Source: Daucus carota subsp. sativus (taxonomy: Eukaryota > Streptophyta > Magnoliopsida > Apiales > Apiaceae). Taken from it: a DNA stretch of 64,000 nt. The stretch is taken from positions 22,042,545 through 22,106,544 of the forward strand of contig NC_030386.2 in NCBI RefSeq assembly GCF_001625215.2, read 5' to 3'. Every line of letters starts with the position of its first letter. Positions within the stretch are counted from its first letter, which is position 1. Shown piece after piece: positions 1-64,000 of the stretch. The translations under genes were made by a program, and so were the position numbers. The notes under the pieces are model-generated. The model searched no databases. It saw only the letters and a list, made by a program, of their open reading frames with translations, and had not been told where the DNA came from.

Positions 1-395
1 ACTCATACCTGATGTTTGGTTGAAAATTTTCTTTTATCAACCCCATTACTCAAACCCACAAGGTATGAGATTTTCATACCCAAGGGGGGAGGTGGATATG
101 AAACATGGGTTTCTGGAATCAAATTCTTTTTCTTTTATTTCATTACTATTTATATCATTTCATGTAAATTATTAATACAAAATGAAATTAATGACTCAAA
201 AATGTATGTAAATATTAATTTAATGATATTTTAAATTAATTACAACTAATAACTAATAAATATTATAATTCAATCATATTTATTCCACCACTCAACCAAA
301 CACCTGATATCAGAAATGATACCTCAAACACATACCATCTTAACCCGATTCCTCATTCCAACCCCATACCCCCTCTCCAACCAAACGACCCCTAA
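1..395. mobile_element. MITE-like element, left end outside window
   Basis: The stretch is very AT-rich and is framed by inverted motifs: TGTTTGGTTG near position 14 and CCAACCAAACGACCCC ending near 391. It stops exactly where the segmental duplication begins (TAAGGCCATTTAG at 393), and the paralogous site at 5081 lacks it. This fits a non-autonomous DNA transposon inserted at a TAA-type target, but the left terminus lies at or beyond the window edge, so the superfamily is not established. No coding capacity is visible. Confidence 0.45.
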
Positions 396-1157
396 GGCCA
401 TTTAGTAGAAGAAGAGGTGGGCTATGACAAATAAGGCCTGAGACTAAAATACACGAGCATTAGCCCGTCCAAATGTCCAATATCTCAATTTTGCTTTCCT
501 AGTAAACTGGCTCGCCCAATCATACTTGACTTCAAGTGATATAGCCCTGTAAAAGAACCCGTTAAATATATTTTCCCCTCTCATTTAATTTATATATGTT
601 TTTTATTTACTATTATACATCCAATTTAAATTTTGTATAAAATATTTATTTATGTTTTGTTTTAATATATTTAGGATTAAAAAATTAAATATTGATTTTT
701 TATTAAAAAATTTAGAAAAATAAGTTATAAAAATATATTTTACCGAAGAATTAAAATGTGTGTATGCAACCCGTGTCTCAGTATATACTATTGGATGGGA
801 TCGAGGAGTACTAAACAAATCTTCTAAAAGATCATGCAAATAATTTGTGATTAGAAATATATGTAGAAATTTGAATTCTAACATGTCAACAAATATAAAA
901 TTAATTGGTAAAATTCTAACATGTCAAGAAATGAAGAATGATGCGAAGAGAAGTTAGAGCAAATTCAACAATGTCCTAAATTGATGTTCTCAGTACACAA
1001 AGAACAAGAAGTTTCTAAATGATATTTTAATCTGGCGCACACTGCAGACCTTTGTACATGAGTATTCAGGTTCTCAACATCTTGATGCTGATAGTTAGTT
1101 AGAGTAGAAACACCACAATGTATTTGATTACTTTTGCGATTATTTCTTTATGTCACA

Positions 1158-1661
1158 CACTGTGTAATCGAGCCGAGCTGAGTCCAACACTGCTAGGCTC
1201 GGCTCGAGTTCAACTAAAAAGTTCGGGATTCGAGCTCGAGTTCGAGTTCGATCGAGCCTTTAATTTCAATTTCGAAACTCGATTCGTAAATAGTTCGATA
1301 GGCTCGAGTTCAGCTCGAAAACTCGAATCGAGTCACCAAATATTGACTAAAACTCGAAATATGATCAGTTTGGATCGAGTTTGATTCGATTAAATATATA
1401 AATTATATATATAATATTAAATGTAATTGTAAAAATATATTTATAATAAAAAATTTAAAAATAGTAGAGGCTTAATAAGGCTCGCAAACTCTACGAGCAG
1501 AGTAATTTGAAACTCAAGTTCGGCTCGGTAAGATACCAAATAGCTTGAGCTCGAGCTCGGCTAAATTATTATCGAATCGAATTTGAATATTTTACAAGCT
1601 GAGCTCGAGTAGCTCACGAACAGTTTGGTTTGTTTACAGAGTTTGGTTTGTTTACAAACTT
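1158..1661. mobile_element. Non-autonomous hAT-like element rich in GAGCTCG motifs
   Basis: The ends read CACTGTGTAATCGAGCCGAG and, inverted, TTGTTTACAAACTT; the interior is full of GAGCTCGAG-type motifs. Copy B of the duplication has an uninterrupted ATGTCGCA at this point. The flanks here (ATGTCACA at 1150-1157 and GGGCCGCA at 1662-1669) look like mutated copies of that 8-bp target, as expected for a hAT-type target duplication. A close relative lies at 22547-23034. The right end has a short duplication of GTTTGGTTTGTTTACA. The 88-codon reading frame inside is a by-product of the repeat. Confidence 0.7.
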
Positions 1662-1805
1662 GGGCCGCAGTAATTACACAGTTCATCATATTCAGTAGCT
1701 AGTATTGAAATATGGAGCGAATCATCTATTAGCAGAACAGTCCTTCCATAGTTCCATTGCATCAAAATTCACATATCAAACATTGCAATTTGCACCATAT
1801 AAAGA

Positions 1806-2532
1806 GAGTCTGGATCCTCTGTCTCCTTTTCTATTGATCACTTCCTTAATTTGCACGTGAATCATAGTTTCTCTTTATTTTTTCTCTGATAATTTTTCAC
1901 CGTTAAACTTTTTGAAATTTATATAACCTGCATTTTTATTATTAAAATATAAAATATGTGTATAAAAAATATAAATTATGATTTCATCCCACAGATAATA
2001 ACGAGGCCCCCTGCATGCACAGTAATCTTATAATTAAAATTAGCCTTTTATATAAAATCGGTCAATTTGTTATTTAATAATAAATTAATGTTTTTTAATT
2101 ATTTCAATGATATTAAAAATATAAATGATATGTGGCAAAAAAATATAAATGATGTAATTCTAATCATTTATATTTTTTAATTCTAATTTTAGCTAAAAAA
2201 TATTAGTGTGCATGCAAGGGGGTCTTGTTATTATTTGTAGGATGAAATTAGTTTATATATTTTATGCACATACTTGTTACTTTTCTAGTTTAAAAAATGC
2301 AAAATTTGGGTATATATTATTATATTAAAATAAATCTTATATTCAACATGATTTTTTATAAAAAAATAAATAAAATTAAACTATATAAAATATATTTTAA
2401 TAATAAAAATGTAGGTTATATAAATTTGAAAAAGTTTAACGGTGAAAAAACTATGATTCACGTGCAAAGTAAGGAACTGACCAATAGAAAATAAGAGACA
2501 TACAAGGGGACAGAGACCGAGGATCCAGACTC
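1806..2532. mobile_element. Non-autonomous Mutator-like foldback element
   Basis: The element is a 727-bp inverted repeat: it begins GAGTCTGGATCCTC and ends with the complement, and the arms stay complementary for over 100 bp (GCACGTGAATCATAGTTT near 1852 pairs with AACTATGATTCACGTGC near 2450). It is flanked by an exact 9-bp target duplication ATATAAAGA (1797-1805 and 2533-2541). Copy B holds a single ATATAAAGA at the same place, which is the intact empty site. A 9-bp duplication with long terminal inverted repeats is characteristic of Mutator-like elements. No transposase is encoded. Confidence 0.85.
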
Positions 2533-3481
2533 ATATAAAGACAACTTTCGGGATCATACTAATAAACTGATGCAGTCAATTGCGGTTTCTAGATAACTTT
2601 AGGTCGAGTGCAGCTTTTAATTTTATTTTATAATTCTGGCGGCAGAAAACAAATATATTGCACTAATGTGTTGAGTGAGATTAAAATAAGTATTTTTTAT
2701 TTAAAATAAAAAAAGTGAAGCAGAAGTTACAAGTTAAGACTTATAAGTAATTATAGTGTTTGGAAAATAAGCGGAAGTCATGAAACAAAAGTTATTGTCT
2801 GTTTCGTCAAGGCCGCTTCTAGCTTTTTTTGATAAAAAGACGGCTTTTACTTTTTTTTTATCCGTTTGTGTAAAAAACCAGAAGCACTTGTAAAATGTTG
2901 AAAAGTTGAGAATACTGACTTTTGTTTGAGTATTTCTACTTCTTTTCCAAACAGTTTAATCATTTATAAGTTTAATTTACCTCTCATTTCTAGTTCACTT
3001 CTTTACCTCTTTCTCAAACAGTTTAATCACTTATAAGTCTCAATTATTTTTCACTTTTATTATATTTTTTATTTTAATCAATAAGCACTTTTTTTAAGGT
3101 TACACAAACAGTTTCCAACATTCTCGACCTTTTACAAGTATATGTTGATTTTTTACACAAACGATACGAATAAGTGTTTCGAACTCATAAACTCAAAACC
3201 GGCCTTTTATGCCCGGCCAAACATCCCCGTGATACCGAGTGCTACCTATAGTTTTGTGTTCTGGTCAAGCTCACCTATATATTTGGTTTGCAATATCTTA
3301 CTGCTAATAGTTACTTATAGTAGAAACAGCACGATGTAATTGTTTTTTCCTTGATGTGTTCATGCCGCTGCAGATATGAATATACACGTACAGTTCACTC
3401 TATTCAGCAGCAGCTAGTATTGGAAACATGGAGTCGTTTATCAACACATGCTTTACAATGTGGATCATCATGATCCTCATC

Positions 3482-3487
3482 TATAAG
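3482..3487 (+). promoter_or_regulatory. TATA box of Kunitz gene 1
   Basis: CTATAAGTAG lies about 55 bp before the start codon and is conserved at the same distance in the paralogous gene. It would place transcription start roughly 25-30 bp upstream of the ATG. Confidence 0.6.
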
Positions 3488-3537
3488 TAGCACGATTCTT
3501 TCATTGTATCATCACTCACTTATCAAAATCCCACAAT

Positions 3538-4149
3538 ATGAAAACAAACATCTGCATTTTAATCGTTCTTCTATACGGCTCGTACCTCGCAGCAGCCATC
3601 CTCCCACCCACCGTGTATGATCGATCGCAGCAGAGAGTGCTAGCTGGCATAAGATACTACATACTTCCAATTTCACGCGGCCACGGTGGCATCACAATAG
3701 CTTCCACTCGGAACAAAACTTGTCCACTCGATGTGGCTCAAGAGCTCAGTGTCTATAATCGAGGCCTCGGAGTCACTTTCCATCGAGTGGATCCGACTGC
3801 GCATTCTATACGTCTTTCTACTGATTTGACTATAAAATTTGTCAGGTCCGCGGCCAAGGCTTGTGCTCAATCTTCATACTGGAAGGCGGATGGTTATGAC
3901 AATTTGAGAGCGCGATATTTTGTTACAATTGGAGGAGCTGGAGGCAAGCCAGGTGGTGAATCCCTCCCCGGTACGTTCAGAATTGAAAAGGAGGGGAATG
4001 GATATAAGATTGTGTATTGTAGACTGGTGAATTGTGTCGCGGCACCTTGCGAACCGGTTTGCAAGAATGTTGGAGTGTATCAGGAACAGGGGAGGATTCT
4101 GTTAGCATTGGCTGATGAACCGCTTGTGGTTAAGTTTCGCAAGGTGTAA
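3538..4149 (+). CDS. Kunitz-type (miraculin-like) protease inhibitor, copy 1
   Basis: An intronless gene of 203 codons, as usual for the Kunitz STI family. Residues 1-20 form a hydrophobic signal peptide ending in LAAA, so the product should be secreted or vacuolar. The family signature follows (VYDRSQQRVLAGIRYYILP, residues 26-44), then NKTCPLDV with the first conserved cysteine at 62, KACAQSSYW (Cys109), and a cysteine-rich C-terminal loop (Cys161, 166, 171, 175), a pattern typical of miraculin-like members. A potential N-glycosylation site overlaps NKT. Aligning by eye to soybean STI, the P1 position of the reactive loop (HSIRLS) is Ser90 rather than Arg or Lys, so canonical trypsin inhibition is doubtful. 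The gene stops two codons earlier than its paralogue because TAA replaces TAT. Confidence 0.93.
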   Translation: MKTNICILIVLLYGSYLAAAILPPTVYDRSQQRVLAGIRYYILPISRGHGGITIASTRNKTCPLDVAQELSVYNRGLGVTFHRVDPTAHSIRLSTDLTIKFVRSAAKACAQSSYWKADGYDNLRARYFVTIGGAGGKPGGESLPGTFRIEKEGNGYKIVYCRLVNCVAAPCEPVCKNVGVYQEQGRILLALADEPLVVKFRKV

Positions 4150-4281
4150 GAGGGTTGAAGCTCATGTGTTATGGATTGTCAGATGGCTGAGGCATCCACT
4201 ACTTCACTTTCTATGATCAGTTGATCACTTGCTGATAAATAATAATGGGTATAGCTGTGTAAAGTACCCTTGCTACATATC

Positions 4282-4287
4282 AATAAA
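4282..4287 (+). terminator. Polyadenylation signal of Kunitz gene 1
   Basis: AATAAA lies 133 bp past the stop codon, in a context (ATATCAATAAAAGCGTTAAAAT) also kept behind the paralogous gene. Confidence 0.55.
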
Positions 4288-4391
4288 AGCGTTAAAATAA
4301 AAACTTTGTAAACGGATTTAGCCTCTCGAATTCTACTTCAGTCTATCCTATATTCGTACTATGAGGTATCATCGAATTCTGAGATGGTAAC

Positions 4392-5080
4392 TTAAAATAT
4401 AAAACTTTGAGTAAATTTCAGAGTTGTTGCTATTTTTTACACCAATTTGCAAAAATGTAGCTGAATTTTAAAATTTACAGAAGTGTGGCTGGAGTTCGAC
4501 TCCGCGTTTTAAAATATTGGCTCCCGTTAAATCTGTCTTAACGGAAGTAACAGAGCAAGGGCAGATGTGTATTTTAGAAATTATAACGGGTATATTTCGG
4601 GTCATGATAAACCCGAACAAGAAAATGCCAACACTCACAAAGAGCCGTGAGCTCATCACCACCCATTATCGTCACCTGTCCACCATCTCTCCTCACAAAA
4701 ACCTTTGCCCGTTTAGATGGTCAAAGATCGGCAAGATCGCCGGCCGGCGAGCCTGTTTTAAAACAAGATCCGAATCCGGCTCTTTATGTTGAGCATAAAT
4801 CGTATTTTGGGTTTTCTACATCTATGGGGAATAATATTCAGTTGAATTGTGTGCAGAAACGGAACCTCACGATTACGTCTTTCGTGAAGATAAAGTTCCA
4901 GTGTTGCCGATTGTGTTAGAAGTAGGGATTTCGGTTAAAATGCAAGTTAAAACTCTTCTTTTAACAAGAATCCGCATAAAATAAAAATTACATACAATCC
5001 ATTGAAATTCATAAACCGAAAACACTCTATTAAAATATAATCGGCACCCCCTCCTAATATAATAACTAATTTAATAACTT
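4392..5080. other. Spacer between duplication copies, with a degraded MITE end
   Basis: No gene is supported. The 3' part (about 4955-5060, CAAGAATCCGC ... CACCCCCTCC) is a diverged relative of the right end of the MITE at 9544-10015. The short reading frames at 4468-4919 overlap each other on both strands without recognisable domains. Confidence 0.5.
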
Positions 5081-6502
5081 TAAGGCCATTTAGTAGAAGA
5101 AGAGGTGGGCTGTGACAAATAACACAAACGTGAATAACTAGGCCTGAGACTAAAATACACAAGCATTAGCCCGTCCAACTCCAATATCTCAATTTTGCTT
5201 TCCTAGTGAACTGGCCCGCCCAATCATACTTGAGTAGTTGGGTTCAACTTATAGCCATGTAAAAGAATCCGTTAAAATATACTTTCTCCGTCTTATTTAA
5301 CTAGTTGAGAAGCCGCCCGTTGCGGCGGCCTATAAAAATTATATTAATGATTTAATATTAATATTTGTAATATAAAATAATTTTGTGCTGTCTATAAAAA
5401 GTATATTATTGTTTCAAAATTAATATTTGTAGGATAAAATAAATTTTATATTATAAAAATCTTGATGTAATACCAATACTAATATATAAAATTGCAAAAT
5501 TAGACTATAATTCATGGTGGAAAAATAAAAATAAATTTATACACATAATTAACAATTTAAAGCACGACGAATCTTAATTTTATTTGTGTGTTTTTTTTAA
5601 AGTAATTATGTTCCTACATTGTCACCTTACTCCAGTTTTTTTGGATTGATTGTGCACAAAAACATATAACTTAAATCCGTGAGATGGCGGTCTATAACTA
5701 ACCTTGCTTGTAACAATAATGTATAAACAGTCTTAACTTAAAAGTTGCTTGAACGGAGCAAATAAATAATACATGAATAATTTTTTTACCGTATGCAAAG
5801 TAAATCATATAAAAATTAACAACAACAAACATGTCCGAAAAAACAAAACAAATATTATAAAATAATAACCAACAAACATACATCACTAACAGTTAATTTA
5901 TATTATCCATCAATATCATGTCAAGTCTATATTCTTTTCCCGTGTTTGGATTTGTCGACTCGAACATAGCGGTCTATAACTACTTTTACTTACAGCAACC
6001 TTTATTTTTTTAATACTGTATAAACAGCATTCACTTATCGTTGCAGAAAACGGCACCACCGAGTTAGAAACCGAGCAAAAGAACTTTCACCTGAGAGAGG
6101 TAGGGTTGTGGTATTGAGAGAGAGGAGGTTGTGTTTTGATGATTCAAAACCCTACAATCTATAGGAGTATTTATAGCTGCACAGAGACTTGTATGCTACT
6201 CTTTCCCATAATTAAATAATTAAATAATCTGAAACAAAATCAGATTAAAACTTTCAATCTACTATATTCCATAAATAATCTGAAATAAAATCAGATTAAA
6301 ACTTTTAAACTACTATATTCCATAAATAATCTGAAACAAAATCGGATTCAGAAACTTGCTTCTAATATACCTGAAACTAAAAAAGGTAGTTCTAATTTTT
6401 GATATTATTTCATCCAAAAATTCCAGAAAATTAGAAAAATAGAACGGAGCGATGTGAGAGACGCCACCTATACGCCCCTCGCTTCTCCTTTATATAAGTA
6501 TA

Positions 6503-9209
6503 CTAGTGAAAAAAGCCGCGCTTCGCGGCGGCGTTATGAATTTTTTATAAATTTAGACAAAAAATTGTTTTAGCTACTTTACCGTCAAACATAATACTAA
6601 TAAAAAATTATTATTATTTAGGTAAAAATTAATTTGGGCCACCCTCCCCTTAAACACAATACTAATAAATAATTTTTTTTATAAAGTTTGATACGAAATA
6701 CTATTATAATTCCATAAAAGTTATTTTCAGTCGTGTTCCCGTTAAACATATCTTCAATATATCTTATCGAAAATAAGAATTGTATATATTACTTTACATA
6801 TCTTAAATATAAATTGTATTTTATCTATTATTATTAGTTTGAATAAATATAATCCTATTTGTTTTGGATTACTAAATAAGAAAAAGAATTGTATCATCTT
6901 TAGAATTCAATAAGAAATACTATTGTATCATCTTTAGAGTTTAATAAGAAATACCAAATAAGAAAAGAACTGTATCATCTTTAGAATTAAATAAGAAAAG
7001 AATTGTATTACATAAAGCCGCGCTTCGCGGCAGCGTTATGATTTTTTTATAATTTTGATACGAATTAATATTATAATTGCATAAAAGTTATTTTGAGTCA
7101 TGTTCCCGTTAAACATATCATTAATAAAGAAAATATTATAATAATTATAAAAATTTGTTTAAGTGACCCTCTTGTCAAACACAATACTAATAAAAAAAAT
7201 AGTTTGAACCGCCCTCCCATCAAAGATAATATTAATCAATAATTATTATAATTATGATAAAATTAAATATAATAATATAGATAAAAATAGTTTGAGCTGC
7301 TCTCTTGTCAAACACAATACTAATAACAAATAGTTATAACATAGATATTAGTTTGAGTCGCCCTACCCCTACCGTCAAACATAATACTAATAAAAATTAT
7401 TAAAATTACGATATGATAAAGTTAAAGATTATGATTGGATAAAAATTAATTTCAGTTGTGGTCCCGTTTTAATAAAGAAAATAATATTATAACTTAGATA
7501 AATATATTTTAGCCGCTTTTCCGTCAAACATAATACTAATAGAAAATTTATTATTATTTAGATAAAAATTAATTTGGGCCGCCCTCCCCTCAAACACAAT
7601 ACTAATCAAGAATCATTTACATTATAATAAAATTATAATTATAATCGGATAAATATATCCAATTTCATAGATTTTAACTATTATATATTTTTTTAAGATT
7701 TCTATTTCTTAATTGTTTAGAATTATCTCTCTTTTCTTTTAAGATTCCTATTTCTTAACTACTTAGAATTTCATAGATTTTAGCTATTATATTTTTGTTA
7801 AAATTCCTATTTCTTAACTACTTAAAATTATATCTCTTTTACGATTATTGTATTTTAGCTACTTTACCTATTTTCTTTCAGAAAAATAGAAAAACTAAAC
7901 GGAGAGTTTATAGAGACGCCACCTAAAGCCACGCTTCGCAGCGTCGTTATAAATTTTGATATGAATTAATATCATAATAACATAAAAATTTGAGTCATCT
8001 TCCCGTTAAACATATTACTAATAAAAATTATTATAATTAGTAAAGATATTTGTTTAAGTGGCCATCTTGTCAAACACAATACTAATAGTAAAATTAGTTT
8101 GAACCGGCCTCTCGTGAAAGACAATATTAATCCATAATTATTATTTTTATGATAAAATTAAATATTATAATTTAGATCAAAATTAGTTTGAGCCGCTTTC
8201 TTGTCAAACACAATACTAATAACAAAGTATTATAATTTAGATATTAGTTTGAGTCGCCTTACTGTCAAACACAATACTAATAAAAATTATTTTAATTATG
8301 ATAAAATTAAAGATTATAATTGGATAAAAATTATTTTGAACCATGGAACCGTTTTAACAAAAAAAATATTATAACATGGATAAAAATTATATTAGCCACT
8401 TTCTCGTCAAACATAATACTAATAGAAAAATTATTATTTTTTAGATAAAAATTAGTTTGGGCTGCCTCCCGTGCCCGTCAAACACAATGCTAATCAAGAA
8501 TCATTTACATTATTATAAAATCAATATATGATTCCTATTTTATATATCCTATTTTTTTTGTTAATTATTTTTATTTTATGATTCCTATTTATTGGTTAAA
8601 AATTATTATTCTTTTATGGTTCCAATTTTTTTGCTATTAGTTTTTTTAATGATTAATATCTTTACAATCCTTTTTTTTATGCGAAATTTTAAAAAAATTA
8701 TAAGACTAAATTGAAAATAAAAATTATATGTATTACCCTACAAATCCTAAATATAAATTGTATTTTATCTATTTTTTTTTTTTTTTTGAAGGCAAATTGT
8801 ATTTTATCTATGATTGTTAGTTTAAATGAATATAATCCTACTCCTTTTAGGATTCATAAATAAGAAAAGAATTGTATTGCCTTTAGAATCCAAAGCGAAA
8901 AGAATTGTAATAACTTTTGAAATCCTTGAACCTGATTTTTTAAATATAAACCTATTTTTTTTTTTAGGATTACTAAATAAGAAAAGAATTGTATCATCTT
9001 TAGTTATCAATAAGAAATACTAAATAAAAAAGAAAAGAATTGTATTATCTTTAGAATTAAATAAGAAAAGAGTTGTATTACTTTTAGAATTCTTGGACCT
9101 GATTTTTTAAATTATAACTATATTTTCTCTCCGAAAATCAAGAAAATTCAGAGGTTTGAATCGAGCAATCTTAGAGACGCCCGCATCCTCCTTTATATAT
9201 ATATATTGA
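6503..9209 (-). mobile_element. Helitron 2 (non-autonomous) nested in the 5' tip of Helitron 1
   Basis: The minus-strand 5' end TCAATATATATATATAAAGG is at 9209 and the 3' end is at 6503: hairpin CCGCGAAGCGCGG, then CTTTTTTCACTAG and a flanking T. It inserted between A and T of TCAA|TATACTT, the first bases of Helitron 1. Partial extra 3'-end hairpins at about 7015 and 7920 show internal tandem copies, and the body is a diverged minisatellite (about 6560-8500). It shares its 5' end with the family of Helitron 1 but has a different 3' hairpin. No transposition protein is encoded. Confidence 0.8.
6560..8500. repeat. Diverged minisatellite inside Helitron 2
   Basis: About seventeen variants of the core GTCAAACACAATACTAAT occur, preceded by TTTGAGCCGCCCTC-like text, spaced mostly 50-100 bp apart and separated by AT-rich linkers such as AATTATTATAATTATGATAAAATTA. 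Confidence 0.75.
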
Positions 9210-9543
9210 TTGATTTATATATTTTTTTATTTTTTATTCTACATCTAATTTAAATTTTGTATAAAATATTATTTTATAATTTATTTTTAATATATTTAGA
9301 ATTAAAAAATAAATATAAATCTAGAATATGAGTGATAAAAATATATTTTGTGGAAGAATTAAAATGTGTGTATACAGCCCGTGTCTTAATATATATTATT
9401 GGATGGGATTGAGGGAGTACTAAACAAATCTTTTAAAATATCATGCAAATAATTTGTGATTAGAAATATATGTAGAAATTTGAATTCTAACACGTCAACA
9501 GATATAAAATTAATTGGTAGAATTCTAACACAAGAAGAAATGA

Positions 9544-10015
9544 TTCGAGTGGTGTATTGGATTGGGATTTTAAAGCATTTTTTTTTTTTGCATTCATAAA
9601 ATCTGAGAGTATTCGATTGGGATTGTTTGAAATCCATTAAAATGTTGAGGTATTCAATTGGGATTTCAAATTATGCTACAAAATCTGGTGGTATTCAATT
9701 GAGATTTTAAATTATGTTTTAAAATCCGATGATATTCAATTGAGATTGTTTAAAATCCATTAAAATTTGATGGTATTCAAATGCTGATTGATTTTTTTGT
9801 ATTTTATAAAATGATGGATTTTGTGGCATTCTTCAATGTATTTTAAGTTTTTTGAAATCACATCAAAATCAATGGGATTTTGAAACATTGTGTTTAAATC
9901 CTATCAACTCTGCGAAATTTTATCAAGAATCCGCACAAAATCAAAATCAGACACAATCCATTAAAATCCATAGACTAAAAACAATTCATTAAAATCTCAA
10001 TCGAATACCCCTTCG
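9544..10015. mobile_element. MITE with long inverted termini
   Basis: Termini TTCGAGTGGTGTATTGGATT and, inverted, TTCGAAGGGGTATTCGATTG continue as related AAAATCCATTAAAAT-type repeats throughout. Copy A of the duplication reads AAGAAATGAAGAATGATG without this segment, so it is a clean insertion. No clear target duplication longer than 2-3 bp is visible. Confidence 0.7.
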
Positions 10016-11228
10016 AAGAATGATGCGAAGAGAAGTTAGGCAAGTCCAACAAGGTCAAATTGATGTTCTAAATAAATACACAAGAAGTTTCTAAATGATA
10101 TTTTAATCTGGCGCACACTTCAGACCTTTGTACAGTATTCAGGTTCTCAACATCTTGATGCTGATAGTTAGAGTAGAAACAGCACAATGTATTTGATTAC
10201 TTTTGCGATTATTTCTTTATGTCGCAGTAATTACACAGTTCATCATATTCAGTAGCTAGTATTGGAAATATGGAGCGAATCATCTATTAGTAGAACAGTC
10301 CTTCCATAGTTCCATTGCATCTCCATTCACTTATCAAACATTGCGATTTGCACCATATAAAGACAACTTTCGGGATCATACTAATAAACTGATGCAGTCA
10401 ATTGCGGTTTCTAGATAACTTTAGGTCGAGTGCAGCTTTTAATTTTATTTTATAATTCTGGCGGCAGAATACAGATATATTGCACTAGTTTATTGAGTGA
10501 AAATAACATAAGTGTTTCTCAATTAAAATAAAGAAGTGAAGCAGAAGTTATAAGTAAGTTAAGACTTATAAGTAATTATAGTGTTTGGAAAATAAGCGCA
10601 AGTCATGAAACAAAAACTAGTGTCTGTTTCGTCAAGGCTGCTTTTAGCTTTTTTTGATAAAAAGACGGCTTTTACTTTTCTTGATCCGTTTGTGTAAAAA
10701 ACCAGAAGCACTTGTAAAATGTTAAAAGGTTGAGAATACTAACTTTTGTTTGAGCATTTTCACTTCTTTCCCAAACAGTTTAATCACTTGTAAGTCTTAA
10801 TTATTTCTCACTTGTATTATACTTTTTATTTTTAAGCAAGAAGCACTTTTTTTAAGGTTACCCAAACAGTTTTCAGCATTCTCGACCTTTTACAAGTACT
10901 TGTTGACTTTTTATACAAACGCTACGAATAAGTGCTTCGAACTTATAAAGGGTTTTATGCCTGGGCAAACATCCCCGTAATACCGAGTGCTACCTATAGT
11001 TTTATGTTGTGGTCAAGCACACCTATATATTTGGTTTGCAATATCTTACTGCTAATAGTTACTTACAGTAGAAACAGCACGATGTAATTGTTTTTTTCTT
11101 GATGTGTTAAAGCCGCTGATACGAATTCACACAGTTCACTCTATTCAGCAGCAGCTAGTATTGGAAACATGGAGTCGGTTATCAGCATATGCTTTAAAAT
11201 GTGGATCAATATCATCATGATCGTCATC

Positions 11229-11234
11229 TATAAG
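11229..11234 (+). promoter_or_regulatory. TATA box of Kunitz gene 2
   Basis: CTATAAGTAG lies about 55 bp before the ATG, identical in sequence and position to that of Kunitz gene 1. Confidence 0.6.
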
Positions 11235-11284
11235 TAGCACAATTCTTTCATTGTATCTTCACTCACTTATCAACATCCCACAAT

Positions 11285-11902
11285 ATGAAATCAAATACCT
11301 GCATTTTAATCGTTCTTCTCTACGGCTCATACCTCGCAGCAGCCATCCTCCCACCCACCGTGTATGATAAATCGCAGCAGAAAGTGATCGCTGGCATAAG
11401 ATACTACATACTTCCAATTTCACGCGGCCACGGTGGCATCACAATAGCTTCCACTCGGAACAAAACTTGCCCACTCGATGTGGCTCAAGAGCTCAGTGTC
11501 TATAATCGAGGCCTCGGAGTCACTTTTAATCGAGTGGATGCGAGTGCGCATACTGTACGTGTTTCTACTGATTTAACTATAAAATTCTCCAGCCCGGCCA
11601 AGGCTTGCGCTCAATCATCATACTGGAAGGTGGATGGTTATGACAATTTGAGAGCGCGATATTTTGTTACAATTGGAGGAGTTGGAGGCAAGCATAGTGG
11701 TAAATCCCTCCCCGGGACGTTCAGAATTGAAAAGGAGGGGAATGGATATAAGATTGTGTATTGTAGACCGGTCAATTGTGTCGCTACACCTTGCGAACCG
11801 GTTTGCAAGAATGTTGGAGTGTATGAGCAACATGGGGGGATTCTCTTGGCATTGGCTGATGAACCGCTTGTGGTTAAGTTTCGCAAGGTGTATGAGGGCT
11901 GA
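11285..11902 (+). CDS. Kunitz-type (miraculin-like) protease inhibitor, copy 2
   Basis: An intronless gene of 205 codons, the tandem paralogue of the gene at 3538. It has the same signal peptide (residues 1-20, one extra Cys at 5 from a T-C change), the Kunitz signature near residues 26-44, and the same six mature cysteines. It differs mainly in the reactive-loop region (residues 82-93: NRVDASAHTVRV here, HRVDPTAHSIRL in copy 1), in a one-residue deletion next to the second cysteine, and in the C-terminus (three extra residues YEG). The P1-equivalent residue is Thr rather than a basic residue, so trypsin may not be the target. Product expected in the secretory pathway. Promoter, leader and poly(A) region are shared with copy 1, so similar expression is likely. 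Confidence 0.93.
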   Translation: MKSNTCILIVLLYGSYLAAAILPPTVYDKSQQKVIAGIRYYILPISRGHGGITIASTRNKTCPLDVAQELSVYNRGLGVTFNRVDASAHTVRVSTDLTIKFSSPAKACAQSSYWKVDGYDNLRARYFVTIGGVGGKHSGKSLPGTFRIEKEGNGYKIVYCRPVNCVATPCEPVCKNVGVYEQHGGILLALADEPLVVKFRKVYEG

Positions 11903-12017
11903 AGCTCATGTGTTATGGATTGTCAGATGGCTGAGGTATCCACTACTTCCTTCTATCACTTGTTGTCTTGCTGATAAATAATGGGTATAGCTTTGTAATT
12001 TACCCTTGCTGTATATC

Positions 12018-12023
12018 AATAAA
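12018..12023 (+). terminator. Polyadenylation signal of Kunitz gene 2
   Basis: AATAAA in the same context as behind Kunitz gene 1, 116 bp past the stop codon. Confidence 0.55.
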
Positions 12024-12106
12024 AGCGTTAAAATAAAAGCTTTATAAACGGATTTAGCCACTCGAATTCTACTTCAGTCTATCCTATATTCATACTATGA
12101 GGTATC

Positions 12107-12506
12107 TATATATAGAGTTGAAATTCGAGTCGGGCGGCTCACCCAGCTCGAATTCGTTTAACTGGGCTCTGCTAGGCTCACGAGTCGAATTCGGGCAAAG
12201 GTTCCGGCTCGTTTAATTAAAAAAGCAGGTTCGACTCGACTAGTAGCATTAAACGAGCTGAGTTTGGATAAAGGTTTCAACTCGATTAAGTGTAAAATTA
12301 TACGAATCGGCTTGCTCGACTCATCAAAACCGACTCGTTTAGCTAACAAGCCGGTTCGACTCGACTTTGTGAAATTAAGCAAGTCGAGTTCGGACAAACT
12401 TTTAGACTCGATTAGCTAAACAAGCCGGCTCGGCTTGAAAATTTGGCTCGAATTAGGTTGGGCTCGAAACTCGACTTTCTCGACTCGAATCGAATTACAA
12501 CCCTAA
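12107..12506. mobile_element. Non-autonomous hAT-like element (TAGGGTTGTAATTCGA type)
   Basis: The left end (about 12113, TAGAGTTGAAATTCGAGTCG) and the inverted right end (TAGGGTTGTAATTCGATTCG) form imperfect terminal inverted repeats. The interior is built of CTCGATTAGCT and GGCTCGACTC-like motifs. Copy A reads GAGGTATCATCG without interruption; here GAGGTATC and TAAGTATC flank the insert, compatible with a worn 8-bp target duplication. Confidence 0.65.
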
Positions 12507-12532
12507 GTATCATCGAATCCTTAGATGGTACC

Positions 12533-13434
12533 TCTAAATTCAACTTCAGCTTTTGAATCCTAGGATTGAAAAAATAGTACTCCATCAGCCAAGAAATCAA
12601 GTCCACCAGAATTAGAACTTCACAATTCTAGTGCAAGACGGAGATAATAGAGATTGAAGGAAAGATGGTATGAATTCGCTAATTCCATCTCTCTTCCACT
12701 TTACGTGTTACTACTAGTTACTACTTGCTGATTCAGTTATATATTTCAGCACAAGAAGAGCAAAAAAAAAAAAAAAAAAATCAATTTCCTATTTTCAGTT
12801 TGATTTCTCTCTTCCTGCAGTATTGTTTACAATGTTTTCATTCTATTCCCTCCGCTCAAAATTTTCCCTGATGGTTTCACTGAAGCACGGAAAAAGGACA
12901 GTGTGTAATGAGAAGGTAGATGGGTCGCGAGAACTTGAAGCATTTGTTAGAAATGAATCACTTCACCCTTAAGCATGACACTCACTTGACTTTTAAGTTT
13001 TATTACATCAACCAAACTTTAAGATACAGTTACCATCATTGACCGGCCATTGTAAAATGCTTGGTTCGTGGATTGTTATGATCACTGTTGAAACATAGTA
13101 GATCAATATATCAAACATTATTTCATACCATTATAAATCATAAATCATTATTCCAAATATAACAAAACGAAACGATGAGAGTTGCTAGAAATATAATATG
13201 TCAACAAGAATAATGGGAAGCGGTAAGTACAATAATCTCATTCAAAAGAAATATCCTTAATACATCATAAGCTTGCCCTCAAAAACCTCCCAAAAGAATT
13301 CAACTGAATGTAATAATCCCACTACCGATGGTCAGAAAAAATTCCGACTTAGCATGGGATAGAGTAATAATAACAAATGATATGTCCACGCAGCAAGTAA
13401 ATGGCGTAAGTAGAGGTTACAGAAATGAAAAAAT
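12533..13434. other. Intergenic, no gene seen
   Basis: The stretch contains an 18-base poly(A) run near 12763 and otherwise unremarkable sequence. The part nearest 13434 is expected to be 3' UTR of the arabinogalactan gene. Confidence 0.5.
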
Positions 13435-14939
13435 CTAGTGCAGGAGAGTTAGAAGAGCAAATCCAAGGCCTAAGCTTCCGATCGTCTTGTGCATGGACAT
13501 CAGATTCTGGGCACCGCTCTGCAATGCAAGGGAATTTTACAAGTATTAGTACGAGAACAAGATGACATGTGTAGTATTTGTCACTGGAAGAAACGATTAT
13601 CAGACATTTGATTGACATTGCAAATTAAACTCGTCAAACAATCAATGCTATGTTCGTAAACTAGTTGATTTAACTAGTAATGTCTAGAACTCCTAAGCCG
13701 AGGTATGAATCAACAGAAGGTTGCTCCAGAACAAGGGATCGAAACTGAACCGGGGTAATGTAAATTATGTAATGTTAGCAATAGTCGGTTTTGCACTTTT
13801 GCTTCATTAGTTTCATTTCTTACCAAGACCAGAAAAAGAAACCACAAAAAGATAAATGACATTTACTTGTCCTTGCTTGAAGATACAGATCTCACTTACC
13901 CATCAAGTTTGGTACAAAATACCAAAAATTAATCTGCCTTCCTTGTCTTTGCTTTCTCAAATTACAACAGAGATGTTTTGTTCAAATTAGAATCCCTATT
14001 AAAAGAAACAACACCTTGTCTCTTACTTAATTTTCTTTTATAGATAAATTCACCTTATAGGTAAGATAAACCGAATCATTTAAATTTCTGTAATTGATCA
14101 CAGAGCACATCTACTTCCAACATGTTAAAAAATTGTTCGGTAGCAAATTTAATTTTTTTTTTACAGTTTTAATTACCGTATACCCATATAAACCCTTCTA
14201 AGAGTTGTCGCTTCATGGTCAATTAGAGGACCACAAATGAAGTACAGTTGTACACGAATCACGAGAAGACAGCGCTTGTTGGACAATAAATATGCAACCT
14301 AACTATCATGCGCCGTGTAAATAGAATTCACTTAAACAGTAAACTACTTGAAACTGAACTAAACAGTGCACAGTACTTTGACATAACACCAGATCTGAGC
14401 TATGTCAACACAGATCTGTACGCACATTGTGTAAATCTGAAAATACACACACACATATTGATATATAGATATGAAAGTACCTGATCTGGTGAAGAAGGAG
14501 TGGCCGCGGGAGATCCATCACCAGCACTGGGCGCCGGAGATCCCATCGGAGGAGCCGGAGGACTGTCTAGCATAGGCGCCGGAGAGGGAGAAGCAGGCAC
14601 GGTGGTAGGCGCCGCAGCGGGAACATCGGCGGGAGGAGCAGCGACAGGTGCAGCAGCAGGAGGGGGAGTAGCAGCCGGTGGAGGAACAGCTGGAGGTGGT
14701 GAGCTCACCGGTGGAGGAGTGGCCGGAGGTGGTGAACTGACTGGAGGAGTGGCCTGAGGAGCAGCTACAGTGGGAGGAGTGGCAGTTGGTGGAGATGCGG
14801 TGGGAGTAGGGGTGGCTGGGGTGGCGGTGGGAGTAGGGGTGGCTGGAGTGGCGGTGGGAGAAGCGGAGGGAGATTGGGCTCCGACGCCGGCGACGATAAT
14901 GCAGGTGAATGTGAGGAGGAGGAGAGTGTTGCGATTCAT
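13435..14939 (-). CDS. Arabinogalactan protein with GPI-anchor signal (two exons)
   Basis: Exon 1 is 14939-14481 (153 codons) and ends CACCAGATCAG before GTACTT; exon 2 is 13518-13435 (27 codons plus TAG) after TTGCATTGCAG; the join is in phase 0. The 180-residue product has a signal peptide (about 1-21, ending GVGA), then a Pro/Ala/Ser/Thr-rich domain with a near-perfect repeat of PTPTATPAT at the start and SPPPA/TPPPV blocks, the substrate of prolyl hydroxylation and arabinogalactan glycosylation. Exon 2 supplies a typical GPI signal: small residues SGAQN, then a hydrophobic tail GSLGLGFALLTLLH. Without exon 2 the reading frame runs into the intron and loses the anchor. Expected at the outer plasma membrane or cell wall. 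The Gly-rich frame on the opposite strand is only its shadow. Confidence 0.88.
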
Positions 14940-15050
14940 TTTGAGAGAGAGACAGAGAGAGATGGGGGGAGAGAGATTTAGAAGATAGGAGTGTTTTGGT
15001 TTTTGTGTTGAGTGCGGCGTGGAGATGATAAGTGGAGAATGGGGTGAGAT

Positions 15051-15060
15051 TTATATATAG
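15051..15060 (-). promoter_or_regulatory. TATA box of the arabinogalactan gene
   Basis: CTATATATAA on the minus strand lies about 115 bp before the ATG, followed by a GA/CT-rich leader next to the start codon. Confidence 0.5.
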
Positions 15061-16446
15061 GAGTATGAAGAAATAGAGTTGTTGGGGAAAATAATTTTAT
15101 GTGAAAAACTGAGAATCGATTTATACCGTTTGATTAGTTGTCCGTGAATTGGCTTGTCTAGTGGGGTACTATCACCGTCTCATCTTCCCTGCCACGTTGT
15201 GTGTTTGTGTCTTGTTTTTACGGCTTGCCTATTTCCAGGGACCATCAATATTGTCGTTCTAAAGAATCAAAATTTTATATATCTGATTTTGAGTTCAGTT
15301 CGATCTAAACATATTTAAATTGTCGGAGAATTATTGTTTTCAAACATTTGTTTTCATTAATTACAAATACTATGTATTCAATATAGTTCTCAAATATTAG
15401 AGCGTTGCCGAATTTATAAATGTGAAATACGGTAGGTATTGGGAAATGCAAATTATTAAAAAGCCCAAAAATACTATTCCGTACCACAATACATGTTGAA
15501 AAAATTACACGTAAGAAAATATTAATTAGATAAAAAATTCTCACTTGCACCTCTAATAAATTCATGAATGTAGACTCTTATTCAATCCTTATTTATTGTT
15601 ATACAACTTTCAGGGGATGTAATTTTGAAATAATGTCAATATATTTGCATTGGAAATTAAAAGTGGACAAGTATTACGGGACAAAATTTTTTACAAAACA
15701 GACATGTATTATGGAGACGGAAGGAGTAGTATGTTTAGTTTACAACTTCTAGCTTAAAAAATCCAAAAATTACACTACTACTTGCCAAACAATGAGGAAA
15801 AAAGTATAAATAATTTAAAGTGTTAAAAGAAGTTCGGAAGTGATTATTATAAATGCGGCCAAACACTCCCATTTGAATCTAGAAATATTTGTTATATCAA
15901 TGAAGTTTAAAAAGTTAGATTGTTTCCAAACATGTATAGATCATTTCTATTTTTAAATTTCAAATAATGGAATCTTCTATTTTAAGGGTGTCATTATATC
16001 CCAAGGATGTTACATGAATTCTAATACAAAGAACATTTGCAAGAAATTTTATTCATGAGAATTTTTTGGAAGATGAAAAGATTCATTTTAAATGCGATGT
16101 TAGATATTCATGTTCATCCAAAATCGAATTTGAAGAATCAGTGATTCTGTCACGGGTTGGTAATCAATATTTCGAGAGTTGGCTCTAAATATCACATCTG
16201 GTCAAATCTTAAGTTTTTTTTCAAATCTGAAAATAAATCAAAATACATTGGCTTAATTACAACAATTTGAGTAATTCACAAGCTCATTACAGACAATCCA
16301 AAAAATCATTATTTATTGGTGCAGTTAACAGTAGTACTTGCACTTATAAACTATACTACATACTTGACACTCCTTTACATGAGACTAAGGTGTTACAAAT
16401 AGAACTAGGTTGCAGATTTTTGGACAAATTTTGAAGCTGGGATTTC
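15061..16446. other. Intergenic, AT-rich, no gene seen
   Basis: Short reading frames only, without domains. The arabinogalactan promoter should lie at its left edge. Confidence 0.5.
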
Positions 16447-16458
16447 TAAGACAACCAT

Positions 16459-17152
16459 TGAGATTTCCAAGGGCAACTCCAACCATAGATCCAAATTTGG
16501 ATCACCAAATGATCCAAATTTAGAGCGGGATTCAAATCCTATTCCAACCATGTGATCCAAATATAGATCCAAATTCACTCGTCCTTATAATATACATATA
16601 CTTTGATTTTAAATATTTTAAAAAATGATTAAATAATTTCATCATTAATTATAATAATACAATTAACGACTAGACAAAATAAAATATTACAAAATAATTC
16701 AAAAAAGTTAAAGTGGTACATAAAAATAAATTAAAAGCATTAAAATAATACATGAAAATACTAATTCTCGAAATTAGTATATTTTTCCCACAAATGCTCA
16801 ATTACTGCATTTCGAAATTCAATATGGGTAATATTTATCTTTGAATTTTCTGTAGCGATTGATAAATTGTTGAAATTTTATATCTTTTGAAAATTTAATT
16901 TATAATTAATCGTAGTTTTAATTATATTCTAATATTAATTAATCTATCTTTAATTACATTAAAAAATCATCAAATAATAAAAGTAATACTATTTTAATAT
17001 TAAAAAGATTTGGATCAGTGAATAGTAGTGATCCAAATTTCGACTGGTACTATTCACTGATCCAAATTTGGATCACTTTTTAGTCCACGGTTGGAGTGGT
17101 TTAGGGCAGAACTGTCTAAATTTGGATTTTTGGATCACGGTTGGAGATGCCC
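16459..17152. mobile_element. MITE with GGGCAACTCCAACC termini
   Basis: The left arm GGGCAACTCCAACC (16471) and right arm GGTTGGAGATGCCC (to 17152) are inverted repeats; ATCCAAATTTGGATC motifs recur inside both arms and the centre is AT-rich. The exact 12-mer CTAAGACAACCA occurs on both flanks (16447-16458 and 17152-17163), which could be a target duplication if the element starts at about 16459. A second inner right-arm copy (CCACGGTTGGAGTGG near 17081) suggests an internal duplication. Superfamily not assigned. Confidence 0.6.
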
Positions 17153-17165
17153 TAAGACAACCAAA

Positions 17166-17961
17166 CAAGGCAATGGGTTGGAGTTGGTAGCTTATCTTAT
17201 TTTCAAGTAATGAATGTCGAAGTTATTTCAGTTGTTTATTAATTTGTTATTTTCTCATCGTTTGTGTGAGTATGATGCTTGATTTAGTAATAAAAATTAT
17301 TACGGGATTGTATTCTCAGTCGATAGCTCAAACTGGTTATGACAGAAGCGAAAATGGCGAAGCATATGTAAATATCATTTTCAACAAATCACGGAATTTC
17401 ATCTCCAAGAAGAATGAATTAATCAGTGATTGTTTGTGTATTTTGTTTGTTCGACGCGACTGTTTATGCTGATGTCGTATGATTTTTTATTATTGAATTA
17501 ACTCATTTATTAAAATAAAAAAAATTGGACTATGTTAGTATAATGCTCTAACCTGACATATAGTATTTCTATGTTAAAGAAATTTGTGCCCGGAAGCATG
17601 CTTGCAATCTTGTCCATCAAATCTCCATATAAAATTAAAGAATTTTTTAATTTGAGAGAGGGGCTTGCCATTAATATACTTTTTTATTTTTATACTATAA
17701 AGTTTTAAGTCCAGGACTATAACGTCTGTTTGTTTCGATAAAAAAAAAAAGTTATGTTTGTTTCGGGGAAGAAGCTTCTGCATATGGCTTCTGATTTTCT
17801 TCACCTGTTGTTTGTATAAATAAGTGGAAGTATTTTTGAAAAGTTGTGAATGCTAGTCTCTTTCTTAGAGTTTCTAATTTTCTACAAATCTTACTTCTAA
17901 TTCATTTTTTTTATTTTAGGTAAGAGCATCTCGAGCAGTGTCTTAGTGTCTTCCTTATAAA
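17166..17961. other. Intergenic, no gene seen
   Basis: AT-rich; around 17735-17935 lies a diverged relative of the TGTTTGTTTCG/AGAAGCTTCT segment also present upstream of both Kunitz genes. No domain in the short frames. Confidence 0.4.
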
Positions 17962-19770
17962 TCAATATACTTATATAAAGGAGAAGCGAGGGGCGTGTAG
18001 GTGGCGTCTCTCACATCGCTCCGTTCTATTTTTCTAATTTTTTGGAATTTTTGGATGAAAAAATATCAGAAATTAGAACTACCTTTTTTAGTTTCGGGTA
18101 TATTAGAAGCAAGTTTCAGAATCTGATTTTGTTTCATATTATTTATGGAATATAGTAGTTTGAAAATTTTAATCTGATTTTGTTTCAGATTATCTAATTA
18201 TGGGAAAGAGTAGCACACAAGTTTCTCTGCACCTATAAATACCCCTATAGATTGTAGGATTTTGAATCATCTAAACACAACCTCCTCTCTCTCTCAATAT
18301 TGGGGGAAAGCTAGAGGAGCCCCGGTTCGGCTCGGTTCCAAGATAAAACCGAAACCGCAACCATATATCCTCGGTTTTTAAAATCCAAAACCGTAACCGT
18401 CGGTTCGGATTCGGTTTTAAAAACTCTGATTCGGTTTTAATCAGTTCGGTTTCGATTATAAAACCGACAAAGTTATAAATTAAAAATAATATACGAAGAA
18501 GACTAATTAATATGCGTAATATATACGTAATAATCAACTTATTTATTAAAAAAGATTTCAAAACACGTCTGAGTCTTGATCGGTTAGTGGACATGAAGAA
18601 GAAAACTGTACATGATCACTTCACTTTGTGTAAAACTGAAACTCTTACTGAGATCAGAAACACCAGGAGCCAAAGTAAATTTAAAAGATGATGGGGGATA
18701 TTGGATGAATATATCATCACATGGTATCTTCATAATTCGTACGAAGCGAAGACTTGAGTTGATTTATAAATTCAAACAAATTGCAACTCATCATAGAATT
18801 ATGTCCCAGCCCTCTCATTTACCTGTGGTTCTTAATATTTATTTTAAAATTCATATAAATTGTATATATAAATATATTTATTTAATTATTTAAATAATTA
18901 TTCGGTTCGGTTTTTTTCGATTCGGTTTTAACCAATAATCGGAACCGAACCCATGATATCGGTTCAGTTTTTAATTTTTCGGTTTCGGTTTTTTCCAAAT
19001 CAGTTTTAATCGTTTTTTACCGGTTTCGGTTCTTTTTCAGTTTTTTGCTCAGCCTACTCAATACCACAACTCTATCTCTCTCTCATAATAGTTCTCTTGC
19101 TCGAATTCTAACTCGATGGTGCCGTTCTTCAGCAACGATAAGTGAAGGTGTTAGTAGTTCTTTTGCTCGATTTCTAACTCGGTGGTGGCGTTCTTCTGCA
19201 ACGATAAGTGAAGGCTGTTTATACAGTATTAAAGAAAATAAAGGTTGTTGAAAGTGAAAGTAGTTATAGACCTCTGTGTTGAAGTCGACAAATCTAGACA
19301 CAGGAAAGAATATAGTCTTGACATGACATGATATTAATAGATGATATCAATAAATTAACGGTTAGTAATATATGTTTGTTGGTCATTATTTTATAATATA
19401 TAGTTTGTTTTTCGGACATGTTTGTTGTTGAACTTTGTATTCAGGAAAAACACAAATAAAATTAAAATTTGTCGTACTTTAAATTAAAAATAAAATTAAA
19501 ATTCGTCATACTTTAAATTGTTAATTACGTGTATAAATTTATTTTCATTTTTTCACCATGAATTATAGTCTAATTTGACAATTTTATATATTAGTATTGA
19601 TATTACATCTAGATTTTTATAATATAAAATTTATTTTATCCTACAAATATTAATTTTGAAACATTAATATATTTTTTATAAACATCCACAAAATTATTTT
19701 ATTCTACAAATATTAATATTAAATCATTAATATAATTTTTATAGGCCGCCGCAACGCGCGGCTTCTCAAC
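17962..19770 (+). mobile_element. Helitron A (non-autonomous), interrupted by a hAT element
   Basis: It begins A|TCAATATACTTATATAAAGG at 17962 and ends with the hairpin CCGCCGCAACGCGCGG and CTTCTCAAC at 19770. It belongs to the same family as Helitron 1 (minus strand, 5301) and Helitron B directly downstream. Its 3' CTAG is lost at the junction with Helitron B. Inside is a conserved stretch with CCTATAAATACCCCTATAG followed by a CT-rich leader-like segment. The hAT insertion is at 18300-19055. No Rep/helicase. Confidence 0.75.
18300..19055. mobile_element. Non-autonomous hAT element (GGTTCGG type) inside Helitron A
   Basis: A 756-bp insert full of GGTTCGGTTTCGG-like motifs in opposite orientation at its two ends. 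It is flanked by TCTCAATA (18292-18299) and ACTCAATA (19056-19063), an 8-bp duplication with one change. Helitron B reads TCTCTCAATACCAC uninterrupted (near 20352), giving the empty site. It is the same type as the element at 53674-54514. Confidence 0.75.
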
Positions 19771-21022
19771 TTACTTATATAAAGGAGAAGCTGAGGGGCG
19801 TGTAGGTGGCGCCTCTCATAACGTTCCGTTCTATTTTTCTAATTTTCTAGAATTTTTGGAAGAAAAATATCAATAATTAGAATTACCTATTTTAGTTTCG
19901 GGTATATTTGAAGCAAGTTTCAGAATCTGATTTTGTTTCAAATTATTTATGGAATATAGTAGCTTGAACGTTTTAATCTGATTTTGTTTCAAATTATTTA
20001 ATTATGGGAAAGACAAATTATTTATGGAATATAGTAGTTTGAAAATTTTAATCTGATTTTGTTTCAGATTATTTAATTATGTGAAAGAGTAACCCACAAG
20101 TCTCTCTGCACCTATAAATACCCCTATAGATTATTGGGTTTGGATCATCTAAACACAACCTCCTCTCTCTCATTACCACAAACCTAACTCTCACCATAGC
20201 AAGCAAAGGTAGTTATAATCTGATTCTTGAAAGTTTTAATATGATTTTGTTTCGATTATTTAATTATGGAAAAGAGTAGCACACAAGTCTCTCTGCACCT
20301 AAATAATTCTGTAGATCGTAGGGTTTTGGATCATCTAAACACAACCTCCTCTCTCTCAATACCACAAACATACCTCTCACCTTTGCAAGCAAAGGTAGTT
20401 ATAGACCGTTATATTGGAATCGACAAATCCAAATACGGGAAAAAAATATAGTCTTGACATGATATTGATGGTTGATACATGTTTGTTGTTGTTAATTTTT
20501 ATATGATTTACCTTGTGCACAAGAAAAAATTATACATGCATTATCTGTTTGCTCCGTTCAAGCAACTTTTAAGTAAAGGTTGTTTATACAGTATTAAAAA
20601 ATAAAGGTTGTTACAAGTAAGGGTAGTTATAAACCGATATCTCACATATTTGAGTTAGATGTTTTTGTGCACAATCAATCCAAAAAAAATTGGAGGAAGG
20701 TGACAATGTAAGAACATGATTACTTTTAAAAAAAAAACAAATAAATTAAGATTCGTCATGCTTTAAATTGTCAATTACATGTATAAATTTATTTAAATTT
20801 TTTCGCTATAAATTATAGTCCAATTTTGCAATTTTATATATTAGTATTGGTATTACATTAAGATTTTTATAATATAAATTTATTTTATCCTGCAAAGATT
20901 AATTTTAAAACATTAATATACCTTTTATAGACAGCCACAAAATTATTTTATTCTACAAATATTAATATTGAATCATTAATATAATTTTTGTAGACCGCCG
21001 CAACGCGCGGTTTCTCAACTAG
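19771..21022 (+). mobile_element. Helitron B (non-autonomous), tandem to Helitron A
   Basis: It starts at TTACTTATATAAAGGAGAAG (its first bases, TCAATA, missing at the junction) and ends with the hairpin CCGCCGCAACGCGCGG, then TTTCTCAACTAG and a flanking T at 21023. It contains two internal direct duplications: the TTTATGGAATATAGTAG segment (19947, 20013) and the segment holding CACAAGTCTCTCTGCACCT (20095 and 20281). No transposition protein. Confidence 0.75.
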
Positions 21023-22546
21023 TATTATAAAATATTGAATCCTAGTGATTTAGGACAAGATTTTGTATTTCGACTCCAACAATGATCCTTATAATTCATT
21101 CCTTATTATTATTATAATAATAATAATAAATTTGGAAAGAGATTGATAAAAGATGGAAGGAAGAGAGAGAAATTAAGTTACAATAAGAGAGAGAAATGAT
21201 TTTTTTATTAAAGAAATCAAATAAGGCATGACTAGTGGTGCCTAATTAATAAGGCATGGAAGGAGGATCCTAGTGATTTAAGGCACTTCTAAAACATTTG
21301 CTGGAGTACTAATTTATGTCACATTCCTTATAATTGGACTTAGGACATGATATAGGGAATCTGCTGGAGTTGCTTTTTTAAGTGTGCCAAACGACCTCAT
21401 TTACAATTTTTTTTCCGAATGTTTTTTCCTTTAATTTTATTTATTTCACAAACCACTTGTCCGCCGAAGAAGCAAATACAGAGTCATGTCGAGGATTCAA
21501 GGTTGTCATTCATGGTCTCTTCATCTTCTGTTCTGTCACCTTTTTCATTTTCATTTTCTTTGCGTTTAGATCACAATTTTGCGAACATGTGAAATAAAAA
21601 AACACTAATTTGCATTTTGCAATGATTGCATGTGACAATGGGCCCGGCAGAAATAAAACAGCTGGTTGATTAGCGCATTGTTTGGCGGAGCGTAACAGAT
21701 CAGTAAACGAATAGAAGAATATCACTTCTAGATCACTAGCTGTTTATTTCCTTTACTTGCGAGTAACGTCCAAAACTCGTGGCCCACTTATTGTGCTGTT
21801 GCTGGAAGACAGGCGAGGGCTTGTTTGAGAGGAAGACGGGCTTTTAAAATTAAAACTGATTAAAGTTAATTACATATTTTCAAAAAAAAAAGTTTATCAT
21901 TTACATAATAGATTTGGATTTGATCCCTTCAATTTTTGTTAGCTAAAAGCATTTCCTTATTTTAATTATCAAATCCCTAGATCTAGTATTTTCATGAGCG
22001 AGATTAATATAAATTTATTGGATCACAAAATAATATTCATTCAAAATACAATAATAAATTTAGATTACTATTTGGTATGTTGGAAGAGAATATGAAATAA
22101 TCTCTATCAAATTTGAATTTTTGACTGGTGGGTGGTTTGCCCTCGTCCATGTGTGGATGCATAACATCCCAATAGCAAGTAGCCAGTATGACAACTGTAA
22201 TAAAGGAGTGTGGTTTATAAGAATTAGTATTAATCTATTGGTAATACTACTTTTCAAATTGAAAGCTTGTGATTTACACAACACGATTAACTTTTTGATC
22301 TTAAAAGATGAATCATTTTGAACTAAAGCTCAAGGGTTTACAATTTACAACACATGAAAATCGACTACAACTACTGATAGAGCTGTATTGTTTAATTTAA
22401 ATAAAGTTGACAAGATAACGAAAAGCAGCATAGAGGAGGCAGGAGCATATATATGCAGTGGCCATAATTTTGAAAGCAATATGTCAGTAATAATGCTTTC
22501 CGTCCTATTCTAGTCATCTTGATTTCTTCGTGTTCCGTTCCTGACA
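21023..22546. other. Intergenic, possible short MITE, no gene seen
   Basis: Around 21040-21390, GACTCCAACAATG and CTGCTGGAGTTGC could be arms of a MITE around a TAATAATAA run. The rest is AT-rich without recognisable coding or RNA genes. Confidence 0.4.
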
Positions 22547-23034
22547 TAGGTTGTAAACGAGCCGAGCCGAGTCGAACACCGCAAGACTCGGCTCGAGCTC
22601 GACTAAAAAGTTCGGGGCTCGAGTTCGAGTTCGAGTTCGACCGAGCCCTTAATTTCAAGTTCGAAACTCGGCTCGTAAATAGTTCGATAGGCTCGAGTTC
22701 GGCTCGAAAGCTCGAATCGAGTCACCAAATATTGACAAAAACTCGAAATATGATCGGTTCGATTCGGGTTCGATTCAATTAAATATATAAATTATAAATA
22801 ATATATTAAATATTTTTGTAAAAATATATTTATAATAAAAAAATTAAAAATAATAGAGACTCGATAAGGCTCGCGAACCTTACGAGCCGAGTAATTTGAA
22901 ACTCGAGCTCGGCTCGGTAAAACATCCAAATAGCTCGAGCTCGAGCTCGGCTCGATTATTACCGAATCAAATTCGAATATTTTCCGAGCCGAACTCGAGT
23001 AGCTCACGAATAGTTTGGTTTGTTTACACCCCTA
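22547..23034. mobile_element. Non-autonomous hAT-like element rich in GAGCTCG motifs, second copy
   Basis: Begins TAGGTTGTAAACGAGCCGAG and ends TTTGTTTACACCCCTA, inverted relatives of each other. Same family as 1158-1661, with the same internal order of GAGCTCGAG motifs and an AT-rich centre (TTAAATATATAAATTAT). No convincing target duplication at the flanks. Confidence 0.65.
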
Positions 23035-23559
23035 GGTTACCCTGTTATACACCGTTCCATGCCCAGGACTATATGAATCTTGAACACACATCCCTATTGA
23101 GGATTTTAAATTTGAATTTCATCTGAAATTCATACATTCAAATATTAAAATAGATGACAACTCAAGTTCTATCATTTAAAATTTATTGTTTCAAATGAAA
23201 TACATATTTTCAAATGACGGATGATATGATTTGTCTATATATATAAAAGAAACGGATACATTTGAAATTTCATTTTATAGTTGACTTGTTTATATTTGTT
23301 AAAATAATTTAGACAATTCAACAGCACTCATTACTGATATCTTTTCGAATTAATAGATTCAACCATGTAACTCACTAGGCTTTGCCGTTTTGAGAGTCGA
23401 TTTCAAGTTCTACCCCCGCTTCTCCGCTCTTCATCCTTCATCCCCTCTATTGATTAATCATCTTCGTTCTTCCATCTTCTCTCATATTATTAGTTTTATA
23501 AATAAAACCAAGATCTAATCCTTTTGGGTTAATTCTTGTTGAGTACCTTGTTATCAAGG

Positions 23560-24072
23560 TCGTGCCCATCTTTTGGGATGTTTGTGTTTGTTTTGCTGTT
23601 TCTGTGTGTTTTGTTATGGGTCTCGGTAACGTGTCTAAGAAGGAGTTACATGATATTTTGGGTAATTCGTAAGGCTTGTATCAGATATGGAACGGTGGTG
23701 AATATCGTAAGAGCTCACCTTTCACGACATAAAATTGTTCATCTTTTGGGGTCATTTGTTGATCCAATATCGGTTGATGTAACTGATAATTCTGAATATT
23801 GGGCTACAGATGCTGCTGCTTATGTGAAGGTCAATTGCGATACTACTATGTTCAAAACTGATGTAGGTTGGATTGTTCGAGATTTGATTGTAATATTTTT
23901 TAGTTTAAAGAATTTAAATATTCTATTTGTTAAGCGATCTGAAAACAAAGCGGCTATATGTTTAGCTCGTTTTTTGTTTCTTAATCAGGTTGTAATTGAC
24001 AGTTCGAGGGTTTGTCTCGGCTGGGTTTCAGTTATTTATTAAATTCTTCGCTTTTCGTCAAAGAAAAAAAAA
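23560..24072 (+). mobile_element. 3' end of a non-LTR retrotransposon (LINE) with RNase H-like tail
   Basis: The reading frame ending at 24042 contains YVKVNCDTTMF ... VGWIVRDLI followed by LNILFVKRSENKAAICLARF. These match the beginning and end of the RNase H-like domain found at the C-terminus of plant L1-type LINE polyproteins. The frame is followed within 30 bp by a poly(A)-like tail (24064-24072). The middle of the domain is missing (expected catalytic acidic residues beyond the first Asp are not seen), and nothing of the reverse transcriptase or endonuclease is recognisable upstream, so this is a 5'-truncated, degraded copy. Confidence 0.65.
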
Positions 24073-24073
24073 G

Positions 24074-24247
24074 AGGCCGTTTGGAAACAATTATTTGATT
24101 TCAAATGACGGAATTTGAGTTGTCATTTTAAATTCTCAAATTTATAATAATATTTAAATGTCTGCATTTCAAATGAAATCCAAATCCCCAAACTGTTATT
24201 TAATCAAATTTAGTTTTTCAAATGAAATTCAATTTTTCAAACAGACC
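24074..24247. mobile_element. Short MITE
   Basis: GGCCGTTTGGAAAC at the left and GTTTTTCAAATGAAATTCAA ... TTTCAAACAGACC at the right are inverted ends around TTTCAAATGA-rich DNA. It sits directly behind the LINE tail. A related AT-rich segment lies at 23130-23230. Confidence 0.5.
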
Positions 24248-24455
24248 ATAAAAAGAATCAGCTCAAAATTGTTAATTTATGTGTATTAGCATATACTACT
24301 TTCTTTCAACATAATAAAATTTGTCTTTTATTCAGAATATATTATCACATTTTAAGCGTATTTCTTCGTGTACTCATGTCCCAAATACCATATTATAAAA
24401 TTTTAGGTATAAGTTGGTATGTAACCAATATTTGTCTAAAAATTTATAAATATTA

Positions 24456-25081
24456 TTCCCTCTGTCCCATAAGAGCAAGTCCAATGCAATTCCCTATTTT
24501 CAACCCCTAAAATATTATATATTAATGGTTACCTAAAATATTGGGGATCAAAATGCTATTTTGCTCCAACGGTGTTCCCTATTTGATTCCCTATATTTTA
24601 AATCTATATATACAACTCAAAGAGAGAGAAAGATTGCACTAATAAATAACAGAAAAATAAGAGGAGATATGAGCTGGTGATGACATGGAGCATATAGGGG
24701 GTTGCTTTTTCATCCCTCAAATAAGGGGTTGAACTTTCTCTCACCTAAAATTAATAGGGGATAGGGAGTTGCGTTGGATGAGCTCTTTTTGTTCTCAATC
24801 CTCAAATCTTGTCCATGTAGATCAAATATATGTAAGGAATGGGTGCATTGGAGTTGCTCTAATACTTTTTCCTATTTCCTTTTATCACGCTTACCAACAT
24901 ACACTTTTGATCGCTGATATCTTTAATTTCGTATTAGTATTTAATATAAAAATTTCACCATATTAAAGTACTCGTAAATACGAATCCAACAAAATCACTC
25001 ATGAATATATTAATCTTATATATTATACGTAAATTAGTAATTGATATCAAAGGAGAAAGTAGTAAATAGAAAAGGAGGGAA
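24456..25081. mobile_element. Stowaway-like MITE, split by a Tourist-like MITE
   Basis: TTCCCTCTGTCCCATAA at the left and its worn complement (AAATAGAAAAGGAGGGAA) at the right, flanked by TA (24454-24455, 25082-25083). Removing the insert at 24473-24859 restores CCCATAATACTTTTTCCTAT, which matches the complement of the right arm. Confidence 0.65.
24473..24859. mobile_element. Tourist-like (PIF/Harbinger) MITE nested in a Stowaway
   Basis: Termini GAGCAAGTCCAATGCA and, inverted, GAGCAACTCCAATGCA, flanked by the 3-bp duplication TAA (24470-24472 and 24860-24862). A second copy of the right-end motif (GGGAGTTGCGTTGGATGAGC, near 24765) lies inside. Confidence 0.7.
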
Positions 25082-25445
25082 TACTTAATTTGATAGTTGA
25101 GCCATATTATCATATGTATAATGTATTCGATCAATTTCAACCACCTCCCTGCGGGCTGCGACCCTGCCCAAGGTCCCAGGAATTTTTCGAAATTTTTTAC
25201 ATTTGATAACGAAATGACCAATCAGGTTATAAACGTGAGGTCCAATGGTCGAACAAGCAGGGGAAAGAAAGCCCACTAGTTTCAAATAGTAGTATAGACC
25301 CGAAGCCCAGTTTAGTTTACGAAATCTCGCCTAGAAAAGCGTGAAAAAATAATTAAAGACAAGCCCAAAGGGAATTTGAAACCCTCATTCTTCACATTCT
25401 TATCTACAACCTTTCTTCTTGTTCCAACTTGGCAAAAAAATAAAA

Positions 25446-27189
25446 ATGGCTACGATGTCTGCGGCTGCGTTGTCTGCATCATTTGCCGGAAAGGCTGCCG
25501 ATACGCTCCTCGTTAATTATCGGTTTCCGGTGAGCAGTGTTCGTTTGTTTCCTCGTCGTGTGAATATGTGTACTTTTGTTGCGGCTACAAGTAAGAAGAC
25601 AGAGACTGAGACTGAGAGTGAGACGGCAAAGAAGAGAGAGCCCAGGGGTATAATGAAGCCACGCCCTGTCACCCCAGAAATGCAAGCTATTGTTGGTGTT
25701 CCCGAGATTCCTCGTACTCAAGCTCTTAAGCGCATTTGGGCTTACATCAAGGAGAACAACCTTCAGGTTCTCTCTCTCTCTCTCCCCTCCCCCCCTCTCT
25801 TTCTCTCCCTCTCTCCCTACCTCTTGGTATGTATTGTGTTTGGAATTCGTGCTAATGGTGGGATATATTTTTACTGTCTGTTTCAAGTTGATAAGATTTT
25901 TTTTTTTTAAAACTTGACTTATGCATAATTTTCACCTGCTATGTATAAGCAAATAATGTGCTCAACTATAGTTTTAGTTTTTGCTTATACACCCTTTACA
26001 AGACCTTTATGTAATTATGTGTAGTGTTTGTTTTTGTTTTTTCCATGTACATTAGACTGTATTTTAGTTGATTGGATTTTCATTGTTACCTGTGAACTAG
26101 ATGAATGATTAAATTGGAGCTGGTCTTATGTTATTGTTACCTTGAAATCTAGAAACTTAAATAATTTTGTTGAATTTGAAATGAAAAACAGTCTTTGGTT
26201 CTCGGTGAGTGATTATACAAAGAAACTTCTTAATCAGTCTCTTATTTTACCCTTGTTACCATCTATGATACTGCCCTGTCACCTATCAGATAGATGTGCA
26301 ATTTTACATGTTTCTTGAAGATGTTTACAATCTTGGCAAAATTTTATTTAGACCTTAACACAGCCTCACAGACTGGCAATAGGCGTTCACCAAGTTGATT
26401 CGATAAAAACCTAAAGAATAGTGCAAGTATATTTTGCATTCATAGTTATGTAGAATCAAGTTATGTCCTACTTCAGGGAAGACCTGTCTCGTTTTAATGA
26501 TTGATTGCTGGTGTTAGTTAGCATAGTTGATTTGCTCTGTATTTCAACATTGAAACATTAAGCTGATAAGGTTTGGTCCTTCCACAGTAATTTGGAATGA
26601 AACAAGTAATAATTTGTGGTGGAGCCACCAAGGAAGAGGGTCGTTTTGACTACCCTAAATTCTAGCTAGTCAATGGCGGAGCAGTAAGAAAGAGGGTCCT
26701 TCCGAGCACCCTGAATTTCAGCTTATAACTATGTTATATGTATAATTGTTAACAGTGCTGTAGTTGTTGAATTGATTTAGAATGATTTATGGGCACAGTT
26801 CAGCAGAGAAATGTGGGTTCGTTCGCCAAACAAACATATTGTTTTTTGTTAGCCAGCGATATACACAAAAGTCTCATTTTTAGCAGTTCAAATTTCCCTC
26901 TGTGTTTTTAATGTACCCTGCAACTTTTTCCTGGCTTCGCCTCTGGTTATAGTTGATTTAAATTTCATTTAATTAATTACTTTCATTCGTCCTTGATTCC
27001 TTGCAATATTGATAAATATAGTTGATCCTCATAAAATTAAGCTAACCTGATTATGCCTTTGTTGTTAATTAGGACCCTGAAAACAAGAAGATAATCATTT
27101 GCGATGAGAAGCTGAAGAAAATTTTCAAAGGCAATGAACGTGTTGGGTTCCTCGAGGTTGCAGGCTTGATTAGTCCTCACTTTCTTTGA
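25446..27189 (+). CDS. SWIB/MDM2-domain protein, probably organelle-targeted (two exons)
   Basis: Exon 1 is 25446-25766 (107 codons, ends GAGAACAACCTTCAG before GTTCTC) and exon 2 is 27073-27189 after TTGTTAATTAG; phase 0; 145 residues. The N-terminus (MATMSAAALSASF, then many Ser/Arg and few acidic residues) looks like a plastid or mitochondrial transit peptide; a Lys/Glu/Thr linker follows. Residues about 70-145 form a SWIB domain: PVTPEMQAIVG, the IPRTQALKRIWAYIKENNLQDP helix-turn core, and KLKKIF ... GFLEVAGLISPHFL. The exon break within KENNLQ|DP is usual for the plant family of small stand-alone SWIB proteins, some of which associate with plastid nucleoids. The true start is the ATG at 25446; the frame is open further 5' but without another ATG. 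PRISE copy 1 begins 540 bp downstream. Confidence 0.9.
25767..25825 (+). repeat. CT-rich simple repeat directly behind a splice donor
   Basis: (CT)n and C-runs occupy the first 55-60 bases of the SWIB intron, starting within the donor site itself (GTTCTCTCTCTC). Confidence 0.8.
26615..26945. mobile_element. Possible MITE in the SWIB intron
   Basis: GTGGTGGAGCCACCAAGG on the left and CCTGGCTTCGCCTCTGG on the right resemble the GGCGGAGCC-type ends of common plant hAT-like MITEs; an AGGGTC..CC motif is repeated near 26637 and 26693. No target duplication was found. Confidence 0.35.
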
Positions 27190-27731
27190 GTAACAGCTAT
27201 ATGCAGGGGGGGTATATGGACCTGTTCTTTCTTTTGTAAATCAGTAAATGGGGTTCTGCTAGTTTAGTTAATCAGTAATGACAGTCAGGATACCTATGCT
27301 CTCTGAATGCACGGCAAAGTATTAGCTGTTGAATTTTGGCTATGTGGGTGAAAAGTTCTGCTTATGATATTCTATTTATGGTGTAAGCCCTTTGCTAATG
27401 TTTTTGTGGCGACTGTGACTCTGGTTTATCAATTTAATGCCTCTTGGTGCTTTTCTTGATTAAATATCAAATATAAATGGACCTCAACTTTAGAGTAATA
27501 TTATTAAATCCTCTGGCTGCAGCAGGTTGCCGAATGGAAAACGCAACAAAGATGATCAAGCACGTTTTTCGAAATAATAGAAAAAATAAACATAATCAAC
27601 CTTATCGTCTAGCCAACATTGTCTATAATCGCGTCACCTTTCTACTTGATATTGTGTATATATATGTCTGTATGTTTTCATGCATCTTATTAAATTCAAG
27701 ATCCTCACGAGCGAACACTAGCTTACAAACA

Positions 27732-29019
<1,288 letters not shown>

Positions 29020-29562
29020 TTTTAAGTTTTAACTTCGTTCTCGTTAATTCATGTTGAAGGTGTCTGATTTTGTGTTGTCTGAAAGAAAGTTACAGCTTAG
29101 ACATACAGATTTCATCTTTACAGGCAATGAAAGTGGGGGGTTCCTTGAGGTTGCAAGGTTCTCTAGTAAATGGTACTCGATTTTTTGGGTAACAGATACT
29201 AATGCGGGAGATTTATGCATCGAGTATGACCAGAGAGATACGGAATGTGAAGTTCCGAATTTTATTTGGTTGAAATTACATTGGTCAGTGTCAATATGAA
29301 TGAAAGCAATCTTATAGCTATTTTAGCTTCAACTATTCCAGTAGGAAAAAGACAAGAAAGATGATCAGTAAATCGGATATTATAAAGAAATACCGCTGTA
29401 AACGATTCAACAAAAATCAACCTTATCGTCTCGCCAACCTTCTTGAAAATTTTCAGCAACAAAAGTCTATGATCACATTACTTTTCTACTTCATTGTATC
29501 TATATAGATGTTCTCATATATCTTATCCCCAAATACACTAGCCTAAGATAGTAAAACAAACA
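29020..29562. other. Spacer between PRISE copies (tandem-duplication junction)
   Basis: It holds 3' UTR of copy 1, a SWIB exon 2 fragment at about 29122, and the promoter of copy 2, which shares stretches with the copy 1 upstream region (AATCAACCTTATCGTCT at 27595 and 29414). Confidence 0.7.
29122..29210 (+). pseudogene. Fragment of SWIB exon 2
   Basis: AGGCAATGAAAGTGG ... GGTTCCTTGAGGTTGCA aligns with SWIB exon 2 at 27129-27164 (AGGCAATGAACGTG ... GGGTTCCTCGAGGTTGCA), and GGGTAACAGATACTAATGC resembles the bases just past the SWIB stop (GAGTAACAGCTATATGC). The upstream half of the exon is absent, so this is the left edge of the tandem unit that duplicated PRISE together with the SWIB gene's tail. 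Not functional. Confidence 0.7.
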
Positions 29563-30873
<1,311 letters not shown>

Positions 30874-30959
30874 TTAGAACTATCTTCTGGTGTTTTTCAT
30901 GTTCAATGTGTTTGGTTTTGTTCTTGTGTTTGAGATTTCTGGTTGTTTTGAATAAACTA

Positions 30960-31209
30960 CTCCCTCCGTTTCAATTTACATGTCCACTTTTAAGAAAAAA
31001 ATGTGTTTCAAATTAGTTGTCCACTTCAACTTTCAATGCAAAATCATATTTCCAAAGTCAATTTTGCTTCACATATCTCTTATTTGTTTTTCCTAGATTA
31101 ATCTCATTGCAGATATTATGATCATTTAATGCAATTAATTTGTGAACATTCACTTTTTTTAAACTGTGTTACTTTTCTAAAGTGGACATCTAATTTGAAA
31201 CGGAGGGAG
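30960..31209. mobile_element. Stowaway MITE
   Basis: Termini CTCCCTCCGTTTCAATTTAC and the matching inverted GAAACGGAGGGAG, flanked by TA on both sides (30958-30959, 31210-31211). Complementarity extends inward (GTCCACTTTTAAGAAA with TTTCTAAAGTGGAC). The 250-bp length is typical of Tc1/mariner-derived Stowaway elements. Confidence 0.88.
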
Positions 31210-31211
31210 TA

Positions 31212-32460
31212 CATGGTAATAGAAAAAGGCTTTGGCATTTGATGTGATCTGGGATTTTCTTATTGTGTTGCATGCTTGCAAATTCACCAGTTTATAAGGG
31301 TCTGTCAAACAAAAGAAGATGCAAACATATGTATATCACCAAGAATTTATTCTCATTTGTTTAGTTAAAAATAAAACTGTGTGCAATTCAAAACTAAAGG
31401 TGTAACCTGCAGTAGTTAAGCTCTTGAGCCTAGCAGCAAGAGCTTGATTCTCTCGATTCAGAGGGTGGATACTATAGTTATGTTATTATAATATTATTTC
31501 GAGTTTTCTTGAATAAAAATAGGGTTATAATTTTGTAATTGATAATATGTAATCTTGTTCCGGAGTTTGGCAAAATATAATCAACATCGCTAAAATCAGA
31601 AAAATAACAATGTCCCCATTAGAGTTTGACTTGTTTTTGTTCAAGAAATCTCTAAAAATTTTATTTATAATATGTTAATTATTTCTAGTTAAAGATTCTG
31701 TAGTGTTGGAGATGCCGGATGCTAACACTAAAATATACGGATTTCTGGATTCCAAGATTTGTACATTTTGCAATAAAAATCTGATTTTCGTTCCCGTCAA
31801 AAAGATTCTGATTTCTGTAGATTCCGCTGCGTAAAATGTGTTCCAGATGGCAGATGATCACTTTAACATGTTTTTCCTTTGAGGATGTGTGTAATATACT
31901 ACACATAATGTATATAGAGTTATACACATTAGTTGGAAGAAAGAAAATAAAGGTTTGTTCCCCAAAAAGAAAAAAAGAAAACAGGTCACTTTCAGGAAAT
32001 TTTGAGCCATTGGTCCCAAATACAGGTTCCGAGAAGACTATACCTTGAAATGAAATGGCCAGACTGCTATAGCTGTTCCACGTTTGGAACTTGGTACCAG
32101 ATTGCAATAGTGCCTTCACCTTAGGGAAGCTGAAGTCCAAGTCTTGTTAAAGGCACGACGGCCAGGCGCTGCACAATTAGAATAACAATATGTACAACCC
32201 CAAATATACAGAATAACAATATGTAGAACCCCAAATATACAGACATAATTTAAACCTTCCAGTTAAATATGCATATATAGCATTACATAAATTTATAACA
32301 TCACAAAGATTAACGACAAAAAAGTGCAGAAGGATAAGTTACAAAACATCCTGGTCTACGTTTAAGTTTACACCGTCACGGAGTCAAAGTACATGTCTAA
32401 GTCGGAAAGTATAAGATACGAGACAGATGAAAACTGCCATCACAAGATACGCAGGTCATT
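31212..32460. other. Intergenic between convergent PRISE copy 2 and RING gene
   Basis: No gene supported. A 31-bp unit with CAACCCCAAATATACAG-type text is tandemly duplicated at about 32184-32243. The part next to 32460 is expected to be the RING gene 3' UTR. Confidence 0.5.
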
Positions 32461-35400
32461 CTACAGCTTTAATTCAGTGTCGACTACGATTATAGCTGCT
32501 CGACAGTAAGGGCAGTCCCCACAAGCCTGAACCCATGGAAACAGGCAATAGCGATGGTATTTATGCCCACAAGGCAAACATACAAGTTCAGTTCCCTCCA
32601 CAAAATTCTCCAGACAGATGCTACACTCGAGTGACGCCCTAGAGATATTTTCTTCATCACTCTTCTCTGTAGTGGTGAAAACCTCAATGTGCAAAAGATC
32701 AAATTCATCTCGAGTAAGTCCAAGAGGACGGGGTTTTGGAGCTACCGGTGCTATAAATGATCCCACGTCCGAGTTAGATCTGGTAGCTGATTCAGATGAT
32801 CCCATGTCCGAGTTAGATCTGGTAGCTGATTCAGATCTGGCAGCTGAGACAAGTCCATTAAACATGCGCCAGACTTCAATATCCCTCGCATTTGCTTGCC
32901 AGGGAAGGGGCGCAGCTGTTACGTTTCCCCTACAATCACCTCAAGGAAATAAGATATCGGAGTGAAACTTTCACTTCTACATAATATAGCATGTCACCTT
33001 GATGTTAATGATAAGAATACATTGAACAATTTAATACGACAAAGACCAGATATTACAATTAATGAATAACTTGATCAACTCATATGTTTGCAAACCTAAA
33101 CAAGGCATCAAGAACATGACAGCAAAGAAACCAAAAATCCTAGAGAAAGCTACCTAATTATTTTTGGGTCAACAATAACTCATTACTATGACGAGACACA
33201 AGGATTCTCATATCCCCGTCTACAACACCTTATTTAAAGATTAACTGCTCCCAATTATAAGCCCTTAAACACATCAGAAATCAGTCAGGATAACTAGTAC
33301 ACTTACTAACACAAATTTGAAAGCTACTATACAAAAGCAGCTCAACTTATATCCAAAGTGAACAGCAGCAACAGCCAAGAGACACAAGAATTCTCATATC
33401 CCGTCTACAACACCTTATTTAAAGATTAATTGCTCCTAATCATAAGCCCCTAAACACATCAGTAATCAGTCAGGACAACCAGTACACTTACTAACACAAA
33501 TTTAAAACTACTATACAAAAGCAGCTCAACTTATATCCAAAGTGAACAACAGCAACAGCACAGCCAAGAGAATAATGAACAGATTGTATTACAAACCTTT
33601 GTCCACTTAATTGAATGCCTCTTAGTCGCTCAAGAAGCCTTTCTCTTGCAAGCAGTACATCTCCAGGAAGCCTATCAGTCCGAATAAATCTCTCACGCAT
33701 GGGTATGCTGGGTATGCTTCTAAGCAATTCCAAGTCAACATTTGCTGGAATAAACCGACTGCTAGAAGAGCCACCTCCTGTATCAAATCTAACAAATTCA
33801 CGCTCCTGAAAAAATTAGTGCGCCTCAGTAATCCATAATAAAAGATAGAGTGCCGCATAACTAAACAATCATGACAACCATATCTACGATACAACAATAA
33901 CAAATTTGAAAAGTTGGCCAAAGTTATACAAAAAAGGAATAGTTCTTGCGAGAATACAGATACTATACACACTCAAGCCGGTCTTTAGTAGACAGATTTC
34001 AAAAAAGGAATAAACAGCAAAAGAGAGATGTAAACAGCAAAAGACCGAAGTAAACACGACAACGTGATGCAAACGGCAGAAGACAGATGCAAACACAATG
34101 ACATGATGTAAACAATCACTCTGAGTTGCAGCTGAATGACTGTAGCTGCTGCAACTGCGAGAGTCAATACACGAAGAATGCAATGATCTAGGAGCCAATC
34201 AATTGATAATTTGTTACTAGTTCTAACATCAAAGGCACAAGTTTAAAATTTAATTTTATTACTTTCCGGGTCTAAGGTTTCCTATTAGCCCGTGCTTGCG
34301 CCAACTCTATGCCTACATATAACTATAAGCAGCTTCAGTGTTATAAGATGAGAATTTGTAGTGTATAGATTGATACATAGGGATAATGATATTTTAAATT
34401 ACTATAGCAGCAGTCTTTCAATAATCAGTAATATTCGCAGAGTTTTCAATGGCAAATATTAAATAATAAGAGTGAGATAATTGAAATTGATATTGCTCAA
34501 AATTTTGTTCCAAGCCAATCATATAATTGGTACCACTAATAGGATCATCTACAGTGGATATTCACAATTCGTAATAACATAATCATATAGCAGGCAAGTA
34601 AAGACCTAAAATCCCACGTCACATGCCGTCAATCATCATCCTTTCCATTTATATTGTAAGTCATACGTTACAAGGGGGCAAATATAAAAACGCAACGGTC
34701 TACACAATCCTTTTCATGCACATCAGTGGCGGATAAGTTGCCTAATGTCAATTCTCTACTGGCTGGTACATCTCTCCGGAAGGAAACAAAAACCTAAACA
34801 GAAATTTTAAAATTTCTTATGGAACTCCTTCATTTAAACTTCCCGCGCTCCAGTGCCATACTTAAATAAACCCTAACCAACTTCATTCACATTATCCTTC
34901 CTCACCTGAACCCACTTATCAACACAAACAGTATTTAAAGCCATTTCACACTCCCACAATCCCGTGATCCCGAATCAAACAACATCATTCCCAAAATCAA
35001 CATCAATAATCTTACATCACAAATAACCTAACAGCACTCTTATAGCCAAAATACATATAATGAAGCAGACAACCAGGCATACATATAATCAAGCAGACCT
35101 AGAAAAAGAAAAATCAAAACTTTACGTAAACAACACAAGATGATACACATATAATCAAGCATACCTGCAAAAAATATAAAAAAAATCAAAACTTTACATA
35201 AACAACACAAGACGATTAACTAATCAAGCATACCTTAAGAACACAAAACTGAAACTTTCATAAACAACACAAGACAATTAATTTACCAAAGTAGCCCGGC
35301 GACTAATGTGAGTTTCGCTTCGTCGAGGGACATCACTGGTGTCGCCATCATGATGACGGCGGCGAGCGCCGTGGCTGTGGTGGCCATGGCGACGGCGATC

Positions 35401-35514
35401 GTGATAAGAAGAGAGGCTATCGCCGGCGCCGGAGGAGGAATCAAAATCTGCGACTTCAGAATTCCGGCCGAAGCGGTGCCTGCGGTTATTAAAAAGCTCA
35501 GAAGCGCTCGTCAT
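32461..35514 (-). CDS. RING-H2 finger E3 ubiquitin ligase (three exons)
   Basis: Exons (minus strand): 35514-35287 (76 codons, ends CTACTTTG before GTAAAT), 33805-33597 (after TTTTTTCAG, ends CAAAG before GTTTGT), 32929-32461 (after GATTGTAG). The joins keep the frame and give 301 residues. The N-terminus is low-complexity, rich in Ser, Arg and His (HHSHGARRRHH). The middle holds a charged helix (LLARERLLERLRG). Two near-identical Ser/Asp-rich units (SESATRSNSDMGS, SESATRSNSDVGS) precede LTRDEFDLLHIEVF. The C-terminal RING-H2 domain has ligands Cys248, Cys251, Cys266, His268, His271, Cys274, Cys285 and Cys288. It should transfer ubiquitin from E2 to unknown targets; no membrane segment or signal peptide is seen, so cytosolic or nuclear. 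Family assignment is certain for the RING; the subfamily is not recognised. Confidence 0.87.
33193..33565. repeat. 186-bp tandem duplication in RING intron 2
   Basis: GAGACACAAGG ... CAACAGCCAA (33193-33378) is repeated almost unchanged at 33379-33565; only a few substitutions and small indels separate the copies, so the duplication is recent. Confidence 0.88.
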
Positions 35515-36231
35515 GCAGCAATTGAGGCTTCAATTTGTGCCCTAACCTGTTCAATTCAAAAAAAATCACATCAATTACAATGATATATAATAACATGGGG
35601 GTGTATATAGAGTGAATTGAAATAGAGTGGAAAGGGGCGAGAAGATTACAATTCGACAGCGACAGAATCTAATGTATTTTTTCTAGTTAGCAGATTGATT
35701 TATTGTTATTTATCATCTCTCTGTTGTTTCGGTGGGGATGAACAGGATAAATGTGAAGAAACAATTGGGAAATATATCAAGCATGTAAAGTTGGGAGATA
35801 TTTCGTCATATATGTAACGTTTTTTAATAGTGCCATTTCATTGTTTCTTATTTTAGTCACTTTGGAGTTTAGATATACATTACTTATTTTCCTTTTTTTG
35901 TTTGGAACGAGTTTCTTACTTTCATTTTTCCATGGGAAGCTAGAACTCAGTTGGTTTAATGCTACTGATGTACTTGGAATTCGAATTCCATTGAAAAAAC
36001 AAGATCCCATACAAGTATTTTTTATTGTTAAAATAAATTTTATAAGTATATCATTTCACATAATAGGATATGAACTAACCGAGGATTGACTAAGTTCATT
36101 GGAAAATTTTTCACACTAAGCAATTCTACAAGTTGCATCAATATAAATTTAAGACAGAGAAATATAAAAATTTCACATACAACAGTTTAATGTGTTAATA
36201 ACAATAAAACCAAACATATCTAACTATATCC

Positions 36232-36290
36232 TGCTTAGAGCAGGGTACGAGGAGGGTCGAATGTACGCAACTATGCTCTTAGCAGGAGAG
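36232..36290 (-). mobile_element. Possible SINE fragment
   Basis: Read on the minus strand, TTGCGTACATTCGACCCTCC followed by TCGTACCC resembles the conserved GCGTACA..GACCCTCC..ACCC block in tRNA-derived plant SINEs. Neither a promoter A/B box pair nor a tail is clear. Confidence 0.35.
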
Positions 36291-36396
36291 GAGGTTGTTT
36301 TCGTGAATACCCCCAGCTTTGTGCACAAGATAAAATCATAAAAATAGTGTGTGAGTTACCTTAGCTCGTGATATTATTCACACAGAATTTACCTGT

Positions 36397-36500
36397 AGAA
36401 GACGCGATCATTAGGGAAGGTGACTAGTCTATAAAAGACGCGATCATTAGCGGGAGGAAAACGGTTATCAGAAGACGCGATCATTGGTGGGGAAACGGTT
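36397..36500. repeat. Three-copy short direct repeat
   Basis: GAAGACGCGATCATTAG-type units occur at about 36399, 36434 and 36472, separated by GGGAAGG/GGGAGGAAAACGG-type spacers. Confidence 0.75.
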
Positions 36501-36803
36501 TCCATCTTGAATTGGAGCCCTACACTGTAGGAAGCAAAATCTGGCTAATGAGATAACTTGGATTCAGGATATTTGCCTGCATGTATCCAAATCGATGTGA
36601 CATTCCAATATTTGCCAATAATTCGAGTGCTTGGGTCTAAGAAACTCCTTCGTACTCCTAAAAAATTTTATGTTTGTTCCGCCCTCTAATCACTCTCTTT
36701 GTCTCTAAGCAACTGTTGGTTCCATTTGTAGAATTCCGAGTGTACACTTCACCGTTATGCATAAATGATTTAAGAAACAGGAGGAAGATGACCATACAAG
36801 TTA

Positions 36804-38367
36804 AAGGTAATTGCATATCGCACCCCCTAAGTATCGTTCAAAAACGATAGAGTACCGATACTTTAAAAAACTCAACTCGCACCCCTTATCTTTACTTCTC
36901 AAAACCGATATGCACCCCCTGCTGTTAACTTCCGTTAACTCAGTGCACTCCGTTAAGTCAGTATATATATAATTGCAATTCGGACCCCCTAACTTAGGTT
37001 CAAAAACGATATTGTATCCATATTTTTGAAAACTCGAATCGCACCACCTATTTTTTACATCTCAGGAACGATACGCACCACCTCCGTTAAATTCCGCTAC
37101 CTTCCGTTAAAATTCTCCCCCGTCTTAATTTACATGTCCCTTTTGCTTTTTGAGGAGTTAAATTGACTAATTTTTTACCAACTATTTGAAAATATGTATT
37201 TATTATTTTAGAAAATAGAAATTTACATATTAAAATAGACTAGATACCTCTATTAAAACAGGCTAGAAAGTATATTTTAATATGTAACTTTCTATTTCCT
37301 AAAATAATAAATAAATATTTTTTTAATAGTTGGTCAAAAATTAGTCAATTTGACAAGGGACATGTAAATTGAGACGGAAAAGTATTTTAACGGAAGGTAA
37401 CGGAATTCAACGGAGGAGGTGCGTATCGTTGTAAAGATAGGTAGTGAGATTTGGGTTTCCAAAAGTACAGGTATAATATCGTTTTTGAACGTAAGTTATG
37501 TATAATGTGCTTTTTATATAAGCCTCTTGTCGTTTAATCAAAAAGTAAATCTAGCCTATTTTAATAGAGGTAAATAGTAGGGGGTCCGAATTGCAATTAC
37601 CTCTATTATTTGTTAAATTCGGACCCTCTATTATTTGCGAAAACAAATAGACTAGATTTACTTTTTGATGATATTTTTTTTAAAATTTTTGTTTAATTAA
37701 GTTATCCCCAAGTCAAAATGATTTTACATATTGAATGATTTTAAATTTTTAGTGACATGTGTATTAGGTACTTAAAATATACACTATTTTAAATATAAAA
37801 AATAAATATCATGTGATATTTATTATAAATAATACATAAATTTATCTATTGATTAAAATATATAAATTTTATTTATTTTGTTTGGAAAAATTGATCAAAA
37901 AAATTTAAAAAAATATCATCAAAAATTAAATCTAGTCTATTTTAATATGTAACTTTCTATTTTCTAAAATAATAAATACATATTTTCAAATAGTTAGTAA
38001 AAAATTAGTCAATTTAACTTCTCAAAAAGCAAAAGGGACATGTAAATTGAGACGGAGGAGAATTTTAACGAAGGTAGCGGAATTTAACGGAGGGGGTGCG
38101 TATCGTTCCTGAGATGTAAAAATAGGTGGTGCGATTCGAGTTTTCAAAAATATGGATACCATATCGTTTTTGAACGTAAGTTAGGGGGTCCGAATTGCAA
38201 TTATATATACTGACTTAACGGAGTGCACTGAGTTAACGGAAGTTAACGGCATGGGGTGCATCTTGGTTTTGAGAAGTAAAGATAAGGGGTGCGAGTTGAG
38301 TTTCTTAAAGTATCGGTACTCTATCGTTTTTGAACGATACTTAGGGGGTGCGATATGCAATTACTTC
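36804..38367. mobile_element. Mutator-like foldback element with nested arms
   Basis: It is flanked by an exact 9-bp duplication TACAAGTTA (36795-36803 and 38368-38376). Outer termini are AAGGTAATTGCATATCGCAC and, inverted, GAAGTAATTGCATATCGCAC. A second pair of arms starts ATTGCAATTCGGACCCCC (36973) and ends at about 38206. Further in lie Stowaway-like arms (CCGTCTTAATTTACATGTCC near 37120; complements near 37372 and 38035) and a third partial copy of the second arm (37384-37500). Total 1564 bp with nearly 0.4 kb of complementary arm on each side. No transposase; the 81-codon frame at 38251 is arm sequence. Confidence 0.82.
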
Positions 38368-38376
38368 TACAAGTTA

Positions 38377-40410
38377 TGCCTCACGGAACAAAATTTTAAA
38401 TACTATAAAATTTTAGACAAAAAGGTTGGCACTGGCATGGGGAGATTAACTTATTTTACTGCCTTGACATGCGTGATGTTTTTAATAAGAATATGAAATA
38501 TTAACAGATATATTTTCATTTAAACACCGACTAATAATTAACCTACGATCTGATTTACTAATTCAATTATAGTATAAAAAACTATTAATGTCTAATGATT
38601 TAATAAGTTTCACAAGCACAAAAAATTCGGATTAAAAAGGATAACTCAACGGGACAAAATAGTTTTACCATATGTAAGTTTTTATCCAAATCCATATCAA
38701 TCATCATGGTGGTTTAATTTATATGAAGGAATCCTTTGTAGTGAAGGATTGTTAACAAAAAAAAAAAGAGACACCGAAAGAAAAATACATGCGATAGTAT
38801 TGATTAAATATATATTAACTTGTCTTTGAAATTAAAAGTGCACAAACTTGACTTTTTTCTAAAAAATATATTCATCACTAAATAAAATTTACAAATTTAA
38901 GCAAACTTGAGCCCTACAATATCCAAAAAATTCTCGAAAATCAACTTTGCCAAGATCTTTTAAAAGACCTAATGATTAACAGTTGCTGAAATTTATGCAT
39001 CTGAAACTTTTTTGCATAGGAAATGATACATGTATCCAGACTAGAGTCTTTGAAGATATCATGCGTGAAGAATCATTTCACGCCATATTTGAAAAAATTA
39101 ATATTTTTAATTCGCTAACATCCTTTAACACCAACAATCAGCTAAATAAAGATTTGACTCCTTGAAACTTGTTAGTACTTTTGAAAATGTTTGAATTCAT
39201 GCTAGTTTTATTATTAACTTCAACAACAACATTGAAATCACCCATTACTATTTCAGAGTAGAAATAAAGCATATATCTTCAACAACATTGTCCTGAAAAT
39301 CTTTCTAATGTGGTAATTGTTAGAATCAAAAATGAAAAAAATATGTTATCATAAAAATTTTGGGAAAATACATCACTACTCCCAAGTGTAGTAATGTGAT
39401 ATTGACTATTTTTGCTGTTGCCAAGACCCAATTGATTTCTTCTTAAATTCGTTCAGAAAATCTTCATACTAATGGAATTTTGTGATTGCTTGTATTTAAA
39501 ATAATTCTTCTTTATCTTAACAATGTGGGACTTAGGTAGCACCCAATACAAATCCTTCTCAATCCAAGACCCAACAATTTTTTAACTCTTATAATGTCTC
39601 ACGATTCGTCTGACTAATATTCTTGCTGGACACGCCGCACGACCACCTTAATATAGAAAACTTTCGACATAAGTCATCCACGATATCTGGTCATAATTCA
39701 AATGAGATTATAAAACAACACATATCAGGTCCCAACTCAGGACGAATATCACTTGTTGGAATGCACAACATCCATTAGCTCCATATTAATATAATATTGT
39801 GAATTTTGGACGGTTGGCAGTCTCCACAATTTTTTCTTAGTCTCTTTCTTAATATCCTCATACTGATGAAGTTGTTTGACTGTTTACAAAATAATTCTTC
39901 TTTACATTGATTATTCGATATTTGAGTTGAAATCCACTTTACATCTATCGCATACCCTTGAATGTAATAATAGCTGACGAGATATATGAGTGTTGATCAC
40001 GACGATCGCATAATTAATTTGCATTTCATGTGAAGAAAAAGATATTATGAAGAAAAAAAATGAATGATTAAGTTTCGGATTACTGGTTACACAATTAATG
40101 TCTAGTTGAACTTTGAATATAGTTGGGATGATTAATGGTTGATCACCATACTCTAGATAATATTGAAGCAACATTATCAATTAGCACTACATATATAACA
40201 TATGTACAACTAAAAGAGTACAGTGCATCTGAACTTTTTTTTTCTTTGAACAGTTAGGAAATATTTTGTAAAAACAAACTCCCAGTTCTCAATATGTATG
40301 CAGTTTTGTTTTTAACATTGATAATTTTTCAATATAGAAATCTCTCAAATGGAATAACAAATCCACCTGAAGTTATTAAAATAACTTGTTTTATCAACTT
40401 CATATCTCAT
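38377..40410. other. Intergenic, AT-rich, no gene seen
   Basis: Two diverged copies of a segment containing CTTCATACTRATGRA ... AAAATAATTCTTCTTTA lie at about 39420-39515 and 39830-39910, hinting at an old repeat. No domain in the short frames. Confidence 0.45.
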
Positions 40411-40419
40411 TTACTTTCT

Positions 40420-41760
40420 TGTTTATGTTTGGAGTTTAAAAATATTTGTAAAATCTCTAAGATTGTACATTTCTATAATCTTCATTTCATTATTGTCCTT
40501 AACGGACATTACATTGAGCTTAAACAGCCCATCAGTTGCATAGCCCTTACCTACAAACATACCACTCTTAGACGAAATAACTTTATCTGACTCTATTACA
40601 ATGCGAAAGCCATGTTTACTCAACAAAGAACCGGACACAAGGTTATTGCGAATATCAGGCACATTAAGTAAATTCTTCAAAGTCAGATTCTTCCCAGAGG
40701 TCATCTTCAGAATCACCGTGCCTTCCCCTTCAATAGTAGAAGTCGCAGAGTTTCCCATGTAGAGCTTCTCACCAGCATCAGAAGCTATAAGGCTAGAGAA
40801 AGTCTCCTTGTCGGAGCAAATATGCCTAGATGCTCCTGTATCAATCCACCATTCTCACGGATTAGATCCAACCAGGTTCACCTCAGAGACCGTATCACAA
40901 AGGTCTATATCACCTATCTTCTTGGAGATGTCATCAACCATGTTTGCTTCTTTCTTCTTGTTTGTCTTCTTAGGCTTCCTACAGTCAGCAGACCTATGAC
41001 CAACTTTATCACAGTTTAAGCATTTTCTTTGGAACTTCGAAGGCTTCGAAACTCCTCCTTTGGGTGCCAGTTTAGCCCCCTTCCTGGAACTGGTCTTCTT
41101 AGACTTGAAGCTTTGTGCATGCTCCACCATATTTGCCTTTTCAGCGGCAATAGTCTTCTTTCCGGATCCTCTGTTATTTTCTTCAATGCGAAGTCTAACA
41201 ATTAGATCCTCCATAGTCATCTCCTTTCGCTTATGCTTAAGGTAGTTCTGGAAATCTTTCCATCTAGGAGGCAATTTTTCTATTACAGCGGCAACTTGGA
41301 AAGATTCCATAAGACCCATCCGCTCGGCATGCATCTCATGAATAATCAGCTGTAATTCTTGCACCTGACTGTCAACAGTCTTGGAATCCACCATCTTGTA
41401 GTCAAGAAAGCGTCCAACAATCCACTTCTTGGCACCGGCATCTTCGGTTTTATACTTACGGTCAAGTAATTCCCATAAGTCCTTAGATGTAACCTTCGAA
41501 CTGTACAAATCATACAGCGGTCCAGTCAAACCATTAAGCACATAGTTCCGACATATATAGTCGGAGTGCTTCCATGTCTGGACCTACGCCCACAGGCGTA
41601 GGTCCAGAACCAGGTGGCACACCCCCATCTTGATTAACCAGTGCGTTGGGGTTAGCCTGCAACTGCTACGTCTGACTCCCATCTGGATTAACCAGTGCGT
41701 TGGAATCAACAGCCGTATCGCTCGTGGGGATAACACCATTAACAATCTCCATTAAGTCTG
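40420..41760 (-). mobile_element. Copia (Ty1) LTR-retrotransposon fossil, gag and protease part
   Basis: On the minus strand a gag polyprotein segment of the UBN2/Retrotran_gag type is recognisable, with a CCHC zinc knuckle (CLNCDKVGHRSADC), followed by a protease-region segment ([17 protein letters not shown]). Integrase, reverse transcriptase and RNase H are not seen, so only the 5' part of the internal region remains, and it is broken in at least two places. The stretch at about 41760-42400, with a TATA-like CTATATATATTC on the minus strand, may be remains of leader and LTR, but I could not define LTR ends or a target duplication. An old, incomplete copy. Confidence 0.8.
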
Positions 41761-42479
41761 TATTCCAACATGCAAACAAAGCAACTCAATCACAGATGTA
41801 AAACAAATATACAAATATGCTTTAAGATTGTTATACAATCTGTGCAATAAATCAGAACTGTTTACGTGTGTGCAAAGCATACAAAATCAGAAGAACGTAA
41901 GGAGACAGAAAATAAACGAAGGATATGCGAATGGAATCCGAGTCCAGTGCGTAACTGTCTCCTTAAAGCGTATTTCGCCCTCAACATATATGATGAACGA
42001 TTGCCTCCCAGGATAAAACGGATTGGCGATGCAAGAAGCACCTTCGATGAACCAGAACAAGACTGAGAACTATCACCGACGGCTAGGGTTTTTTGGATGC
42101 GAGAGGTTGTGTATTATCGTGTGTATAAAACCCTAAACTATAATGAATATATATAGGCAATGCAAGACTTGTGTGGAAAAAAATTCTTCGGGCCCAGATT
42201 TTGCTGCATTCGTGTCCGCAGGTCGCACACGCGGAAAAGCCCGAGGCTTGCGAAGCCACGAAATTTGCCTCGAACTCCCACAATTTGCACCCCCCTGGGC
42301 GCACGTAGGTGGTGGAGCAATACACTAGTAACGCATTTAGACACTACCAAAGTGTCTTGCTATATAAAGCCTTTAAATGCTCTTTATTGAATCAATGCGG
42401 GACTCAAGTTTTCTCTCCAATTTTCCACTACCAAGGAAGCAACTTTGGATCATCATAAGTCATCCATTCTTTAATCGTT

Positions 42480-43439
42480 TTGAGTGAATAAACATGCATT
42501 GGAAAGCTCTCTCGGAGGAGAACATAATCCAAGCATAACCCGCCACGAGCACGTAGCTGAGCCTCACTCAAATTTGTGCTCAAAATGACAAACTTATATA
42601 AATTTATTTTTTATATAAATAAAAAATATGGACAAAAGTGGATATAGATATTATGTCCTTCGTCCTGCGTCTGACCCGCACTCTATTCATACATACATTA
42701 CAAAATTATATAAATTTATACGTACCTATTAAATTAATCAAAATAAAATTATATTATAATTTCATGTAAACTATTTGATAAATTTTTAATATGCGAAAAT
42801 AATAAGAATTTGATACATATATTATAAAAATATATTTCTATATGAAAAATATTATATTTTTTATATAAATAAATAAGTAATAAATAATTTAACTCAAAAT
42901 TCGTAGATAATGGATAATATCCACTCCTCGGAGAAGACAAAAATATAATAAATCAATATGATTTTTTTTTTGAAATAATAAATCAATATGATTAATATAA
43001 GATATGATTTATTTTATGTACGGTATAAATAATAAACACCATGAAACCCACCCCAAACACCCAATCAGCTGCATCCATTGATTACGTTAACAAGACAGAT
43101 AAATTAAAGTCTTCAATAATTTGGATATGAAAATATCATAAAGATATCGATCGACTCGTTAAGAAATCTTAAATTCAAAAATGCACATAAAAATTGAACT
43201 TAATTACTTGTATAACAAAACATAAATCAAAGGGACCGTTACTGAACAGGGACGGAGTATCTTTTAACGGATAGTTTTCATTTTAAAAATTATTATACAT
43301 ACCCTCCTCTCTCTCTCTCTCACACATTGTTTCTTGATACATACAGACAGAAATATCTCTTATTAAAATTCAGGAGTTAAGTAATCTGTACCCAGTTCCA
43401 GTGATTTGATTTTTGTGTTCAAACATCGGTATATACGAG
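42480..43439. other. AT-rich intergenic DNA and promoter of the coiled-coil gene
   Basis: No gene seen. A CT run (CCTCTCTCTCTCTCTC, near 43305) lies about 130 bp before the next start codon and probably belongs to its leader. Confidence 0.5.
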
Positions 43440-46400
43440 ATGGATCTTGGTTGTTTAGACATGGGTTGTCTTGAAAAGCTCAAGAATCATCAATCTTCAG
43501 TTGATTCTACTGACTCTCCTCGCTCTTCTTCTTCTAAATCTGGAAAGGTATGATCTTCTAATCTTCTTCAATTATCTTAGTCTCTTTGCTTTGCTTTTCT
43601 TTTTTAATTTGAGGTTTTGTTTTTTTTCTTGATTGGGACAAATTTATAAACCCTAAAAATTGGGTTAAGTCTATGCAGGCTTTCTTAATTTTGGTCCATA
43701 TTGTTTTTCATGATTCAGTTTATTATTTGTATGTCATTCTAGATTATTTGATATGTCTACGCTGCTTACATCTTCTTCTTGGACCCTACTTGTGTGTGGA
43801 ATTGGGATATATCGGTGTTTGGTTTTGTTCTTTAGTAAATGAACATGATTTTACTGAAAATTTTTGGTATTGGTTGATTAAGGCATAGATGAAGGGCTTA
43901 TTACAACTTACAATTTTGTGTCATTGTGTGGTAATGTTTAATTTGCCAGTGAATGGATTGTTTTAAGTCTATAAATAATGCTCATATTATGAGGTATTTG
44001 AACATGTGTTAGTAATGTTTTTCTTAAGTGTCTCAGTAATTATATGGGTTATTAGCATCAGAGTCATGTTTATGCTGCATTATCTTCCGGCATAAGTTAA
44101 TCTTTGGTTCGGATATATTTACAGTTCTATAAATGTTGTTTGAATTCGTTCAAGTGGTTTACATTTTGTTGATTTGGATATACTTTCAGAGGAGTATGGT
44201 AAAAAAACATGATGGTCTACAACAATGTATTTGAATTTGTTTGTTGTGGTCTAAATTATTTTCAACTTGATTAACATTGATAGTCATAATTTTTTGGTCT
44301 GTTCGGTTTTGGCCATATTACAGTATAACACATTCATGCTTTCTACGACTTCACATCATTCTCTAATCAGAGTTTCTGAATGGTGATCGATAGTGATTGT
44401 GACAGGATGGCTGTCTTCTTATTTGTATGGTGCAATCACTAGTAGTTACATGTTGAATCAGTAATCCTAGAATCTATTGATTTCTTCTCATATTTGTTCT
44501 CTTATCACATTATTCTCTAACTGAGTTTCCGAACGGGGATCGATAGTGATTGTGACATGATGGTTGTCTTCTTATTTGTATGGTGCAACCACTCCTAGTT
44601 ACATGTTGAATCAGTAATCCTAGAATCTATTGATTTCTTCTCATATTTGTTCTCTTATCACATTATTCTCTAACTGAGTTTCTGAACGGGGATCGATAGT
44701 GATTGTGACATGATGGTTGTCTTCTTACTTGTATGGTGCAACCACTCCTAGTTACATGTTGAATCAGTAATCCTAGAATCCATTGATTTCTTCGCATGCG
44801 TGTTCTCTTATCACATTATTCTCTAATTGAGTTTCCGAATCGTGATCGATAGTAATCGTGCAGGATGGCTATCTTCTTATTTGTATAGTGCAACTTCTCG
44901 TAGTTACATGCTGCGTCAGTAATCCTAGAATCTATTGATTTCTTCTCATGTCTATTCTCTTATCCGTGTTAATTGGAACCTGCAGAAAAGAACAGTTAGA
45001 GATAGCCATCCAAGCTTGAGCGGTCTCAGCAAAGTTACATCACAGATTAAAAAACCTTCCCGCCGTAAAGTTTCACCCATCAACTGGTTCCCACGCACGA
45101 AGGTTGAATCGTACTTAAAAAGGAAAATAAAAATGCTCCAGGATGTAGATGGGATGAGATCCACTCTTGATGAAACACTGGGGGATTCAAATCCCCATTA
45201 TTCAAGAGTTTTGAGAGAAAAAATTGCAGTAAGAGAGGCTGCGAAAAAGGCATTGGAGGCTCGAAAGGCTGCGTTGGTTGAGGCTTCTTGGTGCCGCATA
45301 CTTAAAGCATCCAGGTATGCATTTGAACCATCTGTTTCTGAAGTGGTTTGTTTTGGCTGGAGCGCACAAATCTGCTAAAAAAATGCTCAAGGGTTGATTA
45401 GCATCTCAAGCATAAAAAAGAAGAAACAATGTTGTTTATATAGACACTTAATTTGGGGTATAGATTATCCTTTTTGAGGTGTTCCACATTTACTCTTTTC
45501 TTTCTAGCAAAAATAAGGTTTGAACCCTTGACTCCAAAGTGTATCACTTATATATTGCTATTTGACTAATTAATTGGTAAAACAAATTTTGACAGGATTG
45601 AAACCAAAGAAGCTGAAACTATGCTGCTCAAAGCAGAAAATACTGCAGCTGAAGCATTTGAAGCTGCAAAGGCTATTGGTGTGATCATGTACGACATACC
45701 AGATTATTCTCAAAAACATTATCAAATAGAAACATTGAATGTAAATGGAGGGGACTCTACCAGACATACTGTTAGGACATCTTTTGAAACTGCATTTGAG
45801 GTGGATAAACAAGTAGCTGCAGCTGTTAAAGCTGCATTTATTAATCTTGCAAATTGCACATCTAAAGATGAAATCAAGGAGATGTTGCGAACAATTAGTC
45901 ATAATCCAGATACAGATGACAGTAATCTTGAAGGGTTATCTTCAGAATGTGAATCTGATACTGGGTCTGAATTTGAATCAGCATCGGTCGATGCTAATAT
46001 TTGCTCTCAAGATGTTGATGCCGTAGCATTGGTTGGCAAGGCAAGACAACGAAAATACAAGAGGCAGTTCCCAGAAAAACATCACAAGGCAAAGCTTGTC
46101 GACATGATGCTAGAGAGAATTAAATGCCTAAAAGATGATGAACTTGCATCTTTAGCCACTATTGTTGCAACTTGCGGATTGAGCGCTGTTCTTGCCAAAG
46201 CGGAGAACATCGACCAGCATAACTTAGGTGCTGCTTCTGATCATGCACCAGCTGCCAATCTTCCCAGGAGAGTGTCTTCCTTTGGGGCAGGAAGAACAAG
46301 GACATATCATACTGATGTGCAGCTGCATAATCAAGTTGAGACTGAAATTCCAAGCCTAGACAAATTTTTGGTTAAGCGTTTGACCAGACTTGAAAGAGAG

Positions 46401-48002
46401 GTACAAGAAGCCAAGAACTCCAAAATCAACAAGCTGGGTGAAGAAGGGTATAGAGAAGAACAGGAGAAACCAGATCATGAAAAGGTCTGTTCCAGTGGTA
46501 GTATATTAACTGCCGACTTGGGTAGTATTCTTGTAAAACACAAGTCTAAACTTGAGAAGGAAGTTGAAGAGGCAAAGAAGAACTCTGGGAAGATGTTTGT
46601 TAAGGATCCTATGATTGCAAAAGGGAGTAATAATTCATCCGAGGTTGTTCCAGACCTTGGAAGTGTTTTGAACAAAAAACATGTCTCAAAGCTTAAGAAA
46701 GAGATTGAAGAGGCCAAAAGGGAAATGGGTAAACTATATGAGCCAAATGGCAAGAAAGCCGCAAGAGAGCAAAATTGGTCTTTTGGCCAGACACAACAAG
46801 ATGTTTCAGAATTTCCAAGCTTGGATAAGACTATGGTGAAACACATGTCAAGACTTGAAAGAGAAGTCCAAGAAGCAAGATTTGAAAGAAAAAGGGAGGC
46901 AGATGAAAAAGATAAGGGTACTGGTACTGGTAATAATTCAGCTGTGGTTGTTCCTGACCTTGAAAGTATGCTAACAAGAAAGCATGTCTCAAAGTTTAAG
47001 AAGGAGATTGAAGAGGCCAAAAGGGAAAATGGTAAACTATATGAATCGAATGGCAAGAAAACTGAAAGAAAGCAAAATTGGGCATCTGGCCAGACCCAAA
47101 AAGATGGGTCAGAATTTCCAAGCTTAGAAAAGGCTCTGGTCAAGCGCATGTCAAGACTTGAAAGAGAAGTCCTGGAAGCAAGAAACGGAAAGAAAAAGAA
47201 GCCTTCAATCGCAGATTCTGTGGAGAATTCAACATGTTCTCTTGGAGGCCAAGTGGGGAAAGAAAATATTGATCTAAATCAGGAACTCGAAACAACACAA
47301 AATGGAATTTCTATAGATTTTTCAGTTGAGACGTCAATTCCCAATGAACAATCAATATTGGAAGCTGCAGAAGCTCTATCGCTTGATCACAAAGGACTAG
47401 AATCTAGCAACGGATGTGAAAGTAGCCTTGACAAGATTGTGGTTAAACCACCAGTTCATCGGGTGCAAAAGGAAAAAACGAAAGCATTTCCTGTGGAAGC
47501 TGATCAAGGAAGCAATGTCGCAGATTGTGAAAGCTTGGATAAAGTTTTAATAAAACATGTGTCCAGGCTTGAGAAAGAGAAATTGGAGTATGGTAAAAAG
47601 CAAGAAGTAACTAATATAAAGAAAAATAGGGAAACTAAAAAAGAGTTGGAAAGCAGCGAAGGAAGCTTGGATCAAATATTGATTAAACCCAAGTCCAGGC
47701 TCGAGAGGGAAAAGATAAGTGCTGCTCAGCAATCAGACAGCCAGATACTGCATTCAGCAACTCGCCGCCAGGCAAGGGAGAAAGAAATGCAGCAAGCATG
47801 GGGAGGGCTAAGCTTAGGAAATTCCATACTCCCCCGTCAATCTCGGCTTCAACGTGATAAGGTAAGTGTTTATATCTCGTCTTCTTATTGCTGTACTGCT
47901 ACTAAATATTAGAACCTTTTTTCATACATGCGTTATTTTACTTAGGCTGCTTGGCAAAAAGCTGAGGAAGAGGAAAGGATGAGAGCTACAGAGCATGTGT
48001 GA
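43440..48002 (+). CDS. Plant coiled-coil repeat protein (ELKS/Rab6-interacting/CAST-like family), four exons
   Basis: Exons: 43440-43547 (MDLGCLDMGCLEK..., 36 codons), 44986-45314, 45596-47861, 47946-48002. All joins are GT-AG and in frame; 919 residues. The N-terminal MDLGCLDMGC start and the layout recall plant proteins annotated as ELKS/RAB6-interacting/CAST family; I name this from memory and function is unknown. Exon 2 encodes a basic, Lys/Arg-rich region and an Ala-rich helix (REAAKKALEARKAALVEAS). Exon 3 carries about ten related units of the form SLDKxLVKxxSRLEREVxEA (from about residue 390 on), separated by 30-60 residues of polar linker; some units read DLGSxLxKKHVSKLKKEIEEA, so two sub-types alternate. 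Probably a cytoplasmic coiled-coil scaffold. No transmembrane segment. Confidence 0.88.
44345..44970 (+). repeat. Four 153-bp tandem repeats in intron 1 of the coiled-coil gene
   Basis: Units start at CTCTAAT/CTCTAACTGAG at 44361, 44515, 44668 and 44821. Each contains GATCGATAGTGATTGTGAC, ATGGTGCAACCACT and AATCAGTAATCCTAGAATC. Units 2 and 3 are nearly identical; 1 and 4 are more diverged. The array ends about 15 bp before the exon 2 acceptor. Confidence 0.92.
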
Positions 48003-48965
48003 CATCTTTATTAAACATGCTTCCACAGTGGTTTCAGAAAGGAGGTTTCATATTGCTTAGCAGTTGTTATATTACATAGCTTATGTTTGATATTTATTCA
48101 GTAGTTCTACAAAAACATATACAAGCTTTCTCATGCTTGAATTGTAAAATACTGTACTTTTCTTTTATAGAGCAACTGAATATAGCAGCAGTTCATTTTA
48201 GCATTGTTTTTTTATACATTGTCAAGTATGTGAAAGATGGAAGGGAGAACAGAATCTGGGAGATTTTCGACATATACTAGAAACCTTTATAGTCTTATTT
48301 ATCTGGGTATGCCGCTCCAGGTCTTCATTCAATGGATTGCATGCTAATGACCCTTTTTTTATTACTGATCAGCGACTTTATAATATGTAAAAGAAAAGAA
48401 TAGATTTGTCCTATAATTTTGAAACTAATATTAAGTGATCCATTTAATTTTAATTTCAAATTATAAATAAGCAATACAGAGAATATCATTGAAATCAGTG
48501 TTCTAAATATTTTCGATTTATTGAAAAATCCTCGGTTAATATTTAAAAAATATTTTATCGATTACACTCGAATTTTACCAAAAATTCTCGATTTATCGGA
48601 ACAATTTCTGATAAATCATGGATAAATCTTATATTCGTTCATCAACCGATTAGTCTCATTCTCGATTTCTACGTTCATAACTGAAATAAAATATCTTTTT
48701 AATTCTCTATAATTTATAAAATCAATATTCTATATTATAGATATTAAGAGAACAATTGCAGACATACGGATACCTGTGGAGACCGGAGAAGAAATGTACC
48801 AAAACAAGATAAAATCTGTACCAAAACAAGATAAAATTGTACACACTTAAGTTGAGAGATTGGGACCATAACAATTGGTCCCCTTACTGTACTTTGAAAT
48901 GGTCGTACTTTACAGTTTTTCCAACAAGCATGAGTTTTTTGTTGTTTGATCAACCAAACAAATTA
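48003..48965. other. 3' flank of coiled-coil gene and intergenic DNA
   Basis: No gene seen. At about 48500-48660 repeated TCGATTTATCGG-like motifs in both orientations suggest a decayed MITE. TGTACCAAAACAAGATAAAAT is duplicated near 48797 and 48818. Confidence 0.45.
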
Positions 48966-49196
48966 CTCCCTCTGTTTTTTTATATGACGCTTTGACTTTT
49001 GACACACACTTTTAAGTGCTTTGACCGGGTAGTTAAAAATATTATTTTTTGAATTTTCTTTTTCTGAATAATAATATATAATCAAAATTTTTATTCAGAA
49101 AAAGAAAATTTAAAAAATAATATTTTTAACCACCCGGTCAAAGCACTTAAAAATATGTGCCAAAAGTCAAAGCGTCATATAAAAAAACAGAGGGAG
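48966..49196. mobile_element. Stowaway MITE, near-perfect hairpin
   Basis: CTCCCTCTGTTTTTTTATAT at the left is mirrored by ATATAAAAAAACAGAGGGAG at the right, with TA on both sides. Complementarity runs almost through the whole 231 bp (GACGCTTTGACTTTTG, GACCGGGTAGTTAAAAAT and AATTTTCTTTTTCTGAATAA have matching partners), leaving only a small loop. Confidence 0.92.
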
Positions 49197-49489
49197 TAGA
49201 ATAGATTGCTTGATTAAACAAAAATATAAGTAGATGACTATATCCCCGGTGGACAAGATTTTCCGAGTTATTTCTCGAACACGAGAAGCAACAGTAAAAA
49301 CAAGACAGCAAGTCTTGTAAATTGAGGTCATTGTTGATTAGTCAGTGAACCCCACTTCACACGCCATGACTTTATTTCATCTTACACAGTAACTGATTAT
49401 GCAGTACACACACAATCTTTAATCTTGTTTTTGTTTATTTGACAATTGACCATTCAAGTTTCAACTCCCCTTTCTCCCTCTCTCATCAG

Positions 49490-49625
49490 CAGCCTCTCTC
49501 TCTCTCTCTCTCTCTCTCCCCCTCTCTTTCCATTTGTTTCTTCCACTTTAAGTTCCAACTCTCTCTCTCCAATTTTTTCTTCCACTTTTAAAGTTCCAAC
49601 TCTCTCTCTCTCTCTCTCCCCCCCC
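49490..49625 (+). repeat. CT microsatellites in the LRR gene leader
   Basis: Three CT blocks (about 49494-49524, 49559-49570, 49600-49618), partly duplicated with the text TTTCTTCCACTTT AAGTTCCAACTC between them, sit directly before the ATG. CT-rich 5' UTRs are common in plant genes. Confidence 0.8.
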
Positions 49626-49631
49626 TCTACA

Positions 49632-52202
49632 ATGGCTGCAACTTTTGCTCTCCTCTTCTTCCTGCTATCTGTCCCTGCCGTCCTCTGCAACTCTGAAGGT
49701 AAATTTCAATCACTGCCATCATACTTTCTTAGTTTGTATGTGCTATTTGGATTGAGTTTTTTGAATTTTATCAAGATACCCTGTATTAAATTATGTTCCT
49801 GTGATATTTTTCAGGAAATGCTTTACATGTCCTAAGAACTAGACTTTCTGACCCTAATAATGTTCTACAAAGTTGGGATCCAACACTGGTCAATCCTTGT
49901 ACCTGGTTCCATGTTACTTGTGATAATCAAAATTCTGTTACTCGTTTGTAAGATCATTGCAACTTTATATATTTCTTGCACTTTTGTTTGTTATTAATCA
50001 TTTGTTATACGTTTAATACAAAGGTATGAAATTGAAGTTATCATATTGCCTATGTGTTGATTGTGTTCTTGTTATCTTTTGTTACCCACTTCTTCAAAAG
50101 CTTAATGCTTCACTTGGTTGAAACTGAAAGGGAAAAAAATTGGACAATATCATGGAGGGAGAGAATTATCTAGGAGGTAAGAGGTGAAAAACAAATAAAT
50201 GAAAGAGCTCGAAAGTTCTAGGATGAAGTTCGTGAAAAGAATGAGTTAGAAAGGATTGTGTAGCGTTCATTTGAAGTGCCAAGTATTTGAGCTGTTAGAT
50301 CACTTGGGTACTCAAGTTTTGCAATCAGGGGTTAACACTTTCTTTTGGCCTTGTGACTTTTGTGCCATGGAATTCAAATACTCCATACAGGTGTTGGAGC
50401 ATTTATTACCAAAAAAAGTGAATAATTTGGCAGAAAAATGAGTATAAATAATTTTATTTGAAATAGCTGTTTCTCTCATATATCTTAAATCAAGTGTCAG
50501 TCTCAGATATATGGTTGCAGTAAAAGTAGATAATATTGTATTAGGCTTGTCCGAAATGAGAACCAATTTACAATGAGAAATGGTATATTGGATGCAAATC
50601 ACAAGTAACTTGTTGGATACAAAGCACAAATCACTAGTAATTTGTTATTTACAACCTTTTATTAAGTAAATTAATTGAAGAATATATCCTTAACATTTTT
50701 TCTTTTTAATTTCAGGGACTTGGGCAATGCAAATTTTTCAGGATCTCTTGGTTCGGAGCTTGGTGAGCTTGAGAACCTCCAATACCTGTACGGCTGTATT
50801 ACCTTAAACATTCTTTTGGAAATATACTGTCTTTGCCTGTTAAATTTCATGCTTGCAAGTTGCAACTGATCGAATATAAGAAAGAAAGAAATGGTTTTAC
50901 TTGTTACTGATTTATGCAATTTTTGTCTTTTTGATTTGTTTGTTTTCACAAACACGGATCCTTAAAAAAAATTGAATATTTCATTGCAGCAAATTGCTTT
51001 ATGACTTCACATAAACAGTCCAAGGGTCTTTATAATTGAACATAGGCACTTCTCTTTTCCAGTAGTTTACGCTTTTTTGGTGAAGTTATGGTTACTCTAT
51101 TGAATTCAGGGAACTGTATCGGAATAACATTGATGGAAAAATTCCAAAGGAGTTGGGTAAATTGAAAAACCTTATCAGCATGGATTTGTATAACAACAAA
51201 TTTGAAGGAAGAATCCCCAAATCCTTTGCTAAGTTGAAGTCTCTAAGATTTTTGTAAGCATTTTCTTGTTTAAGTTGTGATTATTATTAGGCCCATGATT
51301 GTTAAATTGCGTTAATCTTCTGCTTCAATATTAATTTTGCTCTTATTATTACAGACGGCTAAATGATAACAACCTATCTGGACCTATTCCAAGAAAACTA
51401 TCCAAACTTTCCAACCTCAAAGTTTTGTAAGTAACAGTTAGAAAATGAGTTAGAAAAAGCATCATTCACTTTGTGTAAATGAGAACTTGTTAATTATGTT
51501 TCCTTATTTGTATTTCAGTGATGTGTCTAATAACAACCTCTGTGGAACAATACCTGTTGATGGCCCTTTCGCAAATTTCCCCATAAAAAGGTAACGTTTT
51601 TATTACTTCAAAGTTCAAACCTATTTAACATGAACATCTTGTTTGTATATACAAAGGATTTAGATTGATCAACCTATCATCATTGTTGGGTAAAACTTGC
51701 CTGTATTACTCATGTGCACCTCCTGCTCCTAAATCCTTATTAACTGTATCATTTGCATTATATGTATATATATTAATTCTTATAAGAAGAAGTTGTATTT
51801 GGAATTGAGAAATAAAATTTGAACACCCAAAAACGTCAATACCTTTGTGACTATTTGTTTGCACGCATAACTTCGTATATGGAGATTAATGTATCAATTT
51901 AAAAGATGTAAAGCACTTTACACTTCAAGAAGGTTATTGAAGCCCTGTTCAAGCAAGCTTTTTTCTGATATTGAGCATTTTGTAGCTTGTTTTTTAGTGG
52001 TCAGGACGAGAGTAAATGACCTTAGACATAATCAGAACTTGTAGTTTGCTATTTTGTTTAAAAATAATTATCTGATATAATGTTGGACCTTCTCTTGTAA
52101 ATCTTAGTAACTGGACCTCTGCTATTATCTTGCAGCTTTAAGAACAATAGGCTTAACGGACCTGAGCTAAAAGGGCTAGTACCCTATGACTTTGGATGCT
52201 AA
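49632..52202 (+). CDS. Secreted leucine-rich repeat protein, SERK-ectodomain-like (seven exons)
   Basis: Exons: 49632-49698, 49815-49947, 50716-50787, 51110-51253, 51355-51426, 51519-51590, 52136-52202; all GT-AG, in frame, 208 residues. Signal peptide 1-19 (ending AVLC), then the LRR N-terminal cap [25 protein letters not shown] and [10 protein letters not shown], then about five 24-residue LRRs (consensus NLxxLxLxxNxxxGxIPxxLxxL). The internal exons are 72 or 144 nt, so each LRR equals one 72-nt exon module, as in SERK genes. It ends with [13 protein letters not shown] and a short tail without a transmembrane or kinase domain. This matches the small plant LRR proteins like Arabidopsis At5g21090, thought to act in apoplastic or membrane-receptor complexes. 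Exact role unknown. Confidence 0.93.
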
Positions 52203-52927
52203 AACTTGTGCCAAGGTTTAAATGTCTGCTTGGATTGCCACAATGTAATAATAGTTATCATGTATACGTAATGTATCTAGCTTGTATGAACTTGCCAATA
52301 AGTTTATAATGCTCCAAATATCGTCTTTCTGTCAGACATTTTACTGTATAAGATCACAGAGTCGTGAGTTTACAAAAGTAAAATAAAATTCAGAGTTGTG
52401 AACCTACGTTAAAGACAGGTTCATTTGTGGATTGCAAGTTCTTCACAGCCAAAACTCCAAAAGCATGGTATTGTTTATTTCTTTCTTCTGCACACCAAAA
52501 ATGTTGTTTCATTTACAATATACCATTGTCATAGTAGTGACTCTGTTTTGGCCTTCATTCCGTTATATATACCAGCTCTGAGCATCAAATTCAATAGGTC
52601 ATGCTATAAATAAAAGTTACAGATAATACATAAAATTTGGTTTACCGGGCTGCAATTTCAAAATTCGTTTTTATGAAATAGGTGCAGTCCGGGTATTTTG
52701 AATTGTGGAGATATTTTCCTTTTTCAACTAAATTGACTGCTAACCAATTCAATGCATGCCTACATATTTGACCAATCTTGCCTTTATTTAAATCTGGAAA
52801 ACTGTTTCCAAAATTTCGGAGTCCACGAGATTAGAACTCAAGAAAAGAGAATCACGTGAAAGAGGGTATCAAGGGGATATACCAGGAATCTCATAAATTG
52901 TACTTCCCGCATTATGAGATGGTATTA
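52203..52927. other. Intergenic, 3' flank of the LRR gene, no gene seen
   Basis: Unremarkable AT-rich DNA; no repeat or domain recognised. Confidence 0.5.
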
Positions 52928-53151
52928 GCTCCGTCCAAAATTACTTTTTTTTCTATTTTTTAAATTCAAATTGACCAATTTTAAATATTAAAAAAATATT
53001 AATATATTATTTTAAAAAATAGACTAGATGTATTCTCTAAATGATTATTTTTTTGGTTCTTCAAATATATAATACATATAAATCACAGTTCAAATATAAT
53101 CAATATTATTGGTCCAAAGTCACAAGGGACAAGTGTTTTGAGATGAGGGAG
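52928..53151. mobile_element. Degenerate Stowaway-like MITE
   Basis: GCTCCGTCCAAAATTACTTT at the left and GGGACAAGTGTTTTGAGATG ... AGGGAG at the right resemble Stowaway ends; a TA follows on the right. Confidence 0.5.
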
Positions 53152-53299
53152 TATATTTTTATTTTTTATAATGTGTTTGTGTATGTAATTATTTTCAAAA
53201 ACTCATGCAAAATAATGTATATAGCATATTATGACAAAATTTCTTTAGTAAAAAGATATAAGGGACATGTTATAAATAGAAAATTTTTATTATATTGCA

Positions 53300-53552
53300 C
53301 TCCTTCCGTCCCAACTCCTTTGTCTTGTTTAACTTTTTGTCGTCAAATTAACTCAATTTTGATTGAAATTTACGTATATTAAATAATAAAAATGTGTAAA
53401 AAGTATATTACTAAAATCTGCATTCATTCTATTTTAGGACGTATTTTTCAATTTTTTGAGATCATGTCGGAATAATTACTCATTGCCGGTCAAAGTCTGA
53501 TCAGTTTGACAACAAAACGTCAAATAAGATAAAAGAAGTGGGATGGAATGAG
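53300..53552. mobile_element. Stowaway-like MITE
   Basis: CTCCTTCCGTCCCAACTCCT at the left, and the inverted AGAAGTGGGATGGAATGAG at the right followed by TA. Inner arms (CTTTGTCTTGTTTAAC..TTGTCGTCAA and CAACAAAACGTCAAATAAG) are also partly complementary. Confidence 0.68.
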
Positions 53553-53673
53553 TAAGGGTTGGATAATTTAATGTTAAGATTTTAAAAAAATGATGCTAGA
53601 CCGTGTTGCGTTTTTATGTGAAAAACCGTACAAAATGTAAGACGATTGAGTAAAACACTATATGACATTTTGG

Positions 53674-54514
53674 TGGGGATGAGCGTAGTTCAGTTTGGTT
53701 CGGTTTTGACCGAAAACCAAACCGTAACCATATTTATTCGGTTTCTAAAATCAAAAACCAAAACCAAACCAAACACCGTTGGTTCGGTTTCGGTTTTTGA
53801 TTTTGGTTTCGGTTTATAATGGTGCGGTTTCGGTTTTAAAACCAAATTAAATTAAATTACATATCCCCATAAATTTTTAATCATAAATATGCTTGAACTA
53901 AAGTTTTCAATTTAAAATGTATGATACTACTGCAGCTTCAGCAATAGCAAATTACCTGTTACCAGGCTCTTCAACAACATACTTGGCCTGTTACCCGGCT
54001 CTTCAACAACATACTTGGATGGTCTCTCAACACTAGTAACAGTAGCAGAGCCCACTTGTATGAACCATTGAACCTATTCTGACTAAATAGCAATTTTACA
54101 CAGAAAAATTGATAAAAAGGTAAAACAAAAGAAATCAATAACATGTTTGCAGAGAAATGATTTGGCTTGGGTACAAATATCATCCACACTTATAAGAATT
54201 CACAGATGCACCAAGAATTTGCTTTTTCATGCTCTTTCATGGCTTTGCTTGCATTAAGGACATTCTGCAATGTTTTAGGAGCAACACCAGAACTAAACCA
54301 AGTTTAAATACAACAGATTTTAAATGATATATATAATATATTTATATAAATTTATATAATTAATTTAATTTGGTTCGGTTCGGTTTGTATTCTGTTTCCA
54401 AAAAATTAAAACCAAACCGCAACCATATTATTCGGTTCGGTTTTTATTCGGTTTGGTCTTTAATTGGTTCGGGTTTTGATAATTCGGTTTTTGGTTCGAT
54501 TTTGCTCATCCCTG
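53674..54514. mobile_element. Non-autonomous hAT element (GGTTCGG type)
   Basis: Termini TGGGGATGAGC and, inverted, CAGGGATGAGC, flanked by CATTTTGG (53666-53673) and TATTTTGG (54515-54522), an 8-bp target duplication with one change. The ends are filled with GGTTCGGTTTTGG-type motifs in opposite orientation; the 841-bp element has no transposase. Related to 18300-19055. Confidence 0.82.
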
Positions 54515-55058
54515 TATTTTGGATTACAAAATGAGAACTCACAGCCATCTTCTCCGATACTATATTCAAGGCCATTTTCTTCCCACCTATAACAACAAGA
54601 CCAACTCCGTTAATATAGTGTATTATATAAAATTATGATAATACTACAGATTCCAAATTATTTTCTTAAATACATTCTTAAATAAGTGAAGCGTCAATTT
54701 AAAATAATTATATCGATGCGGTTGATTTAAGTACAAGAGATTCATGTCTATTTGATTTGATATTCAATTAAAAAAAATAACACGTAAAATTTAGAAAACT
54801 TTTGAGATTTGTTTGAGTTGCATAACATTTTCGAAAATGATAATATGATATACTAATATTAAAACAAAATTAATGAAAACATGAAGAGAAAACAAAAAGG
54901 AGATTAAAGCAGGCCATTAAATAAATAGGGGGTTTAATTAAGAGAAGACCCATGATCGCCGCAATAGCTCCCTATCAGAGCCTCCTCCTTAAACCTATCT
55001 CTCTCTCCTAAAACCCATTAGAGAGAGAATAGAAACCCAATCTCTAGAGAGAGAAACA
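54515..55058. other. Promoter region of the Mpv17-type gene
   Basis: AT-rich. A CT/GA-rich leader (TATCTCTCTCTCC, AGAGAGAGAATAG) directly precedes the start codon. Nothing else recognised. Confidence 0.5.
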
Positions 55059-58000
55059 ATGTTTGCCGGAATTGTTAAAAATGGCCTCAAAAAATACACC
55101 TCCGGCGTCTACATATATAACAATCAATCAATCAAAGCCCCCATATTCAAGAACGAGCTGTACAGAATCAACGAGTCAAGAGCTTTTGTCACCCGTTCTA
55201 AGAACAAACTGGGCTTTTCAAATTTGATAAATTCACGTTATTGTTCAACGACGTCGTCTTCGTCAAAAAATGGGTTCGTGGGGTGGTACTTGGGGTTGAT
55301 AAAGTCACGCCCAATCCTCACAAAAGCTGTTACTTCTGGAATTATTTATACTGCTGCTGATTTTTCATCTCAGGTATTCACATTTTCTGTAAAACTACAA
55401 TCTTTGCCTTATGTCCTTTATATTCAATTTATGTTTATTACTTGATGTTGGTAGATACTGAAATTAATCTTTTATGTTTGAGCATACATTTTAGGTAAAG
55501 GCTGAATCTTGGGATTACTTGGTCTTTAATGAACCTTTTTTTTTTGTTATTTGATGTTTGGTAGGCATTGATATTAAAATGTGATGTGTGTATACGTTCT
55601 GTGTATTAAGCTGGGATCTTGGACATATTTGGTATGAACAAGTATCTTTCTATAACTTGATGTTGGTAGATGTTGAAACTATCTTGTATGTCTACTTGAT
55701 GTTGGTAGGTTGGGCCGTTTATCTTAACTTAAAAAAAAAAGTTACTTATTTCTTGTAAGCAAGAAGTTAATTGTAAGTGAAAAGTAAAATTTAAATCTAT
55801 CAAATTGAATAAATTTATTGGTAATTTATAACTTGGTAGGTATAAAATATTGTAATATAATAATGTAATATTAAAAATATATTTTGTACGAGTAATAGTA
55901 CATTCTTATGAAGTCAAATTTCAAAAACAAGTAAGTGAACAAGTTAGATTTTTCCACTTCTCAGATTTCAACTTTTAAGTCAAAAGTTAACTTATAAGAC
56001 TATTACAAGAACTGTACAAATAAATTGATTTTAACTTATAAGCGAGAAGTTGGGTTTAGAGAGCCCATCCAAACACAACCAAATCAAGCTTTTGTTTGCG
56101 ACTGCATTGGGCTTAATTTGTTTGTATTGAGGTTCTTTTCTTTCGTTTGGTGTTGGTAGATATTGAAATTAGCTTGCTTTGTTTGTGCAAACTTATATGT
56201 TTGCATTTGTTTAAATATACATATGTGTAAAGGTTAAATCTTGGACTTGGTTTGTGTCATCTTTTGAAGTTCTTTCCTTTCACTTGATGTTGGTAGATAT
56301 TAGTATCCGTTGATCACACACCAGTTCTTTCAGGCTTTGATACACTTGCAACACCCACAGTTCTTTTATGCTTTGTTACAGTACACTATGTATTGTCGAA
56401 AAAAGTAAAAATTGTCGGCAAACTTAGTTTTCGAATTGCTTTGCATTTGGTTTTTGATGTATCTAGTATTGGAAAAATTTTATAATTGGTGTGCGATTTG
56501 ATTTCTATCATACAAACTTTTCAATGATACTAGAGAAAAATCTGGCTATCATTTGTTGTTGCCTTGACTAGGCCTGACCCTGAATAACTTGACCATTGTG
56601 TACTTTCGTGTTCAATGTATTTGAGATTGAAACCCATATCCATGTTGAAATAGATTTGTGTCCCTAAATGTGAAACTCATCTTTAATCTGAATGTATCAT
56701 ATACTTTTCATGTCGTGTTTTCGTGTTTACTAATTAAAAATATACACCCATATAAATAAACATATGTTACATAAAAATATAATCATTAATTAATATATAT
56801 ATCAATTTCGCGTGCTTTCGTGTCTTGTATGCAGAATGAAAACCCATATCCAACACTAAATTTATTGTGTACTTCGTTTTTGTGTACTTCAGTGTATGGT
56901 GTACCAGAAATTAAAACTATACCTGTATTTTACGTATACAATTGTATATGTGTTTACTGTGGTGTGCTAAATTACCAGGCCTGCCATTTCTTATGTCACA
57001 AAAAGTTTGTTGTTTCCCTGGGACACTAAACGGAGCTTCACGATATTGTAGTTTAACTTGTGAATGACTTGGAACTTAATTTTGGCAATGGAGATTTCTA
57101 CTCCGGCCAATAAAGTTCTTGTCCGGCAAATCACTGCTAGGATTATCATACAGTTGGTCACGTTTCTGTGGGCTCAACAAGAATGTAGCTTTGTATTTCT
57201 CAAAGGTGTTTCTACCTAAGTTGTGTGACTTGTGTCTGTCATCGGTCCTGTTTGATATTGTTGTTGGAGCAAGCAGCTTTTAGTTTAAAACATGTTAAAA
57301 ATTGTTTGGTAAAATTGAAAAAGTTTTCTGAAAAGTGATTTTGGTATAAACGATTAAACGCTAGAGCAAACCCCCATGTGCTTTTTAGCTTGCGGGAAGC
57401 AGATCTCAACTGTCAAGAGTCTCAAGACATGCAAATATCAAAAAAAAAAATGATAAAATTAATGAACAGATATCTGATTTCTGCCACACTTTTTTTACCA
57501 CTTATTCTAGACAGCACAACAGTTTTCAACAACACTCCCAAACAAAGTTTTAAACAGGATATAGATTTGTATCCCTCTCAGGTGTTTCTGCCTCACTTGT
57601 TTTTAAGTGTTTAACTTTTTAGCCTACTTTTTCTTCAAAGCGTTAACAAATTTTATATGACTTACCGCACATGAGTAATTAAATGCCATTTAATTATGAT
57701 TATATGCTAGCCTTGTTTAATTTATAAATTTACAGCCAGGTTCGACTCCCATAGTTAGTATTTAATTATTAAATGGATCATCGCTCTCGATTTTTGTTCT
57801 TATCTGACTGCATTTCTGTCTGAATTCCATTAAATTTGAAAACCCTTCAGATGATTTCTCCGCAAACTACAAAGCCTTATGATCTAGTGAGAACACTGCG
57901 CATGGCTAGCATTGGGTTAATTTTTGTTGGACCATCGATGCATTTTTGGTTCAATACAGTATCAAAGGTCCTCCCAAAGCGTGACATTGCCACGACATTA

Positions 58001-58515
58001 ATTAAAATTGTTATGGGTCAGACAATTTTTGGACCAGCAATGACTTCAGGTTTCTTCTCGGTGAACGCTGGGTTGCAAGGTATTACGTGTTACCTTCTTA
58101 GTTGTAAAGAAACTAGTCTTGCAAACCTAATCAAGAAACATACTTTGTAGCCAGAAGTTAGAAAAGTGTTTTGAGTTATAGACTTTTAATTCTTTTGAAT
58201 TGATTATTATGATGTTAACAATCTCAGGTGAAAGTGGTCCAGAGATCATTGCCAGACTAAAGCGAGACCTGGTCCCTACAATGATAAGTGGTGTCATGTA
58301 CTGGCCCTTTTGTGATTTTGTGACATTTAAATTTATTCCTGTTCATTTGCAGGTATGTGATATCAAATATATGTTTGTGAAATAATAACAGCTAATTTAC
58401 AAGTAATCTAATTTTGTCTTCTGTTTTTCAGCCATTAGTAAGCAATTCATTTGCGTATCTGTGGACTGTGTACTTAACATACATGGCAAGCTTAGAGAAA
58501 CCAGATGTCACATAA
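55059..58515 (+). CDS. Mpv17/PMP22 family membrane protein (four exons)
   Basis: Exons: 55059-55373, 57851-58079, 58228-58352, 58432-58515; joins in frame, 250 residues. The first 70 residues are basic and Ser/Thr/Tyr-rich (MFAGIVKNGLKKYTSG...), compatible with a mitochondrial presequence. Family landmarks follow: GWYLGLIKSRPILTKAVTSG and TAADFSSQ (residues about 76-105), DLVRTLRMASIGLIFVGPSMHFWF, VMGQTIFGPAMTSGFFSVNAGLQG, then RLKRDLVPTMISGVMYWPFCDFVTFKFIPVHLQPLVSNSFAYLWTVYLTYMA at the C-terminus, making four predicted membrane segments. The usual WNF..VP of the family reads CDFVTFKFIPVH. Family members are inner mitochondrial or peroxisomal membrane proteins, some shown to form channels. 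Intron 1 is unusually long (2.5 kb) and repeat-bearing. Confidence 0.9.
55440..56310 (+). repeat. Dispersed short repeat in Mpv17 intron 1, with MITE-like insert
   Basis: TTGATGTTGGTAGATATTGA-like units occur at about 55443, 55551, 55660, 55697, 56150 and 56288. Between 55712 and 56085 a block starting TTGGGCCGTTTATCTTAACT and ending CCCATCCAAACACAACC looks like a MITE with weak inverted ends rich in AACTTATAAG motifs. Confidence 0.6.
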
Positions 58516-60630
58516 GTCCAATTATAATCCAGGTTTTCTAGAGCTTTGTATAGTTTTGTTTTTGCAAAATTCCATCACCTCTTGTGAAATTTGATTATCA
58601 CACCCTGTAAATTGTGGATTCTGGTAGAGGCCATGGTAGAAGTGCAATAGAAGCAAAGCTAGATAAGCCCACGTCTACTCGATTAAACAGGCACCCTCGT
58701 ATTGGTTCTGTAATTTATATTTTTTTTACTTTTCTAGAGTATGTTCTTAGCAATTTATTTGAAATCAACTCAGTATTTATGCTGTACAACTTGCACTGCA
58801 GATCTGAACTTCAACCTTTCTGTACTAGTGGAATATAAACATAAGTATCATATATCATTGATTTGATTCAAGGAAGATATATGTGCATGTTTGGCTGGAC
58901 TTTTATAGCCTAACTTACGACTTATCAGCTCATTTGTTACTTTAATGAACTTATAAGTTAATTTTTTTACTTACAAGTTGAAATGTGATAAGTTAGACTC
59001 TTTTTATTGACTTATTTTGATATTTAAGGTTTGGCTTTATTAAATGTATGTAAACCATCCAAAGTGTTTGAGAATCTTGAGTTCGATGTCGGGTCTAGAA
59101 TTGTTGATAGAGGGTTGGTTAAAGTTTTTATAGACGATGCTTCTCTTTACCTGGCACAACGTGGTATAAGTATCGATTATGGTCTTTGGTAAAGAGGTGC
59201 GTCGAGCACAATGTGGTATGAGTTTGTTGTATTTGTTGTGGTAAAGATATCTTTTGGATTGGTAATCTAAATTTTAGAATATATAATTACTGAATAACTG
59301 AAATTTAAAAAATATATATATACTGAAAACCGAAATGAATTCTAAAATATGATTAACTGAAGTGAAATTTTTTCAAGTAATTGGGTGAAATCTTGTTAAC
59401 CCAATTGAATGTCCGTCCCTACAAATATCATTTTGAAAATTTTACTGCTCCAGGTTGGTGACATAAGGATGTCCATTATAATGGAACAAATGAGACATGT
59501 CATGAGCTTGTCCTCTTTGTGAAGCAGAATGTGAAAAGGAGGTGGTGATACACACGGCAGTCTGTAAACTTAAAAGAAGTGGCTTATTGCCTAATGTAAA
59601 GAATTGAATTATAGGTGAAAAGTTGATTTGAATTTATAAATTATTAAAAGTGTTTGGATACCGTGACTTATAAGTTATTTAAGTGTATGTATTTATATGG
59701 TGGATTATAAAAAGTTAGGATCCATAGCTTTTTTTTTTGAGCTTTTAATACCCTTCAGAAATGCTTAAATTTATTTTCCAAACAAGCATACAAAAAGCAG
59801 ACAGTATTTCTTTAGTAAAAAAACTGAGAAGCTGGTTGCCAAACACCCCCACAATCTCTGCTTCTTTAGTAAAAAAGCTGAGAAGCTGGGTTGCCAAACA
59901 CCCCCTGTACAGTCCTTTTTGTGAAGGATGCAAAAAGGTGTGATACGCTCTTTGTGGCCTTTGTTGGATTAGCATTGTAGCAAGGGCGTCAAAGACGCCG
60001 GGAGCCGGTAAAGTTTTTCTTTCTCCAGCTAAATAACTGTTGGCAAATCATTTCTTTAAAAATAATTATATGTGTGAATTATAATGGCAGAGGACTGTAG
60101 GGGTGGAAGTGACAATTTTTTTATTGGATAATAATGAAATTTGGCAAAAAAATGCTAAACCAATTGCATCCTACAATATTCTTTAAATTTCAAATTTCAC
60201 ATGACAACTGTTTCTTGGTTATCACAATAAAAATCAAAAGATGAATCATGAAGACCTAGTAAAATGATTTGTACTTGTGCATTTTTGCGAGAAAACACAC
60301 GGACTTTTTAAAATAAGGAACGAGAATTTAGGCATTCGGACATCATTGGACTTACTCTTGTGCACACAACTCTTGCCAGAGGAGGCACAACAGATTTCCA
60401 GGCTGAAGGCATTACAGGTTTGATACCTCAAATGAATGAGAAGATGGCCCAAGAATTGTTTAAAAAAATCTGTGGGGTTTGGATTGTTCACATCTGGTAA
60501 TGGTAATAACAAACACAGATGCTATTTGTTCAACACAATTATATATGCAAAATCAAGTATATAAGAGTCTACAAGACATTACTGGTTCAAAACTTTGTTG
60601 GATGGACTATGAACACTGTATTGAGAGCTC
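58516..60630. other. Intergenic between convergent Mpv17-type and transporter genes
   Basis: No gene supported. At 59805-59912 a 55-60 bp segment ending AGCTGGTTGCCAAACACCCC is tandemly duplicated (a MITE end facing right). At 58890-59040 AACTTATAAGTT-type repeats resemble the insert in the neighbouring intron. The region nearest 60630 probably includes the transporter 3' UTR. Confidence 0.45.
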
Positions 60631-63094
60631 CTATTCGGATTTGGAAACTCCCGCTTCTGGGTTTGGAGGCAACTGTTCTGTCAAAGATGAAGGGTCTGAA
60701 AGAAGGCCTAACGAAGCTTCATCTGCAACTTCCTGATGTTCCTTTGATAGAATCGGATGGCCTTCAATATCACAATCAGAAGGCTTTATTAACTGTTCTG
60801 CCTCAAAGTGCACCCAGTTTCTGTCCTTTGCAAGAATAGCAATGGAGTACAAAATGGAACCAACTATTATAACTGCACCAGTCACCAAGTATGTTTGTAT
60901 AGAGGCTAAACACATAACAAGAACGAGCAACACTGTAGGAGGCAAACAAAGCATTGCTGCACCAAATGTTTCTAAAGGAACCTTGTAAGGTCTCTGAAGA
61001 TGTGGCTTTTTGATTCTCAGATTTATAAAAGCTGCAAACTCGAGAAGCATCCCTATAGAATAGAGGAAGTTTAGAAACTCTAAAATTTCTTGAAAGCTCA
61101 TCCATGACAAGAAGATAACACCAGTAGCCGAGCACAGGATACTTATAGTTGGTGTTCCGTATTTTGACCTACAAGTTTGCAGAGAGAGAATAAATAAAGA
61201 ATCTATAGTGAAACCCCTTCAAGTAAGACATGAGAAGTACCAAATACTAAAGCACCAAAATTTGTTTATCATCATATAATTTTTTTTATTTAATGATAAT
61301 AATTATTATACTACTATGAAAAGACTTCCATATTAGCTAGGATTTTATAATGTAACAATACAATAGAATTCCATCGCCAACAAAACTATTTCTTTTAATT
61401 TTTAAAACTCAAACAATTTAATTTACGAAACAACTCTATAAAATTCCTACGATGTTTTAGAATTCAAATACATAAAGAGTCCATGTTAATATTATTAGCC
61501 AAATTCCTGTTAATATAAAGTTTAATTCAACCCCTCCCCTCACAAGATTGCAAATAAAGACGAAGAAGGTGCTGGTAACACTGTCATGACAAACATAAAC
61601 TCCGCGAGAATAAAGCCACTGCCATCATTAAAACCATTGTCTATGTTGCAGCATACAATAAAAGGATCAAAACACAAGATATTGTCACAAAAGTTTGATA
61701 ACAAATTAGTTTTGAATTAAAATTATTTAACTTAAAAGCTCCGTTAGACTTCTATATTAATTTGTCAAACAACTATTGAAACAATTATCACTACCAGACC
61801 TACAAGAACTCCAACTAGCGTTACACATACATTTACCTATTACCTATTAGACGTCTTTGTCTAATAGGTACATAAGTTTAACCAAACAATATGTAGTTGG
61901 TCGTCTTTGTCTTTAGTCTGGACAGTGTTAAAAAGTAGGCATTTCCCCTGCTCTACCATATTTTGCGATAATCTCATTGTTTCGATTCATTAATGAACTG
62001 GTGAAGTCTGAGTTCAATTTCAGTTCTAAAGAGTGTATATAATAGGCCCTCACTCTGAAAGAAACACTAAACAAACCAGTTGAACAAAACAAATGAAGCT
62101 TCAGTGATATAGTATTCACCAACCTTCTAGCAAATATAGCAGGAAGCATTCCTATCTCACTCATGCCAAGAAGTTGGAAAGAATCACTGCTCATTTCTGC
62201 TTCAAACAATCCCAGATTAGACATTGCAGCAGCTGCTTGAATCCACCACTTGAGCCAGAACCCTCCAATCAACATTCCAACTTCTGCAAAATATCCATCA
62301 CTCCAATCATTTGAATTAGTTTGGACAGCCCCCGTGCCTGCAAGCAATGGGATCAAATATGAAGTAAAAACTACTACAACGGCACCAAGGAGTGCCTTTG
62401 GGAAAGTACGACTTGGATCTTCAACCTCTCCTGCTAGCGTACTAGCCTTATCCCAGTAATTCAAATTCCAAAACATACTATTGAAGTATCCCCTCCAATC
62501 TATTTTCTTAGAATTCACAACTAACCACCGTTTAGGCCTGATACGAGGAATCGAAAGGACACCCATAACTACAAATGGCAATAGTGAGAAACTTGCAAGC
62601 AGAACAGCTGAAACCCCAACAATCTGCAAACCTCTATAATTCAAATAGGTCAAAGTAGCTGTAATTCCTAGAAGAGCTGGAATCCGAGCAATCAAATTAT
62701 TAAATATCGGTAGAGATCTCTTTAAGTAATCAAGAAACAGAACCGGATAAAGGGCATTGTCTAGAACCCCACTAAGCCATTTCCAATATCCCTCCTGAAA
62801 ACCCCAAAAAGGGCCAAAAGCTGATGATATCCAGATGACATAGCCACCATTTTTAGGAAAACTAGTGGCAAGCTCAGCTGTAATCAGAGCTTCCGGGACA
62901 CTCCAAAACAAAGGGAAAATCAAGAAACCTAGCAAAGAAAGAAGAGGACCGCCTCCTGCTTTCACTGAATCTTCTACACCAAATGGACCCCCAGATACCT
63001 CATAAAAAATCAAAGCAATTAAAGGTAACAAAGTAAGCTTTGGGTTTATCTTGGTTTCTCCATTTTCCACATTACCAACCTCTTCTTCCCCCAT
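60631..63094 (-). CDS. Polyamine/amino-acid transporter, PUT/LAT group of the APC superfamily (two exons)
   Basis: Exon 1 is 63094-62124 (323 codons plus two bases, ends GCTAGAAG before GTTGGT) and exon 2 is 61168-60631 after CAAACTTGTAG; 502 residues. The first membrane segment holds the APC substrate motif [15 protein letters not shown] (residues about 30-45); then [88 protein letters not shown] at the exon join, and [16 protein letters not shown]. About twelve membrane helices are expected, with both termini hydrophilic. Plant relatives are proton-coupled polyamine uptake transporters that also affect paraquat sensitivity, in plasma membrane, Golgi or ER. Substrate here is inferred from the family. 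No intron in the first exon, as in several relatives. Confidence 0.93.
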
Positions 63095-64000
63095 CCAAAA
63101 AGCAAGAATTCACCAACCTTTTCCCCCCCTATAATTGAATGTATACAGTACTATGATAAAAAAATCCTCAAACACTAACAAAGATTGAATCTTTACTACA
63201 ACTCTTCAAAGTTTGACCAAAGAACTCAGCAACATACAACCCAAACAATCTATTCCACAAGAATAAATCTCTTTTTCATGATTGATATATTCAAAACTGA
63301 ATGTTTGCTATAACCCTTTAAAGGGTTGATCTAGATTTCAGCAAAAATACAAACAATTGGACCATCAAAGACTGAAACTTGTCTACACAATCAAGAGCCT
63401 ATACTTAAAGGTGAGATCTTTATAGAAGTCAAAGTATCTATCTTTACAAGTACTGTATATTTAGGCACAGTAAAATCTTGCACTTACCAGCAACCAAGAA
63501 TTACTGCAGCAGTATCATGAACAAAGGGGACCAAAACATGCATACATTTGGTGGTCAATGGGTGATTGGTTATGCATGTTTCGTGTAATGAATGAGTGTA
63601 AGAGGGGGAAAGCGTAGTACTATAATTCTATTGTTGAAGAAAGTGAGAAAGAAGCATACGCCAACGCCAATGAGTTGAGTGAATAAATGACTACTCAATG
63701 CATCGTTCAAGTATGGAAAACGTTTCCAAATTATTGGGCAACGCCAACCACACACACTTTTACTTATAAAATTTATAATTTTTTTATAAATTTGCTCAGT
63801 AATATAACGATAAATTTAATCGAATAAATATTTTAACTACGTCTTTCAAAAATATATTTTTATAATTATATAAGAAATTTAAGATCAATATTTTTCTCCC
63901 ATTTTGTAAATTTTATTATAAAAATCAGTTTTTAAGATTTTGAGCTAATAAATTTACATTATAATATTATATAAAATTTGTATATTTTGCTGTACAGATC
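63095..64000. other. Promoter and upstream region of the transporter gene
   Basis: No other gene seen. The last 250 bp are strongly AT-rich. Confidence 0.5.

Follow-up and report, generated by a model that had tools for sequence, protein, structure and literature searches.

Probable serial insertion of Helitrons into resident 5' tips at a nested locus of the carrot genome

The window analysed in this study, a stretch of 64,000 bp from Daucus carota subsp. sativus (NC_030386.2, positions 22,042,545 to 22,106,544), includes a pair of Helitrons, one of them lying inside the 5' tip of the other. The features are listed in Table 1 by window position. Read directly on the minus strand, the order was ...ATATAAA|TCAA|TCAATATATATATATAAAGG...GCCGCGAAGCGCGGCTTTTTTCACTAG|TATACTTATATAAAGG...GCCGCCGCAACGGGCGGCTTCTCAACTAG|TTAAATAAG. 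Both elements have the canonical ends, 5' TC and 3' CTRR (here CTAG), and a GC-rich hairpin approximately 10 bases before the 3' end. When the coding capacity of the pair was checked, the longest closed open reading frame was 65 aa. Judged by their sequence, both elements are probably non-autonomous, non-coding Helitrons of the canonical Helitron1 type. In the same genome the Helitron_like_N domain (PF14214) gave at least 168 matches (0 of 14 control genomes), one of them within an open frame 1501 aa long.

Table 1. Features of the nested Helitron locus and related sites in the window.
Feature	Position	Strand	Basis
Helitron 1, whole (host element)	5301-9213	-	Sequence read directly
Helitron 1 body, TATACTT to 3' end CTAG	5301..6502	-	18 of 19 fetched non-self copies reach the last base
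TCAA, first four bases of Helitron 1, split from the body by Helitron 2	9210..9213	-	
Helitron 2, between A and T of TCAA|TATACTT	6503..9209	-	Direct read and other copies
Helitron 1 3' hairpin, 11 bases from element end	5312..5329	-	Fold, z -2.5
Helitron 2 3' hairpin, 12 bases from element end	6515..6529	-	Fold, z -1.5 (only modest)
Internal hairpin of Helitron 2, probable earlier terminator, as in the usual copies of ~2.2 kb	7017..7031	-	Fold and copy comparison
Second internal terminator-like hairpin of Helitron 2, followed by AGGTGGCGTCTC (5'-region motif)	7925..7942	-	
Left flank of occupied site (copy B)	5081..5300	+	Genome match, flank alignment
Right flank of occupied site (copy B)	9214..9543	+	Genome match, flank alignment
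Copy A, empty site 588|589, within a local tandem duplication	393..934	+	Flank matches and alignment
Second head-to-tail pair (both of Helitron-1 type), junction at TACTTATATAAAGG in the tip of the second element (~19770)	17962..21022	+	

The first-pass annotation had placed Helitron 2 (9209-6503) inside the TCAA|TATACTT tip of Helitron 1 (9213-5301), and direct reading confirmed this to the base. Other genomic copies agreed with the boundaries 5301/9213 and 6503/9209. Among the 19 non-self copies of Helitron 1 (best matches fetched) all except one aligned through the final CTAG, and in 10 the alignment began at the first base of TCAA, these copies starting with TCAATATACTT. Seven non-self copies of Helitron 2 were fetched, of which four started at the first base and two at base 4. 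The seventh (L002), 98% identical and with the same unusual 3' end, had a match ending one base early; its tip is as in Helitron 2, but approximately 130 bases behind the tip are missing. Helitron 2 itself, with 2707 bp, is a 3'-extended fused variant, and the usual copies of the family end approximately 500 bp earlier. After the internal hairpin at 7017..7031 it carries CTTTATGTAATAC, where the usual copies have CTTTATTCACTAG. We infer that Helitron 2 arose by fusion of units, and the second internal hairpin with its adjoining 5'-region motif may be the trace of an older array.

An empty site for the pair is present in the same window. The left flank (5081-5300) had two genome matches, itself and C6:22042937-22043132, and the right flank (9214-9560) had 18, the best non-self match being C6:22043133-22043478. 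The two flank matches adjoin with zero bases between them, and the four bases TCAA at 9210..9213 are not found there. When the flanks were aligned with copy A, as had been proposed, they rejoined without a gap at the join (gaps occurred elsewhere), and 476 of 522 ungapped columns were identical. The earlier claim of a local empty site thus held in that copy A is uninterrupted across the site, but the site lies at 588|589 and not 'near 587'. The empty site and the copy ends also bore out the A|T target and the absence of a target duplication for both insertions. Neither differing ends in other copies nor an interruption of copy A was found.

The junction between the two elements was not confined to the window. 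The exact pattern CTAG|TATACTTATATAAAGGRG occurred 65 times in the 441-Mb genome, the window's own junction counted, and the reversed control pattern with up to 2 mismatches gave 3 matches. A wider pattern, CTAGN{0,16}TATATAAAGGAGAAG, gave 128 exact matches genome-wide and 0 for the control; its inverted-orientation counterpart had 1 match. Among the 100 matches listed of the 128, the sequence after CTAG was TATACTT in 49, TCAATATACTT in 20, TACTT in 15 and another in 16, and all 100 started with T after the variable stretch. A Helitron-like 3' end was recognised by eye before CTAG in 30 of 30 fetched junctions (the first 30 of the 65 in genome order). In the CTAG|TCAA class two of five fetched loci (L081, L083) lacked a recognisable Helitron 3' end before CTAG, so some of the 128 are false matches. 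Counted from the other side, in one family with 967 3' ends, 8 of the 100 ends listed lay exactly in the tip of another Helitron and 3 further ends lay in near variants of the tip. Sites farther inside the tip gave 1 match (CTTA|TATAAAGG) and 0 matches (CTTATA|TAAAGG). Mere clustering of Helitrons was rejected on these two counts, although the target model described below rates both sites low too. The nested pair had been put forward as a clean record of the insertion mechanism. This description fits its order and its empty site, but the case is not an isolated one; because the same base-exact junction recurs with strong orientation, the point of interest is a hot spot.

We considered whether the pair had been nested elsewhere and had moved as one element bounded by the outer TC and the outer CTAG, with the other junctions being copies of a few such composites. 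A valid 5' TC and 3' CTAG are retained in the pair, the junctions that lack a left-over TCAA are what re-mobilisation starting at the inner TC would leave, and movement of this kind has been proposed in the available parts of the work on maize (PMC3288121) and Fusarium (PMC5148889). Four of 335 junction-spanning matches were at least 92% identical over at least 300 columns: L059/L070 were 97.7% identical across the junction, and L063/L069 (92.6%), L057/L078 (92.5%) and L050/L072 (92.1%) were similar over 573-1257 columns, and some of the junctions may thus have been copied from one another. Against this, insert and host distances were not correlated over the 31 junctions of the TATACTT class (Mantel r -0.04, p 0.58), the within-insert comparison giving r 0.71 (p 0.0002), and most junctions therefore look like separate events. 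In addition, L010 (97%) and L002, the nearest relatives of Helitron 1 and Helitron 2 respectively, are not joined together. Multiplication of composites as the general cause was rejected on the Mantel test, with the four near-identical or similar pairs remaining, and we regard a composite origin as distinctly improbable. Stepwise insertion is the simplest order of events at the window locus; arrival of the pair as one pre-nested unit is also possible.

If an element enters the tip at TCAA|TATACTT, the first bases of the host should stay upstream of the insert. Left-over TCAA was found before the insert at 10 of 15 testable junction loci, the window counted, and at 22 of 96 tips taken without selection (p 0.001). 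It was not found at four of the 15 (L060, L069, L073, L077), and L065 had TCAATA in place of the expected TCAA. The remaining loci of the 31 either had CTAG at the TCAA position (2) or could not be assessed (14). Left-over bases of the TCAATA|TACTT class could be read at one locus, L015: TCAATA precedes the insert, TATATATATAAAGG follows it, and together they restore the tip of Helitron 2; two flank strings considered as further TCAATA left-overs were rejected, since both end in TCAATATA, and the recount gave none. Ladders of TCAA were present in 22 of 100 tips and were thus commoner than tip junctions (8-11 of 100 ends), so many ladders are inherited or come from another source.

Head-to-tail arrays could also be built by rolling-circle concatemers, or by a circle recombining with a resident copy. 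In the portion of PMC5876387 available to us, rolling-circle transposition is said to be supported by head-to-tail junctions and by tandem arrays, and CTAG|TCAATATACTT, the junction expected from such a process, makes up 20 of the 100 listed junctions. Dimers would, however, retain TCAA, and the largest class (49 of the 100) is without it. No near-identical pair of units was seen at the five fetched CTAG|TCAA loci: units were 84-86% identical in L079 and L082, L080 joined two families, and two loci had no similarity before the junction. Insert and host are moreover uncorrelated in the TATACTT class. For the window locus, where the junction CTAG|TATACTT lacks TCAA and joins two different families, this origin was rejected, and for the arrays in general we consider it extremely unlikely.

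Another explanation is ordinary target preference, in which the tips are just good A|T-rich targets and the resident element directs nothing. We built target models from the flanks of listed elements. For the strict model the 100 listed 3' flanks, minus 11 in tips and 3 repeats, left 86; on the 5' side repeats and flanks ending in CTAG, TCAA, TCAATA or CAATCA were removed from the 100 listed and 66 were kept. All 86 of the 3' flanks had the T, and 94% of the 66 had the A. The target sites were asymmetric, A|TT with positions 8-12 A-rich, and TCAA|TATACTT scored at the 93rd percentile, which agrees with such a preference. T at +2 occurred in 85% of the sites and in none of the three tip sites. 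Removal of TCAA flanks depresses the predicted rate at TCAA|T, and six model variants restored the dropped rows. The expected tip fraction, from models that assume independent positions and are built on 86-89 and 66-100 flanks, ranged from 5e-5 (strictest) to 4.6e-4 (most generous, with tip sites put into the model). The observed fraction was 0.08 (95% interval 0.035-0.15), 170 to 1,600 times the prediction. In each of the six variants the rate predicted for A|TCAA was approximately 0.01 of that of the mean site, yet A|TCAA makes up 20 of the 100 listed junctions. Dependence between positions could shrink this gap but hardly close it. Simple A|T richness as the cause was rejected, as the models fall far below the tip rate, and we find target preference alone an unlikely explanation.

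The orientation of the junctions was better accommodated by these models. The strict model favoured the observed orientation 4.6:1; keeping the TCAA flanks made the predicted tip rate threefold higher and raised the bias to 26-29:1, and keeping the tip sites as well raised it to 71-80:1, near the observed value. Sequence preference may therefore explain much of the observed bias. Alternatively, inverted tip insertions could happen and be lost afterwards, as facing copies would be unstable. Inverted repeats are generally unstable, which speaks for such a loss, but it leaves the hot spot unexplained. Insert and host also need not be alike, as 6 of the 30 fetched junctions, and 7 of 31 with the window, pair a Helitron-2-type 3' end with a Helitron-1-type tip; L054 is the nearest of the six to the window's insert (89% identical over 1007 columns). 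Selective survival as the source of the bias is in our estimation very improbable.

We concluded that serial insertion of Helitrons into resident 5' tips, with the window pair as one case, is very probably the correct explanation. Helitron 1 would have entered an A|T of a locally duplicated region, in one of its copies, and Helitron 2, oriented alike, would then have entered the A|T four bases into the Helitron 1 5' tip. Genome-wide, these families may habitually enter a resident 5' tip within the first 0-6 bases (A|TCAA, TCAA|TATACTT, TCAATA|TACTT), nearly always head-to-tail, so that the opening bases of the host often stay upstream of the insert. Repeated tip entry would give rise to arrays and TCAA ladders, and later loss of an inner terminator to fused, longer elements such as Helitron 2. 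The directly observed parts of this account are the positions, the ends, the empty site, the recurrence, the orientation and the absence of insert-host correlation. These suggest that the resident 5' tip, the start of transposition, doubles as a favoured target and that the elements home in on one another's tips. The tip may attract insertions through its resemblance to the cleavage site of the element itself, with the transposase opening or binding it and the incoming circle being joined there. In a more general form, which we advance tentatively as a reasonable possibility, the 5' tip from which the Helitron transposase sets out would also be its strongest insertion site, entered at most 6 bases from the nick and in one orientation; residents would recruit copies into head-to-tail arrays, the TCAA ladders would record their depth, and fusion would yield longer elements.

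Head-to-tail Helitron arrays have so far been read in two ways, as rolling-circle products or as serial insertions. The base-exact junctions, the local empty site and the uncorrelated inserts and hosts favour serial insertion. Helitron target choice also becomes countable, as the rate and the orientation of entry into resident tips, and tip insertion offers a route from small to larger elements. Nested and adjacent Helitrons, and the maize preference for other Helitrons, are already known from the portions of the literature available to us. A hot spot within the first 6 bases of the tip, exact to the base and strongly oriented, was not found in the literature searched, and no title among the matches listed was that of a carrot-specific paper on Helitron nesting.

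As far as the available parts of the cited papers go, Helraiser and bat Helibat (PMC4778049, PMC5876387) share with the carrot elements the A|T target and insertion directly beside other Helitrons. The AT-rich preference reported there is greatest on the 3' side, and circles, bypass of the 3' end and 701 re-transposition sites without clustering near donor sites are described as well; unlike in carrot, these parts describe no hot spot in resident tips. Fusarium FoHeli, in the accessible sections of PMC5148889, resembles the carrot case in self-insertion, in an insert lying 2 bp short of the 5' end of a resident and in multiple 5' termini, and three tandem copies are given for Metarhizium; in contrast to carrot these are non-canonical, Helitron2-like elements and single cases. 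For maize Helitrons with nesting and multiple termini, the consulted portion of PMC3288121 likewise has a preference for sites near or inside other Helitrons, cited there from Yang et al., and nested copies giving rise to elements with several 3' ends, but neither a hot spot exact to the base in the tips nor a bias of orientation is described there. In the adjacent head-to-tail Helitrons of maize, according to the available part of PMC2267711, the neighbours come from separate insertions, as in carrot, and insertion at the A|T of the resident's 5' end is one route proposed for the pair. That case concerns a single pair, joined as CTAG|TC, whose order is left undecided, whereas in carrot the insert lies within the tip, an empty site is present and the junction occurs 65 times.

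The first-pass annotation had proposed that one Helitron (Helitron 2) lies in the 5' tip of another (Helitron 1) and that a paralogue of the site, copy A, is empty. Both observations were confirmed: the flanks of the occupied site, copy B (window 5081-5300 and 9214-9560), abutted end to end on copy A at C6:22043132|22043133 (window 588|589). The joined flanks were identical to copy A in 476 of 522 ungapped columns, without a gap at the join, which reads ...TTTAA|TTTATATAT.... Both copies lie in a region duplicated locally in tandem, whose repeat blocks are spaced by 7.7-8.6 kb; most blocks share 89-95% identity and one 80%. The insertions are therefore most simply later than the duplication. 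The proposed element ends were borne out as well. Among 19 non-self best matches fetched for Helitron 1 the alignment reached the last base in 18 and the first base in 10; seven non-self copies fetched for Helitron 2 started at its first base in four cases and at base 4 in two. At both 3' ends a GC-rich hairpin was found 11-12 bases from the end, and no closed ORF of more than 65 aa overlapped the Helitron 1/2 region. The earlier reading is supported, and is widened below.

Features of the nested pair, and pairs of fetched loci alike across the junction
Feature	Position or loci	Strand	Detail
Helitron 1 start, TCAA	9213	minus	cut after four bases by Helitron 2
Helitron 2	9209 to 6503	minus	TCAATATATATATATAAAGG...TTTTTTCACTAG
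Helitron 1 resumption	6502	minus	TATACTTATATAAAGG
Helitron 1 end	5301	minus	CTCAACTAG
Third terminator-like hairpin	7925-7942		in Helitron 2
Tandem-repeat block in Helitron 2	6551-8437		14 diverged copies of ~65-base unit, 60-78% to reference
Local tandem duplication blocks	1707-4150 and 10265-11894		source of empty site
Junction-spanning pair	L059/L070		97.7%, 1831 columns
Junction-spanning pair	L063/L069		92.6%, 1257 columns
Junction-spanning pair	L057/L078		92.5%, 602 columns
Junction-spanning pair	L050/L072		92.1%, 573 columns

The window corresponds to G000:C6:22042545-22106544, and genome-wide searches covered 441,086,747 bases in 11 contigs. The junction CTAG|TATACTTATATAAAGGRG had 65 exact occurrences, the window's among them, and 164 when two mismatches were allowed (CTAG being missing in some two-mismatch matches), against 3 for the reversed-pattern control. 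Allowing two mismatches gave 1893 tips of the type TCAATATACTTATATAAAGGRG, against 1 in the control; a one-mismatch search gave 1319. The first 30 of the 65 exact junctions in genome order were fetched, and all 30, judged by eye, had a Helitron-like 3' end ahead of CTAG, of two types, six being of the Helitron-2 type. The wider pattern CTAGN{0,16}TATATAAAGGAGAAG gave 128 matches (control 0); among the 100 listed, 49 read TATACTT, 20 TCAATATACTT, 15 TACTT and 16 others, with T first in all. Slightly deeper in the tip, CTTA|TATAAAGG was matched once and CTTATA|TAAAGG never. The inverted arrangement, TATATTGAN{0,16}TATATAAAGGAGAAG, was found once, with a host tip that appears uncut; this pattern demands eight exact bases of the inserted tip where the other one asked for four at the 3' end, which makes it less sensitive, though a hundredfold loss is unlikely.

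The junctions could also be copies of a few composites, i.e. nested pairs moving as one unit. Across 31 junctions (the 30 fetched and the window's) 335 matches spanned the junction, four of them at least 92% identical over at least 300 columns, and a few copied pairs are accordingly possible. An origin from few composites predicts that insert and host vary together, but the distances of insert 3' ends and host 5' ends were uncorrelated (Mantel r -0.04, p 0.58), also within the commoner 3'-end type alone (n=24; r -0.07, p 0.59). Two parts of the insert did correlate with each other (r 0.71, p 0.0002 for 31 junctions; r 0.45, p 0.01 for the commoner type, n=24). Most of the junctions therefore look like independent insertions.

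In passages of PMC4778049 and PMC5876387, Helitrons are described as favouring AT-rich DNA, with the preference strongest on the 3' side, and as able to bypass their 3' end. The 3' end CGCGGCTTCTCAACTAG was found 967 times genome-wide with up to one mismatch; among the 100 listed, eight lay in an exact tip, an observed fraction of 0.08 (95% interval 0.035-0.15), and three more in near variants (two of these from one C3 cluster). The target profile of the other distinct flanks, built on 86 and 66 retained flanks with those ending in TCAA left out as presumed nested, showed A in 94% before and T in 100% after the insertion point, then T in 85%, with positions +8 to +12 rich in A. Run over the window's 13,236 oriented A|T sites, this strict profile ranked TCAA|TATACTT at the 93rd percentile; its score was 3.3 times that of the mean site and 4.6 times that of the inverted orientation. 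For 1400 such tips, a round figure close to the genome-wide counts, the strict profile predicts 5e-5 of all insertions. Retaining the TCAA flanks gave 1.4e-4 to 1.6e-4 and an orientation ratio of 26-29:1; when the tip sites were also retained, so that the hot spot itself entered the model, the figures were 4.0e-4 to 4.6e-4 and 71-80:1. The observed fraction is therefore in about 170- to 1,600-fold excess, and sequence preference was rejected as the cause of the tip-insertion rate. Given the modelled ratios, a large part of the orientation bias may be due to it. All model variants put A|TCAA at ~0.01 of the mean site, yet it makes up 20 of the 100 listed junctions.

Insertion at TCAA|TATACTT must leave TCAA ahead of the insert. 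Of the 31 junction loci, 14 lacked a reachable insert tip and 2 had CTAG at that place; the remaining 15 had TCAA (10), nothing (4) or TCAATA (1). Among 100 unselected tips TCAA preceded 22, CTAG 4 and neither 74 (10/15 vs 22/96, Fisher p 0.001). At locus L015, left-over TCAATA and the junction TATATATATAAAGG jointly rebuild the Helitron 2 tip. By analogy with maize, where passages of PMC3288121 propose composites moving again from an inner TC, the four TCAA-negative loci could be re-mobilised composites. TCAA ladders were more frequent than tip junctions, and are therefore probably in part inherited.

Helitron 2 itself is an extended variant. Usual copies of its family end shortly past position 2196 with CTTTATTCACTAG (5 of 7 fetched). 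In the window's copy and its closest relative L002 (98% identical) the sequence continues past the usual-end hairpin into other DNA, which partly resembles the element's own 5' part (2199-2366 vs 129-269, 74%) and ends ~510 bases further on with a new hairpin and CTAG; the L002 match stops one base before the last. From this layout of internal hairpins, 5'-like extension and new 3' end, the most plausible reading of Helitron 2 is an old head-to-tail array whose units were fused through loss of inner terminators and tips.

Among five fetched CTAG|TCAA loci (L079-L083) no near-identical dimer was found: units were 84-86% alike in L079 and L082, L080 combined two families, and L081 and L083 had no recognisable Helitron 3' end ahead of CTAG. 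We concluded that this class contains some chance CTAG matches and that concatemers are not evident. Two further Helitron-1-type elements stand head to tail at window 17962-21022 (plus strand); their junction (~19770), CTCAACT|TACTTATATAAAGG, is without the AG of CTAG, and left-over tip bases are absent ahead of 17962. The same AG loss occurs in locus L054, at a further junction CTCAACT|TATACTT ~827 bases past the first. In G000:C3:14737373-14903415, several Helitron 3' ends within 170 kb have the (nearly) identical flank TTTAAACTAAT..., and two have TATGCTTATATAAAAGAG, which looks like local amplification. Six loci (L014, L025, L026, L027, L079, L083) carry repeated Helitron-1-type 5' regions that run into TATATAAAGG, or into bases close to it, with no obvious intervening 3' end, a pattern that resembles the multiple 5' termini seen in Fusarium Helitrons.

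Helitron circles join CTAG to TC and insert at A|T, as stated in parts of PMC4778049 and PMC5876387. What would set the resident tip apart is that the transposase opens or holds it when transposition begins; a circle could then be joined at that tip, on the same strand and a few bases from the nick. Such a model would explain the site of entry, its orientation and the use of tips across families. Matches to PF14214, of which there are at least 168 and one lies in a 1501-aa open frame, point to RepHel sources in the genome. In the open-licence literature searched we found no earlier description of a base-exact, oriented tip hot spot. Sections of earlier reports describe adjacent head-to-tail Helitrons in maize (PMC2267711), preferential entry near or inside other Helitrons there, with nesting leading to multiple termini (PMC3288121), and self-insertion in Fusarium and tandem elements in Metarhizium, with either explanation offered (PMC5148889); arrays have been cited in favour of rolling-circle transposition (PMC5876387). 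The carrot junctions are a known kind of event, whose form here looks strongly targeted.
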